A stretch of 53,924 bases of DNA from an uncultured bacterium (GTDB taxonomy: Bacteria > Cyanobacteriota > Vampirovibrionia > Gastranaerophilales > Gastranaerophilaceae). The stretch is from NCBI GenBank assembly GCA_948433295.1, contig CAOJDT010000003.1, forward strand, positions 1 to 53,924. The letters run 5' to 3'. A program made the translations under genes and the position numbers. The notes under the pieces were generated by a model. It made no database searches, had not been told where the DNA came from, and saw only the letters and a list, made by a program, of their open reading frames with translations. This document shows positions 1 through 53,924 of this stretch, piece after piece; within the stretch, counting starts at the first letter, position 1; each line of letters begins with the position of its first letter.

Positions 1-46
1 AAAACTTATAAGCTTATAGTGTGAAGATTAGGGAAACAGGAAAATC

Positions 47-694
47 ATGAAAAAGTTAGTTTTAATTATCACATTATTTTTATTGACATTAAGTTCAGCC
101 TTTGCTGCTGATAATTTTTTAAATACAGTTGTTCTGGAAGGCGTTGAAGACGGTTATAACGTAGTATTGAGATCAGATAACCTTGCGAACGTAAAACGTA
201 TTACAGAGGGTAATGACAAGCTTACGTTGTATATAAAAGGCATAACTTCCGCAAACAATTTAAGTACGATTTACAAAAATACATCTAATGCAAACAGCGT
301 TATTGTTGAAAACGCAGGAAGTAATGCGGTTAAAGTTCATATTAATGCGAAAAACGCTTCTAATACAAACATAATTTTTGACACGCCGGCTTCATCACCC
401 GTGGTTGTATCAGACAGTATTTCCAAGAACACGCTTTTATGGAGTATTCTCGCATTTATAATTCTCAGTACGATTTTCTTTAAAATGAAAAATATAAAAG
501 AAGATACGCAGGCAGAAATTGCAGATGCAATCGCAAAAGATATGCGTAACCGTGAAATTGAAATGTATAGAAATTACAGAAAAGAACTTTTGACAATTCC
601 AAGCATTGATTATAAAGTTAAAAATCCTCGAGTAAAAGAAGCTATCAGAAGAGCTGATACAATAAGACATTTGCAAAGAGCTGTAAACAAATAA
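47..694 (+). CDS. secreted/membrane-anchored protein of unknown function
   Basis: I do not recognise the family. The 215-residue product has a clear signal peptide (about residues 1-21, ending SSAFA-A), an extracytoplasmic domain of about 100 residues rich in Asn, Ser and Val, one membrane segment near 128-147, and a charged cytosolic tail of about 65 residues with Arg/Lys/Glu-rich helices. The exported part is beta-rich and could be an AMIN-like fold, but that is a guess. The ATG follows a weak ribosome site (ACAGGAAAA). It leads a three-gene run with 16- and 18-base gaps to a small membrane protein and an SPFH protein, so a role in membrane organisation is plausible by context only. Confidence 0.75.
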   Translation: MKKLVLIITLFLLTLSSAFAADNFLNTVVLEGVEDGYNVVLRSDNLANVKRITEGNDKLTLYIKGITSANNLSTIYKNTSNANSVIVENAGSNAVKVHINAKNASNTNIIFDTPASSPVVVSDSISKNTLLWSILAFIILSTIFFKMKNIKEDTQAEIADAIAKDMRNREIEMYRNYRKELLTIPSIDYKVKNPRVKEAIRRADTIRHLQRAVNK

Positions 695-710
695 GAAAGT
701 AAGAGAGAAT

Positions 711-902
711 ATGGCAATCAGAGTTTTATTTTTACTGCTGTCACTCGTAATTATCACAAATATTATAATCATCGTGTGCAGTTTTATTTTTAACGTAAAC
801 CTTTATGAAAAACATGGCAAAGCGATTTTGAACGGATTTGGTATTTTGGCAATATTTATTGTATTGGTTTATGTTACTCTTGCTCTGCTCGGGCTGGTTT
901 AA
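711..902 (+). CDS. small two-helix membrane protein
   Basis: A 63-residue hydrophobic protein with two predicted membrane segments (about 5-25 and 38-60) joined by a short loop NVNLYEKHGKA. The start is preceded by AAGAGAGAAT, a plausible Shine-Dalgarno. It sits between the anchored protein at 47 and the SPFH protein at 921 and is very likely co-transcribed with both. Function is unknown. Small hydrophobic partners are common next to SPFH/NfeD proteins, but no NfeD motif is visible here. Confidence 0.65.
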   Translation: MAIRVLFLLLSLVIITNIIIIVCSFIFNVNLYEKHGKAILNGFGILAIFIVLVYVTLALLGLV

Positions 903-920
903 AAAGAAAGGTTACAAGTT

Positions 921-1727
921 ATGGATTCGAAAAATTTAGCAACACCGGTTATGGTGACACTCTTATTAATTGTGTTTATTATTATTTGCAACCCTATTGC
1001 AATAGTTGGTGTAGGGGAAAGAGGTGTTAAGGTAACGCTCGGACAGGTGTCTCCGCAGAGTTACACAGAAGGTATCCACCTCATTACTCCGTTTATTTCA
1101 AAAATCAAAAATATGGATGTAAAGACTCAAAAAACTTATATTCAAACTGATTTATACACAAAAGATATTCAACAGGCAAAAATTTCGTACGTAATTAACT
1201 ACAATCTTCAGCCTCAAAACGCACACAAAATGTATAGAGAAGTCGGAACCGGATATGTTGATAATATTTTAATGCCTGTGGTTGAAGGTACTATTAAAGA
1301 TGTAATAGGTAAATGGAACGCACAGGATTTGGTTGCAAACAGAGAAGCCGCTACAATCGATATTCTCGGAAAGCTTCAAAAACATCTTGAACCTCGTTAT
1401 ATAAATGTTACAGGATTCCAGATTACCGATATTAATTACTCCGGCGGATTTGAAAGAGCAATTGAAAGTAAAGTTACTGCGGAACAGGAAGCTTTGAAGG
1501 CTAAAAACAGAACCGTTCAAATTCAGGAAGAAGCTAAACAAAAGATTATTTCTGCGGAAGCTGAAGCTAAATCTATGGCAATCAGAGCAAATGCACTTAC
1601 TCAAAACAAGGCTCTTGTTGAATATGAAGCAGTACAAAAATGGGATGGAAAACTTCCGGAATACATGATGGGTAACAGTATTCCTTTCCTTAATATTGCG
1701 ACATCGGCTGCGCCAAAAAGAAGATAA
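921..1727 (+). CDS. prohibitin-like SPFH/Band 7 membrane protein
   Basis: The 268-residue product has an N-terminal membrane helix (about 10-30), then GVGERGVKVTLGQV and a Band 7 domain to about 190, then an Ala/Glu/Lys-rich helical stretch (about 190-240) typical of prohibitin, HflC and flotillin oligomers. The phrase KAKNRTVQIQEEAKQK lies in the coiled region. Proteins of this family form rings in the inner membrane that scaffold microdomains or restrain the FtsH protease. Length and architecture fit prohibitin better than HflK/HflC, and no hflK partner is adjacent. The gene closes the operon and is followed by an intrinsic terminator. Confidence 0.88.
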   Translation: MDSKNLATPVMVTLLLIVFIIICNPIAIVGVGERGVKVTLGQVSPQSYTEGIHLITPFISKIKNMDVKTQKTYIQTDLYTKDIQQAKISYVINYNLQPQNAHKMYREVGTGYVDNILMPVVEGTIKDVIGKWNAQDLVANREAATIDILGKLQKHLEPRYINVTGFQITDINYSGGFERAIESKVTAEQEALKAKNRTVQIQEEAKQKIISAEAEAKSMAIRANALTQNKALVEYEAVQKWDGKLPEYMMGNSIPFLNIATSAAPKRR

Positions 1728-1755
1728 ATTTTAACCTAAATATACATCCTTAATC

Positions 1756-1782
1756 ATCCGCTCTTATGAGCGGATTTTTTTA
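1756..1782 (+). terminator. intrinsic terminator after the SPFH operon
   Basis: ATCCGCTC-TTAT-GAGCGGAT forms an 8-bp perfect stem with a four-base loop followed by a run of seven T, 28 bases after the SPFH stop codon. Confidence 0.85.
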
Positions 1783-1828
1783 TCATTAAGTATTGATAAA
1801 TCGTAAAAAATAGTTTACAATAGTACTT

Positions 1829-2200
1829 GAGACACATCACCCTGACACTAGAATAAAGGGAATAACGATTAAGATATAAAGAATGGAGGAATCTATGAAA
1901 ACGCTTGATATGACTGTATTTGCGGGGGGGGGGGCAACTGAGTTGCAGCACCCTGACACTAAAAAGCGATGAGGCACGGGAACTGCCATTAGGTGAGTCT
2001 GAGCACCACCTTGGAAAGAACCTTGTAGAATCACTAAGCACGAAAAATAGAACTAGCACGAGAATTTTAGAATCGTTTTTGAAGAGAAATGTTCTAGGGT
2101 TCTGTAGACGCAGCACTCTGACACTAAAAAGCGATGAAGCACGGGAACGGTCATTAGGTGAGTCCGAGGTGGCTGAGACACATCACTCTGATACTAAAAT
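1829..2200. repeat. cluster of four related short repeats upstream of a prepilin-like gene
   Basis: Four copies share the core CAC(C/T)CTGA(C/T)ACTA: 1829-1856, 1945-2003, 2110-2168 and 2175-2200. The two middle copies are 59 bases long and differ at five positions. The outer two share the prefix GAGACACATCAC instead. In the frame of the downstream prepilin-like gene the long copies read STLTLKSDEAR...LGESE, so they do not interrupt the open frame. G+C is higher than in the surroundings. The cluster occupies the place where a promoter and ribosome site for the pilin gene would be expected. No coding or mobile function is recognised. Confidence 0.7.
1885..1972 (+). other. ribosome site and 25-codon ORF interrupted by an 11-G homopolymer
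   Basis: GGAGGA at 1885-1890 lies four bases before ATG 1895. The ORF reads MKTLDMTVFAGGG and stops at 1970-1972. Bases 1924-1934 are eleven consecutive G in otherwise AT-rich DNA. With ten G (or seven, or thirteen) the frame would continue without a stop through the repeat cluster into the prepilin-like gene, ending at 2972 and giving a protein of about 358 residues. The tract is either a slippage-prone contingency site or a sequencing length error. The sequence alone cannot tell which. Confidence 0.5.
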
Positions 2201-2972
2201 GCAGGGACGCACGAGCAAGGGCAGAGGGAAGAGAAAAATTGCGTTTACTCTTGCTGAAGTTCTCATCACTCTAGGGATAATAGGGATTATTGCAGTTCTG
2301 ATAATTCCAAAACAGATACAAAAGTATAATGAAAAAGAAAAAATTATAAAAATAAAAAAAGTTTATTCTACCTTAAGTAAGGCAATGACTTCGATAGTTG
2401 AAGAATATGGCACTGTTGATACATGGAATTTATCGAAATCATACATCCCAACTGAAGATGGGGAGGAAACGGTTGATGATATGTCAATGGTTATTCTTGT
2501 AGACAGACTTGCTAAATACGTTAATCATAAACGCCTGGAAAAAAATTGGGGTGACAATATTGTTACAACAAACATGCATAATGTACCAATTTCCAATCAA
2601 ATTTGGCCTAATGCGTTATTTCTACATGACGGAACCGTTCTAATGATAGGACAGGTTTATTCAAATGAAGGATGCGCAAGAAGTGATATATCTACAAAAG
2701 ATTTGTGTTCTTCAATCGTAGTATGGTTTCCTGATAGCACAAAGAAAAGAATTGAAGGTGTAAATCAATTCGATTTTTATGTTATGAAAGACCGAATTAT
2801 TCCATTTGGAATGCAAAACGATGCTGTCAATCCTTTTAATACTAACTGCAACATTAAAAATAACGTAAGACCAAGCGGAAGAGGCTGTACGGCATGGGTC
2901 ATTTTCAATGAAAACATGGATTATCTTCGATGCGATGACCTTTCTTGGGACGGAAAGAAAAAGTGTAAATAA
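2199..2972 (+). CDS. prepilin-like protein with N-terminal methylation motif
   Basis: A type IV pilin/pseudopilin N-terminus (KIAFTLAEVLITLGIIGII) follows a short basic leader, with a hydrophobic helix and a globular domain of about 220 residues. From ATG 2199 the product is 257 residues. The frame is open upstream to TTG 1920, and the only strong ribosome site is at 1885, in another frame across an 11-G run, so the true start is uncertain. Paired Cys in the tail (GCTAW, LRCDDLSWDGKKKC) suggest disulfides. Prepilin peptidase would cleave before the Phe. Unlike the other four intact family members in the window it has no divergent HTH partner. It is convergent with wecB. Confidence 0.75.
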   Translation: MQGRTSKGRGKRKIAFTLAEVLITLGIIGIIAVLIIPKQIQKYNEKEKIIKIKKVYSTLSKAMTSIVEEYGTVDTWNLSKSYIPTEDGEETVDDMSMVILVDRLAKYVNHKRLEKNWGDNIVTTNMHNVPISNQIWPNALFLHDGTVLMIGQVYSNEGCARSDISTKDLCSSIVVWFPDSTKKRIEGVNQFDFYVMKDRIIPFGMQNDAVNPFNTNCNIKNNVRPSGRGCTAWVIFNENMDYLRCDDLSWDGKKKCK

Positions 2973-2973
2973 T

Positions 2974-4095
2974 CTAAGAAAAATATTCTCTGATAACCTC
3001 TTCGATTTTAATTGAAGAGGTTCCGTCTCCATAAGGGTTTGTAGCTTTTAATCTAGTATTTTCACGGGTATCTGAGAGTATTTTTTCACTCAAAGAAACG
3101 ATTTTGTCATAATCCGCTCCTACAAGTGTTGAAACTCCTGCATCAATCCCTTCTTGACGCTCAGTTTCGTAACGCATAACAAGAGTAGGACAACCGAATG
3201 AAGGCGCCTCTTCTTGAATTCCGCCCGAATCTGTCAGGATTAATTTTGCATTTTTCATTAAATATACAAGATAAGGATAATCAAGCGGTGTTAGCAATTT
3301 AACATTTTCATATCTTCCGAGCCGTTCATGAATCTTATTTTTCACATTTGGGTTAGGATGAACAGGAATTACGAATGTGTGGTCTGTGTATTTTTCAACC
3401 AGATGTTTAATTGCCTCAATAATCTTATCAATTCTTTCTCCGTGATTTTCTCGTCTGTGTGCGGTGATTAAAACCAGTTTGTCGTCAATTTTAATCCCTT
3501 TTTCTTTATAAAAATTCGCCGCTGACTGCATTGTTTTTTCAGACAGGCAGAAAAGCGCGTCGATTACGGTATTGCCCACAACATGAATCTTATTATCAGA
3601 AATATTTTCTTTTAAAAGCGCTTGTCTATTTTTATCTGTAGGTGCAAAATGAATTTCGGCAACGCGCGAAGTCATTTGACGCATAACTTCTTCCGGAAAC
3701 GGTTCATAAATATCATACGAGCGGAGTCCTGCTTCAACATGAAATACCGGAATTCTGTTATAAAAACTTGCCAGAGCCCCGCAAAGTACAGTCATTGTAT
3801 CGCCTTGAACGATTGTTGCGTCAATTTTGTTTGATAAATATACTGCGTTTAGTTCGGTTAAAATTCTCGTTTGAACTTCCAAAAGCGACTGATTAGGCTT
3901 CATGACATTAAGATTGATATCGGCATTCAGTCCAAAATAAGCGAGAGTCTGATTTGAAAGTTCTTTTTGCTGTTCTGTATTACATACAATAACATTGTAT
4001 TTTTCAGGGTGTTTTTTTAATTCAAGAATAACGGGAGCAAGTTTAATTACTTCCGGTCTTGTGCCAAAAACTACCAAAATATTTTTCTTATTCAT
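2974..4095 (-). CDS. wecB: UDP-N-acetylglucosamine 2-epimerase (non-hydrolysing)
   Basis: Interconverts UDP-GlcNAc and UDP-ManNAc in the cytosol, feeding ManNAc-containing surface polysaccharides. The 373-residue length is normal for the family. The N-terminus has GTRPEVIKLAPV. Expected active-site segments are present: QGDT (D99), HVEAGLRS (E121), PEEVMRQM, GNTVIDAL, ITAHRREN, and the C-terminal nucleotide site TDSGGIQEEAP. It stands alone on the minus strand. csaB (39243) and an O-antigen ligase-like gene (6038) elsewhere in the window agree with an active surface-glycan pathway. Confidence 0.95.
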   Translation of the reverse strand: MNKKNILVVFGTRPEVIKLAPVILELKKHPEKYNVIVCNTEQQKELSNQTLAYFGLNADINLNVMKPNQSLLEVQTRILTELNAVYLSNKIDATIVQGDTMTVLCGALASFYNRIPVFHVEAGLRSYDIYEPFPEEVMRQMTSRVAEIHFAPTDKNRQALLKENISDNKIHVVGNTVIDALFCLSEKTMQSAANFYKEKGIKIDDKLVLITAHRRENHGERIDKIIEAIKHLVEKYTDHTFVIPVHPNPNVKNKIHERLGRYENVKLLTPLDYPYLVYLMKNAKLILTDSGGIQEEAPSFGCPTLVMRYETERQEGIDAGVSTLVGADYDKIVSLSEKILSDTRENTRLKATNPYGDGTSSIKIEEVIREYFS

Positions 4096-4193
4096 AGCTT
4101 AAAGTTTAATATAAAAATTATTCTTATGCAATCGTATCGGGGGATTTAATAAACCTGTCGGACTGTATAATAAAAACAAAAAGGAGACATATT

Positions 4194-4433
4194 ATGCTAG
4201 ATTTATACTATTCGGAAACTTGTCCTTATTGCAAGAAAGTTCTTTCATTTCTGAAAGAAAACGATATAAAATTTAATCCTAAAGAGGTGTCAGACCCTAA
4301 AAATTACGAAAAGTTAATTGAAATAGGAAAAATGGCACAGGTTCCGTTTCTGGTAGATACGGACAATGATGAAAACATGTACGAATCAGACGTTATCATA
4401 GATTACATTAGAAAGATAAATAATTTAGGATAG
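4194..4433 (+). CDS. glutaredoxin-like thiol oxidoreductase
   Basis: A 79-residue single thioredoxin-fold protein with the dithiol motif CPYC near residues 10-13 (SETCPYCKKVL), the cis-Pro segment QVPFLVDT, and DVIIDYI near the end. It should reduce protein or glutathione-type disulfides in the cytosol. It starts ten bases after AGGAGA and lies 11 bases before the hybrid-cluster-like gene, so the two are almost certainly one transcript. Confidence 0.9.
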   Translation: MLDLYYSETCPYCKKVLSFLKENDIKFNPKEVSDPKNYEKLIEIGKMAQVPFLVDTDNDENMYESDVIIDYIRKINNLG

Positions 4434-4444
4434 GAAAATATAAA

Positions 4445-6043
4445 ATGTTTTACAATTATTACAGAGATGAAGGTTCAGAATACAATGAATGCACCGCCCG
4501 CGGAGCCTGTTCAATAACGCCGAAAATGTCTTCGCTTCAGGAAGTTTTAATAATTTTTTTAAGACAAATATCTTTTTATGCACTTATGCTTAACAAAATG
4601 GAAGAGGATATTTCGCAAATAAGCGATATGGTAGTTGAAAGCCTTGCCGGTTTAATTTCAACTACGGATTACACGGATGAGCAGCTTCTGGGGCTTGTCG
4701 GAAAGCAGTATGCGCTTCTTGTCAAGACAAAGCGTCAATACCTTCAAATGTGTAAAAATAAAGACATTTCCTGTAAAGAAATAAAATTCGGTCTTGAGGT
4801 TACTCCTCAAACTACTTTAACGGAAATAATTTCTCAGGGCGAAAAACTTGTAATAGATAAATTTAATCAAATGTCAGCTTCACAAAGAAATCTGTATGAA
4901 ATTCTTCTTGCCGTAATTAAATCTGTATGTGCAAATATTATAAGCTTGAAAGATAATAATAATCAAAATGATGAAAATGCAAAAACAGTTGTTTTAAAAG
5001 GACTAGATTTGCTTAACCATTCTAAATTTTCTGAATCGCGCGTCAAATCTAAAATTAAAGAACTTGTAAAGGCAGACGAAAATCTTCTTAAAGAAATAGG
5101 CGATTTTCAAAGAAAGATATTCGGACAAATAAAAGAAGTAAAAGTTTCTCATTCAACTGAAATCGGCAAAGCCATTCTTGTCGCAGGAGGAGGTCTCAGT
5201 GAGCTCTATCATCTTCTGGAAGCCACAGAAAATAAAGAAGTGGATGTTTACACCCATGGCGATCTTTTGATTGCTCATGCTTTTGAAAATTTTTCAAAAT
5301 TTAAAAATCTTAAAGGACATTACGGCAGCTGTTCTGAAAAATGTATTCTGGATTTTGCGACATTCCCGGGTGCAATTCTTTTAACACGTAATTCATCACA
5401 AAATATTGAATACCTCTATCGCGGCAGACTTTTTACAACTGAAAAATTCAAGCCTCAGGGTGTTGTTCAGATTGTAAATAATGATTTTAGAAAAGTTATA
5501 AAATCCGCACTTGAAGCAAAAGGTTTTGCTAAAGGTCAAAAAAGAGATTTTGAAAATGTCGGTTTTGATACGGAAATTCTTAAAGGTGAATTAAACCGAA
5601 TTTTCGAAAAATTCACTAATAATGAAATTGAAAAACTCGTGATTATAGGTATAGCAAACCATTCACGTCAACAGGAAAATTATTTTAAAACTCTGAGCAG
5701 ACATTTGCCTGAAAAAACTCTGGTCATAAGTTTTTCATACAATTTGGATTATAAAGATACACTCACAATTAATGTAGGTAACAATGTTGCAATTGTGTAC
5801 GAAATTCTTACGTATTTGTTTGGAATGATTCCGAAATCATCCGACAGAGTTTCAATTTTTGTTACAAAATGTGATGCAGGGTCAATTTCAAAGATTATTG
5901 CACTTAAAGAAAATGGTGCAAAAAATGTTTACCTTTCAAACTGTGCGCCGAATGTAATAAATCCGTCTGTTCAAGCTACTCTTGAAGACGCATACGGAAT
6001 AAAAACGACAGCTGACCCTGAACATGACGCAAAAAAACTATGA
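4445..6043 (+). CDS. hybrid cluster protein (Hcp) homologue lacking the metal-cluster ligands
   Basis: The 532-residue chain follows Hcp/hydroxylamine reductase along its length: VDVYTHGDLL, GHYGS, FATFPGAILLTRNS, YRGRLFTT and NGAKNVYLSNCAP match conserved Hcp segments. Aligned by eye to E. coli Hcp, the hybrid-cluster ligands are all replaced: His249 to Gly, Glu273 to Asp, Cys317 to Ser, later Cys residues to Ala404, Ser431 and Asn447, and Glu/Lys near the end to Asp477 and Gly479. Only two of the four N-terminal cubane cysteines remain (C16, C22; positions 3 and 6 are Tyr). It is therefore unlikely to reduce NO or hydroxylamine by the Hcp mechanism. It is intact, full-length and co-transcribed with glutaredoxin, which suggests a retained non-redox or altered role. 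Confidence 0.8.
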   Translation: MFYNYYRDEGSEYNECTARGACSITPKMSSLQEVLIIFLRQISFYALMLNKMEEDISQISDMVVESLAGLISTTDYTDEQLLGLVGKQYALLVKTKRQYLQMCKNKDISCKEIKFGLEVTPQTTLTEIISQGEKLVIDKFNQMSASQRNLYEILLAVIKSVCANIISLKDNNNQNDENAKTVVLKGLDLLNHSKFSESRVKSKIKELVKADENLLKEIGDFQRKIFGQIKEVKVSHSTEIGKAILVAGGGLSELYHLLEATENKEVDVYTHGDLLIAHAFENFSKFKNLKGHYGSCSEKCILDFATFPGAILLTRNSSQNIEYLYRGRLFTTEKFKPQGVVQIVNNDFRKVIKSALEAKGFAKGQKRDFENVGFDTEILKGELNRIFEKFTNNEIEKLVIIGIANHSRQQENYFKTLSRHLPEKTLVISFSYNLDYKDTLTINVGNNVAIVYEILTYLFGMIPKSSDRVSIFVTKCDAGSISKIIALKENGAKNVYLSNCAPNVINPSVQATLEDAYGIKTTADPEHDAKKL

Positions 6044-7165
6044 TTTTTCAAATAATTCGGTGTTGTTCAAAAGACCCGAAAAAGCTAGAAATGCATAGTT
6101 TATATATGGTGTAATTAAATAATTTTCAGAAATACCCTGAATTAAGCATATAATCATTATTATCAGGAACGGAATATCTTTTTTAAGGTATGCCTTTCTG
6201 ATAATAAAAGCAAATCCCGCCAAAAACAATCCTAAGGTAAAGATTCCGTATTGCACCAGTAATGTTCCGTACAAGTTATGCAATACCATTAAATCTTTAT
6301 CAATTTTGACTTGGGTTCCGAAGACGTTTACAGGTAATGTTGCCATGCAATAACATAAATTTCTAAATCTGTAAGAAACAAGTTCATCAATCCATAATGC
6401 TAAACGAGAGGCATTACAATACATTTGAGTAATAATAAATGAAATTGCAGGACAAAATATTAAAGAAGCTACTGCTGATACATTAGCAACTTTTAACGCA
6501 TTCTTATTTGACATTTTTTGAGCAATATTTGCGGCTGCCATCAACAAAATAATAAGAAGCGCTGTTGTTCTTGAATTTGTAAAGAAAAACGTTAAACACA
6601 AAACCGAAAACATAAATAAATTATCGATGCTTCTTATATTTTTCCATCTTATGTATACAAGTGCCATGCAAATTTGAAGAAGTGACGCCGCAAATATGTT
6701 CGGGTTGACAAATCCGTAGTAATATCGCTGAATCATTGTCGTAGGTCTCAGTATCATTTCATTATCGCCGTATCCTAAACCTACAAGTATAACAATTACT
6801 GACATCATTACCGTAGTTACGGCTAATGCTATTTTGGATATTTTATTAAAGCTTACCGGAGGAATTGCAAGTAAATAAAACCACAGCCAACATAAATGAT
6901 AATTATCAATACTATGGCAAACAGTCAACACTCCGCAAGTTAATAAAAGATGAAGTATAAACTTTTTAACGGTATAAACTTTATAAACAAATAAATTAAA
7001 AATAATACAAATATAGCATATAATTTTAAATAAAAATTTTTCAATATCCTGGTATTTAAATAAATCAAAAGCCCATACACTTACATATCCAAAGCAGAAT
7101 ATTGCAAAAACTGCATATAGAATTATAAATAAGTATATGGGTTTGATTTTATTTAAAGTATTCAT
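6038..7165 (-). CDS. O-antigen ligase/polymerase-like membrane protein
   Basis: A 375-residue protein with about ten hydrophobic segments. The central FFTNSRTTALLIILLMAA resembles the Wzy_C/WaaL signature with its conserved Arg. A larger loop follows (about 240-285, with IDKDLMVLHNLYGTL), as expected for the periplasmic loop of glycan ligases and polymerases. It probably joins or polymerises a lipid-linked glycan at the inner membrane. It overlaps the convergent Hcp-like gene by six bases. O-antigen ligase, polymerase and protein O-oligosaccharyltransferase cannot be separated from sequence alone. Confidence 0.72.
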   Translation of the reverse strand: MNTLNKIKPIYLFIILYAVFAIFCFGYVSVWAFDLFKYQDIEKFLFKIICYICIIFNLFVYKVYTVKKFILHLLLTCGVLTVCHSIDNYHLCWLWFYLLAIPPVSFNKISKIALAVTTVMMSVIVILVGLGYGDNEMILRPTTMIQRYYYGFVNPNIFAASLLQICMALVYIRWKNIRSIDNLFMFSVLCLTFFFTNSRTTALLIILLMAAANIAQKMSNKNALKVANVSAVASLIFCPAISFIITQMYCNASRLALWIDELVSYRFRNLCYCMATLPVNVFGTQVKIDKDLMVLHNLYGTLLVQYGIFTLGLFLAGFAFIIRKAYLKKDIPFLIIMIICLIQGISENYLITPYINYAFLAFSGLLNNTELFEKS

Positions 7166-7174
7166 TATATTTTA

Positions 7175-7876
7175 TTATTTGGCAACTTCAATGCGGCACG
7201 CACCATCCCAGTGAGGATAGAACGGGTAAGGAGGTTTCAACGAATCACATTGTTCTTTGGTTTCGCAGTCTCCCGGTATCTCTATACTACAGTTTAATAC
7301 AGGAATAAGATCGCTGCTCACATCAAAGACTTTTCCTCCTTCTTGTGACATTCTGAATTTGAAAAGGTCTCTCATAACTGTATTTGGCTTTTTGTCACTA
7401 TTTACATCTACAAATACATTGAAATTTGAAAAGTCTTCGTCCGGTTGAACGCCAAATGTCATACCATCAGGAGTTTTGAATATATATTTTATATTGTTCC
7501 ATTCAAATGGTGAAGGTCTTGACATACCTGTAACAGCATATTTGAGATTTAATTTTTCCAAATCTAAATCTCCGGAAGTATCTTTTAGGACTATAAATGT
7601 CGCTTTATGTTCTTTTGATACGCAAGAACTGTTATTCATCTGGTTACAGCTTGTTAAAAACGGTAAACTTTGTACATTTGTGGTTTCTTGTTTGTGCAGC
7701 ATTAATTGGTATCCGTTAGCAACAAGAGCTTTTGCTTTCATCATTTTGCCATCAAGATCCTTATACTCGGCTTTTTCAAGCATTCCCGGTACGGTCATAA
7801 CCGCAACAATACCAAGAACTGATATTGCAATAAGAACTTCAGATAAAGTAAATCCGTTTTTGCATAAGAACCCCAT
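7175..7876 (-). CDS. prepilin-like protein (DVN/Cys-tail subgroup)
   Basis: A 233-residue protein starting MGFLCKNGFTLSEVLIAI, a class III prepilin leader and hydrophobic helix, followed by a globular domain. The segments TPDGMTFGVQPDED and VFVDVNSDKKPN are shared with the paralogue at 20055, and resemble the Asp-rich calcium loop of type II pseudopilins. The tail is Cys-rich (CSIEIPGDCETKEQC, DGAC). It is probably an exported pseudopilin or minor pilin. It is divergent, with 124 bases between start codons, from an HTH regulator at 8001. Confidence 0.82.
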   Translation of the reverse strand: MGFLCKNGFTLSEVLIAISVLGIVAVMTVPGMLEKAEYKDLDGKMMKAKALVANGYQLMLHKQETTNVQSLPFLTSCNQMNNSSCVSKEHKATFIVLKDTSGDLDLEKLNLKYAVTGMSRPSPFEWNNIKYIFKTPDGMTFGVQPDEDFSNFNVFVDVNSDKKPNTVMRDLFKFRMSQEGGKVFDVSSDLIPVLNCSIEIPGDCETKEQCDSLKPPYPFYPHWDGACRIEVAK

Positions 7877-8000
7877 TAAAATACTCCGATCTTTTTTATA
7901 TCCATTTTATATATTATACGGTATTTTATGTATATTGTCTAGGTGTTTAACTGGGTTTACTTATTATTTCTTAACACTACTATTAAAAATAGGAGTAATT

Positions 8001-8327
8001 ATGAAGAATAAAATTTGTGTTGTACTTGGAAGTAATATAAAAAAAATAAGAAAGTCAAAGGGCTTGAAGCAGGAAGAGCTTGCGGAGATGATAGGTTTGG
8101 AGGTTAAATCTCTTAGTTTAATTGAAACAGGAAACGGTTTTGCCTCGGGTAAAACACTTGAAAAACTTATTGATGTTTTAAATGTTCAAATTAACGAATT
8201 GTTTGCTGTTTCTGATGATAAAGAAATTGAAATTCTATATAAACAGATTATTGATCATCTAACATTGATAAAAAATAATGCACCAAAATTGAACACTTTA
8301 CTTCTGGTATTAAAAAGTTTGATATAA
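8001..8327 (+). CDS. XRE-family HTH regulator
   Basis: A 108-residue protein with an N-terminal Cro/CI-type helix-turn-helix (about 8-64: LGSNIKKIRKSKGLKQEELAEM) and a C-terminal helical extension of about 40 residues that may dimerise. ATG 8001 is chosen because AGGAG lies at 7991-7995; the open frame extends far upstream but without such a site. It is divergent from the prepilin-like gene at 7175-7876 and probably regulates it and itself from the shared 124-base spacer. Confidence 0.88.
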   Translation: MKNKICVVLGSNIKKIRKSKGLKQEELAEMIGLEVKSLSLIETGNGFASGKTLEKLIDVLNVQINELFAVSDDKEIEILYKQIIDHLTLIKNNAPKLNTLLLVLKSLI

Positions 8328-8358
8328 AAAAGAGTCCCGAAATCTCGGAACTCTTTTT
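8326..8358. terminator. bidirectional intrinsic terminator
   Basis: AAGAGT-C-CCGA-AATC-TCGG-A-ACTCTT is flanked by A-runs and T-runs on both sides. It lies between the convergent HTH gene and rpsG, so it can serve both strands. Confidence 0.8.
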
Positions 8359-8373
8359 ATTATAGATATAAAA

Positions 8374-8844
8374 TTAATATCTGTAGTGAGCAAAAGCTTT
8401 GTTAGCTTCAGCCATTTTGTGGGTATCTTCACGTTTCTTGCAAGCAGAACCTTGTCCGTTTGAAGCATCGATTAATTCGTTAGTTAATTTATCGATGAAA
8501 GATTTACCGCCACGTTTTTTAGCTGATTCGATTAACCAAGAAGAAGCAAGAGCGAAACCTCTGTCTGCTTTAACTTCGATAGGTACTTGGTAAGTAGAAC
8601 CACCGATACGTCTTGCTTTAACTTCCAACAACGGAGTTGCGTTAGTCATCGCTTTTTGGAAAATTTCCATAGCTTTTTCGTTAGTTCTTTCTTCAATTCT
8701 TTCCATTGTAGAATAGAAGATTTTTTCAGCGATAGATTTTTTACCGCGTCTCATGATGCGGTTAATAAATTTTGATATATCAACACTGTTGTATACCGGA
8801 TCTGCTAAAGGTATTCTTTTAGCCGGTTTAGAACGTCTGGACAT
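8374..8844 (-). CDS. rpsG: 30S ribosomal protein S7
   Basis: A 156-residue uS7 of normal length: SRRSKPAKRIPLADPVYNS at the start, INRIMRRGKKSIAE, GGSTYQVPIEV, and the tail DTHKMAEANKAFAHYRY. It binds the 3-prime major domain of 16S rRNA and nucleates the head of the small subunit. Its ATG overlaps the rpsL stop by one base (TAATG), so translation is coupled and there is no intergenic space for the S7 autoregulatory site known from E. coli. fusA and tuf, which often follow, are absent. Confidence 0.98.
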   Translation of the reverse strand: MSRRSKPAKRIPLADPVYNSVDISKFINRIMRRGKKSIAEKIFYSTMERIEERTNEKAMEIFQKAMTNATPLLEVKARRIGGSTYQVPIEVKADRGFALASSWLIESAKKRGGKSFIDKLTNELIDASNGQGSACKKREDTHKMAEANKAFAHYRY

Positions 8845-9230
8845 TATTTCTTACCTCCTTTAGCGTTTTTCTTAGCACCGTATTTAGATCTGCTTTGTGC
8901 ACGGTTAGCAACACCTGCAGTATCCAAAGTACCACGGATAATGTGGTAACGAACACCCGGAAGGTCTTTTACCCTGCCGCCTCTGATAAGAACAACACTG
9001 TGTTCTTGGAGGTTGTGACCGATACCAGGGATATATGAAGTAACTTCAAATCCGTTAGTCAAACGAACCCTTGCAACTTTTCTCAAAGCTGAGTTCGGTT
9101 TTTTAGGGGTTGTAGTGTAAACCCTTGTACATACTCCGCGTCTTTGAGGACAATCCATCAAAGCAGGAGATTTTGTTTTGTCTGTAAGCTTTTTACGTTC
9201 TTGACGTACAAGCTGATTAATTGTAGGCAT
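8844..9230 (-). CDS. rpsL: 30S ribosomal protein S12
   Basis: A 128-residue uS12 with [12 protein letters not shown], the decoding-site loop [17 protein letters not shown], and [18 protein letters not shown]. The Lys residues whose change gives streptomycin resistance in other bacteria (in TPKKPNS and GRVKDLP) are wild type. AAAGGAGAAAAC precedes the ATG. It is the first gene of a two-gene str operon behind a consensus promoter and a leader of about 198 bases. Confidence 0.98.
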
Positions 9231-9428
9231 TGTTTTCTCCTTTAATTAGTAACTGTATTTGTGAAGATTGAATCCTGAAACCCTTACGCATTCCGGTTCA
9301 ACGAGCCATCTTTTCGGAAAACTAGGACTCTGATTTAAGGGGAACCCTGCTATCTTACCGTCCCACTCCGGTTCGGCTCTGCTTCACTGTCACCGCAGCT
9401 TTTCCAGCACGAAAATTCCGACAGTGAC
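9231..9428 (-). promoter_or_regulatory. long, probably structured 5-prime leader of rpsL-rpsG
   Basis: Between the predicted transcription start (about 9428) and the rpsL ribosome site lie about 198 bases with higher G+C than the surroundings. On the minus strand a 5-prime hairpin is closed by CACTGTC/GACAGTG. A second, long-range pairing GAGCC/GGCTC encloses about 90 bases, and the string AACCGGA occurs twice. No known riboswitch core was recognised. A ribosomal-protein autoregulatory leader is the simplest reading, which is inference. Confidence 0.5.
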
Positions 9429-9434
9429 ACTTTA

Positions 9435-9463
9435 ATTAAACAACGCACATACCCGAATGTCAA
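9435..9463 (-). promoter_or_regulatory. consensus housekeeping promoter for rpsL-rpsG
   Basis: Read on the minus strand: TTGACA (9458-9463), a 17-base spacer, TTTAAT (9435-9440). This is a perfect -35 and a four-of-six -10 with optimal spacing. Transcription would start near 9428. Confidence 0.75.
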
Positions 9464-9471
9464 CAGTAATC

Positions 9472-9759
9472 CTACTTTTTTAACGCAATGTGAATTAAAA
9501 TTAAGCTTGCAACTAATCCTAATACGCCATAAGTAAGCTGATGGAAGAAAAAAATATCATCAATGTAGCTGAAAATGTCAGGACCGTATCCTTCAATCCA
9601 CGTTGTGCGGCTATCTGCAAACTTACGCCCCGCAACAATACTTATTATAGACACGAAAAATAGTATAGTGCTCAGTGCCACAAGAGATTTATCTAAAATC
9701 GTAAGATTATTTATATTTTTCAATTTGGCGAACTTTTTCACTAACCTTAATCTGTTCAT
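9472..9759 (-). CDS. small membrane protein of unknown function
   Basis: A 95-residue protein with a basic N-terminus (MNRLRLVKKFAKLKN), a membrane segment near 25-43, a short exported loop with WIEGYGPD, and a second segment near 73-93. ATG 9759 was chosen because AAAGGAG lies just upstream. Its 5-prime end overlaps the preceding gene (9707-10513) by 53 bases in another frame, so the two are translationally linked. Function is not recognised. Confidence 0.6.
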   Translation of the reverse strand: MNRLRLVKKFAKLKNINNLTILDKSLVALSTILFFVSIISIVAGRKFADSRTTWIEGYGPDIFSYIDDIFFFHQLTYGVLGLVASLILIHIALKK

Positions 9760-10513
9760 GATTTTCTCCTTTCGACGCACTACGGAGGCTGAGATTGCAC
9801 ATTACTCCGTAAATAGCAGAAGCCGAGTCTTTATAAGATTTATTTGTCTTTATTACTATTTGTAACATGTTATTCCGAATTGAACAAAAAATTGACTCTG
9901 TATTCAAGTCAGCCTGCAAGTTGTTTATAATTTTTAATAAATCGTCGGGAATTTTGCAATGCTCACTGTCTTTTGAATTAAAAACCGCAATACTATTTGG
10001 GGTGTCAGAGTATATAAATTCTTTCGTATTAACAACAGACATTGCATTTTGTTTTCCTGCAGCCAGAATGTGTTTTGAAGACATCTCAATCGGCGCACTC
10101 AAAACCAGCCCTGAGAAATGTTTGCCGCCATTACAGTATGCATCAATATTAGATAACGAATATATTTTACCGTTGAGTTTTGCGCAAATGTTCTCGTTTA
10201 TTAGGAGATTATTTGGCTCGTCATCAAGGTCAAAGAAAGATTTCAATGCCTCGGAAACCTTTTCATCCGCATCTGCTTCATATATGTCAGAATATTGCCG
10301 AAAGTTAGTGAGAAGTTCGTTTTCTGAGTTTTGAAGCTCGCATATATATTCAAGACACAACAATGCAAGCAGTCCTGTTACTGCAAACTGAAGAAGCATT
10401 GTCAGCAAACGACCTTCACATGCATGGGAATATGAAGTAAAACCATACAAAGACGCGGTAAGGAATCCGCCTCCGTAAAATATTGACCGTAATTTTACAG
10501 CATTATCCGTCAT
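9707..10513 (-). CDS. membrane-anchored protein of unknown function
   Basis: A 268-residue protein with two hydrophobic segments in the first 60 residues and a long soluble cytosolic region that contains a beta-rich middle (KLNGKIYSLSNIDAYCNGGKHFSG...). The overall plan resembles membrane-anchored DUF3137-type proteins, but no diagnostic motif was seen. Its start overlaps the end of leuD by four bases (ATGA), and its end overlaps the next small membrane gene, so all three form one operon. Confidence 0.65.
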   Translation of the reverse strand: MTDNAVKLRSIFYGGGFLTASLYGFTSYSHACEGRLLTMLLQFAVTGLLALLCLEYICELQNSENELLTNFRQYSDIYEADADEKVSEALKSFFDLDDEPNNLLINENICAKLNGKIYSLSNIDAYCNGGKHFSGLVLSAPIEMSSKHILAAGKQNAMSVVNTKEFIYSDTPNSIAVFNSKDSEHCKIPDDLLKIINNLQADLNTESIFCSIRNNMLQIVIKTNKSYKDSASAIYGVMCNLSLRSASKGENHEQIKVSEKVRQIEKYK

Positions 10514-11004
10514 ACAAGTTTAAAATCGCCGTTTTTCTTAATATGTTCAACAAGACCACCGTCTTCAAGAAGTTTAATCATAACTGGAGGCAGCGGTTCA
10601 ATTGGTATAATAGCGCCGTTAGTGAGGTTTTTTAACACGCCTTTTTCAATATCAAGGTCGAGTTCGTCACCTGCATTAATACCGTCCGTGTCACATTCGA
10701 TTGCCAAAAGCCCGATGTTAATTGCATTTCTGTAAAAAATTCTCGCGAAAGATTTTGCGATAACAGCGCCCACACCTGCAATTTTAATAATCTGCGGTGC
10801 ATGTTCTCTTGAAGAGCCTAATCCAAAGTTATTTCCCGCAACTACAAAATCTCCCTTCTTCATTTTGGATGCAAAATCCGGATCAGCATCTTCCAGAACG
10901 TGTTTGGCAAATTCCGGCAGGTTAGAACGTAAGTGGAACAAACGTCCGGGTGCTATATGGTCTGTTGAAATGTTATCTCCGAATGTAAAAGCTTTTCCTC
11001 TCAT
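10510..11004 (-). CDS. leuD: 3-isopropylmalate dehydratase small subunit (LeuD/aconitase swivel domain)
   Basis: A 164-residue swivel-domain protein: GDNISTDHIAPGR at the start, then GNNFGLGSSREHAP, AKSFARIFYRNAINIGLL and the C-terminal PPVMIKLLEDGGLVEH. With the large subunit it isomerises isopropylmalate in leucine synthesis. The IFYRNAINIG and short length are typical of the LeuD2/HacB-like branch, so a related substrate such as methylmalate or homoaconitate is possible. leuC and other leu genes are not in the window. It heads an operon with two membrane proteins. Confidence 0.88.
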   Translation of the reverse strand: MRGKAFTFGDNISTDHIAPGRLFHLRSNLPEFAKHVLEDADPDFASKMKKGDFVVAGNNFGLGSSREHAPQIIKIAGVGAVIAKSFARIFYRNAINIGLLAIECDTDGINAGDELDLDIEKGVLKNLTNGAIIPIEPLPPVMIKLLEDGGLVEHIKKNGDFKLV

Positions 11005-11088
11005 AATAAATCTCCTTAAATTCGCTTTTCTACATAATACACCAAAAACGTAAAATATGTGTTATAATAATAAAAAAGGAAAAAAAAT

Positions 11089-11712
11089 ATGTATTTCAAC
11101 AGAAAATGTAAAATAACTTTTATATGCCACGGCGCAACGATATATTCCGAAGAATTTATGTTTTCGGACTCGGATAATTATCCGCCTATAAATGAGGCTG
11201 GTTACGAAGAAATGACTAAAATTTGCGATTACTTGAAAAAACGCGGCGTAAAAAATGATAAAATATACTCTTCGCCTGCTACAAGATGTTTACAATCGGC
11301 TAAAATGGTTTCAAGGGTCTATAAAAAAGATTTTGATATTATTGAGACTTTATCGCCTCGCAAATGCGGAAGTTTTAACGGAAAAACGTTTCAACAGGTT
11401 GAGCTGCAAACACCTGATTTGTTGCAACGATTGATTAATGAACCCGACAAAAGAACTCCTGAAGATGCCGAAAGTGTAACCGAATTTATTAAAAGAGTTT
11501 CGGCGTCAATTGAAAAAATTGTTGAAGAAAACGAAGACAGCCGTATTATTATCGTAACCCATCCTGATGTAATTAAGGCGGTTATTTGTGATGCTTTGAA
11601 TATTCCGCATTCTTCGTTGCAGCATATTTATATTAAAACGGGAAGCGCAACCCAGATTAGTTATTATGAAAGCTGGAAAAGTCTTGTCTATTCCGATTAC
11701 ACTCCTTTGTAA
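11089..11712 (+). CDS. histidine phosphatase superfamily protein with altered RHG motif
   Basis: A 207-residue phosphoglycerate-mutase-like fold: the motif near residue 12 reads FICHGATIYS where RHG is expected, KIYSSPATRCLQSA matches the usual SxxxRxxQTA region, and IIIVTHPDVIKAVI carries the second catalytic His. The nucleophile His14 is kept, but the preceding phosphate-binding Arg is Cys13. Related enzymes include the SixA, CobC and GpmB groups. Reduced or altered activity is possible. The 3-prime end overlaps the convergent radical SAM gene by 16 bases. Confidence 0.8.
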   Translation: MYFNRKCKITFICHGATIYSEEFMFSDSDNYPPINEAGYEEMTKICDYLKKRGVKNDKIYSSPATRCLQSAKMVSRVYKKDFDIIETLSPRKCGSFNGKTFQQVELQTPDLLQRLINEPDKRTPEDAESVTEFIKRVSASIEKIVEENEDSRIIIVTHPDVIKAVICDALNIPHSSLQHIYIKTGSATQISYYESWKSLVYSDYTPL

Positions 11713-13244
11713 TTCAAAAGACGATTATTTTCTTTTATAAGAAATTCTTTTCCGGGACGAATATCAATGAAATCCCATGGTAAATCTTTATCAAAAGGAT
11801 AATTTTCAAGTGCATAATAATCGGCATTTATATGATTTTTCTTAGCTGCAGACTTGAATGCGCCGAGTTTTCCGCCGTTTTTGTAAACCTCAATAAGAAA
11901 TTCTGTAAAAGATTCATCTCCGCGCGAAAGCACAGCTTGCCAATAATCCCATTTCGCACTTGATACAGAAATCTCAATACCCAATTTGTGCATTTCTTTT
12001 TTCAAATAAGCAGCCTTTTCTTCCAAAGATTTCGTGTTTTCTCTTCCAAACCATTGGAAAGGAGTATTCGGTTTCGGCACGAAAGTTGAGAATCCGAATG
12101 AAATATTAAATCCTTTATGTGCCTGTTTAATTTTTCTTGCAAGGGCAATCATTTCATCCAAATCTTCTTGAGTTTCGGTCGGAAGCCCGAGCATTCCGTA
12201 GAACTTAAAGCCCTTTAATCCTGCATCCACTGCAATTTGCACGGCTTGCATGATTTGTTCTTCGGTTAGGTTTTTGTTTATAACTTTGCGTAAACGTTCG
12301 CTCCCTGCCTCAATTGCGAGTGTAATATTCTTTTGCCCTGCTGCGGTAAGAGTTTTAAGTATTTTCGGTGTAATCGCATCAACGCGAAGTGAGGATACGC
12401 TCATTTCAATGTTTTGTCCGTTTTGAATTTTTTCGTGAATATATTCGCAAATTTTATCAAATTGCGGGTGTGCACTCAATTGCGCACCTAAAAGCGCTAT
12501 CTTATCCGTATGAGAAAGCCCTAGTTCTATAACTTTAATAATGTCTTCATAAGGCATAAATCTGAGCGGCAGATTCAGATAAGACGCTAAACAAAAACCG
12601 CAGCGATTTGCGCATCCTCTTGCAACTTCCAGAATAAAGGTATTTTTAAAGAATGCTCGTTCACTTAATATAGGAGTATAAATACATTCTTCCAGGCGTT
12701 TTGTAAGCTTTGTCACGTGTTTTTTTTCTTCCAAAGGTACAAATACTCCATCCAATTCATTCAGAAGTCGTAAAATTTCTTTCTTAGGCTTATCTTTATT
12801 CTCTTTACATATCTGAACAACTTTAAGATTTATATCCTCGCCGTCGCCGATTATGAAAAAATCAAAAAAATCAACATAAGGCATAGGATTGGCTGAAACA
12901 ACGGGTCCGCCTGCAAAAATTAAAGGAAATTCTTCTCCTCTATCCGTTGACTTCAGAGGGATATTGTACCTGTCAAGCATTTCAAAAACAGAAAGGAAGT
13001 CGGTATCAAAAGTAAAAGAATAGCCTATTAAACTTATATCTGCAGGTTTATGATTAACACTTTTTGTATCGGAACAAACTATTTGAATATTAACATCTTC
13101 TATTTCATCAATATTTTTAAACATCCATAAAAAACCGAGAGATGATAATGCAAAGGATTCGGGACCGGGAAAAGCCATCCACATATTAAAATCGGCATTT
13201 TTTTCTCGTATCGGATTGTATAAAAATATATCGTTTGTTTGCAT
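11697..13244 (-). CDS. cobalamin-binding radical SAM protein
   Basis: A 515-residue protein. The N-terminal ~180 residues look like a B12-binding Rossmann domain (SSLGFLWMFKNIDE..., SLIGYSFTFDTDF, FAGGPVVSANP). The radical SAM core follows, with CANRCGFC giving the CX3CX2C cluster site, preceded by LEVARG. The C-terminus includes SFGFSTFVPKPNTPFQW, the segment typical of the YgiQ/TIGR03960-like B12-radical SAM families. The substrate is unknown. Its start overlaps the stop of the upstream permease by one base. Confidence 0.88.
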   Translation of the reverse strand: MQTNDIFLYNPIREKNADFNMWMAFPGPESFALSSLGFLWMFKNIDEIEDVNIQIVCSDTKSVNHKPADISLIGYSFTFDTDFLSVFEMLDRYNIPLKSTDRGEEFPLIFAGGPVVSANPMPYVDFFDFFIIGDGEDINLKVVQICKENKDKPKKEILRLLNELDGVFVPLEEKKHVTKLTKRLEECIYTPILSERAFFKNTFILEVARGCANRCGFCLASYLNLPLRFMPYEDIIKVIELGLSHTDKIALLGAQLSAHPQFDKICEYIHEKIQNGQNIEMSVSSLRVDAITPKILKTLTAAGQKNITLAIEAGSERLRKVINKNLTEEQIMQAVQIAVDAGLKGFKFYGMLGLPTETQEDLDEMIALARKIKQAHKGFNISFGFSTFVPKPNTPFQWFGRENTKSLEEKAAYLKKEMHKLGIEISVSSAKWDYWQAVLSRGDESFTEFLIEVYKNGGKLGAFKSAAKKNHINADYYALENYPFDKDLPWDFIDIRPGKEFLIKENNRLLNYKGV

Positions 13245-14281
13245 TACGCCTTATCCTCAACTTTATCTGAATTTATAGGCGCAAGATAGAGTTCATCAAT
13301 AAGAACGCAAACCGTTGCGGCAATGGCAGGAGAGAGGATTACGCCCCAGAACCCTAGAAACTGTTCGGATAAGAAAAGTGCCAAAAATATCATCAGAGGG
13401 TGTAATTGCATAAATTTTCCAAATAAAATAGGTCTGACAATATAATTTGACAATTGCTGAACAAGAAGAAATCCCGCGATAATTATAATGATTTTTACCA
13501 AACCCAAAGGGTATGCAACAAGAAGTATTACACCTAAAGCTATTGTAGGCCCCAGAAGCGGAATTATATCCAAAATTCCCGTAATAAGCCCGAGAAGCAT
13601 TGAATAATCCACTCCCAGAATCACAAGAACTACAGTCATCATCAAGCCTACAGAAATCATTGATAAAAGCTGGGCTCTTACATAACCGCCGACTCTGTTG
13701 CTTATTGATGTCAAAATATCAGAAGCTTTTTCTTTAAGGTTTTCAGGAAAGAATTCAATAAATTTTTTCTTCAAATAGTCCTTATCCGCAAGCAGATAAT
13801 ATATAATCATGGTGAGCGCTACAATTAACACCATTACCTGAAATATTCCGAGTGTAATTGTCCAGGATTGGTTAACTATATTTTGTGCAACATCAGTGGA
13901 GGCTCCCATAACGTTATCTATCGAAATTAAATCGGATAGTTTATATCCGAAAATGCTGAAAGAGGTCAGATAATTAATTGCAGTCAGCATTTTTTGCGGG
14001 AAAAATAATATAAATGCCCGAATTTCGTTAAAAGCAATTAACATAATCGGTATAAATACAGCAATTACTGCCGCTGTACTCAAAGAAACCGCAATTATCG
14101 ATGCGGCGTTCCTGCTGAATTTTTTCTGTAATTTTGAAACATAAGGATTAAGAGCACATGCAATTACATACGCTGCAAAGAATAACAGTATTATACCGCT
14201 GATTTTGGGCATAATATATAGTAGGAATGCTACCAAAATTAAAAATATAATATTTTTTACGTTAAAATATCGTTTTAACAT
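13244..14281 (-). CDS. AI-2E family transporter (PerM/YdiK-like)
   Basis: A 345-residue polytopic protein with the family plan: two to three N-terminal helices, a soluble middle (about 120-190, KKKFIEFFPENLKEKASDI), then RVGGYVRAQLLSMISVGLMM, GILDIIPLLGPTIALG and a C-terminal PLMIFLALFLSEQFLGFWG. Members export autoinducer-2 or act as Na+/H+ antiporters, so the substrate cannot be assigned. It is transcribed with the radical SAM gene (TAATG junction). Confidence 0.88.
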   Translation of the reverse strand: MLKRYFNVKNIIFLILVAFLLYIMPKISGIILLFFAAYVIACALNPYVSKLQKKFSRNAASIIAVSLSTAAVIAVFIPIMLIAFNEIRAFILFFPQKMLTAINYLTSFSIFGYKLSDLISIDNVMGASTDVAQNIVNQSWTITLGIFQVMVLIVALTMIIYYLLADKDYLKKKFIEFFPENLKEKASDILTSISNRVGGYVRAQLLSMISVGLMMTVVLVILGVDYSMLLGLITGILDIIPLLGPTIALGVILLVAYPLGLVKIIIIIAGFLLVQQLSNYIVRPILFGKFMQLHPLMIFLALFLSEQFLGFWGVILSPAIAATVCVLIDELYLAPINSDKVEDKA

Positions 14282-14416
14282 TACCTCTCCTTATCTTTAA
14301 ACAAATTCTAACGAAAAAATATTTATATTTCAACTGTACAATTCAGTATAATAGCCTAACAGTTAGTTGTCTAAGAAATGTTTGTAAAGAAATATTAAGA
14401 AAAATATTTCAAAAAG

Positions 14417-14449
14417 GCAATTTTCAACAAAATATATACTTTATGTATA
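14417..14449 (+). promoter_or_regulatory. shared promoter-like element, copy 1
   Basis: GCAATT (14417-14422), ten bases, TATATAC (14433-14439), TTTATG (14440-14445). Same arrangement and spacing as at 38256, 46288, 47329 and 50750. It lies 32 bases before the start of the glutamine-rich gene. Confidence 0.65.
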
Positions 14450-14477
14450 TACGAGGACTAAACACAAAGGATAAGAC

Positions 14478-15026
14478 ATGGGTTTCTTAACAGGCGGATA
14501 TCTTAAAATGTATTCGGCGAAACTGCGGCTCCAATTGCAGCACCAGTTGACCAGTATAACCATGCGCCACAACAAAGTTCAAAAACAAGTTGGGGAGATG
14601 GAAAAACGCCTGACGCAAATGCAACAATCACAAAATCAAATGTTGAATGCAAGTATGCAAGCAGCCAATGCAGGAGCTTATTCTTCAATCTTCCAGGGTA
14701 TGGGTAGTTTTGGTCCTGCTAACGGCACTAATCCGATTGATACATCACAGTCAACACAACTTCAACAGGCTAATTTAATGTATCAACAAGCACAACAGTA
14801 TAATTCAGTGTTCTTTACTCAACAGAAATTTTTGCAAGAACAAAATTTCGATCAATTCAGACAAATGCAGCTTGAACCGCTTCAACAATTGGAAGAATCT
14901 CTTGCGATTGAAAAAGCAAATATTGAAACAAGACTTGCAACAGTCAAAGAACAAGAAGAATCAGCGAAGGCAATGGAAAAACAAGACAGAAAAGATGCGG
15001 TCGCAGATTACACAGGTCAAGGTTAA
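14478..15026 (+). CDS. glutamine-rich coiled-coil protein of unknown function
   Basis: A 182-residue protein without a membrane segment. Two helical, coiled-coil-prone regions (about 10-58 and 110-175) flank a Gly/Asn/Ser-rich linker (GAYSSIFQGMGSFGPANGT). Gln is very abundant. The first residues (MGFLTGGYLKMYSAKLRLQ) resemble an N-terminal targeting peptide but no cleavage site is evident. It carries the shared promoter element that also precedes the EF-hand and LysM-like genes, which suggests one regulon. Function is unknown. Confidence 0.8.
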   Translation: MGFLTGGYLKMYSAKLRLQLQHQLTSITMRHNKVQKQVGEMEKRLTQMQQSQNQMLNASMQAANAGAYSSIFQGMGSFGPANGTNPIDTSQSTQLQQANLMYQQAQQYNSVFFTQQKFLQEQNFDQFRQMQLEPLQQLEESLAIEKANIETRLATVKEQEESAKAMEKQDRKDAVADYTGQG

Positions 15027-15032
15027 TAAACA

Positions 15033-15063
15033 AAAAGGTTCGGTCACCGCCGAACCTTTTTTA
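15033..15063. terminator. bidirectional intrinsic terminator
   Basis: AAGGTTCGG-TCACCG-CCGAACCTT with A-run before and T-run after. It separates the convergent glutamine-rich gene and ferredoxin. Confidence 0.85.
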
Positions 15064-15067
15064 TTGC

Positions 15068-15253
15068 CTATAATTCATGAATATTAATTGCATTGTAAGG
15101 GCAACTTATTGCGGCATCCAGGCAACTTTCTTCATTTCCGCAGACCTTATTCTGATTTGCGATAACATAATTCCCTATCATATCAAATACTTCGGGACTT
15201 AATGCCGTGCAGATACCACAGCCCACACATTTGTCTGAAACACTTACAAACAT
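15068..15253 (-). CDS. ferredoxin, single [4Fe-4S] cluster
   Basis: A 61-residue protein with CVGCGIC giving three ligands and CPYNAI giving the fourth. The remaining Cys residues replace the second cluster, as in monocluster ferredoxins of Desulfovibrio and Thermotoga. It carries electrons in the cytosol. The inner ATG 15253 is preferred over 15280 because AGGAAAGG precedes it at suitable distance. Confidence 0.9.
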   Translation of the reverse strand: MFVSVSDKCVGCGICTALSPEVFDMIGNYVIANQNKVCGNEESCLDAAISCPYNAINIHEL

Positions 15254-15352
15254 AAAAATACCTTTCCTGTCGTTCTTCATGCTATAGCGAAGAATTTAAT
15301 AGACATATTTATAAGTATTTCTTATTTAAATTAGATTTCATTACTCGAAATG

Positions 15353-16300
15353 TTAATCTTCCTGAGTAAGAACCTGAGCGCCGTTATTTTCAACAGGAAG
15401 CGTAATAATTTCGGCTTTAACGTTCAAATCAGTCCAGACTTCACGCACAATAGATTTAATTTTATCAAAATTATTTTTTTCCGAAATTATAAGTATAGAA
15501 GGACCTGCTCCGCTCAAAACACATCCTAAGACATTATCTTCATGTTTTAATTTTTCGGCAATTTTTTCAAGTCCCGGAACCAATTTCATTCTGTATGGCT
15601 GATGAAGTTTATCTTTCAGTGCTATTTTCATAAGTTCGGAATCTTTAGTATGAATTGCCTGCATAAACATTCCCATACGCTGCGCATTATAAACAGCGTC
15701 CTGCATAGGTACCTCTTTAGGTAAAACGGAACGTGAAATATCGGTAGCGAGTTCATATTCCGGAATACAAACCGTTAAAGTCCATTCCTCGGGCCATTCG
15801 ATTTTTCTGTAAGCGATACTGCCGTCATCTTCGCTTGATGAAATCGTCAAACCGCCTATTATGGCAGGGGTTACGTTGTCAGGATGCCCTTCAACTTCTG
15901 TTGCTATAGAAAGCAGTGCCGCCTCATCTGCGGGTTTTCCCAGTAACTCATTAGCCGCAATTAATCCGCCGACAATTACGGATGCACTGCTGCCCAAACC
16001 TCTTGCAATAGGGATTTGCGAGTGAATTGTTATTTTTAATTCTGTAGGCGATTGACCTATTGAATTGTACAAGAGTTCGACAGCCTTATAAATAATGCTG
16101 TTCTCGTCCATAGGAATATGTTCAAGCGAAAACTCATCTGCAGAGTCATTTTCGGCAATAACATTTATTTCGACACCCGTTCCCGGCAAAACAGTTTCTT
16201 CGATAGTAACCGTATTATATATAGGCAAAGCCATACCCAGGCAGTCAAATCCGGGGCCTAAATTCGCAGTGGTAGCGGGTACTTTTACACTTACTTTCAT
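15353..16300 (-). CDS. thrB: homoserine kinase
   Basis: A 315-residue GHMP kinase that phosphorylates homoserine with ATP in threonine synthesis. It has VPATTANLGPGFDCLGMAL at the N-terminus, the ATP loop PIARGLGSSASVIVGG, EVEGHPDNVTPAIIGG, and the C-terminal GCVLSGAGPSILII. Length is normal. It stands alone, since thrA and thrC are not in the window. GAGGAAGAT precedes the start. Confidence 0.95.
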   Translation of the reverse strand: MKVSVKVPATTANLGPGFDCLGMALPIYNTVTIEETVLPGTGVEINVIAENDSADEFSLEHIPMDENSIIYKAVELLYNSIGQSPTELKITIHSQIPIARGLGSSASVIVGGLIAANELLGKPADEAALLSIATEVEGHPDNVTPAIIGGLTISSSEDDGSIAYRKIEWPEEWTLTVCIPEYELATDISRSVLPKEVPMQDAVYNAQRMGMFMQAIHTKDSELMKIALKDKLHQPYRMKLVPGLEKIAEKLKHEDNVLGCVLSGAGPSILIISEKNNFDKIKSIVREVWTDLNVKAEIITLPVENNGAQVLTQED

Positions 16301-16429
16301 ATCTTCCTCATTACTTTACACCGATATTGTATCATAAACATAAAAAATCAACCAGATTTTCCCTCATTTGTAATATATTGCGATATTTAACATATTTGAA
16401 TACCCTAATATCCACGCTATAATGGGTTT

Positions 16430-17689
16430 ATGTATAAATTATACCCGTATTTCACAAATGACGGCTCTGTAGGGCTGTACTCAGAGAAAGATAATGATAT
16501 ATACCACTCAACATACGGTGCATTAACAGAGGCGTATGAAAAATTTATTTTGCCTTCGCACTTAGAAAAATTTTTTGATAAAAATTCCAAAATAAAAATT
16601 CTTGATATTTGTTTCGGAATCGGATACAACTCAAAAAGTTTTGCAAATTTTTTCATACAAAATATATATAACGCCACGAGATATACTGATAATATTTTAA
16701 GAGAACAATATAACGATAAGATAGATACCAATAACGCATTGGTTAAAAACGCAACGCATTTTAATCATGATGAAAGAAATTTTAAAATTTATATAAAGGC
16801 AATTGATGTTGATGAAATTTTAGCTTTTCTTTCTCCATTTGTAATTTGTAATAAAAAACGTCTTCCGAAAAATTACAAATTACCGTTTGAGAATGAAAAA
16901 ATATCCAGAATGCTCAATAAGCCTCCAAAATATAAAATTGAATTTTCAGATGGCATTAACCTTTTGTTTTATAAAAAAATTACTGAAAATCATCCTGAAA
17001 TTTTTGAAAATAGCGAAATATCACGATTATTGAATGACAAAAAATACAGAATGTTTTTTGACCCTCATATTTGCCGTTTATTCAAATTTGATAAAAATAA
17101 GAGGGACGTTTGTACCCCTCTAAAGCGTTTAAATGCCTTCTTACATAATATATATTATCGGAACCTATCAAAACGTTATAAAACCGATTTAAAAGCCTCT
17201 ATTTCAAAGGACTTTATTTTTGACCTTAAAATTAGGGATGCTCGCAGGGAGTTGCTTGGTGATAAAAATCGATATGATTTTGTATTTTTAGATGCTTTTA
17301 CCCCTGCAAAATGTCCTGCACTTTGGAGTTTGGAATTTTTTAAACTTCTTTATGAGCACTTGGATGAAAACGGAATGATTCTAACTTATTCAAATTCTGC
17401 AGCTGTAAGAAACGCATTTATTCACGCAGGATTTTTTGTAGGAAAAATATTTAACCCTACTCTGAATAAATTTACGGGCACTGTTGCTGTAAAAAATAAA
17501 ACTCTTATTGAACATGAACTCTCAGGATACGATTTAGGGCTTTTAAAAACAAAAGCGGGTATATTTTATCGTGATGAAAATTTAAACGGGCTTAATGACG
17601 AAATTCTCAAGGCTCACAAGACAGAAGTTGAAAAATCTGATTTATTATCAAGTTCTAAATATATAAAAACGTATAAGTCTGACAAATAA
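16430..17689 (+). CDS. MnmC-type (DUF752) SAM methyltransferase
   Basis: A 419-residue protein. The opening TNDGSVGLYSEKDNDIYHST and GALTEAYEKF match the substrate region of the MnmC methyltransferase domain. ILDICFGIGYNSKSF is the SAM loop, and FVFLDAFTPAKCPALWS with NGMILTYSNSAAVR complete the catalytic half. MnmC finishes 5-methylaminomethyl modification of wobble uridine in tRNA. The oxidase half is absent and an insert of about 150 Lys-rich residues separates the SAM loop from the catalytic segment. Substrate is inferred from the family only. Confidence 0.82.
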   Translation: MYKLYPYFTNDGSVGLYSEKDNDIYHSTYGALTEAYEKFILPSHLEKFFDKNSKIKILDICFGIGYNSKSFANFFIQNIYNATRYTDNILREQYNDKIDTNNALVKNATHFNHDERNFKIYIKAIDVDEILAFLSPFVICNKKRLPKNYKLPFENEKISRMLNKPPKYKIEFSDGINLLFYKKITENHPEIFENSEISRLLNDKKYRMFFDPHICRLFKFDKNKRDVCTPLKRLNAFLHNIYYRNLSKRYKTDLKASISKDFIFDLKIRDARRELLGDKNRYDFVFLDAFTPAKCPALWSLEFFKLLYEHLDENGMILTYSNSAAVRNAFIHAGFFVGKIFNPTLNKFTGTVAVKNKTLIEHELSGYDLGLLKTKAGIFYRDENLNGLNDEILKAHKTEVEKSDLLSSSKYIKTYKSDK

Positions 17690-17722
17690 TTTTATTGGTA
17701 TATATCTTAGCGTTATAAGTTG

Positions 17723-17941
17723 TTATATGTCATCCGAAATTTTTTTTAGAACAATTTCATATCCTAGCAGTTTCGCGAAATATTCAAATTCTTCAAAATC
17801 CAGTGTTCCGCGTCCTAATTTATGAGAAAGACCATCGAGTGTATACTTTTTTACACCGTTTTCCGTAGCAAGTCTGGCTAACTCCTTTAGTGTTATGCAT
17901 TCCTTTGCAAGTAATATTTTAACAAACTCTTTAGCTGTCAT
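17723..17941 (-). CDS. small HTH-type DNA-binding protein
   Basis: A 72-residue protein (MTAKEFVKILLAKECITLKE...) with a helix-turn-helix-like core ending in FEYFAKLLGYEIVLKK, a pattern seen in small phage-type repressors. ATG 17941 is used because AAAGGA lies six bases upstream; an in-frame TTG occurs two codons earlier. It is divergent (138 bases) from the prepilin-like gene at 18080, whose promoter overlaps a 9-base direct repeat suited to be its operator. Confidence 0.68.
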   Translation of the reverse strand: MTAKEFVKILLAKECITLKELARLATENGVKKYTLDGLSHKLGRGTLDFEEFEYFAKLLGYEIVLKKISDDI

Positions 17942-17970
17942 AATCAATCCTTTGTTATATTCTACAAATT

Positions 17971-18009
17971 ATTGACAATATTGACAATTTTTATAAGGTG
18001 AGCTATAAT
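17971..18009 (+). promoter_or_regulatory. perfect consensus promoter with overlapping direct repeat
   Basis: TTGACA (17981-17986), 17-base spacer, TATAAT (18004-18009) drives the prepilin-like gene. ATTGACAAT is repeated back to back at 17971-17979 and 17980-17988 over the -35. A related inverted string GTCAATATATTG follows near 18023. The repeats are candidate operators for the divergent HTH protein. Confidence 0.75.
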
Positions 18010-18079
18010 TATTGTATATATAGTCAATATATTGAAAATATTTGCAATAAAAAGTTTAAAAAACTTTAAATGGAGGGAT

Positions 18080-18709
18080 ATGAAAAAAGCATTCACACTT
18101 GCGGAAGTTTTAATAACACTTGGAATTATAGGTGTTGTTGCAGCAATGACAATGCCGACGCTGATTCAAAAACATCAGAAAAAAGTTGTAATTTCTAAAT
18201 TACAAAAGGCTTCTTCTACAATTGGTCAGGCATATAATATGGGAATAGCTGAATATGGAAATTACAGGGAAGCATTTGATGCTTATAATCCAGATATAGC
18301 ACTGGAAATGTTTAATAAGTACTATAAACCCTATATGAAAATAAGTAAAATTGAAAAAGGAGAAAAGGGGGCTTTTGCATATCTTACAGACGGTACTGCA
18401 CTTTATTTTTTCAGAGATTGGCGTGACCCTGCGATTGAAGGATGGTATAACACATATTTTATTGTTTGTTTAACGCATAAAGCTTGCAAAAATGTGAACG
18501 AATCTCTTAGCGAAATTAAAAAATCGTTAGGGAAAGAACGGTTTATACTATATACAAGTGGAAGAATTCCTAATTACCAATTAATGAAAGATGGACGGTA
18601 TGCTTTGATAGAGCAATGTAAAAATGGCACAGGAAGTCTAGAAGCTTGTTCGGCGCTTATCGGCGGTGACGGATGGCAAATTAAAGATGATTATCCGATT
18701 AAATTTTAA
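18080..18709 (+). CDS. prepilin-like protein (DYPIKF subgroup)
   Basis: A 209-residue protein beginning MKKAFTLAEVLITLGII, a short-leader class III prepilin, then a helix and a soluble domain with AYLTDGTALYFFRDW. It ends GDGWQIKDDYPIKF, a tail shared with the genes at 26727 and 51456. ATG 18080 was chosen for GGAGGG at 18072-18077; an upstream in-frame start at 18032 would add 16 residues without a ribosome site. It is probably exported by a type IV pilus or type II-like system. It is divergent from an HTH gene. Confidence 0.85.
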   Translation: MKKAFTLAEVLITLGIIGVVAAMTMPTLIQKHQKKVVISKLQKASSTIGQAYNMGIAEYGNYREAFDAYNPDIALEMFNKYYKPYMKISKIEKGEKGAFAYLTDGTALYFFRDWRDPAIEGWYNTYFIVCLTHKACKNVNESLSEIKKSLGKERFILYTSGRIPNYQLMKDGRYALIEQCKNGTGSLEACSALIGGDGWQIKDDYPIKF

Positions 18710-18757
18710 TATTATTTAAAAAATTGCCCTTTTTCTATATAAATTTATAATTAAATT

Positions 18758-20053
18758 ATGAAGAATTATGATTTGGTCGTAATCGGCGGTGGAACAGCAG
18801 GCTGTGCAGCGGCTTATACGGCAGGAAAACTCGGATTAAAAATACTTTTAATAGAAAAAAATATCCATCTGGGCGGTACAATTACGTCGGGTCTTGTAGT
18901 GCCCGTAATGCGTTCGGGTAAAAATCAGATAAATACTGAATTTAAGGAAGCATTAATTGCCGAACTTGGCACTCTTGGCGGACAAACAACTTATCAAGAT
19001 AATCCCGCCTGGTTTAATCCTGAACTTACAAAAATTGCATTGGATAATCTTATGCAAAAAGCAGGAGTAGATGTGCTTTTTGATACTCATATAACAGGGG
19101 TAACACTTTCTGACAGAAAGATTCAGAGTATTGAAATTTTAAGCGAAATTTTATCAGTATATAACGAGAAGATACATAATGGCAATAATGAATTATTGGT
19201 ATCTATCGGGGCGAGATATGTAATTGATGCAACGGGTGATTGCGAAATCGGAAAAATTTCGGGTTGTAAATTTTTGGATAAAAAAGAAGAATTTCAGCCT
19301 GTAACTCTAAGATTTATAATGGGCGGTGTTGATTTAAAACGTTTTTCAAAGTGGCTCGCAGACTTTGATAAAGACAGAAACGTAACGACTGTTGAGCATA
19401 TAGATGCCGAAATTCACTTGTCTACGGCATATACATGGGATACGAATAAACATTGGGCATTGGCACCATTATTTGAAGATGCTGTCGGTAAGGGTATCTT
19501 AAAACCCTCTGATACCAATTATTTTCAGGTATTTACCATAGCGGGAATGCCTGATTCTGTGGCTTTTAATTGTCCTCGAATTATTGATGGGAATAACTCT
19601 CTTGAGGTTAAAAATGTCTCAAAATCCTTATTTGATGCGCGTCAGAGCATATTAAGATTACAAAAATTTTGCAGGGAATATCTTCCGGGCTTTGAAAAAG
19701 CCTATATTTCAAATATTGCCGATATGCTTGGAATTCGGGTGTCCAGACGTATTAAAGGTAAATATGTTTATACTCTCGAAGATTTGAAATCCGGTAAAAA
19801 GTTTGACAATCCTGTTGTTATATCTGATTATCCGATAGATGTTCATTCAAGCAAAAAGAATTCATCTACACTGCAGACATACCGGGAATATCAACTTCCG
19901 ATTGAATCGCTCATGTCTGCTGATATTGATAATCTTTTTGTAGCGGGAAGATGTCTTTCTGCCGACTTTATGGCTCAAGGCGCTTTGAGAGTTCAATCCA
20001 GCTGTTTTTCTATGGGAGAAGGCGCGGTAAAATATATTAAAACTTTGCTATAA
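18758..20053 (+). CDS. FAD-dependent oxidoreductase (FAD_oxidored family)
   Basis: A 431-residue flavoprotein: the FAD-binding GGGTAGCAAAYTAGKLGLK near the start with LLIEKNIHLGGTITSG, a second nucleotide-contact region YVIDATGDCEIGKISG, and a C-terminal NLFVAGRCLSADFMAQGALRVQ. This is the PF12831 plan, often of unknown substrate, related to fumarate reductase-like and thiazole-type flavoenzymes. It is cytosolic with no signal peptide. It follows the prepilin-like gene by 48 bases but has no clear functional link to it. Confidence 0.82.
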   Translation: MKNYDLVVIGGGTAGCAAAYTAGKLGLKILLIEKNIHLGGTITSGLVVPVMRSGKNQINTEFKEALIAELGTLGGQTTYQDNPAWFNPELTKIALDNLMQKAGVDVLFDTHITGVTLSDRKIQSIEILSEILSVYNEKIHNGNNELLVSIGARYVIDATGDCEIGKISGCKFLDKKEEFQPVTLRFIMGGVDLKRFSKWLADFDKDRNVTTVEHIDAEIHLSTAYTWDTNKHWALAPLFEDAVGKGILKPSDTNYFQVFTIAGMPDSVAFNCPRIIDGNNSLEVKNVSKSLFDARQSILRLQKFCREYLPGFEKAYISNIADMLGIRVSRRIKGKYVYTLEDLKSGKKFDNPVVISDYPIDVHSSKKNSSTLQTYREYQLPIESLMSADIDNLFVAGRCLSADFMAQGALRVQSSCFSMGEGAVKYIKTLL

Positions 20054-20054
20054 C

Positions 20055-20762
20055 TTACTCCGCACACCTAGTCTTCTCGCATCGACCATCGTAAGTCCAG
20101 TAAATACAATACTCATAATCAACATCAGGACCATCAGGCAATGCTCTGCAGGCTTCTTCGGTCGTACAGCCTGACGGATTATCCACTGTGCATTCGTTTA
20201 CCTTTGCTAAATCATCCGATACATCTGAGAGTTTTCCTGAACCGGTATATTTAAACTTATACAAGTCCTTCTTTACCTTATTAGGATTCTTATTTCCGTT
20301 TACGTCGGCAAAAACATCAAATGAAGTTTTATCTTCTGAAGGCTTTACGCCATACAACATTCCGTCCGTCGTTACAAACAAATACGGCACATCTGACCAC
20401 CGGAACGGAGATTTTAACGATTCCCCCTCTATTGAATAACTTTCCGGCAGGTTCGTCATTTCATCATTCGTTCCGTCTTTCAATATATTAAACGTTACGC
20501 GATGATCTTTCGACAATTTTGTTCCATCCTGCATAAATGACAAATTCGAAACCTCATATGTCTCTTCCTTTGCCATCATCATTTTATAGCCGTTTGCTAT
20601 TACCGTCTTCGCTTTTTTATATTGAGTTTCAAGCGCTTTTTCCTGATAGTTCGCGATTAGTGTCGGAAGTGTCAGTGCTGCTACGACTCCGATTATGCCG
20701 AGCGTGATTAAGACCTCGGCTAATGTGAATGCAAATTTTTTACAATAAAATATATTTTTCAT
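20055..20762 (-). CDS. prepilin-like protein (DVN/Cys-tail subgroup)
   Basis: A 235-residue protein with FAFTLAEVLITLGIIGVV after a short basic leader, a globular domain with TTDGMLYGVKPSEDK and VFADVNGNKNPNKV, and a Cys-rich C-terminus (CTVDNPSGCTTEEAC, DGRCEKTRC). It is clearly paralogous to the gene at 7175. The DVNGNKNPN string resembles the calcium site of GspG-type pseudopilins. It is divergent, with 89 bases between, from the XRE gene at 20852. Confidence 0.85.
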   Translation of the reverse strand: MKNIFYCKKFAFTLAEVLITLGIIGVVAALTLPTLIANYQEKALETQYKKAKTVIANGYKMMMAKEETYEVSNLSFMQDGTKLSKDHRVTFNILKDGTNDEMTNLPESYSIEGESLKSPFRWSDVPYLFVTTDGMLYGVKPSEDKTSFDVFADVNGNKNPNKVKKDLYKFKYTGSGKLSDVSDDLAKVNECTVDNPSGCTTEEACRALPDGPDVDYEYCIYWTYDGRCEKTRCAE

Positions 20763-20834
20763 ACCTCAAACCCCTTTCTTTATTATTATTATACCATAAA
20801 ACTTTAAAAATACTCATAGTATTCTCGTAATTTA

Positions 20835-20849
20835 TTGATATATCTTAAT
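20835..20849 (+). promoter_or_regulatory. conserved element before an XRE gene, copy 1
   Basis: TTGATATATCTTAAT ends two bases before ATG 20852 and contains the palindrome GATATATC. The identical 15-mer occurs at the same place before the paralogous XRE gene at 26628. No Shine-Dalgarno is present, so it may be an autoregulatory operator or the -10 of a leaderless transcript. Confidence 0.6.
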
Positions 20850-20851
20850 AT

Positions 20852-21076
20852 ATGAGTAAAAAATTCAGTAAAGTTTTTCATAAGAAATTCGGTCAGCGAA
20901 TAAAGTTCCTTCGTCTTGAAAAAGGTATGACACAGGAAGAACTAAGCTTTGAAATCGGAACCGATAACTCATATATTTCAAATATAGAAAATGCGCGGAA
21001 CGATATTCCGCTTTCAAGAATAAGATTAATTGCCAAGGTCTTACAAATAGAACTGTCGGAATTATTTAAATTTTAA
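20852..21076 (+). CDS. XRE-family HTH regulator
   Basis: A 74-residue Cro/CI-type repressor: FGQRIKFLRLEKGMTQEELS, then EIGTDNSYISNIENARNDIP as recognition helix, then SRIRLIAKVLQIELSELFKF. It is about 65% identical by eye to the protein at 26404. It is a single DNA-binding domain with no effector domain, and is divergent from a prepilin-like gene. It overlaps the convergent flavoprotein gene by four bases. Confidence 0.92.
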   Translation: MSKKFSKVFHKKFGQRIKFLRLEKGMTQEELSFEIGTDNSYISNIENARNDIPLSRIRLIAKVLQIELSELFKF

Positions 21077-22434
21077 TCGTGTTTGTCGACCTTAGTCATT
21101 AAAATTTGTGCGGCATTTAATAACGGATCAATCGTCGGCGAAAACGGCGGTGCATAAGTCAAATCGTTATTAAAGAATTCTTCCACGGTTAATTTTGCCA
21201 GAAGCGCCGTCGCAAGCGTATTAATCCGTTTGTCGGTATCGCCTGCACCAATTCCCTGACCTCCGAGCAAAAGTCCTGTTTTCTTATCCGCAATAAGTTT
21301 TAGCGTAATATTACTAGCATCAGGCATATAGCCTACCTTATCATATTTATTTACTATGACAGATACAGGTTCAAAACCTGCCTCAGCGGCTTGTTTTTCT
21401 GTTAATCCCGTTAAAGACATTGTTAATCTGAAACATCTGGTAACAGAAGAGCCTAGAATTCCCGCAAATTCTTCAGGAAATCCGCAAGCATTCATTGCGG
21501 CACAACGACCTTCTTTATTTGCATTCGAACCCAGAGGCATCCACATTGGCGCCTTGGAAATAGTATTAAACTCCTGAACACAGTCGCCGCATGCATAAAT
21601 ATCAGTAATATTAGTCTCCATTCGCGGCGTAACCTTAATTGCACCCGTTGAGCCCAGTGCAATTCCCGCATCAATAGCAATTTGAACATTAGGTACCACG
21701 CCAGCGCAGATTAAAACCATATCAACTTCAAATTCACGACCGCTGCTTGTTTTAACACCATTAACTCCGTTATTATCTCCAATAAACTCGGTAACAGTTT
21801 CACCTGTAAGAATTTCAAAATTTCTGTCAGGAAGTGCCATAAGTTGGTCTTTGATAATCTGTGCCATGTCTTTATCAAAAATTGACATGATATGTTCATC
21901 GCGTTCAAGCAATGTCACATGAAGCCCCTGACGAACAAAGGCTTCAAGCATTTCAACACCGATATATCCGCCACCGACAATAACTGCATTCTTGGAGATT
22001 TTAACCTTCTCCCTTATTGCGATGGCATCTTCGATTCTTCTTACGGTAAATACATTATTAAGCGCAATATTTTTTATGGGCGGTACAAAAGGTCTTGCAC
22101 CGGTTGCAATTATAAGCTTGTCATAATCAACAAGAAAAGCGCTTTTATCTTTAAGATTCTCCACAAGAACCTTTTTGCAGGCAGGCAGTATTTTAGATAC
22201 TTTATGCTCAAGATGAACATAGATATTTTGCTGTGCAAATTCTTCGGGAGAACGCACAAGAAGCATTTGATAATCTTCAAAATTTCCCTCTACATAATAT
22301 GGTATACCGCACGCTGAGTATGACACATGCGTATCGTCCGTATATAGATTAATTTCCGCATCCGGCAGTAATCTTCTGCACTTAGCGGCTGCCTTAGCCC
22401 CTGCGGCAACGCCGCCTATAATAACAATTTTCAT
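21073..22434 (-). CDS. NADH oxidase / CoA-disulfide reductase family flavoprotein
   Basis: A 453-residue two-dinucleotide-fold enzyme: IVIIGGVAAGAKAAAKCRR, the redox-active single Cys42 in SYSACGIPYYVEG, IATGARPFVPP, the NAD(P)H site AVIVGGGYIGVEMLEAF, the FAD segment DIYACGDCVQ, and a C-terminal dimer domain with YAPPFSPTIDPLL. Such enzymes reduce O2, peroxide, CoA disulfide or polysulfide through a Cys-sulfenic or mixed-disulfide intermediate. The exact substrate cannot be set from sequence. It probably serves oxygen or thiol-disulfide defence in an anaerobe. Confidence 0.9.
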   Translation of the reverse strand: MKIVIIGGVAAGAKAAAKCRRLLPDAEINLYTDDTHVSYSACGIPYYVEGNFEDYQMLLVRSPEEFAQQNIYVHLEHKVSKILPACKKVLVENLKDKSAFLVDYDKLIIATGARPFVPPIKNIALNNVFTVRRIEDAIAIREKVKISKNAVIVGGGYIGVEMLEAFVRQGLHVTLLERDEHIMSIFDKDMAQIIKDQLMALPDRNFEILTGETVTEFIGDNNGVNGVKTSSGREFEVDMVLICAGVVPNVQIAIDAGIALGSTGAIKVTPRMETNITDIYACGDCVQEFNTISKAPMWMPLGSNANKEGRCAAMNACGFPEEFAGILGSSVTRCFRLTMSLTGLTEKQAAEAGFEPVSVIVNKYDKVGYMPDASNITLKLIADKKTGLLLGGQGIGAGDTDKRINTLATALLAKLTVEEFFNNDLTYAPPFSPTIDPLLNAAQILMTKVDKHD

Positions 22435-22483
22435 AGTACACTAATGTTAAATTATATATGAAAATTTTACATTACACTTATGA

Positions 22484-22624
22484 CTAATTTAATCCCGAAG
22501 TTGCAAGAAATGTTTCGCGCATAAATTCGCAATAGCAATCAACATCTGTTTTGAATTCTTCCGCTTTATTAACCAAATCTTTTAATTCAACAATAATTTG
22601 TTCTTTTTTTAAATCTTCGTACAT
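22484..22624 (-). CDS. small 46-residue ORF, unknown function
   Basis: This is an acidic, probably helical 46-residue product starting MYEDLKKEQIIVELKDLVNK and containing VDCYCEFM. GGAGAG lies about eight bases before the ATG. It occupies most of the 338-base gap between the flavoprotein gene and the SFQAK trio. It has no homologue I recognise. The ribosome site and Lys/Glu-rich composition make it better than a chance ORF, but it is not proven. Confidence 0.45.
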   Translation of the reverse strand: MYEDLKKEQIIVELKDLVNKAEEFKTDVDCYCEFMRETFLATSGLN

Positions 22625-22772
22625 AATACACACTCTCCGTAACTATATTTTTAATTACGGTTAGAATCAAAAAAACTTTAAAAATACTTCGTGATTGTTA
22701 CAAAGATTTACGAAATGGCAAAAAATAATTATCACAGTCATTTATTAATCGTATACTGTAAGGAGAATAAAC

Positions 22773-23138
22773 ATGACAATTAATATTACTTCAGTACAGC
22801 CGTCATTTCAGGCAAAACTAAGAAATAGCGCTCATATTGAAAATTTAACAAAAAATGAAATTGCACATGGCAGATATTATGCATATAAAGATGCCTTGAG
22901 TAATTTAAATGCAATTCATGACGGAGATATTCTTGATGTAAAACTTCTTTCGGATGGTAAAACCTATAAAGTAGTAAACGAAAGAACAGGTACTTTTGGA
23001 ACAATAGACTATACCGGTAATTTAACAAACACAGTAAATGAAATTGCTCGTCCAACATCTAAGATTCATAAAAACGTTTTTGACGGCTGCGACTGCTCAC
23101 AGGAGACAAATGCAATAACCAAAGAATTTTATGTATAA
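22773..23138 (+). CDS. short protein with N-terminal SFQAK motif, copy 1
   Basis: A 121-residue protein that starts MTINITSVQPSFQAKLR. It is the first of three tandem genes (next at 23172 and 23603) whose products share I(N/T)-x-I...(S/A)FQAK near residues 11-16 and then diverge. Charged helices and a beta-rich middle (DVKLLSDGKTYKVVNERTG) follow, with CDC near the end. There is no membrane segment or standard signal peptide. TAAGGAG precedes the start. Function is unknown. The conserved N-terminus followed by variable bodies suggests a targeting or processing signal. Confidence 0.75.
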   Translation: MTINITSVQPSFQAKLRNSAHIENLTKNEIAHGRYYAYKDALSNLNAIHDGDILDVKLLSDGKTYKVVNERTGTFGTIDYTGNLTNTVNEIARPTSKIHKNVFDGCDCSQETNAITKEFYV

Positions 23139-23171
23139 AGCTAAATAATAAAGAAGAATAAAGGAGAACAA

Positions 23172-23594
23172 ATGAATATTAATAAAATTAACAATACACA
23201 GAGTTTTCAGGCAAAATTTGTTAGAAACCAAGCTATTTTGAATTTGACGAAAGACGAAATCAAAAACGGCAATGAAGAAGAATATGTTAATGCTTTAAAT
23301 AATTTATCAAAAAGACACTCAAATGTGGCGCTTTTGCTCTCTAAAAATGAAGACGGTGAATATAGCGTAACAAATCTGTATAACGAAAAAACTCTTTATT
23401 TCGATACGTTTAATTCAGAAACAATAGACTCTTTGGCAGACATAAAAAGTCCTGATTATAAACGTCTTTTTGCAAGTGATAAAATCATGACACCGGCAAG
23501 AACTGCTAACACTGCAAAAGCAATTTCAGACAGATTCTTTGTAAAATCTGCGCCTGATTACACTTTAGGTCGTAAGATTGATGCATTGTTCTAA
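23172..23594 (+). CDS. short protein with N-terminal SFQAK motif, copy 2
   Basis: A 140-residue paralogue starting MNINKINNTQSFQAKFVR. It shares with copy 1 the segment NLTKDEIKNGNEEEYVNALN (copy 1: NLTKNEIAHGRYYAYKDALS), so the similarity extends to about residue 45. The C-terminal half (SDKIMTPARTANTAKAISD) is its own. The start follows AAGGAG, and the gap to the previous gene is 33 bases. It has no recognised domain. Confidence 0.75.
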   Translation: MNINKINNTQSFQAKFVRNQAILNLTKDEIKNGNEEEYVNALNNLSKRHSNVALLLSKNEDGEYSVTNLYNEKTLYFDTFNSETIDSLADIKSPDYKRLFASDKIMTPARTANTAKAISDRFFVKSAPDYTLGRKIDALF

Positions 23595-23602
23595 GGAGAA
23601 AA

Positions 23603-23998
23603 ATGAATATTACCCCTATACAACACAGCCCTGCCTTTCAGGCAAAATATTTACACAGTGAAGCATTAAAACAGGTTGCCGACTATGCTGTTGAACATGG
23701 AAAGTTCGACAAACTCAATCAGTCACGTAAAAACATTGATAAAAGCGCGCTTCAAACAAGATTAAGATTTGATCTCGGAGAGAACGATGGCAGACCTTTT
23801 GTAAGTTTTACAAGGTATAAACTCAAACCAACTTCCATTATTGTTGAAAGTATGGACGACTTGGTACTCGATAAAGTTTCAATCTATAGAAGCTGCAAAA
23901 AAATGAATCCGCTTAAATTCGCACTTGAACAACTTATAAAAATAGGTAACGATGCACCTAAAAATAATATGTTCAAAAATGTGATTTTGAAAAAATAA
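23603..23998 (+). CDS. short protein with N-terminal SFQAK motif, copy 3
   Basis: A 131-residue product starting MNITPIQHSPAFQAKYLH, the most diverged of the trio. After the shared N-terminus only the general helix-then-beta layout is kept (LRFDLGENDGRPFVSFTRYK). TAAGGAG overlaps the stop of the previous gene, so the three are one operon. It is convergent with the ABC permease gene, whose stop adjoins it. Confidence 0.73.
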   Translation: MNITPIQHSPAFQAKYLHSEALKQVADYAVEHGKFDKLNQSRKNIDKSALQTRLRFDLGENDGRPFVSFTRYKLKPTSIIVESMDDLVLDKVSIYRSCKKMNPLKFALEQLIKIGNDAPKNNMFKNVILKK

Positions 23999-24883
23999 TT
24001 AGTCGGTTTCGTTATAAACAAGCTTTTTACGTAAGCTCCACTGAATAAGTGTAAGAACAAGAATAACACTAAACAATACGTAGGCAATTGCACTGGCTTT
24101 GCCTACGTTAAAGTATTCAAACGCATTTTTATATATTGCATATACAAGGACATTTGTACTGTCCAACGGTCCGCCCTGAGTCATTAAATATATTAAATCA
24201 AATACCTGAAACGAACTTATTGCAGTAATTATCACTACAAAAAATATAGTTGGAGACATTAGCGGAATCGTAACATACCAAAAGGTTTCAACTGGATTTG
24301 CCCCGTCAATTTTAGCTGCCTCAAACATGCTGTTGGAAATTCCGCTCAGCGAAGACAAAAAAATTATCATATTATAACCGATAAGCTTCCACACCGAAAC
24401 CATAATCAATGCAGGAAGTGCCCAATGCGTATCATAAAGCCAGTTTATATGAATATGTAAAAGTTTATTCAAAAGTCCGATATTAGGATCAAAAATCCAC
24501 TGCCAGACAATTCCTATTACTATCATAGGCGTAATAAAAGGAAGAAAATAGGCCGTTTTATAAAATTCAGAACCCCTGATTTTTGAATTCAATATTACGG
24601 CAATAATCAGCGGTATAATAACACCAAGTACTGAGGTTGCAATTGCAAAAACAACGGTATTTAAAAAGATTTTGCCAAACAGAGCCTCCGTAAAAATTTC
24701 CCTGTAATTCGCAAAACCTACGAATTCAATCGGATTTAACAAATCCCACTTTGCAAAACTCAACCCGAAGGAACAAATTACAGGAATAATAATAAACACA
24801 AGGGTTCCGAGGATTGCAGGTAATATAAATAACCATGCTGCAGCTTTTTCATTATGTAAAAAATAATCACAAAATCTTTTCAT
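23999..24883 (-). CDS. sugar ABC transporter permease (MalF/UgpA type)
   Basis: About 294 residues with six membrane helices and the ABC permease EAA loop (MFEAAKIDGANPVETFWYVTIPLMSP). The N-terminus KAAAWLFILPAILGTL and IEFVGFANYREIF are typical of carbohydrate permeases of the MalF/UgpA group. It should form a heterodimer with a MalG-type partner. No partner, binding protein or ATPase gene is adjacent, so it is an orphan component here. ATG 24883 is preferred over an in-frame TTG at 24898. Its start is only 44 bases from the divergent phosphohexomutase. Confidence 0.88.
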   Translation of the reverse strand: MKRFCDYFLHNEKAAAWLFILPAILGTLVFIIIPVICSFGLSFAKWDLLNPIEFVGFANYREIFTEALFGKIFLNTVVFAIATSVLGVIIPLIIAVILNSKIRGSEFYKTAYFLPFITPMIVIGIVWQWIFDPNIGLLNKLLHIHINWLYDTHWALPALIMVSVWKLIGYNMIIFLSSLSGISNSMFEAAKIDGANPVETFWYVTIPLMSPTIFFVVIITAISSFQVFDLIYLMTQGGPLDSTNVLVYAIYKNAFEYFNVGKASAIAYVLFSVILVLTLIQWSLRKKLVYNETD

Positions 24884-24927
24884 GGTACAATTATACAATA
24901 ATGTTACGAATTAGGGGAGAACTTAAC

Positions 24928-26403
24928 ATGCAAAAATTTGAACACGCATTCGGTAAAAACGATATAAGAGGAATTTACGGCGAAGATATAACCGAAGAAT
25001 TATACACACATACAGGACGCGGACTGGTAGCTTATTTGGAAGAAAAATCAGGACAAAAAGCCTCTGATATGTGGTTAACCGTATGTATGGACGCCAGAAC
25101 TCATTCCCCGTCACTTTCCAAAGCCTTGATTGAAGGAATCACTTCAACCGGCGCAAATGTCGTTGACCTCGGACTGGCTCCTACTCCTATAGGATATTAT
25201 TCGGAAGTTGTAGGGGTTCCGAAAGATTTAACCGACGGACATGATATTATTTCAGCATGTATTATTACGGCAAGCCATAACCCTAAAGAATACAACGGCA
25301 TGAAAATGACCTTTGAAAAACATACCTTAAACGAAGCGCAAATCAAAGAAGTTAAAGAATATACTTTTAAAGATTTTGAAAATCCGCAAATTACGGACAA
25401 AAAAGGCGTTGTGAAGACTTACGACATAATTCCGTCATATATTAAAGACATGAAAGAACGCTTCGGCAGAGTAGGCGAAGGAGTTAAAGTGGTTGTAGAC
25501 AGCGCAAATGCAACAGGCGGAATCGTTGGACCGCAGTTATACAGAGAACTCGGCTGTGAAGTTATCGAACTTTACTCGGAACCTGACGGTACCTTCCCTA
25601 ATCACCACCCGAATCCGAGCGTTGAAAAAACTCTTGAAGTTTTAAAAGAAACAGTGCTTCGCGAAAAAGCGGATATAGGAATTGCTTACGACGGCGATAG
25701 CGACAGAATCGGCGTAATTGACAATAATGGTCAATTTTTAACAGGCGATAAGCTTTTATTAATTTATGCGCTTGATGTAATTGAAGATTATAAAAAACAA
25801 GGAATTTGTCCGAAAGTAGTTAGCGAAGTTAAGTGTTCTCAAGTGCTTTATGATACAATTAACAACTCTGACGGTGAAGCTATTATGTGTAAAACCGGGC
25901 ATGGATACATTAAAGATATGATGAAGAAAACAGGTGCGGTTCTTGCCGGTGAAATGAGCGGACACACATTCTTTAAAGACAGATACTACGGTTTCGATGA
26001 CGCTGTTTATGCTGGATGTCGTATTATTGAAATTATTTCAAAACATAAAAAATTTAACCCTGATTTTACAATTCAGGAAATGCTTGAACCATACAAACAC
26101 GTATTTTCATCTCCTGAAGTAAGATTTCCATGTCCGAACGATTTGAAAAAAACTGTTTTGGAAAGCGTTAAATCTTATGTTGAAAACGATAAGAATATTT
26201 TCGGTTCGGAAATTAAAGACATCATTACTCTTGACGGAATGAGAATAGTCTTTGACGGCGGTTTTGCACTTATCAGGCAAAGTAACACAGAACCTGTGTT
26301 TACATTAAGATTTGAAGCAAAAAACGAAGAACAATGCTCTCAATTCCAGAATGCAATGATTCAAATGCTTGAAAAAGCTCTGGATGAATTTAAATGTAAA
26401 TAA
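24928..26403 (+). CDS. phosphomannomutase/phosphoglucomutase
   Basis: A 491-residue alpha-D-phosphohexomutase that interconverts hexose 1- and 6-phosphates. All four domain signatures are visible: GKNDIRGIYG at the start, the phosphoserine loop TASHNPKEYNGMK, the metal loop AYDGDSDRIGVID, the sugar loop GEMSGHTFFKDRYYG, and the C-terminal phosphate loop RQSNTEPVFTLRFE. It is of the ManB/AlgC type. ATG 24928 is chosen for AGGGGAGA upstream. It supplies sugar phosphates for glycogen and surface glycans. Confidence 0.95.
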   Translation: MQKFEHAFGKNDIRGIYGEDITEELYTHTGRGLVAYLEEKSGQKASDMWLTVCMDARTHSPSLSKALIEGITSTGANVVDLGLAPTPIGYYSEVVGVPKDLTDGHDIISACIITASHNPKEYNGMKMTFEKHTLNEAQIKEVKEYTFKDFENPQITDKKGVVKTYDIIPSYIKDMKERFGRVGEGVKVVVDSANATGGIVGPQLYRELGCEVIELYSEPDGTFPNHHPNPSVEKTLEVLKETVLREKADIGIAYDGDSDRIGVIDNNGQFLTGDKLLLIYALDVIEDYKKQGICPKVVSEVKCSQVLYDTINNSDGEAIMCKTGHGYIKDMMKKTGAVLAGEMSGHTFFKDRYYGFDDAVYAGCRIIEIISKHKKFNPDFTIQEMLEPYKHVFSSPEVRFPCPNDLKKTVLESVKSYVENDKNIFGSEIKDIITLDGMRIVFDGGFALIRQSNTEPVFTLRFEAKNEEQCSQFQNAMIQMLEKALDEFKCK

Positions 26404-26628
26404 TTAATAATCAAATAATTCTTTAAGAGAAACTCCGAGCGCTTTTGCGATTTTATTAACCCGTGAAAGCGGGATATCTCTGTGCGCGTTCTCAATATTA
26501 GCTATATAAGAATTATCAGCGTCGATTTCAAAACTCAACTGTTCCTGAGTTAAACCTTTTTCCTTGCGCAGAAACCTCACTCTCTGCCCAAACTTTTTAT
26601 GGAAAATTTTGTCCATTTTCTTAGCCAT
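26404..26628 (-). CDS. XRE-family HTH regulator
   Basis: A 74-residue Cro/CI-type protein paralogous to the one at 20852, with the shared string DNSYIANIENAHRDIPLSRV around the recognition helix. It is divergent (98 bases) from the prepilin-like gene at 26727 and preceded by the same 15-base element as its paralogue. It is probably a local repressor of the pilin-like gene and of itself. It adjoins the end of the convergent mutase gene. Confidence 0.92.
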   Translation of the reverse strand: MAKKMDKIFHKKFGQRVRFLRKEKGLTQEQLSFEIDADNSYIANIENAHRDIPLSRVNKIAKALGVSLKELFDY

Positions 26629-26630
26629 AG

Positions 26631-26645
26631 ATTAAGATATATCAA
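26631..26645 (-). promoter_or_regulatory. conserved element before an XRE gene, copy 2
   Basis: On the minus strand TTGATATATCTTAAT ends two bases before the ATG at 26628, identical to 20835-20849. It lies upstream of and close to the pilin promoter in the same spacer, so a protein bound here could affect both directions. Confidence 0.6.
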
Positions 26646-26663
26646 ATAATCATAATAAAAATA

Positions 26664-26692
26664 TTGCTATTTGGGAGGTTATTTGTTATAAT
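26664..26692 (+). promoter_or_regulatory. housekeeping-type promoter of a prepilin-like gene
   Basis: TTGCTA (26664-26669), a 17-base spacer and TATAAT (26687-26692) lie 34 bases before the ATG. Confidence 0.65.
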
Positions 26693-26726
26693 GCTACATG
26701 ACACAATGTTTTAAGGGGTATAAAAT

Positions 26727-27437
26727 ATGAAATCAAAAGCGTTTACTTTGGCAGAAGTATTGATAACATTGGGAATAATTGGAATAGTTGCAGCAATGAC
26801 TATACCAACTTTAATTCAAAAATATAATAATAAAGAAGTTGAAGCTAAACTTAAAAAAATTTATACAACAATGAATCAGGCGATAATGCTGTCAGAAACA
26901 ATAAACGGCTCAAAAGAAGAATGGGATACCTGTAATTTTGGAGAAGAAAATGACGAAAGCAGCAGTTCTGAATGCCGTTTACATTTTGATAAATATATAC
27001 TGCCCTATATTAAATATACAAAGTTAGAAGAATTTGAAGCCGCAGGAAGATACAATATTGCAATTTATTTAACTGATGGCAGTGTACTGGTTGGAAAAAC
27101 ACACCCAAAGGTTGTAGATTACTTCTTTTTTCCAAATGGTAAAAATTTTAATAAAGAAACATTTATCACCAAAAACGAAAATGGAGAATTTCAGCGGCAA
27201 GAATGCGGGATAAGCTTTTTTGCATTCAGATTCGCTCCCAACACAGATGGCAAATTTACTTTAAGAAAAGGGTTTGAACCCTATAAACATGGTATTTCTG
27301 AATTAACAAAAGAAGTACTGACGGGCAACCATCGATATGCTTGTAATAAAAATTCTGCATATAATATGTGGTGTACCGCTCTTATCCAACTAAACGGCTG
27401 GAAAATACCTGAAGATTATCCGTTTAAAGTTAAGTAA
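26727..27437 (+). CDS. prepilin-like protein (DYPIKF subgroup)
   Basis: A 236-residue protein starting MKSKAFTLAEVLITLGII with AAMTIPTLIQKYNNKEVE after the helix. The globular part has IAIYLTDGSVLVGKTHP and ends NGWKIPEDYPFKVK, matching the tail of the genes at 18080 and 51456. Single Cys pairs (CNFGEE, CRLHFD) may form disulfides. AAGGGG precedes the start. It is divergent from an XRE gene. Confidence 0.85.
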   Translation: MKSKAFTLAEVLITLGIIGIVAAMTIPTLIQKYNNKEVEAKLKKIYTTMNQAIMLSETINGSKEEWDTCNFGEENDESSSSECRLHFDKYILPYIKYTKLEEFEAAGRYNIAIYLTDGSVLVGKTHPKVVDYFFFPNGKNFNKETFITKNENGEFQRQECGISFFAFRFAPNTDGKFTLRKGFEPYKHGISELTKEVLTGNHRYACNKNSAYNMWCTALIQLNGWKIPEDYPFKVK

Positions 27438-27450
27438 ATTTAGAATAGTC

Positions 27451-27471
27451 ACCCTGAACTTGTTTCAGGGT
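27451..27471. repeat. hairpin-forming intergenic repeat
   Basis: ACCCTGAA-CTTGT-TTCAGGGT is an 8-bp perfect inverted repeat 13 bases after the prepilin-like stop. There is no T-run, so it is not a classical terminator. It resembles the palindromic intergenic repeats found in many genomes, and a role in mRNA 3-prime-end protection is possible. Confidence 0.5.
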
Positions 27472-27651
27472 CTCCTATTTAAGATTAAACTTATATATCA
27501 ATGCCGTAACATCAGACTTGATTTTTAAATATCTTCGTGTTAATTTAAATCTGTCAGAAAACTTACTTACGAATACGATTTCAAAAGGCTTAGGGCTTAT
27601 ATACAGCAATCAGCATTATTTTGACGTATTTGAAAATAAAATAAATTTAGC

Positions 27652-27718
27652 GAGATTCTTCGGCACGTCATTCTGAGCCGGTAAGGCGAAGAATCTCATA
27701 AAAAGCCTCAGAATGACA
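27652..27718. repeat. 67-base dispersed repeat upstream of rpsE
   Basis: It begins GAGATTCTTCGGCACGTC and ends CCTCAGAATGACA. The second copy, at 28431-28497, has the same length and few differences. Two inverted pairs are interleaved: GAGATTCTTCG with CGAAGAATCTC, and TCATTCTGAG with CTCAGAATGA. The A-B-A'-B' order allows either of two hairpins or a pseudoknot. This and the preceding 200 bases hold no credible gene. A weak promoter-like TTGACG/TAAATT (27621-27647) may serve rpsE. Confidence 0.75.
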
Positions 27719-27744
27719 ATTTTTAAATGAAAGGTATAAAATCA

Positions 27745-28383
27745 ATGGATTTAGAAAACAAAGAAGAATTAACAGTTGAAGAAACTGCTGCAGAAGTTAC
27801 AGAACAAGCAGCAGAAGCTCCTGCTGAAACAGAAGAAAAACCTGCCAGAGGCAGAAGAGGTAAAGGAAGAAAACAAAAAATCGAAACTTCTGAAGAAAAA
27901 CCTCAAAGCGAATGGACTGAAAGAGTTGTTCAAATCAGCCGTGTAACAAAAGTTGTTAAAGGCGGTAAAAAATTAAGCTTCCGTGCAATCGTTATCGTTG
28001 GTAACCAAAAAGGACAAGTCGGCGTTGGTTGTGCTAAAGCTGCAGAAGTTATTATCGCTATTCAAAAAGCTATTGCTGACGGTAGAAAAAATCTTATTAC
28101 GGTTCCTATCTTCAAAACTACAATACCTCACCCTATCACAGGTAAATCAGGTGCAGGCGAAGTTATGTTGAGACCTGCTTCAGAAGGTACCGGTATTATC
28201 GCAGGCGGAGCTGTTCGTTCAGTTCTCGAGCTTGCAGGTATCGGAAACATCCTTTCAAAATCTTTAGGTTCAAAATCACCTCTTAACGCAGCTAACGCTA
28301 CTTTGGACGCTTTGAAAAGATTGACTCCGTTCAGCGAAGTTGCTAAAAAACGTGGTTTAACTATGGCAGAACTTTTAAATTAG
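27745..28383 (+). CDS. rpsE: 30S ribosomal protein S5
   Basis: About 212 residues from ATG 27745 (an ATG at 27727 adds six). The core begins at [20 protein letters not shown] and includes [17 protein letters not shown], the fidelity-centre loop, and [18 protein letters not shown]. It is preceded by about 48 extra residues rich in Glu, Ala and Lys, not found in E. coli S5 (166 aa). It is a small-subunit protein of the decoding region. In most bacteria rplR precedes it directly, but here a dispersed repeat and a pilin-like gene do. Confidence 0.96.
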
Positions 28384-28430
28384 TCAATTTGGCTAATTGA
28401 TTAGCAGTATTGCCTGTAGATAATAAAAAC

Positions 28431-28497
28431 GAGATTCTTCGGCACGTCGTTCTGAGCCTGTAAGGCGAAGAATCTCTCAAAAAGCCTCAGAATGACA
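28431..28497. repeat. 67-base dispersed repeat between rpsE and rpmD
   Basis: This is the second copy of the element at 27652, starting at GAGATTCTTCGGCACGTCGT. The inner inverted pair carries one mismatch. It widens the rpsE-rpmD gap to 135 bases inside an operon where the spacing is normally a few bases, so it is transcribed as part of the ribosomal-protein mRNA. Confidence 0.75.
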
Positions 28498-28518
28498 ATT
28501 ACTATAAAGGAAAAAATT

Positions 28519-28710
28519 ATGGCAAAAACAGGAAATAAACAAATCAAGGTTAAACTCGTAAGAGGTTTAATCGGAGCATCTGAAGCTCAGAAAAAAGTAG
28601 TAAAAGCTCTCGGCTTTTCTAAAAAAGATCAGGTTGTAGAACACTATGATTCACCTACGATCATGGGTATGGTAAACAAAGTTTCTCACCTTGTACAAAT
28701 CGTTGATTAA
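28519..28710 (+). CDS. rpmD: 50S ribosomal protein L30
   Basis: A 63-residue uL30: KQIKVKLVRGLIGASEAQKK, ALGFSKKDQVVEHYDSPTI, MVNKVSHLVQIVD. ATG 28519 is chosen because AAAGGA lies upstream. It is the second gene of the rpsE-rpmD-rplO-secY run. Confidence 0.96.
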   Translation: MAKTGNKQIKVKLVRGLIGASEAQKKVVKALGFSKKDQVVEHYDSPTIMGMVNKVSHLVQIVD

Positions 28711-28735
28711 TAAAGATAGCTGATTGCGTAAGTGA

Positions 28736-28787
28736 GGGTTGATTAAACGATTTGGCGGAAGACAAAATTTCCGATTTAAATTCAACC
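28736..28787 (+). promoter_or_regulatory. hairpin in the rpmD-rplO spacer
   Basis: GGTTGA at 28737 pairs with TCAACC near 28782, and inner GGAA/TTCC with AT-rich pairs extend the stem. The rest of the 116-base spacer has no ORF. It may be an mRNA processing or translational control site. This is inferred from complementarity only. Confidence 0.35.
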
Positions 28788-28826
28788 AAAAGCGAGCAGT
28801 CATACAAATTTTAAAAGGAAAAAATT

Positions 28827-29279
28827 ATGTCAGATATGATTACATTAGAAGATTTGAAACCTGCAGAAGGTTCAACTCACAAATCAAAAAGAGTAGGCAG
28901 AGGCCGTTCTTCAGGTCACGGTAAAACATCTTGCCGCGGTCATAACGGTGAAGGTCAACGCTCAGGAAGCGCTTCTAAAAGAGGTTTCGAAGGCGGACAA
29001 ATGCCTGCTTACAGAAGATTGCCTAAATTGAAAGGCTTCCAGGTTTACTCTAAACTTAACTATGAAGCTATCAATGTTGGCAGACTTGAAGGCTTGGGTA
29101 TGAAAGAAGTTTCTATCGAAGCATTAAAAGAAGCAAGAAAAGCTCATCCGTCAGCTGATGGTTTGAGAATTCTCGGCAATGGTGAAATTAAATCTGCAAT
29201 TACAGTTAAAGCAAGCTACGTAACTCCGTCAGCTAAAGCTAAAATTGAAGCTGCAGGCGGAAAGGTTGAGTTAGTATAA
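28827..29279 (+). CDS. rplO: 50S ribosomal protein L15
   Basis: A 150-residue uL15 with the Gly-rich N-terminus (RVGRGRSSGHGKTSCRGHNG), KRGFEGGQMPAYRRLPK and the C-terminal AIEAAGGKVELV-type fold (KIEAAGGKVELV). It binds 23S rRNA late in assembly. Its stop overlaps the secY start by one base (TAATG), so translation is coupled. Confidence 0.97.
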   Translation: MSDMITLEDLKPAEGSTHKSKRVGRGRSSGHGKTSCRGHNGEGQRSGSASKRGFEGGQMPAYRRLPKLKGFQVYSKLNYEAINVGRLEGLGMKEVSIEALKEARKAHPSADGLRILGNGEIKSAITVKASYVTPSAKAKIEAAGGKVELV

Positions 29280-30613
29280 TGGCACAAATGAGAATGCCTT
29301 CAACTGAAGACTTGATGTCAATGTGGCAGGCTTCGGGATTAAAACAAAAAATCATATTCACGTTTCTTATGATTGCAGTTTTCAGACTCGGTGCACAATT
29401 ACCGCTTTACGGTATTAACAACGAGGTTTTCGGAAACATTGCTTCGGGAAACAACATTATCGGTTTCTTGGATTTATTCTCGGGCGGTGCCTTGGGTAAT
29501 GTATCCATCTTTGCGTTGGGTATCGGACCGTTCATCACGGCTTCAATCATTGTTCAACTCGTTTCTGTTGTAATTCCGTCTTTGGAAAAACTTCAAACGG
29601 AAGAAGGAGAAGCGGGTAGAAGAAAATTATCACAATATACCCGTGTATTTACGGTATTTCTGGCGTTGTTTCAATCATTAATATTTATGGTATTTATGAA
29701 ACACTTGCCGGGAGCCATTATGCCGGGGGTTAATCACGGATTATTTTTCGTAAGCTCGGTTGCGGTATTAACTGCAGGCGCAATGCTTGTTATGTGGATA
29801 TCGGAACTTATTACTGAAAAAGGAATCGGTAACGGCGGTTCATTGATAATCTTTGTAGGTATCATTTCGGGAATCCCTGTTTATGCGAACAGAACAGCCC
29901 AAATGGTATCTCACAGTACATCTTTGCAATTAGGATTACTCTTGTTGCTCGCAATATTCTTCTTAACAATGGTATTTATCGTTGTTATGCAAGAAGCTGT
30001 AAGAAAAGTTATCATTGTAAATCCGAAACGTCAGGTTGGAAACAAAGTTTATGGCGGCATGAACTCTTTCATTCCGTTCAAACTGAATCCGGGCGGAGTT
30101 ATGCCGATTATCTTTGCGGTTGCAATTCTTTTGTTCCCGTCAACGATTATGAGTTTGATTTCTCAAATGAACTTTAAAAGCGAATCCGTGAAAGATTTTG
30201 TGATGACACTTACTCACTACATGAGTCCTGACGGAATTCCGTATTATGTAATGTATTTCTTGCTTATCGTAGGCTTAACATTCTTCTACGCATCAATCAT
30301 GCCGAATATGCAGCCTAAAGATATTGCGAAAAACCTTAAAAAATACGGTTCGTCAATTCCGGGTGTAAAACCTGGAAAACCAACCGCAGAAGCGTTAGAT
30401 AAAATTCTTACAAAAACAACATTTATCGGCGCGATGGGACTTGGTATAATCGCTCTGATACCGTCATTTGCAAGTTATATTACAAATATTAAAACCTTGC
30501 AGGGTATCGGTGCAACATCATTAATCATCATGGTCGGTGTTGCTTTAGACTTGATTAATCAGGTTAAAACACACCTTCTGGCAAGAAATTACGAATCATT
30601 CCTGAAAGAGTAA
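29279..30613 (+). CDS. secY: preprotein translocase subunit SecY
   Basis: A 444-residue ten-helix channel protein: FRLGAQLPLYGIN in helix 1, the plug region with FLDLFSGGALGNVSIFALGIGPFI (residues about 50-75), ISELITEKGIGNGGSLIIF, and the C-terminal FIGAMGLGIIALIP and LDLINQVKTHLLARNYE. It is the core of the Sec channel for exported proteins. The adk-map-infA genes that often follow are absent, and a terminator lies 20 bases downstream. Confidence 0.98.
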   Translation: MAQMRMPSTEDLMSMWQASGLKQKIIFTFLMIAVFRLGAQLPLYGINNEVFGNIASGNNIIGFLDLFSGGALGNVSIFALGIGPFITASIIVQLVSVVIPSLEKLQTEEGEAGRRKLSQYTRVFTVFLALFQSLIFMVFMKHLPGAIMPGVNHGLFFVSSVAVLTAGAMLVMWISELITEKGIGNGGSLIIFVGIISGIPVYANRTAQMVSHSTSLQLGLLLLLAIFFLTMVFIVVMQEAVRKVIIVNPKRQVGNKVYGGMNSFIPFKLNPGGVMPIIFAVAILLFPSTIMSLISQMNFKSESVKDFVMTLTHYMSPDGIPYYVMYFLLIVGLTFFYASIMPNMQPKDIAKNLKKYGSSIPGVKPGKPTAEALDKILTKTTFIGAMGLGIIALIPSFASYITNIKTLQGIGATSLIIMVGVALDLINQVKTHLLARNYESFLKE

Positions 30614-30633
30614 TTTCTAATCCGAAATAACTA

Positions 30634-30667
30634 AGCAGTCCTTAAACTTTAAGGGCTGCTTTTTTTA
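30634..30667 (+). terminator. intrinsic terminator after secY
   Basis: AGCAGTCCTTAAA-CT-TTTAAGGGCTGCT followed by T-rich sequence closes the rpsE-secY operon. Confidence 0.85.
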
Positions 30668-30704
30668 TTTTAATTTACTTATTTCCGGTAATGTTTTAGC
30701 GATA

Positions 30705-30790
30705 AAAAAAGGATAGTATATAAATGTAAATCCTCAACTCTTCTGATTGCTCAGTATTTGCCCCGCCGGTTTTGGACGGGGCTTTTCTTT
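30705..30790 (+). ncRNA. possible small RNA ending in a strong terminator
   Basis: GCCCCG-CCGGTTTTGGA-CGGGGC (30760-30782) followed by TTTTCTTT is a good terminator with no gene directly upstream, since secY already has its own. A -10-like TATAAA near 30718 would give a transcript of about 65 bases. No -35 was convincing. It could instead be a second terminator of the secY operon. Confidence 0.3.
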
Positions 30791-30863
30791 ACTTTTATTA
30801 AGCAGATGACAAAATATAGCAATTAGACTATAATTAAGAAAAAAGTTATATGAGGATTTTAAT

Positions 30864-31454
30864 ATGAGAGAATTAGTTGAAAAAGGTCAAAATGTTATAA
30901 TGATTCCCGCAGATTTCAAATTTGCGAACAAAGGTGTTATTACGGAAGTTACGCCTGAAGGTTTTACTCTTGAACTACAGTATGAACCTGATGGGATTTT
31001 GAGAAGCAATTATTGCGAGTTCTACCTTGAAACAAAACATGGCACGTTGTATTTTGATTCTTACCCTAAATCAATAGAGGGTAAAACATTATTAATTGCA
31101 AGCCCTGCCAAACATAAATTCTTACAACGCCGTCAATATACTCGTGTGAAGTATGTTCATGAACTGGAACTTTCTTTAAATGACGAAAAACATGCCATTA
31201 CGACACTTGATATTTCAGCAGGCGGTATGAAATTTAAAACCTCGTCAAATGTTAATATTGAAGGCGAATACAACATTACACTCCCGTTATCGGAAGCTCA
31301 AAGCGTATCTTGCAGATATCTTCCTATAAGAATCGAAAAAGGTGACGATGGTCAATATACACATTCAGGTCGTTTTGCTTACGATGAAAACCGCGATAAA
31401 ATGACATTGATTCAATATTGCACCAAAAGAAGTATAGAAATTAAAAACAAATAA
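30864..31454 (+). CDS. PilZ-domain (c-di-GMP binding) protein
   Basis: A 196-residue YcgR-like protein. The N-terminal ~85 residues form a beta domain (YcgR_2/PilZN type). The PilZ domain follows with RRQYTR (RxxxR) and DISAGGMKF (D/NxSxxG), the two c-di-GMP contact motifs, intact. It probably adjusts motility or surface appendages to the second messenger. It lies two bases upstream of a PLP enzyme gene, so they share a transcript. Confidence 0.88.
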   Translation: MRELVEKGQNVIMIPADFKFANKGVITEVTPEGFTLELQYEPDGILRSNYCEFYLETKHGTLYFDSYPKSIEGKTLLIASPAKHKFLQRRQYTRVKYVHELELSLNDEKHAITTLDISAGGMKFKTSSNVNIEGEYNITLPLSEAQSVSCRYLPIRIEKGDDGQYTHSGRFAYDENRDKMTLIQYCTKRSIEIKNK

Positions 31455-31456
31455 CC

Positions 31457-32503
31457 ATGAGCCTTATAAATACATTAAGAAAAACATGTCAAAAGGCATT
31501 ATTTACTACGCCTTCGCACAGTCAGCATTTTTTTATATTTCATAAACTGAGAAACCTGTACAAACTTGATATTTCGGAGACGGATATTCATAACCCGCAA
31601 GAAGCCCTTTCGAAAGCTGAAGAACACGCAAAAAAAGTTTACGGGTGTAAAGATGTATCTTTTTTAACAAATGGTTCTACGAGCGGCGTAATTGCCTCTG
31701 TTTTAACATGTGTGAAGCGAGGAGAAAATGTTCTTATATGGAAAGACGCTCATCCATGCCATCACAATGCAGTAAAACTTGCGGGTGCAAATCCGGTTTA
31801 TTATGACCTGCCTGTTTCACAAGATTGGGGAATTCCGCTTGCTGCAACAGTTGAAAATCTTGAAAATCACTTAAAAGAATCTGAATTTAAGGCAGTAATT
31901 GTAACATCCCCGAGCTATGAGGGTATTATTTCAAATATCAGGGAAATAAAGCAACTTTGCCAGAAGTACGGAGCTTATCTTATTGTTGACGAAGCGCATG
32001 GCGCTTTATATCCTTTTTCGGATAACTTGCCTGAAAGTGCCGTAAAAATCGCGGATTTTACGATTCAATCTTTACATAAAACCGCAGGAGGTTTAAATCC
32101 GACAGCACTTCTTCATACCAATTGCGAACTTGATGTAAAACCGGCGTTAAAAATGATTAATACTACATCGCCTTCATATCCGCTTCTTGCATCAATTGAG
32201 GCAAATATAAATTATTTAAACTCAAAACGCGGCAGAAAACAGCTTGAAAATTTAATTTTGAATATAAAAGAACTTAAACAAAACTGTAATTCATGCGAAT
32301 TTTACGGCGATGATATTACAAAAATTCTTATTAAACACCCTAAAGCCAACGGTTTTGAACTATCTGAATTTTTATATGAAAAATGCGGAATAGAAGATGA
32401 AAAAACAAACGAAAAATCAACAATGCTTTTAACAGGCATTGGGACTGACGAAAAGAAATTAGACCGTTTGAAAAAAGCGTTAAGAAAATGTAACGATTTG
32501 TAA
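31457..32503 (+). CDS. PLP-dependent Orn/Lys/Arg decarboxylase-like enzyme, short form
   Basis: 348 residues. TNGSTSGVIASVLTCVKRGE, KDAHPCHHNAVKLAG, TSPSYEGIISNIREI, IVDEAHGALYPF and the PLP-lysine segment QSLHKTAGGLNPTA match the catalytic half of the SpeA/LdcC/YaaO fold-type I decarboxylases. The C-terminal domain is much shorter than in known decarboxylases (usually about 450-750 residues), so an amino-acid decarboxylase activity is not assured. It is co-transcribed with the PilZ gene. Confidence 0.82.
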   Translation: MSLINTLRKTCQKALFTTPSHSQHFFIFHKLRNLYKLDISETDIHNPQEALSKAEEHAKKVYGCKDVSFLTNGSTSGVIASVLTCVKRGENVLIWKDAHPCHHNAVKLAGANPVYYDLPVSQDWGIPLAATVENLENHLKESEFKAVIVTSPSYEGIISNIREIKQLCQKYGAYLIVDEAHGALYPFSDNLPESAVKIADFTIQSLHKTAGGLNPTALLHTNCELDVKPALKMINTTSPSYPLLASIEANINYLNSKRGRKQLENLILNIKELKQNCNSCEFYGDDITKILIKHPKANGFELSEFLYEKCGIEDEKTNEKSTMLLTGIGTDEKKLDRLKKALRKCNDL

Positions 32504-32521
32504 AATTTTTTGTTTATTTTT

Positions 32522-32549
32522 TAAAGAAATAAGCCCAAAAAGCCGATAA
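32522..32549 (+). promoter_or_regulatory. flagellar sigma-28-like promoter
   Basis: TAAA (32522-32525), 16 bases, then GCCGATAA (32542-32549), an exact match to the sigma-28 -10 element with spacing one base from optimal (15). It lies 56 bases before the large unknown gene. Confidence 0.45.
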
Positions 32550-32605
32550 CCATAGTAAGGATTAATTACGATACTAAAAATTGGAAAGGAAAAAGTACGT
32601 AAACT

Positions 32606-34660
32606 ATGGGACTGGCAGCATCACAAGCTAGATTATTATCAATAACCTCGCGTATGGCTGATAACGAGTTGAGATCTCAACTTATCAACAATGCGAAGAT
32701 GCGCCTTGCTACTGATAGCTCAAGAGCAAGCGAAGAGTATATCGCTGCTTTGAATAAAACCCAATTAATGATAACAAACTACGATTTACGCGGGGAAAAA
32801 CAACACGTAGATTTGAACTTCACAAATTTAACTATGTACAGTCCTTTGAATAACCAGTATGGACTTGTTAACAAGTCAGGTCAACTTCTTGTTTCAGAAC
32901 TTGATACTGCAAGATATGAAACCGCATTCCAAAAAGCAAAAGAAGACAAAGAAATAGAAGAAGGTGATACAGAAGGACTTAATGCAAAAGCCCTGGAAGA
33001 ATTCCTTAAACAATACGGACTTGTGAAAGATACAACTTATTTCGAGCAAGATAAAGTATACGAATTCAACAAAGATATGCAAAGAATCTACGAAGGCGAC
33101 ATGGTTTATGAATACCATCCTGCAACTGATACTACAAAACCGGAAGCGATTCGCGTATCAGGTCTTCACTATGGTTATGAAAAATCAAAAACTTCAGTTG
33201 AATATGGAGTTTATGAAGCCTTATTAGACGATTATAAAACAAAAGACAGTGCTTATACAAAAGCCGTTAAACAAGAAATGAAAGACTTTGTTTCAAATTT
33301 AAAAGACGGTAACGGCACTAAATACGAAGATATCTATAAACAACTTATGGCAGATGCCGCATCGGAAGATACTGACGGCGATGGAATCGGTGATGCTCTT
33401 AAAGCAAATTATACAAAATATCATGACGCCATGAAAACCATGTGGAATTCTGTACCTGCAAAACTTAAGCAAGGAGATGCTTCAGGCGAAAACAGTGCAG
33501 AAGTATTTAAAGCTCAAATGGAAGATTATCTGAAAATGGAAGTTGGAGGTGTTTTAAGAGAAGAAACAACTCCTGCACCTAACAGAGGAAGCCTTGCAGA
33601 TTACATCGCAGCAGGAGCGACAATTGATTATAAAAATCATAAAATAATAACATGGCACAATGATCCGGATTCTGAGGATGAAAACGGAAATCCAATACTT
33701 CCGGTAAAAGATAATACAAATGCTGACCTTGATGGTCTTGGCAGCGAATGGACCGAAGTCATTGAAAGTACCATCAGTGAAGAAGACATGATTAATGCCG
33801 TTCAACAGATGTTTACATACTTCCAAAGCGGTATTATGTATGCTCTGGACAGAAATAAATTTACAAATACCGATGAAACCAAAGAAGCCAGAAAGGAATA
33901 CCACGACGCAGCTAAAAAACTTTCACAATTTATTTACGGTCAAGACATAGGTGTACAATTCTACGATAACTTGGACGATATGGAATGGATTCTCTATGGT
34001 GATTTCATTGATCCTACAGATCCTACAAAAGGCAGAACAAATGCCCCTTATTTCCCGACAACAGCACTTGACCCTACAGAAGGTGGCGTTGCAGGCGAAT
34101 ATGTCGATGTTAATGATAAAATTAACGGAGAAGAAGTAACAAATAAATACTACTGCAACTTCCAAGCTATTAAAGACGTATATTTATGCGATAAAATGAT
34201 GGATTTGTACGGAACGCCTAAATACACCTGGATTGACGAAAATAACCCTGATGAAAATGCAGAAGCAAAAGCTAAATGGTATACTAATCTCTTCCAACGC
34301 ATGCTTGACGGAGGTTATAAAACACTTGAAAAAGGACTTGCTAATAGTCAAGAATGGCTGCAATTTGCATTGGAAAGCAGTCTTATTTCAATGGAACAGG
34401 TAAATAAAGATAATACCTGGGTTTCTACAATGTATTCAAATTGCAGTGACATAACAGAATCGACCGTTGATGTAGATATCACAATTGCAGAAGCAAAATA
34501 CACAAAAACAATGAACCAAATACAAGCAAAAGACAAACGCTATGACATAGAATTAAAAAATATTGATACTGAACATAATTCCCTCCAAACCGAATATGAT
34601 TCTATAAAATCAGTAATGGACAAAAACGTCGAACGGAATTTCAAAATGTTCCAGGCATAA
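32606..34660 (+). CDS. large protein of unknown function with conserved ASQARLL N-terminus
   Basis: 684 residues without membrane segments or signal peptide. The first ~60 residues (MGLAASQARLLSITSRMADN...) form a helical module that also looks coiled-coil-like, followed by a long acidic, Lys/Glu/Asp/Tyr-rich body with DTDGDGIGDA (about 253-262), an EF-hand or thrombospondin-type calcium loop, and C-terminal helices. It is suggestive of a secreted structural or appendage protein, especially given the sigma-28-like promoter, but no flagellar gene is nearby. GGAAAGGA precedes the ATG by about 12 bases. Confidence 0.8.
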   Translation: MGLAASQARLLSITSRMADNELRSQLINNAKMRLATDSSRASEEYIAALNKTQLMITNYDLRGEKQHVDLNFTNLTMYSPLNNQYGLVNKSGQLLVSELDTARYETAFQKAKEDKEIEEGDTEGLNAKALEEFLKQYGLVKDTTYFEQDKVYEFNKDMQRIYEGDMVYEYHPATDTTKPEAIRVSGLHYGYEKSKTSVEYGVYEALLDDYKTKDSAYTKAVKQEMKDFVSNLKDGNGTKYEDIYKQLMADAASEDTDGDGIGDALKANYTKYHDAMKTMWNSVPAKLKQGDASGENSAEVFKAQMEDYLKMEVGGVLREETTPAPNRGSLADYIAAGATIDYKNHKIITWHNDPDSEDENGNPILPVKDNTNADLDGLGSEWTEVIESTISEEDMINAVQQMFTYFQSGIMYALDRNKFTNTDETKEARKEYHDAAKKLSQFIYGQDIGVQFYDNLDDMEWILYGDFIDPTDPTKGRTNAPYFPTTALDPTEGGVAGEYVDVNDKINGEEVTNKYYCNFQAIKDVYLCDKMMDLYGTPKYTWIDENNPDENAEAKAKWYTNLFQRMLDGGYKTLEKGLANSQEWLQFALESSLISMEQVNKDNTWVSTMYSNCSDITESTVDVDITIAEAKYTKTMNQIQAKDKRYDIELKNIDTEHNSLQTEYDSIKSVMDKNVERNFKMFQA

Positions 34661-34667
34661 AGTACTA

Positions 34668-34692
34668 AATCCCGCGTCAATGCGGGATTTTT
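34668..34692 (+). terminator. intrinsic terminator
   Basis: AATCCCGC-GTCAAT-GCGGGATT followed by TTTTTG, 7 bases after the stop of the large unknown gene. Confidence 0.85.
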
Positions 34693-34795
34693 TGTGTTTC
34701 TTAATACGATATAAAGATTATGTAAGGAAATCCCGATTCCTTGATATTTTGAATTATAATAATAACATAGGTTAGAAAATTACATGGAGATAATT

Positions 34796-35080
34796 ATGGA
34801 AACAGTTAACGAAATTCTTACAAAGTTGGAAAATGCAGATAACACTACTAAAAACGAACTTGAAAATAAACTCGTTAATTTTGGTACAAAAGCTCTTCCG
34901 CAGCTTGTTGACCAATTGCAAGTCGTAAGAGGGATTAAAAGAGGTGTTGTTGCTATGACTTTAATCAGAATCGGCGATGCTTCCATTAAATATCTTGAAA
35001 AAGCCGCTCATGAAAATAAAGAATTTGAATGGGTTGCCGAATACTTAATTAGAGAAATTAAAGGCGAAATTGCTGCATAG
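34796..35080 (+). CDS. small HEAT-repeat-like protein
   Basis: A 94-residue all-helical protein: NFGTKALPQLVDQLQVVRGIKRGVVAMTLIRIGDASIKYLEKAA looks like two HEAT/Armadillo helical hairpins, a fold used for protein-protein binding. ATG 34796 is chosen for GGAG six bases upstream; an in-frame ATG lies four codons earlier. It is monocistronic, between two terminators. Partner unknown. Confidence 0.72.
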   Translation: METVNEILTKLENADNTTKNELENKLVNFGTKALPQLVDQLQVVRGIKRGVVAMTLIRIGDASIKYLEKAAHENKEFEWVAEYLIREIKGEIAA

Positions 35081-35101
35081 TTTCTTTTATACATATTTAA
35101 A

Positions 35102-35131
35102 AAAGTCCGCTTAACCGGCGGGCTTTTTTTT
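35102..35131 (+). terminator. intrinsic terminator
   Basis: GTCCGC-TTAACCG-GCGGGC followed by a run of eight T. It closes the HEAT-like gene. Confidence 0.75.
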
Positions 35132-35147
35132 ATGATAAAATTGCCTT

Positions 35148-36662
35148 ATGGATATGTTAAAAGCTTTATTGTTTTATGGAACTCTTTTTTTGTTAATTTT
35201 TGCTATATGCTTGAATTCACAATACTTTGATTATGACTTGTGGGCGCGATTAATCGCAGGCATGGGCGTAATTGACGGTGGAGGAGTGTTAAAATCAGAT
35301 TTTCTTTCATACACCCCTGTACATACCTGGTATGACCATGAATGGGGTTCCGGAGTCGTATTTTACGCATTGCTGAAATATTTCGGGCCGTTCAGTCTTG
35401 TTATTCTTGAAAGCATGCTGTATTTTGGAATTTTCTGTGTAATAAGCCGAATCATTGCACTTCGAACAGGTTTAAAACCTTATAATATTATATTTTATAT
35501 ATTTCCGATAATAGCGGTGGCTGAAAACTTTAATCAACCTGTAAGATGCCATTTATTCAGCTTTTTATTTTTTTCGGTATTCTTATATATACTTGAACTT
35601 GCGCGAAAAGACAGAAATAAAGCCCTCTTTCTGATTCCGCCAATGCTAATTCTATGGAATAATTTGCATGGCGGAGTGGTTTCAGGAATCGGATTGCTGT
35701 TAATATATGCGACAGGCGAGTTTCTGAATCGCAAACCTTTTGTTAAATATATTTATACATTTGCAGCTTCCGTTCCGCTGCTTATAATTAATCCGTGGGG
35801 TGTTGAATATATCAAGTTTCTGCTAATGGCGAATACTATGAAACGCCCTGAAATTATGGAATGGTGGGGAATTTTTTCAAAATTCTATTTATTTAAACTT
35901 TTTGCATTTAAAATATTTATGACAGCAATCATTGCAATCGAAGCTTTAACAATTTTCAAAAAAAAGCATTTTGAAAACTTTTGGACAAAACTTGATAAAA
36001 CAAAATTTATTCTGCTTGCAGTAACGCTTTATCTTGCGGTAACAAAAGTAAAACTACTGCCGTTTTTTGTTATTACGGGAACAGTTTTCGGCTACGAAGA
36101 CTTCTACAAATCAGTTCAAAATAAAAACCTTCCGTCATGGAAAAATAAGGTTGTGTATACAACTTTAATTTTAATGAGTGTAATGACATTTGCTTTAAAA
36201 GAAATTTCCATCCCGTTGAATATGAATATTTATCCTGTTAAAGAAGTTGAATTCATAAAAATAAATAAACTTCATGGAAAAATATTAACAAATTTCGGCA
36301 TAGGAAGTTACGTGTCATATAAATTATATCCTCAAAACCTTATATATATGGACGGACGATATGAAGAAGTTTATTATGAAGGCATGGTACAGCTTTTGAA
36401 AAAATTCTATCTTGCCCTGCCATATTGGGATGAAATTCTTGAAAAATACCCGCCCGATATCATGATTATAGAAAAAGACTATCCGATATTCGGACTATTA
36501 AATAATAATGAAAATTGGGCTAAAATATATGATGGTAAAAAATTTGGAGTATTTACAAGGAATGAATTTGTAAAACCCGAATATATACAGCCATCCGATG
36601 ATATTAAATATTACAAAGATACACTGTTTGATACAGACATAAAATTCAAAAAAAGAGTATAA
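35148..36662 (+). CDS. polytopic membrane protein, probable GT-C type glycosyltransferase
   Basis: 504 residues with about ten membrane helices. After the first helix FDYDLWARLIAGMGV and LSYTPVHTWYDHEWGS carry the Asp and His-Glu residues expected in the first exported loop of GT-C enzymes, and WNNLHGGVVSGIG lies in a later loop. The C-terminal ~110 residues (GKILTNFGIGSYVSYKLYP..., IYMDGRYEEVYYEGM) are soluble. This resembles lipid-linked sugar transferases. The acceptor is unknown. It is followed after seven bases by the patatin gene. Confidence 0.65.
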   Translation: MDMLKALLFYGTLFLLIFAICLNSQYFDYDLWARLIAGMGVIDGGGVLKSDFLSYTPVHTWYDHEWGSGVVFYALLKYFGPFSLVILESMLYFGIFCVISRIIALRTGLKPYNIIFYIFPIIAVAENFNQPVRCHLFSFLFFSVFLYILELARKDRNKALFLIPPMLILWNNLHGGVVSGIGLLLIYATGEFLNRKPFVKYIYTFAASVPLLIINPWGVEYIKFLLMANTMKRPEIMEWWGIFSKFYLFKLFAFKIFMTAIIAIEALTIFKKKHFENFWTKLDKTKFILLAVTLYLAVTKVKLLPFFVITGTVFGYEDFYKSVQNKNLPSWKNKVVYTTLILMSVMTFALKEISIPLNMNIYPVKEVEFIKINKLHGKILTNFGIGSYVSYKLYPQNLIYMDGRYEEVYYEGMVQLLKKFYLALPYWDEILEKYPPDIMIIEKDYPIFGLLNNNENWAKIYDGKKFGVFTRNEFVKPEYIQPSDDIKYYKDTLFDTDIKFKKRV

Positions 36663-36669
36663 TCAGAAT

Positions 36670-37872
36670 ATGAAAAATAAATCTTTTGAATATACATGCC
36701 TTTTCGGAGGCGGAGCAATAAGAGGGGCAGCCTACTGCGGAACGCTTAAGGCAATGGAAGAACTCGGCATTAATCCTGATACTGTGGCAGGCTCGTCTGT
36801 TGGTTCGATTATAGCAGGCCTTATTGCTGTTGGGTATAATGCACATGAACTTAAAGAAATTTTTATGCAGGTAAATTTTGAATTATTCAGAGACTTGCAA
36901 TTTGCTATTGGTCCACAGTTTGCGCTTAGTAAAGGCGAAGTTTTTCTTGAATGGCTAAGAGATTTAATAGAAAGAAAGTTTTACGGAGAAAAATATAAAA
37001 AAGGTACGCATAAAGCTGTCACTTTCAGCGATTTGGATAAAAATCTTGTTATTATTACAACAGATTTGTCAAGCTTTAAATGCAAAGAGTTTTCTAAAAA
37101 TGAAACGCCTGATTTTGAAATCGCAACTGCAATTCGAATTTCATGCAGTATGCCGGGACTGATGAAGCCTTACGAATACAATAACAGAGTTCTTGTTGAC
37201 GGTGATTTGCAAAAAAGTTCTCCAATGTGGAAACTTTCAAAAACACTTCAACCATTAAACGGTAGAATTCTTGAATTTAGACTTGAAGGTGACTTTGAGG
37301 GTAACGAACGCAATACGATTGAGTATATAAATTCACTTTACAGTTATGCAACAATTATTGCAACAGAATTTATAAAAGATATTTATAATGACAGAGATAA
37401 ATATGATTACATTGTTATAAATTCAGGCGATATTAATATTGTTGATTTTAATCTTGCTGCAGAAAAACGCGAAAATCTTATGAAAGCTGGTTATACGCAG
37501 ACCATGGACTATTTTAAAAATATTTTGCCGGAAAAGAAGAAAAATTTACTGCAAATATATTTAAACATTGAATCAGTATTGAAAAAAATTCAAAAAAATA
37601 TAGTATCAAATAATATTCAAAAAGGCAGATATATGCTTTCTGAACTGTTTGTTGAACTTTGTGATTGCGTTAATGTAATTGACGAAAAAGATTACAAAGA
37701 TATCAAAAATTTTAAAACTATATTTTTCGAAAATATAGTTCATCCGCCGCTTTTTGGTAAAACAAAACTTAATAACACAAAATATGTCACATGCGTTTTG
37801 GAACAGCTTATTATGCAGATTTCCGAAAAAGTCAGCGAGTACAAAGAATTTTTGAACTTAACTGCAAACTAA
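36670..37872 (+). CDS. patatin-like phospholipase
   Basis: 400 residues. The N-terminal ~200 form a patatin domain: oxyanion loop GGGAIRGAAYCG, nucleophile elbow GSSVGS (GxSxG, Ser about 43), and catalytic Asp in LVDGDLQKSSP. The C-terminal half is helical, Lys-rich and unrecognised. It has no signal peptide, so it is likely a cytosolic lipid hydrolase acting on membrane lipids. It is co-transcribed with the upstream GT-C-like gene and followed by a strong terminator. Confidence 0.88.
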   Translation: MKNKSFEYTCLFGGGAIRGAAYCGTLKAMEELGINPDTVAGSSVGSIIAGLIAVGYNAHELKEIFMQVNFELFRDLQFAIGPQFALSKGEVFLEWLRDLIERKFYGEKYKKGTHKAVTFSDLDKNLVIITTDLSSFKCKEFSKNETPDFEIATAIRISCSMPGLMKPYEYNNRVLVDGDLQKSSPMWKLSKTLQPLNGRILEFRLEGDFEGNERNTIEYINSLYSYATIIATEFIKDIYNDRDKYDYIVINSGDINIVDFNLAAEKRENLMKAGYTQTMDYFKNILPEKKKNLLQIYLNIESVLKKIQKNIVSNNIQKGRYMLSELFVELCDCVNVIDEKDYKDIKNFKTIFFENIVHPPLFGKTKLNNTKYVTCVLEQLIMQISEKVSEYKEFLNLTAN

Positions 37873-37903
37873 AAAGAACCTCATTATGAGGTTCTTTTTT
37901 TTT
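37873..37903 (+). terminator. intrinsic terminator after the patatin gene
   Basis: AAAGAACCTCA-TTA-TGAGGTTCTTTTTTTTT. The T-run ends just before the 3-prime end of the convergent tRNA-Leu. Confidence 0.88.
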
Positions 37904-37907
37904 TAAT

Positions 37908-37993
37908 TGCCCTGGGCCAGACTTGAACTGGCACTGAGTGTTATCCCAATCGGATTTTAAGTCCGACGCGTCTACCGATTCCGCCACCAGGGC
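37908..37993 (-). tRNA. tRNA-Leu (anticodon UAA)
   Basis: 86 bases. The acceptor stem GCCCTGG pairs with CCAGGGC plus discriminator A. The anticodon stem TCGGA/TCCGA encloses CTTAAAA, so the anticodon is TAA. A long variable arm (class II) follows, and the T-arm reads TGCCAGTTCAAGTCTGGC. CCA is not encoded. The anticodon loop is uninterrupted, so the group I intron found in many photosynthetic cyanobacterial trnL-UAA genes is absent. Confidence 0.96.
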
Positions 37994-38014
37994 TTATATT
38001 ATTTAATTTTCATT

Positions 38015-38166
38015 CACCTTGGCGGAAACGCTATACGGCGTCTACCTCCCTCCATTTTTCGATACTCAATCGAAAACAGGAGTCCTTGCCACCAGGCACT
38101 TGATTTGATTATCACATCCGAAAACCTGACTACCGCCAACCGTGGCTAAGTATTTAATTTTCGAAC
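38015..38166 (-). ncRNA. candidate structured RNA upstream of tRNA-Leu
   Basis: On the minus strand, a transcript from the promoter at 38173-38201 would begin near 38166. CAC(GG)TTGGCGG (about 38133-38144) pairs with CCGCCAA(G)GTG (38015-38025), closing a rod of about 130 bases, with an inner hairpin TTTTCGAT...ATCGAAAA flanked by CTCC/GGAG. This resembles the closed-rod plan of 6S RNA, but I cannot confirm identity. Fragments GCCTGGTGGCAAGGA and GGTAGACGCC echo the adjacent tRNA-Leu, so a degenerate tRNA copy is the alternative. There is no ORF in 37994-38315. Confidence 0.5.
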
Positions 38167-38172
38167 CTCTTA

Positions 38173-38201
38173 ATCTTACTCGAAAATCACTTTATTGTCA
38201 A
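38173..38201 (-). promoter_or_regulatory. strong promoter for the ncRNA/tRNA-Leu transcript
   Basis: Minus strand TTGACA (38196-38201), 17-base spacer, TAAGAT (38173-38178). Confidence 0.75.
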
Positions 38202-38255
38202 TAAATTTATTTCTGATATTTTATTAAGAAATATTAAAATATATATAATTTATTG

Positions 38256-38290
38256 GCAATTATTTATAAAATGAATTCTTTATATATATA
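38256..38290 (+). promoter_or_regulatory. shared promoter-like element, copy 2
   Basis: GCAATT (38256-38261), ten bases, TGAATTC in place of TATATAC, TTTATA (38279-38284) followed by TATATAGAG. Spacing is identical to the other four copies. It lies 31 bases before the EF-hand gene. Confidence 0.6.
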
Positions 38291-38315
38291 GAGTATATAA
38301 GTATAAGGATTTTTC

Positions 38316-39239
38316 ATGAGTTTCAGTTTAAATAAACTCGGTGATGTATTAATGAATATTGGCAAAAGCACGTTGCAGACAGGAACATTCTATGCTGCAT
38401 CCAAAGCAATTAACTCACCTTGCAATCATAGTGTATTCGGTTTTGGCGGAGGATTTGGCTGCGGAAGTTTTCCTATGACGGGTATGTGCGGCGGCATTTT
38501 TGGCGGCGGATATAATATCGGCATGGGAATGTATCCGGGAATGGGCATGATGAGTCCTTATTCTCAAATGGCAATTGGTCAGGCATACGGACAGGGTTTT
38601 GCGCTCGGAGAACAGCTTAAACTTAGTGCTCAGAACGGAAATTTTAATATGTTCAATATGTTTAATCAAATTCCACAACAACAGCTAACTCAACAGACAC
38701 AAACTAATCCTGCAGCAGAAAAATTTACCGGACATTCCAGCGCAGCAGGCGAACAACTTGAGAAAAATATGCAAGAAGGAAAAGGAACCCGTTTTGTAAG
38801 TGCAGAGTGGAGCTCAAAAAGTGAAGCTGATAAAAATGCCGAATATAAAACTTCAACAATAAATCTCGCAAAATCATATATCACGCACATGGATAAATCA
38901 GGCAATCAAGATAACGAAATTACCCGAGAAGAATTTGCGAACTACAATATAAAAACGGATTTACCGGAAAATGCTACAGAAACAGAAAAAACAAATGCTA
39001 AATTGACCTCTGATGTTGCTTTTCAAAAAATAGACCTTAACGGCGACGGCAAAATTGACTGGAAAGAAATGTCGGCAGTTCTTGCAGCTTATGATAGCGC
39101 AAGTAACGGAACTGCGGACGGCATTATTACAAGAGAAGAAATGGAAAATACGGTTGATAAGTTGACAGATTATACAAATACAAGCCTCAAACAAACAATT
39201 CAAACTCAATATAACAGGCTTTTCGGAAATAATCAGTAA
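38316..39239 (+). CDS. EF-hand protein with Gly/Met-rich N-terminal region
   Basis: 307 residues. Residues about 40-90 are Gly/Met-rich (FGGGYNIGMGMYPGMGM), then a Gln-rich linker, then a calcium-binding half with DLNGDGKIDWKE (a canonical 12-residue EF loop), DKSGNQDNEITREE (a longer variant loop) and GTADGIITREE. No classic signal peptide. It probably binds calcium, perhaps at the cell surface. It carries the shared GCAATW/TTTATA element and ends four bases from the convergent csaB. Confidence 0.82.
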   Translation: MSFSLNKLGDVLMNIGKSTLQTGTFYAASKAINSPCNHSVFGFGGGFGCGSFPMTGMCGGIFGGGYNIGMGMYPGMGMMSPYSQMAIGQAYGQGFALGEQLKLSAQNGNFNMFNMFNQIPQQQLTQQTQTNPAAEKFTGHSSAAGEQLEKNMQEGKGTRFVSAEWSSKSEADKNAEYKTSTINLAKSYITHMDKSGNQDNEITREEFANYNIKTDLPENATETEKTNAKLTSDVAFQKIDLNGDGKIDWKEMSAVLAAYDSASNGTADGIITREEMENTVDKLTDYTNTSLKQTIQTQYNRLFGNNQ

Positions 39240-39242
39240 TCA

Positions 39243-40262
39243 CTATCGCAAAATTGAATCAAAAACATTCCATTCAAAAGGTTTGTTATTTGCAAATTCT
39301 ATAAGTTTTGACGGTTCCAATGCTTTCATTTTTTCGAAAGCAGCATCATAATCGTCATCACCGTTCATTGTAAGAATAGGAACTAAGGCTTCGTATGCAA
39401 GCTTCATAACCTTTGTATCATAATTTATTGCAAGAGTTTTTACTCCACATTTTATAGCGACTAAAACAGCGTGGAATCTCATTGCAATAAAGTAATCCAG
39501 CTGCGAAATCTTCATAATAAAATCGTTTTGGTTCATTGAGTGAAGAATTTCGGTTTGTATAGCAGGGTTTCTGAGTTTTAGCATTTTTTCAAAGAGTTTA
39601 CAGATTTTCAAATCAATAGACTTTTGAAAAGCATACAGCTCGACTTTTTTATCGGGAAATTCTTCTATAATCTTGTCTGCAAGCTTATTCAACAAAACAT
39701 CGTTCATAGTTTTACAATCACGAAGTTGAACACCTACTACACCCGTATCTTGTATGTGCGGCGGCAAATCAATTGAAAAAACCGGATCACTGACAAGAAT
39801 TCCGTTTAATCCCCAATTTTTAACTCTTTCAAGGCTTTTTTCGTCACGAACAGTAATCAGGTCTGCCTTAGAAAGTACATCTTTAACTATTCTTTCAGAA
39901 AAATTACTTTTTAAAGGACCGATTCCCTGTGCAAAAATGATTACTTTTTTACGCAATGCCTGAGCCATTTTTATTACGAGAGAGTAGTACACAAGGCTTT
40001 TAAAGCTTGTAACGTCCTGCAAAAGGCTTCCTCCGCCCGAAATCAACACATCGGAATTCACAAGCGTTGAAAATACCGAAAGCAGGTTAAAATTTTTGAC
40101 ACTGTAAGTTTGGTACATGGCGGATGTTTTTTTAGGGTTATTTGAAAATATTGCGATATTTGCGCCCTGAAATCTTAAATAATCAACAATACATGCTAAA
40201 ATAGCTTCATCGCCGAAATTATCAAATCCGTAGTAACCTGATATAGCAACATTTTTTGGCAT
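39243..40262 (-). CDS. csaB: polysaccharide pyruvyl transferase CsaB
   Basis: 339 residues. ISGYYGFDNFGDEAILACIV at the start, SGGGSLLQDVTSFKS, IFAQGIGPLKS, and AMRFHAVLVAIKCGVKTLAI near the end are the family signature. CsaB adds ketal pyruvate to cell-wall polysaccharide, creating the ligand for SLH-domain surface proteins, a system retained in cyanobacteria. It heads no clear operon: three bases separate it from the upstream sugar-kinase stop, so it is the last gene of eda-kdgK-csaB. Confidence 0.92.
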   Translation of the reverse strand: MPKNVAISGYYGFDNFGDEAILACIVDYLRFQGANIAIFSNNPKKTSAMYQTYSVKNFNLLSVFSTLVNSDVLISGGGSLLQDVTSFKSLVYYSLVIKMAQALRKKVIIFAQGIGPLKSNFSERIVKDVLSKADLITVRDEKSLERVKNWGLNGILVSDPVFSIDLPPHIQDTGVVGVQLRDCKTMNDVLLNKLADKIIEEFPDKKVELYAFQKSIDLKICKLFEKMLKLRNPAIQTEILHSMNQNDFIMKISQLDYFIAMRFHAVLVAIKCGVKTLAINYDTKVMKLAYEALVPILTMNGDDDYDAAFEKMKALEPSKLIEFANNKPFEWNVFDSILR

Positions 40263-40265
40263 TCA

Positions 40266-41204
40266 TTAACCCTCATTTAAAATTTCATCAATTTGATTTC
40301 TATATGGAATAGACTTTATGGCACCAATACCTTTTGCCTGAAGCCCTGCGATTACTGCGGCAAATTTAACGGCTTCTATTGTAGTATATCCGTGAGTAAT
40401 GGCATGGAGGTAACCTCCGTTAAAAGCATCTCCCGAACATGTTGTATCGACAATTTCCTGCGTAAAGAATTCAGTAAAATACACCTGACCGCTGTAACCC
40501 GTATAATATCCGTTATTTTTGCTTGATTTAATAATAACAGTCGAAACGCCTTCATCCCAGAGTTTTTTGATAATATTTTCGGCTGAATCGAGTTCAAGAA
40601 TATTAGTTGTATCATACTTATCATTCATAAAAAGAATGTCTGCGAAAGGCAGCATGCTGTAGAAATTTTCTTTTGCGTCCTCAGGTGTCGAAAATCTTGA
40701 TGAATAATTCGGATCAAACGCCGTTATAATATTTTTTTCTCTTGCAATTTTAAATGCTTTTTTTACGGCTTCCGCTGCAGATAAAGACAATGACATTGTG
40801 GTTCCTGAAGTATATAGGACTTTTGAATTTGCAATATAATCTTCCGAAATATCTTCAATAGAAAGTTTCGATGGTGCAATTTTTCTGCGATAATACGAAA
40901 CTTCTTTTTCGTGAACACTCGGACGGGTAATAAAATATAAGCCGTTTTGTTCATTAGCGATTTTGACTTGAGAAATATCAAGACCTTCTGCTTGCCAACT
41001 GTCAAGAAGAAATTCTTTAAAAACATCGTTTCCGACTCTTGTAATAAAACCAACGCGTGACCCGGCACGAAGTGCGGCAATCGCAGAGGCAAGAGCATCT
41101 CCACCGTAATATTTGTGCAAACATTCGGTAAAACACAATTTTGTATCACTAGACAATTCGATTAAACTTTCGCCAATAGCAATTATATCAAGCTTTTCGT
41201 CCAT
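40266..41204 (-). CDS. kdgK: PfkB-family sugar kinase, probable 2-keto-3-deoxygluconate kinase
   Basis: 312 residues with the PfkB N-terminal IAIGESLIELSSD, YYGGDALASAIAALRAGS, and the anion hole/catalytic base in DTTCSGDAFNGGYL. KDG kinase is chosen over fructokinase or ribokinase because the next gene in the operon, with one base between, is KDPG aldolase. Together they would turn KDG into pyruvate and glyceraldehyde 3-phosphate. Confidence 0.82.
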   Translation of the reverse strand: MDEKLDIIAIGESLIELSSDTKLCFTECLHKYYGGDALASAIAALRAGSRVGFITRVGNDVFKEFLLDSWQAEGLDISQVKIANEQNGLYFITRPSVHEKEVSYYRRKIAPSKLSIEDISEDYIANSKVLYTSGTTMSLSLSAAEAVKKAFKIAREKNIITAFDPNYSSRFSTPEDAKENFYSMLPFADILFMNDKYDTTNILELDSAENIIKKLWDEGVSTVIIKSSKNNGYYTGYSGQVYFTEFFTQEIVDTTCSGDAFNGGYLHAITHGYTTIEAVKFAAVIAGLQAKGIGAIKSIPYRNQIDEILNEG

Positions 41205-41205
41205 A

Positions 41206-41814
41206 TCAGCCTTTCAATTCGTTCAAAATGTTTTTTGCGCGTTTTGTAATTTCGGAATACGAATAACCTTCTACGAAATCACGTCCGACACCAACAGCAA
41301 GCGCGCCTGCTTTTACATAAGAAGAAACTTCATTAAGTTTTACATTACCCTGCGCAAGTATCTTCAAAAACGGCATAGGTCTTAACAAATCTTCAACATA
41401 AAGCGCACCGCCAAGAGCCTTCACAGGATAAAGCTTAATGAGCGGAATCCTTGCTTTCCAAGCGTTATAAGCCTCATTGGCAGTCGAGGCTCCCGCTATA
41501 AACGGAACCTGTTTATCTTTAGAAACTTTAACCAGATTCATGTGAAATATCGGCGATGAAAGAATTTCAGCCCCGACACTCAAAGCTGATTGAGCCTGAA
41601 GAGTTGTAATAATTCCGCCTGCGCAGACGGTTACGTCACTTGAGATTTCCGCAATAGCACCGTAAATCGACGGATTTTCCACGTTAACTTCCAGAACTTT
41701 TATGCCGCCGTCAATAAGCGCCTTTGCGGTATCTATCACCTCTTGCGGATTTGAACTTCTTATAATAGGAAAAATCTTTTCCTCAGCAAGTAATTTAATT
41801 AAATTTTTTGTCAT
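41206..41814 (-). CDS. eda: 2-dehydro-3-deoxyphosphogluconate (KDPG) aldolase
   Basis: 202-residue class I aldolase: FPIIRSSNPQEV, the catalytic Glu in VLEVNVEN, the phosphate loop CAGGIIT, and the Schiff-base Lys in IKLYPVKALGG. It cleaves KDPG to pyruvate and glyceraldehyde 3-phosphate (Entner-Doudoroff or uronate breakdown). It is first in the eda-kdgK-csaB run. No edd or uronate isomerase gene is in the window. Confidence 0.92.
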   Translation of the reverse strand: MTKNLIKLLAEEKIFPIIRSSNPQEVIDTAKALIDGGIKVLEVNVENPSIYGAIAEISSDVTVCAGGIITTLQAQSALSVGAEILSSPIFHMNLVKVSKDKQVPFIAGASTANEAYNAWKARIPLIKLYPVKALGGALYVEDLLRPMPFLKILAQGNVKLNEVSSYVKAGALAVGVGRDFVEGYSYSEITKRAKNILNELKG

Positions 41815-41876
41815 AGTCTATCCCTTTTTCAAAATTTATTATATCATAAAATTAAGTTAATTGGGATTTGTGGAAC

Positions 41877-43823
41877 ATGAAATTATTAAAACAAAAAGCT
41901 TTTTTTATAAAATCATTCTTTTTACATCTGTTTTTATCGGTAATTGTAGTACTGTTGTCGTGGATTTTTGTTGAACCGAATGCATATAATTATATGGTAA
42001 AAAACTTCGGCGCAACCCAAAACGGCAGCAACGATATTGCACTTATTGTTATTGACGATAAATCTATTGCGTACCGGAGGTGGCCATGGCCGCGTGAACA
42101 TTACGCAAAAATAATGGAATATCTTAACGATTATGCACAGCCGAAAATTATCGGTTTTGACTCGATTATAACAACTCCCGATAAAGATAATCCCAAATCG
42201 GATGAAAAGTTCTACAAAACAGTCAACCGTATGAATAATCTGGTTGTGGGTTTCAGCCCGCTTCAGCCTCCTTATGAAACAGAAGATGAAGCAAAGTACG
42301 ACGAAAAATTTAATCAAAAGTTTAAAACAAATATTAATTTTAAATTTCAGCCACTTACGGCACAAAGATATAAAAGCATCTCAAAATTTCCAACAGAATA
42401 CTTTAATGCAGTAAAAGCAACGGGTTCCGTCAATGTAAGCCAAAACCAGAACGGTTATCTGACTTATATGGATCAAATAGTCAGCGTCAACGGAAAACCT
42501 TATCCGTCACTGGGATTAAGAATGTACATGAAAATGAATGACATTGACGAGGTTTCCTTATACAAAAATAAAATTGTAATAGAAAAAACAAAACTTGAAA
42601 TACCTTCGCTTTATAACTATAGAGGTGTTCAAACCCTTTTGAATTTTTACAAAGTTAACGAAAGCGGTTATACGCACAAAAAATATTCGGCAATTGATAT
42701 AATGAATTCTGTTGATTTGATTAAAGAGGGTAAAAAACCGATAATTGACCCTGCGGAATTCAAAGACAAAGTCGTATTTATAGGAGGAAATGCAAAAGCC
42801 GCGGCTCTCGGTCTTGAGGATGCGATACCTACACCAATGCTTCAAAAGCATCCGGGAGTCGATGTTCAGGCAACGAACCTCGATAATCTTATGAGCGGTA
42901 AGTTTCCGAAAACAATTCAAATGTCACAGCACCTTTGGATTCTTTTTATAATGTCAATCCTGACTCTTGTAATAATAAGCAGATTTTCTTATTTTGTATC
43001 TCTGGGGTTACTAATATTACTTGCTGCATTCTATTTTGTATTCGGAATAATTGCATTCAGACACGGATACATAGTGCATATATTGACACCGCTTGCAATC
43101 CAGCTTCTTACAACAATTTTCGGCTACTCATACCGATTTCTGCAAGAGGGCAAAAACAAAGAAAAAATTAAACAGGCAATGGGAAAATATCTTTCGCAGG
43201 ATATTATGAAAAACGTTGTCCAGAATATTGATGACATTAAACTTGGCGGGAAACGTGCCAATGTAACGGTTCTTTTCGCAGACATTCGCGGTTTTACGAG
43301 TATGAGCGAAAAAATGACTGCGGAAGAAGTTTCGGTAATACTTAACGAATATTTTACCGAAATTGAGCCGATTATTACAAAATACAACGGTGTTATTAAC
43401 AAATTCATCGGGGATGCTGTTATGGCAATCTTCGGCGAACCGATTCAGGATATTAACCATCCGCAAAATGCTGTAAAATGCGCTTACGAAATGCTTAAAA
43501 CCGTAGAAAGGCTCCAGGATAAATGGATTTTTGAAGGAAAGCCTAAAATCGAAATCGGAATCGGAATTAATACGGGAGAAGCTTTTGTCGGAAATATCGG
43601 TTCCGAAAAGCGTCTGGAATACACGGTTATCGGGGACACCGTAAACCTTGCAAGCCGTATAGAAAGTTACAACAAAGTTTACAGAACAAATTTTCTGATA
43701 AGCAGTTCAACATATTCTTACGTAAGTTCTATTGCGGACGTAATAAAAATCAGCGAAGTTCAAATTCGCGGTAAAGCAAAGAAAATGGATATTTATGAGG
43801 TTTTGAGGCTGAGCCGGTTATGA
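41877..43823 (+). CDS. CHASE2-domain adenylate/guanylate cyclase
   Basis: About 648 residues. A membrane helix (about 13-33), an extracytoplasmic CHASE2 sensor (about 40-330, with IDDKSIAYRRWPWPREHYAKI), three helices (about 350-425), then a class III cyclase domain (about 465-640): VLFADIRGFTSMSEK with metal Asp, NKFIGDAVMAIFGEP with the second Asp, EYTVIGDTVNLASRIE with the transition-state Arg. It makes cAMP (or cGMP) in response to an exported signal. ATG 41877 is preferred over TTG 41868. Its end overlaps recG by four bases. Confidence 0.92.
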   Translation: MKLLKQKAFFIKSFFLHLFLSVIVVLLSWIFVEPNAYNYMVKNFGATQNGSNDIALIVIDDKSIAYRRWPWPREHYAKIMEYLNDYAQPKIIGFDSIITTPDKDNPKSDEKFYKTVNRMNNLVVGFSPLQPPYETEDEAKYDEKFNQKFKTNINFKFQPLTAQRYKSISKFPTEYFNAVKATGSVNVSQNQNGYLTYMDQIVSVNGKPYPSLGLRMYMKMNDIDEVSLYKNKIVIEKTKLEIPSLYNYRGVQTLLNFYKVNESGYTHKKYSAIDIMNSVDLIKEGKKPIIDPAEFKDKVVFIGGNAKAAALGLEDAIPTPMLQKHPGVDVQATNLDNLMSGKFPKTIQMSQHLWILFIMSILTLVIISRFSYFVSLGLLILLAAFYFVFGIIAFRHGYIVHILTPLAIQLLTTIFGYSYRFLQEGKNKEKIKQAMGKYLSQDIMKNVVQNIDDIKLGGKRANVTVLFADIRGFTSMSEKMTAEEVSVILNEYFTEIEPIITKYNGVINKFIGDAVMAIFGEPIQDINHPQNAVKCAYEMLKTVERLQDKWIFEGKPKIEIGIGINTGEAFVGNIGSEKRLEYTVIGDTVNLASRIESYNKVYRTNFLISSSTYSYVSSIADVIKISEVQIRGKAKKMDIYEVLRLSRL

Positions 43824-46204
43824 TTGAGAATCTCGCTCAAATAAAAACTGCCATTGAAGTTGAGATAAAACATCGCTATATTGACATTCGCGGCAAATCT
43901 CAATGTTTTTCTTCGTTCATAAAAAACGAAGCAAAAAAAATATATAAGGCAACTCAAAAAAATCCGCGCTGGGCGGTAATTATAGAAGCCTTCGAGCATT
44001 ATCCTTTTGCAACGGTAAACGAACGCCGAAAAACAATTGACAGGCTCGTTAAAGTTATTAAATCGGAAATTCAAACATCAAATCCTCAGCCTGAATCTAA
44101 AAGCGAAGTCGAAATCCCGAAAAATCCGAATGAAGTTGATGTTATGTATGTCAAAGGTGTTGGACCTAAAGTTGCGTACAAACTAAATAAACTCGGAATT
44201 TATACCGCAAACGATTTGATGTGTTATTTTCCGAAAAAGCATATTGATTACTCATCCAGAACTTTGATTAAACATCTTAAAGAGGGTGAAAACACAACCG
44301 TTTTCGGGTATATTAAATCAGTTTCGGCGTTTAACACAAAAAATAATCTTTCTGTTGTACGCGTTGTAATTGCAGATGAAAGCGGAAGCTTTGAACTCAG
44401 TTTTTTCAATGCAAAATCAAATCGATTTACACTCGAAAGAACAAAGGCGCAATTTCCCGTAAATGCAGGAATAATGGTTTCCGGCACAGTCAAAATAAAT
44501 AATTACAGCAAAAAATTAACCGTTGATAAGCCGACTTATTCAATAATGACGGGAGAATTTCTGGAGGGAAATACAACGAACCTTCACATGGCGCGTATTG
44601 TGCCGATTTATACGGTTTGCGAAGATTTAAGCATTAAAACACTGCGCAAAGCAATTTTTAACGCAATTCAACTTTACAAAGACCATATAACCAACATAGT
44701 TCCCGACGAAATCAGAGAGCGCCTCGGGCTTATGGATAAAAAAGAAGCCGTTGAACAGATTCATTTTCCTGACAGTCAAAGCAGCCTTGAAAGGGCGCGT
44801 TTCAGCCTTATTTTCGAAGAGCTTTTTCTTGTACAGTTGAAACTTGTGCGGCTGCGTAATGAAAATAATACGCATTCCGCAGTTTCTTTAACGGTTCAGA
44901 AAGACGGACTTGTTCAAAGATTCATAGACAGCCTTCCTTTCGAACTTACGGGCGGTCAGAAAAAAGCTGTTAACGAGATTCTCTCGGACTTAAACTCAGA
45001 ACAACCTATGGCAAGACTTTTACAAGGGGACGTCGGCAGCGGAAAAACCGTTGTTGCCTGCATAATGCTTCTTGCGGGTATCGAAAACGGCTATCAGGGA
45101 GCGTTAATGGCACCGACCGAAATTCTTGCACAGCAGCACTATAATAATTTAATTCAATGGCTTACTCCGCTCGGTTTAAGCGTAGGGTTGTTTCTCGGAA
45201 GCCACGGTAAAAGGGTTCGTGAAAAATTCCAAACTGACTTGCGAAGCGGACAGACAAATATCGCAGTCGGAACACATGCCCTCATTCAGGATAATATTGA
45301 ATTCAACAATTTGGGCGCAATTGTCGTTGATGAACAGCACAGGTTCGGAGTAAAACAGAGAAATATTTTAAGAAAAAAATCCCAAAACCCGCAAATGCTT
45401 ACAATGACGGCAACCCCTATTCCGAGAACCCTTGCAATGACGGTTCATGGGGATTTGGATTTGACAGTAATCGACGAACTACCTAAAGGCAGAAAACCGA
45501 TTATAACAACTCTCACAAGTTCGCACAAACAAGTTTATGACCTTATTAAAAATGAAGTTGAATCGGGGCGTCAGGCTTATGTAGTCTACCCGCTGATTGA
45601 TGAAAGCGAATCACTTTCAGCCAAAGCCGCCACTATTGAAGCAGAAAAACTTCAAAACGAAATTTTCCCACAATTCAAAATCGGACTTCTTCACGGGAAA
45701 CTCAAAAATGACGAAAAAGAACAGGTCATGTCGGATTTTAAAGATAAAAAATACGACATTCTTGTTTCCACAACCGTTGTAGAAGTCGGTGTAGATGTGC
45801 CTAATTCAACGGTTATGGTTATAGAAAACGCAGAACGCTTCGGACTGTCTCAACTACATCAGTTGCGAGGCCGAGTAGGTCGGAATCAGCTTCAATCCTA
45901 CTGTGTCCTTGTAAGTTCTACCCGTTCTCAGGAAACTAGAGAACGCCTCAATATAATGACTCAAACAAACGACGGTTTTGTTATTGCAGAAAAAGATTTA
46001 CAACTTCGCGGGCCCGGAGAATTTCTTGGCACACGACAAAGCGGACTTCCTGATTTAATAATCTCGGATATAGTACGAGATGCAAAGGTTCTTGAATTAG
46101 CCAGAATGGAAGCCATTGACTTTACAAAACAACACAACATAAACGACTACCCTCTACTTCAAAAAGTTACCTCTTTACAAATGTTTAGCGGATTGGATAT
46201 ATAG
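43820..46204 (+). CDS. recG: ATP-dependent DNA helicase RecG
   Basis: 794 residues. An N-terminal extension of about 100 residues, then the wedge domain (VMYVKGVGPKVAYKLNKLGI, helix-hairpin-helix-like, and the OB fold with TVFGYIKSVSAF), then SF2 motor motifs: QGDVGSGKTVVA (Walker A), APTEILAQQHY, VVDEQHRFGVKQR, TATPIPRTLAM, and QLRGRVGR. It remodels stalled replication forks and branched DNA. The N-terminal extension is typical of cyanobacterial and some Firmicute RecG. Translation is coupled to the cyclase (ATGA). Confidence 0.97.
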   Translation: MIENLAQIKTAIEVEIKHRYIDIRGKSQCFSSFIKNEAKKIYKATQKNPRWAVIIEAFEHYPFATVNERRKTIDRLVKVIKSEIQTSNPQPESKSEVEIPKNPNEVDVMYVKGVGPKVAYKLNKLGIYTANDLMCYFPKKHIDYSSRTLIKHLKEGENTTVFGYIKSVSAFNTKNNLSVVRVVIADESGSFELSFFNAKSNRFTLERTKAQFPVNAGIMVSGTVKINNYSKKLTVDKPTYSIMTGEFLEGNTTNLHMARIVPIYTVCEDLSIKTLRKAIFNAIQLYKDHITNIVPDEIRERLGLMDKKEAVEQIHFPDSQSSLERARFSLIFEELFLVQLKLVRLRNENNTHSAVSLTVQKDGLVQRFIDSLPFELTGGQKKAVNEILSDLNSEQPMARLLQGDVGSGKTVVACIMLLAGIENGYQGALMAPTEILAQQHYNNLIQWLTPLGLSVGLFLGSHGKRVREKFQTDLRSGQTNIAVGTHALIQDNIEFNNLGAIVVDEQHRFGVKQRNILRKKSQNPQMLTMTATPIPRTLAMTVHGDLDLTVIDELPKGRKPIITTLTSSHKQVYDLIKNEVESGRQAYVVYPLIDESESLSAKAATIEAEKLQNEIFPQFKIGLLHGKLKNDEKEQVMSDFKDKKYDILVSTTVVEVGVDVPNSTVMVIENAERFGLSQLHQLRGRVGRNQLQSYCVLVSSTRSQETRERLNIMTQTNDGFVIAEKDLQLRGPGEFLGTRQSGLPDLIISDIVRDAKVLELARMEAIDFTKQHNINDYPLLQKVTSLQMFSGLDI

Positions 46205-46287
46205 TTATATTTCCGTGCAAAATGGGCATAATTTATATAACTAAGGGAGGATTGTTAACTTTTGTAAATAAAGTATATACAAAAAAA

Positions 46288-46320
46288 GCAATTTTAAAAT
46301 AAGTATATACTTTATATATA
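46288..46320 (+). promoter_or_regulatory. shared promoter-like element, copy 3
   Basis: GCAATT (46288-46293), ten bases, TATATAC (46304-46310), TTTATATATA (46311-46320), then CAAGAGAGTA. A second AGTATATAC lies at 46272-46280. It is 27 bases before the start codon. Confidence 0.7.
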
Positions 46321-46343
46321 CAAGAGAGTATAAGAGGTTTATA

Positions 46344-47249
46344 ATGAGTTACATGCAACCTAGAGCATCAATGAGCCCGGTGGGCAGACAACCCTTCCGA
46401 CCAGGTCAATGGCAAGGGTTCAAAGGTGTCTCTAATCATACAACTTATATTCAAAACAACTTCTATGGAAACGCCATGAGTATGAACGGCAGCTGCTTCG
46501 GTAACTATGGTAACTACGGTCACCAATGCTGTGACGGCGGCAGTGATAAACTCGGAAACTGGATGCTTGGCATCGGCGCTGTAGGAACTCTACTGGGCGG
46601 AATTCTTAAATTATTCAGTAAAGATAAACCTGATGAAGTTCAACCTGAAGTAAAACCTGATGCTAAGCCGGAAGAACAAGGGGCTCCTGAACAAACCCCT
46701 ACCGGACCTTCGGTAACTCCACCTCCTGCGACTGAGCCGGAAGTTAAAACCGATGAACTTAAAGTTGAGAAAAAAGAAGTAAAAACAACGACAGGCTATA
46801 CTGTTCAACATGGTGATACCTGGGCTAATTTGATTATGGGTAAATATAAAGACGAAAACGGAAACCCTATCAGCTTCTCAGACGCAAAAGAATTGTGGAC
46901 ACAGCTTAAACAAGAATGCGGCGTAAGTGCTAATGCAGACGGAATGCCTTCAAGTATTGAATTTCCTAACGAATTTAAAAATTACAAATACGACCCGAAC
47001 GGAGAAACAGTTAAAAATACAAACTTTAAAAATGATAATTATAAAGCTTACGACGGCGGACAATTCCAGGCTAAGACAACGACAAATTATACCGCAAGAG
47101 GAACAATTAACGGTCAAAGCATAGGAACAATTTCAGGAAGCGGAAAAGAAGTTACCGCTCAATTAAAAGCTCAAGGCTTCTCGGAAGCAGATATCAAAAC
47201 AGCAATGGAAAAAGGCGAGGTAAAAATTACGAAACAAAAAACAGAATAA
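46344..47249 (+). CDS. membrane-anchored protein with LysM-like domain (paralogue 1)
   Basis: 301 residues. The first ~95 (RASMSPVGRQPFRPGQWQG, TTYIQNN, a Gly/Asn/Tyr/Cys patch, then WMLGIGAVGTLLGGILKLF as a membrane or amphipathic segment) are nearly identical to the next gene. A Pro/Glu-rich linker (about 105-145) leads to GYTVQHGDTWANLIMGKY, which looks like the start of a LysM peptidoglycan-binding repeat, and a C-terminal beta part with ARGTINGQSIGTISGSGKE. It carries the shared promoter element. Function unknown; probably envelope-associated. Confidence 0.8.
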   Translation: MSYMQPRASMSPVGRQPFRPGQWQGFKGVSNHTTYIQNNFYGNAMSMNGSCFGNYGNYGHQCCDGGSDKLGNWMLGIGAVGTLLGGILKLFSKDKPDEVQPEVKPDAKPEEQGAPEQTPTGPSVTPPPATEPEVKTDELKVEKKEVKTTTGYTVQHGDTWANLIMGKYKDENGNPISFSDAKELWTQLKQECGVSANADGMPSSIEFPNEFKNYKYDPNGETVKNTNFKNDNYKAYDGGQFQAKTTTNYTARGTINGQSIGTISGSGKEVTAQLKAQGFSEADIKTAMEKGEVKITKQKTE

Positions 47250-47252
47250 TTA

Positions 47253-47286
47253 GAAAAGCTTGAAATAGTGTATTTTCAAGCTTTTT
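47253..47286 (+). terminator. intrinsic terminator
   Basis: AAAAGCTTGAAA-TAGTGTA-TTTTCAAGCTTTTT, four bases after the stop of paralogue 1, so paralogue 2 needs its own promoter. Confidence 0.8.
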
Positions 47287-47328
47287 GATTATTTGTAAAG
47301 AAATATAAAGCAAACAACATCCAAAAAA

Positions 47329-47361
47329 GCAATTATTTAATGTTTATATACTTTATATATA
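47329..47361 (+). promoter_or_regulatory. shared promoter-like element, copy 4
   Basis: GCAATT (47329-47334), ten bases, TATATAC (47345-47351), TTTATATATA (47352-47361), then TAAGAGAGTA. It is 32 bases before the start codon. A TTTGTAAAGAAATA string about 40 bases further upstream also occurs upstream of copy 1. Confidence 0.7.
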
Positions 47362-47389
47362 TAAGAGAGTAAAAACAGAGGATAAAGTA

Positions 47390-48550
47390 ATGAGCTATAT
47401 TCAACCCAGAGCATCAATGAGCCCTGTAGGCAGACAACCATTCAGACCCGGTCAATGGCAAGGGTTCAAAGGAGTTTCTAACCATACAACTTATATCCAA
47501 AATAACTTTTTTGGAAACAGTTATGGTACAGGTATGAATTATAGTAATTACGGAAATTATGGTAATTATGGCTACCAATGCTGTGATAACGGCGGCGGAA
47601 TGAGTAATTTCGCTAAATGGATGCTTGGAATCGGGGCTGCAGGAACATTGCTCGGCAGTATCCTCAAATTATTTGGCAAAGGTGATGATAAAGAAGCTGC
47701 ACCAGTCCAAACTACACAACCTCCTGTAACAACAACTCCTACGACACCGACAACAACTACGACTGCAACTACTCCAACCACAGCTTCCACACCTGTTACC
47801 GAACAAACCAGCGGAGAACATGGCGCTGATGAAGAAGAAGTCGCAGAAGAAGAAACAACAAACTCAACTAACTGGAATATTAACAGCATGGTTTGCAGAG
47901 ATGCAAGCGGCAAAACTCAAAATATTTCAGGCAGCTTTAATATAACTCAAGCCGGAGCTAATGGAGAAGCCCCTAAAGAATTTACTATTACAGATACATC
48001 TTCGGGTACTGCTCATACATATAAATATGAACTTACAGGCACAAGCGATGACGGAAAACCGATTTATACCTGTAAATCAATGAACGGTCAGGCTGCATCA
48101 ACAGCTAACGCATATACACTTGAAACAAAAGAAGACGGCACACCTGAACTGGTTCAATATCAAAATCAGGCTAATCATGGCAGCGGCTTAAAATTCGGCA
48201 CTCAAAAACCTACCACTTTCAGCAAAACTATGGAAGTTAATACCAGTGTTGGTAAAGGAACCATAACCGTTACCGCAAATTCTCAAAAAGAACTTGAAGC
48301 AAAAGTAAAAGCAGAAGAAGAAAAATCACAACAATGGGAATCTCAAAAACCTGCCACTTTCAGCAAAACTATGGAAGTTAATACCAGTGTTGGTAAAGGA
48401 ACTATAACCGTTACAGCAAATTCTCAAGAAGAACTTGACGCAAAAGTAAAAGCGGAAGAAGAAAAATCAAAACAATTGGAACCTAAAGAACAACAAGCCT
48501 CTACTATTCCAAACTTTAATATTAATACTAACTTTTTTACAATGAAATAA
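47390..48550 (+). CDS. membrane-anchored protein with tandem C-terminal repeats (paralogue 2)
   Basis: 386 residues. The N-terminal ~95 match paralogue 1 (46344), including QPFRPGQWQGFKGVSNHTTY and WMLGIGAAGTLLGSILKLF. A Thr/Pro linker (about 105-145) follows, then a beta-rich domain and two near-identical 47-residue repeats (FSKTMEVNTSVGKGTITVT..., about 272-365) each ending in a Lys/Glu helix. Conserved anchor with exchanged tail suggests recombination within a surface-protein family. It carries its own copy of the shared promoter element. Confidence 0.8.
   Translation: MSYIQPRASMSPVGRQPFRPGQWQGFKGVSNHTTYIQNNFFGNSYGTGMNYSNYGNYGNYGYQCCDNGGGMSNFAKWMLGIGAAGTLLGSILKLFGKGDDKEAAPVQTTQPPVTTTPTTPTTTTTATTPTTASTPVTEQTSGEHGADEEEVAEEETTNSTNWNINSMVCRDASGKTQNISGSFNITQAGANGEAPKEFTITDTSSGTAHTYKYELTGTSDDGKPIYTCKSMNGQAASTANAYTLETKEDGTPELVQYQNQANHGSGLKFGTQKPTTFSKTMEVNTSVGKGTITVTANSQKELEAKVKAEEEKSQQWESQKPATFSKTMEVNTSVGKGTITVTANSQEELDAKVKAEEEKSKQLEPKEQQASTIPNFNINTNFFTMK
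48203..48484 (+). repeat. two in-frame 141-base tandem repeats
   Basis: 48203-48343 and 48344-48484, each 47 codons, both starting CAAAAACCT(A/G)CCACTTTC. A handful of mostly silent differences separate them, so the duplication is fairly recent or maintained by gene conversion. Confidence 0.9.
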
Positions 48551-48551
48551 A

Positions 48552-48577
48552 AAGCTCCCTTTTGGGAGTTTTTTTGT
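48552..48577 (+). terminator. intrinsic terminator after paralogue 2
   Basis: AGCTCCC-TTTT-GGGAGTT followed by seven T. Confidence 0.85.
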
Positions 48578-48696
48578 TGCGTAAAGTGTAACAAAAATTT
48601 TTCTAATCCTTTTCAAGATTTGAAAAAAACTGTATAATTAATAAATAGGATATGCATGCTAAGTTGCAGGCGATTTTTATGAAAGAGGTGTTTATT

Positions 48697-49131
48697 ATGG
48701 AAGATTTAAAGGTAGTAATCGGTTCTGACCATGCGGGTTACGAGTACAAAGAAAAAATTATTGATTATTTGAATGCAAGAGGTATTCCCTATACAGATAT
48801 AGGAACCCACACAAAAGAATCCTGTGATTATCCTGAAATCGCGCGTTCAGTCTGCGAAAGAGTTCTAAACGGCAAAGCAAACAGAGGTATTCTTGTCTGC
48901 GGTACGGGAATAGGCATGTCCATTGCGGCAAACAAAGTTCGCGGAATCCGTGCCGCACTTTGTTCGGATACATATTCGGCAAGAGTTTCTCGCGCCCACA
49001 ATAACGCTAACGTACTCTGCCTCGGTGAACGTGTAATAGGCGAACACCTTGCACTTGATATCGTTGATATTTGGTTAAAAACAGGTTTTGAAGGCACAAG
49101 ACATAAACGCAGAGTCGATATGATTGAGTAA
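48697..49131 (+). CDS. rpiB: ribose-5-phosphate isomerase B
   Basis: 144-residue RpiB/LacAB-type isomerase of the pentose phosphate pathway: IGSDHAGYEYKEKII, the catalytic Cys in VCGTGIGMSIAANKVRG, and ARVSRAHNNANVLCLGERVIG. ATG 48697 is chosen because AGAGGTG lies seven bases upstream and the family begins here; the open frame extends to 48652. Confidence 0.95.
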   Translation: MEDLKVVIGSDHAGYEYKEKIIDYLNARGIPYTDIGTHTKESCDYPEIARSVCERVLNGKANRGILVCGTGIGMSIAANKVRGIRAALCSDTYSARVSRAHNNANVLCLGERVIGEHLALDIVDIWLKTGFEGTRHKRRVDMIE

Positions 49132-49132
49132 A

Positions 49133-49165
49133 TTAAAAAAAGACCCTCCCATTAAGGGAGGGTCT
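49133..49165 (-). terminator. intrinsic terminator (minus strand, possibly bidirectional)
   Basis: AGACCCTCCC-ATTAA-GGGAGGGTCT, a ten-bp perfect stem. On the minus strand it is followed by seven T, so it ends the small gene at 49189. On the plus strand the T-run is weak, but the stem may also end rpiB. Confidence 0.8.
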
Positions 49166-49188
49166 AAATCTTTGATTTCATGGTGGGG

Positions 49189-49389
49189 TTAACTTTGGGC
49201 AATTACCGTTGTAATTAATTCGCCGTAATTGTTAACATGTCCGTCTGTTTCTTCAATAATATAATTCAAATCGTCGCCTGCTTCAATTGCTTTTTGAGCC
49301 GCAGCTTTTGCTTCATCCAAATCAGTATATTCTCCGACTAAAGCTCTTGAAAATTCCGAATAATCGCGCTCTACATAAACATGATACAT
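49189..49389 (-). CDS. small acidic protein of unknown function
   Basis: 66 residues: MYHVYVERDYSEFSRALVGE..., YTDLDEAKAAAQKAIEAGDD, a beta-alpha-beta-like layout resembling small stand-alone domains that bind nucleotides or ACT-like ligands, without a firm match. AAAGGAG precedes the start. It lies between rpiB (convergent) and a divergent PLP enzyme. Confidence 0.72.
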   Translation of the reverse strand: MYHVYVERDYSEFSRALVGEYTDLDEAKAAAQKAIEAGDDLNYIIEETDGHVNNYGELITTVIAQS

Positions 49390-49468
49390 AATTTACTCCT
49401 TTCGCTTTTTGATTATATTTTACTACGAGAAAACTTTTTGTGCTAAAATTATTCCAGAGGGATATGAT

Positions 49469-50704
49469 ATGAATAGCAAAGAAATTATTAAAAAAGCCGA
49501 AAAAGAATTACGAGAACAGTTTGAACTTATTGACGAAATAAGAGATTTTAATCAGGAAAAAGTTCTTAACGCGTTTATAGAAAATAAAGTAGCGCCGGAA
49601 CATTTCTACACAGTTTCGGGGTACGGTCATGACGATATGGGAAGAGAAACACTTGATAAAGTTTTCGCGGATGTTTTTAAAGCTGAAAAAGCTCTTGTCA
49701 GAATTCATTTCGCCTCAGGAACCCACACTCTTGCCTGCGTACTTTTTGGAAACCTTCGTCCGAACGACAAATTAATTTCGGTTGTCGGTGCGCCATACGA
49801 TACAATGCAGGAAGTTATCGGTACTATGGGAGATGATGAAACGAAAGAAGATTCCCTCATTGCACACGGAATTCAATACGACGAAGTTCCTCTCAAAAAT
49901 GATGACGTTGACCTTGAGGCAATCAAAAATGCAATTGATGAATCTGTTACAATGGTTTTAATCCAACGTTCAAAAGGCTACTCAACCAGAAAATCACTTT
50001 CTGTCGAAACAATCGGAGAAATATGTAAAATAGTAAAATCAAAAAATCCGAACTGTATATGTTTTGTCGACAACTGTTACGGAGAATTCGTAGATTCAAA
50101 AGAACCTCTGGAAGTCGGAGCCGATATCATTGCAGGCTCGTTAATCAAAAATCCGGGAGGAGGAATAGTAGAAGCAGGCGGATATATTGCAGGTAAAGCG
50201 AAATATGTGGACAAATCCGCAAACAGATTAACCGCTCCCGGAATAGGGTGTGAAGGCGGCGCAATGTTTAATCAACACCGCTTAATATTCCAGGGATTGT
50301 TTATGGCTCCGTCTGTAGTTTCGGAAGCCGTTAAAGGGGCAGTTCTTGCCGCAAAAATTTTCGATGAAATCGGCTATGACTCATACCCGAAATACAATGA
50401 AAAACGCACGGATATTATCCAAAATATTACATTCAAATCTCCTGAACCTCTTGAACAATTCTGCCGCACAATCCAATCTTTATCACCTGTAAACGGTTAT
50501 GTAACCCCTATTCCTGAATATATTCCGGGTTATGAGGATCAGGTAATTATGGCAGGTGGAACATTCATCGAAGGCTCAACAATAGAACTTTCGGCAGACG
50601 GTCCGATGAGAGCTCCTTATGTGGCTTATATGCAAGGCGGATTGAATTACGCGCACGTTAAAATTGCGCTGAGCAAAATTTTGGATAAAGTAAATAAAAT
50701 ATAA
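49469..50704 (+). CDS. methionine gamma-lyase family PLP enzyme (aluminium-resistance-like)
   Basis: 411 residues of the PF06838 family: HFYTVSGYGHDDMGRETLDK, RIHFASGTHTLACVLFGNL, QRSKGYSTRKSLSV, FVDNCYGEFVD, and the PLP-Lys in GSLIKNPGGGIVEAGGYIAG, then RLTAPGIGCEGGAMF. The family is annotated as cystathionine beta-lyase or methionine gamma-lyase-like, but the reaction in most members is not established. ATG 49469 is preferred over 49409 because AGAGGGA lies upstream. Confidence 0.9.
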   Translation: MNSKEIIKKAEKELREQFELIDEIRDFNQEKVLNAFIENKVAPEHFYTVSGYGHDDMGRETLDKVFADVFKAEKALVRIHFASGTHTLACVLFGNLRPNDKLISVVGAPYDTMQEVIGTMGDDETKEDSLIAHGIQYDEVPLKNDDVDLEAIKNAIDESVTMVLIQRSKGYSTRKSLSVETIGEICKIVKSKNPNCICFVDNCYGEFVDSKEPLEVGADIIAGSLIKNPGGGIVEAGGYIAGKAKYVDKSANRLTAPGIGCEGGAMFNQHRLIFQGLFMAPSVVSEAVKGAVLAAKIFDEIGYDSYPKYNEKRTDIIQNITFKSPEPLEQFCRTIQSLSPVNGYVTPIPEYIPGYEDQVIMAGGTFIEGSTIELSADGPMRAPYVAYMQGGLNYAHVKIALSKILDKVNKI

Positions 50705-50749
50705 AATTTGTAGGATTGTAACAAAAAATTAATATTAATTTATTATAAC

Positions 50750-50784
50750 GCAATAAATTAATACATATATCCTTTATATATATA
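50750..50784 (+). promoter_or_regulatory. shared promoter-like element, copy 5
   Basis: GCAATA (50750-50755), ten bases, TATATCC (50766-50772), TTTATATATA (50773-50782). The ribosome site AAAGGAGAG follows directly. It is 18 bases before the start codon. Confidence 0.65.
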
Positions 50785-50796
50785 AAGGAGAGTATA

Positions 50797-51447
50797 ATGA
50801 CAAGAATTGATAATAATGTGCAATCTACAAATTACGTAAACACGCCTACAACAACTACTAAAACAAATTCAAATACACCAGTTAGTGTTTTTGATAAAAA
50901 TAACAACGGAATAGTTGATAAAGAAGATTTGCAAGGTATTACAGTAGAACATTCGGAATATGGTAAAATTGATTTGGCAGAGTTATGTGAGGGTCTAAAT
51001 GAAGTTTATAATACAAATATACTTGGCAGTTTATGGAGTAAATTAAAAGATAAGTTTTCAGGAAGTGATGCAATTAAAGACAAGTCCGGCAACATAATTG
51101 ATTACAAAACAGATTATATTAATCCGGAAACAAATCAAAAGATGTCAGTACTTGATATATGTGCAGAATTAGTAAAATTTAACGACAAGAGGAATGCCGA
51201 AAGAGGAAGGAGTTATGCGATAAACGAAGAAGTTATGGGAAATTTTGCATCAACTTCTAATATTCCTATAAATAATTTTACCTCATCAAGAATGGGAAAC
51301 TTTCAATTTTTTATAGATGAGGTATATTCAGTAGCATTTCCAGGAACGATTGGTAAAGAAGAAATATCTATAGAAAATACATTGACCGGTGAAATTATTA
51401 AAATACCGACAAATGAGTTTTACGAAAAATACAAAATTCAATATTAA
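50797..51447 (+). CDS. EF-hand-like protein of unknown function
   Basis: 216 residues. A Thr/Asn-rich N-terminus (about 1-33) precedes VFDKNNNGIVDKEDLQGI, a calcium-loop pattern D-x-N-x-N-G-x-V-D-x-x-D. The rest is a mixed fold with Lys/Asn-rich segments (INPETNQKMSVLDICAELVKF) and no known domain. No signal peptide or membrane segment. The GCAATW/TTTATA element upstream links it to the EF-hand gene at 38316 and the LysM-like pair. Confidence 0.75.
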   Translation: MTRIDNNVQSTNYVNTPTTTTKTNSNTPVSVFDKNNNGIVDKEDLQGITVEHSEYGKIDLAELCEGLNEVYNTNILGSLWSKLKDKFSGSDAIKDKSGNIIDYKTDYINPETNQKMSVLDICAELVKFNDKRNAERGRSYAINEEVMGNFASTSNIPINNFTSSRMGNFQFFIDEVYSVAFPGTIGKEEISIENTLTGEIIKIPTNEFYEKYKIQY

Positions 51448-51455
51448 GTCCGTAA

Positions 51456-51809
51456 TTAAAACTTTATAGGGTAGTCATCTTTAATCTCCCATCCGTCATA
51501 CTGTATAAGTTTTGCGCAATATAAATTATGACTATTATCTGCGCAACCATAACCATTTGCACCATGCAACAATCCTTCACGAGTTCCGTTCCAATTCCAA
51601 GCATAAGGCTCAACTGTAGGTTTAAGAGTATAACGAACTTTTTCTATATTTTGTCCTGTTTTTAAAACAGGATTAAACCTGAAAGAAAACTTATTTCTGC
51701 CATTTTCTTCATTAGTAATTGCCTTCTGATTTATAAAAAAAACCATATCATAAAGATAATTTGATACACAAAGAATACTTCCGTCTTTAAAATAGACATA
51801 AAATCCATT
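51456..51809 (-). pseudogene. 5-prime-truncated prepilin-like gene remnant
   Basis: The minus-strand frame is open from 51809 (after a stop at 51810-51812) to 51456 and reads FYVYFKDGSILCVSNYLYD..., ending YDGWEIKDDYPIKF, the tail of the DYPIKF subgroup (compare 18080). The leader, hydrophobic helix and first ~100 residues are missing, and no start codon with a ribosome site is visible; the first in-frame ATG is internal. It is the C-terminal half of a decayed pilin gene. The following 234 bases hold only the glgP promoter. Confidence 0.75.
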
Positions 51810-51953
51810 TTAAAGAGTTTATAAATATGTTATACAAACAGCTTCCAGACAAGTTTGACTTGACTGATGAGTAATTGTTAAGTTTTATTAATCCTAAATA
51901 GCACCATACGACTAATTCTTTAGGATTAGATAAAAATATTTACATAATTATAA

Positions 51954-51980
51954 TTGACTAGTGATTTTTTGTGGTATGCT
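51954..51980 (+). promoter_or_regulatory. promoter of alpha-glucan phosphorylase
   Basis: TTGACT (51954-51959), 15 bases, then TATGCT (51975-51980) with an upstream TG giving an extended -10 (TGGTATGCT). The untranslated leader would be about 57 bases. Confidence 0.5.
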
Positions 51981-52043
51981 GTTAGTTGACCCCATTCGGG
52001 AAAAGTAAAAGTATTGTATGTAGATAAGAAGAAAGGGTAAAAT

Positions 52044-53735
52044 ATGTCATTGCCAAATGTAGCATACTTTTCAATGGAAATCGCTTTAGATCAGTCTTTA
52101 AAGACTTATTCCGGCGGTCTCGGTTTTTTGGCAGGATCTCACATGCTTTCTGCCGGTTATTTGCAAATGCCTATGGTCGGTGTAACAATGTTGTGGTCTT
52201 ACGGTTATTATGATCAAAGAATTGCACACGATGGTCAGGTTGAAGTTGCTTACATCAGAAAATATTATGACTTCTTGAAAGATACTGGTCTTCAAACTGA
52301 AGTTGATATTTTCGGTGAAAAAGTTAAAGTTAAAGCTTTTTATGTAGAACCGGAATTATTCGGTGCTTGCCCTGTTTACCTCTTAACAACAGATATCGAA
52401 GGTAACAGTGATTGGGCTAAGAGCATTTCTCACAAGCTTTATGACGGAAATGAAAAAATCAGAATCGCTCAAGAAACAGTTCTTGGTATTGCAGGTGTAA
52501 GAATTCTGCAAGCAGCAGGTTACAATTTCGACGTTGTTCACATGAACGAAGGTCACGCTCTTCCTGCAGCATTTGAATTATTGAGACAATACAATGGCGA
52601 TTTGAATGAAGTTAAAAAACGTACGGTATTTACAACTCACACTCCTGTTGCCGCAGGTAACGAAGTTCACTGGGTTGATACACTTTTGGAAGGCGGCTTT
52701 TTTGCAGGCGCTTCAAGAGAAACTGCTGTTAACCTCGGCGGTGAAAACTTCTCATTAACAGTTGCAGCTTTGAGAATGTCAAGACTTGCTAACGCTGTAT
52801 CTCAGTTGCACGGTCTTGTTTCTAACAAAATGTGGGAATGGGTTGACGGAAGATGCCCTATCAGAGCAATTACTAACGCAGTTAACCTTCATTACTGGCA
52901 AGATGAACGTATGAGCAACGCTCACACTAACGAACAACTATTGTCCGTAAAACGTGAAATGAAAGCCGAATTATTTGAATACATCGCTAACGTTGCAGGC
53001 AAAAGATTCGACCCTGATGTATTGACTATTACCTGGGCAAGAAGATTTGCTGATTACAAACGCGCATGGTTAATCTTGATGGATAAAGACAGAATTAACA
53101 AGTTGCTTGACGAAAATAAAATCCAAATAATTTTCGCAGGTAAATTCCATCCGGATGATGTTATGGGTAAAGAAATGTTCAACAAACTTCTTAACCGCTC
53201 ACACAGCTTGAAAAATGTTGTTGTATTACCTGGTTATGAACTTGAACTTTCCGGAAAACTTAAAAGAGGTTCTGACATCTGGTTGAACACTCCGTTAAGA
53301 CCTTTCGAAGCATCTGGTACTTCAGGTATGTCTGCTAACATGAACGGTGCATTACACCTTTCTATCTATGACGGATGGACAGTTGAAGGTACATTCGACG
53401 GCATCAACGGTTACACTGTTGAATACGATGGACTTGATGACGAAATGCCTTGGGAAGAACGTCACTGGAAAGACCATGAATGTGTAATGGATATTCTCGA
53501 AAACAGAATCATCCCTACATACTACGAAAATAAAGAAGAATGGGCACGTCTGATGAGACAAGCTATCAGAACTTCTGAAGCTTACTTCAACTCAGACAGA
53601 ATGGTTGTAGAATACTATAACAGATTGTACAAACCAATCGCTCACGATGATTCTTCAACTGGTACAGATAAAAAAGAAATGAAAATTTCTGAAACTCCTA
53701 CCTTTGATGCTTGGACTTTCTCTAATATAAAATAA
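52044..53735 (+). CDS. glgP: alpha-glucan (glycogen/maltodextrin) phosphorylase
   Basis: 563 residues of the short TIGR02094-type phosphorylases: VAYFSMEIALDQSLKTYSGG at the start, HMNEGHALPAAFELL, FTTHTPVAAGNEVHW, the GT-B catalytic half with ITWARRFADYKRAWLI, and KRGSDIWLNTPLRPFEASGTSGMSANMNGALHLS around the PLP and glucan sites. It releases glucose 1-phosphate from glycogen, which the mutase at 24928 could convert. GAAAGGG precedes the start. Codon use is GCT/GTT-rich, as in the ribosomal genes, which suggests high expression. Confidence 0.93.
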   Translation: MSLPNVAYFSMEIALDQSLKTYSGGLGFLAGSHMLSAGYLQMPMVGVTMLWSYGYYDQRIAHDGQVEVAYIRKYYDFLKDTGLQTEVDIFGEKVKVKAFYVEPELFGACPVYLLTTDIEGNSDWAKSISHKLYDGNEKIRIAQETVLGIAGVRILQAAGYNFDVVHMNEGHALPAAFELLRQYNGDLNEVKKRTVFTTHTPVAAGNEVHWVDTLLEGGFFAGASRETAVNLGGENFSLTVAALRMSRLANAVSQLHGLVSNKMWEWVDGRCPIRAITNAVNLHYWQDERMSNAHTNEQLLSVKREMKAELFEYIANVAGKRFDPDVLTITWARRFADYKRAWLILMDKDRINKLLDENKIQIIFAGKFHPDDVMGKEMFNKLLNRSHSLKNVVVLPGYELELSGKLKRGSDIWLNTPLRPFEASGTSGMSANMNGALHLSIYDGWTVEGTFDGINGYTVEYDGLDDEMPWEERHWKDHECVMDILENRIIPTYYENKEEWARLMRQAIRTSEAYFNSDRMVVEYYNRLYKPIAHDDSSTGTDKKEMKISETPTFDAWTFSNIK

Positions 53736-53757
53736 TTGAAAGAAAACAAATAACTAA

Positions 53758-53789
53758 AAAAGACCGATTCGAAAGAGTCGGTCTTTTTT
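53758..53789 (+). terminator. intrinsic terminator after glgP
   Basis: AAGACCGA-TTCGAAAGAG-TCGGTCTT followed by T-run. The remaining ~130 bases show no complete gene. Confidence 0.88.
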
Positions 53790-53916
53790 AGTAAATAGAG
53801 AGGGTTTCGAATTATAACATTAAGAAATGTAACGAAGTAGAGTCAAAAGATTAAAGATTATTGCAGATAGTGCCGTTACATATTACAAGGAAATAAATTT
53901 GGAAAGGACAACCGTC

Positions 53917-53924
53917 ATGGGTAT
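53917..53924 (+). CDS. possible start of the next gene (cut by window end)
   Basis: GGAAAGGA about nine bases before ATG 53917 looks like a ribosome site. Only two codons lie in the window, so no identity can be given. Confidence 0.3.

Follow-up and report, generated by a model that had tools for sequence, protein, structure and literature searches.

A conserved Hcp-fold protein without hybrid-cluster ligands, linked to a glutaredoxin gene

What can a full-length relative of the hybrid cluster protein (Hcp) be doing once the residues that hold the hybrid cluster are gone? The question is raised by one gene of the window, i.e., the whole stretch of 53,924 nucleotides analyzed here, in which a first-pass annotation had seen a conserved, cofactor-free Hcp scaffold coupled to a glutaredoxin. 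We use the name HcpX for the window protein together with its degenerate relatives. The two genes concerned are as follows.

4194..4433, + strand: glutaredoxin (Grx) of 79 aa, CPYC, GST_N_3/Glutaredoxin, 11 bp upstream of HcpX
4445..6043, + strand: HcpX, Hcp-fold protein of 532 aa with hybrid-cluster ligands lost (ORF, profile, structure, and alignment evidence)

The frame at 4445-6043 (+) is intact over 532 codons, as had been claimed, with no internal stops. The NCBIfam profile TIGR01703 matches residues 11 to 531 (E 7e-60), although the score of 202.9 bits lies below the curated equivalog cut-off of 360.8, whereas Pfam Prismane (PF03063) is matched above its gathering score (E 4e-30, 105 bits versus 27). 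A phmmer search of HcpX against solved structures returned nothing other than Hcps. An AlphaFold model was built from 36 natural relatives (mean pLDDT of 85.7, pTM of 0.86), and Foldseek placed it at a TM of 0.81 to 0.83 to the solved Hcps of D. vulgaris and E. coli (1e1d, 7de4); the values against CODHs were well under these, at only ca. 0.5. The overlay on Hcp that the first-pass annotation had proposed thus confirms, at the level of a predicted structure, that HcpX keeps the full-length Hcp fold. Model confidence is weak at the N terminus of both HcpX and the canonical control L101 (33 and 35 in HcpX versus 49 and 52 in L101 for the first two blocks), and since the control is also poor there, we dropped it as a sign of a lost cubane.

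Ligand positions were mapped by aligning HcpX jointly with D. vulgaris Hcp (1e2u), whose hybrid-cluster ligands we take to be H244, E268, C312, C406, C434, C459, and E494. All seven positions are invariant in the canonical Hcps aligned, with 27 out of 27 reading H-E-C-C-C-C-E. The corresponding residues of the window protein, together with its N-terminal cysteines and C103, are listed below.

4490..4492, + strand: C16, equivalent to Hcp cubane C15, kept (alignment)
4508..4510, + strand: C22, equivalent to Hcp cubane C21, kept (alignment)
4751..4753, + strand: C103, cysteine in 88% of HcpX and 22% of canonical Hcps
5189..5191, + strand: G249, at ligand H244 (alignment)
5261..5263, + strand: D273, at ligand E268, stays acidic; Asn, Ser, and others in relatives (alignment)
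5393..5395, + strand: S317, at ligand C312 (alignment)
5654..5656, + strand: A404, at persulfide ligand C406 (alignment)
5738..5740, + strand: Y432, at ligand C434 (alignment)
5777..5779, + strand: G445, at ligand C459, alignment loose
5873..5875, + strand: D477, at ligand E494, Asp in 127/164 relatives (alignment)

Most of the replacements read by eye in the first-pass annotation stand (Gly249, Asp273, Ser317, Ala404, Asp477, and Gly479, the last one at K496 of D. vulgaris Hcp), but Ser431 and Asn447 were off by one or two residues, Y432 and G445 being the aligned ones. Residues 430 to 446 align loosely and the replacements at C434 and C459 are approximate, but the lack of any cysteine in this stretch is firm. 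Two of the seven replacements, Glu to Asp, keep the acidic character. The full cysteine set of the window protein (16, 22, 103, 110, 162, 296, 300, 476, and 500) contains none in residues 301 to 475, which cover the former places of C406, C434, and C459, so realignment cannot restore the lost cysteine ligands. We also considered that ligands might be kept at shifted positions, the first alternative that had been raised against the original reading, and found none within 3 alignment columns. At the N terminus, C3 and C6 of the cubane site have no counterpart and only C16 and C22 remain of the four, as had been noticed before; no cysteine precedes residue 16 in 151 of the 164 HcpX relatives. Judged from its sequence, HcpX is unable to function as an Hcp. 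Other residues of the pocket might still hold an iron cluster, hybrid-type or otherwise, with HcpX remaining an NO or hydroxylamine reductase, since D477 and D273 are still acidic and pocket columns 71, 271, 317, 447, and 448 still co-vary. However, beyond the cysteine-free stretch, the His, the Lys, and all the pocket cysteines are gone, and the pocket residues vary by subclade (Ser, Glu, Phe, or Ala at 317), which makes a retained cluster very improbable.

The loss is common to the whole family clade and is not a local oddity. A match was present in 13 of 13 genomes of the window's genus, in 255 of the 264 sampled from its family (our count), and in 273 of the 286 sampled from the order, these genomes being mostly drafts. 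Gene style and genome sizes suggest a non-photosynthetic cyanobacterium of the Gastranaerophilales type as the source. The alignment set comprised 164 distinct HcpX relatives, 27 canonical Hcps, and five intermediate forms; none of the seven ligands is retained in 132/164 HcpX, one in 25, and the maximum is three. Outside the order, the copies inspected within the class and phylum were canonical except for L271 (two columns gapped and one different). A scan of public genomes matched only one relative because the peptide patterns used were strict. We also considered, and set aside, that HcpX assists a canonical Hcp present in the same cell: the window's genome has no other match, and a canonical class III copy is found in only about one-third of the family's genomes (our count).

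In a maximum-likelihood tree made without the ligand and cysteine columns, all the degenerate proteins group in a single clade (SH-aLRT 99) nested within the class I Hcps of the order, with the window's family as one subclade (SH-aLRT 100). This is the tree that had been proposed as a check on whether the loss was shared. Two sister families carry Hcps with partial loss. L098 keeps all four cubane cysteines and only three hybrid-cluster ligands (E, C, and C); L107 and L221 keep two ligands; L224 and L225 also keep two but have lost the N-terminal cysteines. The sets of remaining ligands differ among these five proteins, and the C476/C500 pair described below is absent from them. Such partial-loss forms, with L098 having an intact cubane and part of its ligands gone, suggest that hybrid-cluster ligand loss began before cubane loss. 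Within several genera of the family, there is also a shorter HcpX branch of ca. 474 to 511 aa (L097, L099, L100, L102, L104, L105, L108, L220, L229, L233, and L235), in which the C434-bearing segment is deleted and C476/C500 are nearly always kept. One genome (G076) carries this shorter form as a second gene (L272), and at L062 (429-3688) there is a tandem HcpX pair with a 4-base overlap, the sole tandem seen.

Catalytic residue loss by itself would fit a decaying gene, a pseudogene in progress. Yet the frames are open, full length, and of constant length in nearly all the family's genomes, new invariant residues have appeared, and pairwise dN/dS between close HcpX pairs is 0.02 to 0.19, in the same range as canonical pairs. 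HcpX is therefore under purifying selection, the relaxed selection that could have undone the original reading is not seen, and gene decay is refuted by these ratios and the intact frames; we give it practically no weight.

What the clade has gained is a pair of cysteines near the vacated site.

5870..5872, + strand: new C476, equivalent to Y493 in Hcp, beside ligand E494 (alignment, conservation)
5942..5944, + strand: new C500, equivalent to T517 in Hcp (alignment, conservation)

Neither of them occurs in the canonical Hcps aligned here. Among the 164 HcpX, 157 have both and seven have neither, and a single one is never found. On the tree, C476 and C500 were each lost five times independently, and every loss was shared; taken alone, five co-loss events give a sign-test p of 0.06. 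The mutual information between the two columns is high, not top (rank 135 of 138,601 column pairs), as both hardly vary, and the co-loss count is thus better evidence for the pairing. In the AlphaFold model, each cysteine sits three residues past one of two consecutive strands (E469-473 and E494-497), and for this reason they are expected to be a spatially close pair. C16 and C22 form another unit (both in 156, neither in five, C16 alone in two) that is independent of the first, with 149 proteins having both units and seven and seven having one.

Four near-invariant cysteines could also mean a rebuilt metal site, in which C16, C22, C476, and C500 would coordinate a newly formed [4Fe-4S], [2Fe-2S], or zinc site near the old cubane, loaded or protected by the glutaredoxin. 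Some of the partner glutaredoxins have a CPYS site, and glutaredoxins of the monothiol kind can serve as [2Fe-2S] binders or carriers. There is also a structural parallel: in the Hcp of M. marburgensis, losing one cubane cysteine abolishes the [4Fe-4S] cluster, and the loops of Glu434 and Trp461 enter the space of the cluster domain (PMC10502027). The Glu434 loop is the counterpart of the C476 loop and, if a constant offset is assumed, Trp461 falls near C500, so that the four HcpX cysteines may lie near each other. Against this, the two pairs are lost separately: seven proteins have only C16/C22, and seven others have C476/C500 without a full C16/C22. Were all four cysteines to make up one site, they should be lost together, which weakens such a site as the sole explanation; we consider a rebuilt site unlikely. 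The term cofactor-free must be narrowed all the same. It applies to the hybrid-cluster site, but freedom from every metal does not follow, since these same cysteines could form a site.

The other acquisition is the glutaredoxin. In the window, its ATG is preceded by AAGGAG at ca. 8 bases, it matches Pfam GST_N_3 (E 3e-14) and Glutaredoxin (E 2e-7), and it has the motifs CPYC, QVPF, and YES; it is probably in the same operon as HcpX. The coupling noticed in the first-pass annotation extends well beyond the window. A glutaredoxin gene lies directly upstream of HcpX in 118 of the 160 loci with enough upstream sequence, and in 112 of them it is GST_N_3-like, with a gap of mostly 0 to 15 bp. The usual gene block is wecB (opposite strand), grx, hcpX, and rpsG/rpsL (opposite strand). 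At six loci from other genera, a classical GrxC is found beside HcpX, among acpP/fabF, yebC, or argF/argG-like neighbors. No canonical or intermediate Hcp copy has a glutaredoxin neighbor. Two Grx types, in unrelated contexts and never beside canonical copies, argue for a functional linkage over inherited synteny.

This context bears on a further explanation, that HcpX is a pseudoenzyme, a regulatory or structural scaffold that binds a protein or ligand, with C476/C500 as a stabilizing disulfide or packing residues and the glutaredoxin as an ordinary neighbor. The whole catalytic site has been lost with the fold retained, non-cysteine residues are conserved (e.g., H278, D303, F304, P308, and G309), and within the conserved wecB block Grx adjacency could be inherited. 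Nonetheless, the presence of two Grx types beside HcpX in unrelated contexts, and of none beside canonical copies, speaks for a functional linkage, and no other consistently codirectional gene offers itself as a candidate binding partner. We consider such a scaffold unlikely as well.

Two other features of the window can be mentioned here. Adjoining HcpX on the opposite strand (6038-7165, -), there is a membrane protein of 375 aa with no Pfam match, possibly of the O-antigen ligase or polymerase type. Farther upstream, at 1828-2219, intergenic direct repeats of 46 to 59 nt (copies at 1828, 1945, 2104, 2110, and 2174) are up to 92% alike. The ORF listed at 1920-2972 begins inside these repeats, so that the pseudopilin-like gene behind them probably starts later.

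We propose that HcpX is a repurposed Hcp without the hybrid cluster that carries out thiol or glutathione chemistry with its glutaredoxin, a reading to which we would give an even chance. A class I Hcp ancestor would have lost the hybrid cluster and half of the cubane site in the ancestry of the family and been kept as a working protein. C476 and C500, which would occupy equivalent places behind two consecutive parallel strands at the edge of the former metal cavity, would act as a dithiol/disulfide unit and C16/C22 as a second dithiol unit, both reset by the co-encoded glutaredoxin and glutathione through the N-terminal cysteine of Grx. Thus equipped, HcpX might serve this anaerobe as a thiol-redox switch or thiol oxidoreductase in oxidative or nitrosative stress, a role that would replace the metal-based reduction of NO or hydroxylamine. 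The partner glutaredoxin suits a monothiol, glutathione-type reaction: the position of its second active-site cysteine shows no fewer than 12 changes over the tree (CPYC to CPYS or CPFG; e.g., in L040, L036, L038, L058, and L060), and the first is constant. The window's genome encodes GshA together with a homologue of GshB that scores under the family cut-off. Among the roles suggested earlier, thiol chemistry draws support from the C476/C500 pair and the repeated Grx linkage, whereas NO sensing found no specific support. Some observations run against the thiol model. Roughly one HcpX locus in four lacks a Grx neighbor, and an anaerobe has a reducing cytoplasm. HcpX proteins lacking C476/C500 or C16/C22 also persist, some with Grx retained, which means that the protein can do without either pair. 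The wider claim, that an Fe-S-O metalloenzyme became a metal-free thiol protein with a new cysteine pair at the vacated site and a glutaredoxin of different types linked twice, we place a little short of even. If true, it would provide a stepwise natural record of thiol chemistry replacing a metal site, with partial-loss forms still alive in the sister families.

Compared to class I Hcp (the prismane protein; D. vulgaris 1e1d/1e2u; TIGR01703, PF03063), HcpX has the same fold (TM of 0.81) and domain order, shares the N-terminal CX5C half of the cubane site and the YTHG(D/E) and FPG segments, and branches inside class I. It differs in lacking the seven hybrid-cluster ligands and two cubane cysteines, in scoring far below the TIGR01703 cut-off, and in adding C476/C500 and a glutaredoxin operon partner. 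Class III Hcp (M. marburgensis 7e0l) belongs to the same superfamily and co-occurs with HcpX in some genomes, e.g., L059; unlike HcpX, it has all the ligands, is ca. 100 residues shorter in its middle region, stands without a Grx neighbor, and in L015 and L059 is preceded by an Rrf2-like regulator. The Ni,Fe-CODHs and CODH-V of C. hydrogenoformans are also of the same superfamily, although the TM to CODHs is only ca. 0.5. CODH-V sets a precedent, its active site being altered and its CODH activity lost (PMC10502027, PMC13056359), but, unlike HcpX, it still carries an Fe-S-O cluster. The partner glutaredoxin, with its CPYC/CPYS site, QVPF cis-proline loop, and ES motif like those of glutathione-binding members, is ordinary by itself and unusual only through its tie to an Hcp relative. 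According to papers on Hcp classes, structures, and genome context (PMC10502027, PMC10210160, and PMC13056359), every class conserves the ligands, and the passages searched in these sources contain no mention of a cluster-free conserved branch. A search of open-access papers found no report of such a descendant of Hcp, nor one that links Hcp to this lineage or to an operon with a glutaredoxin, which is not proof of novelty. HcpX departs from Hcps in three tested defining features (the hybrid-cluster ligands, the N-terminal cysteines, and the TIGR01703 cut-off), and for this reason we do not file it as an Hcp; judged by its residues, it appears to represent a new branch within the Prismane superfamily, one that lacks the hybrid-cluster site. 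Homology calls of "hydroxylamine reductase" or Prismane are therefore probably wrong on the chemistry in these bacteria, and a gene carried by nearly every genome of the family now has, together with its partner, a concrete testable hypothesis. Because canonical Hcps coexist in the lineage with forms of partial and of complete loss, one can test directly in which order the ligands went and how a new function was gained.
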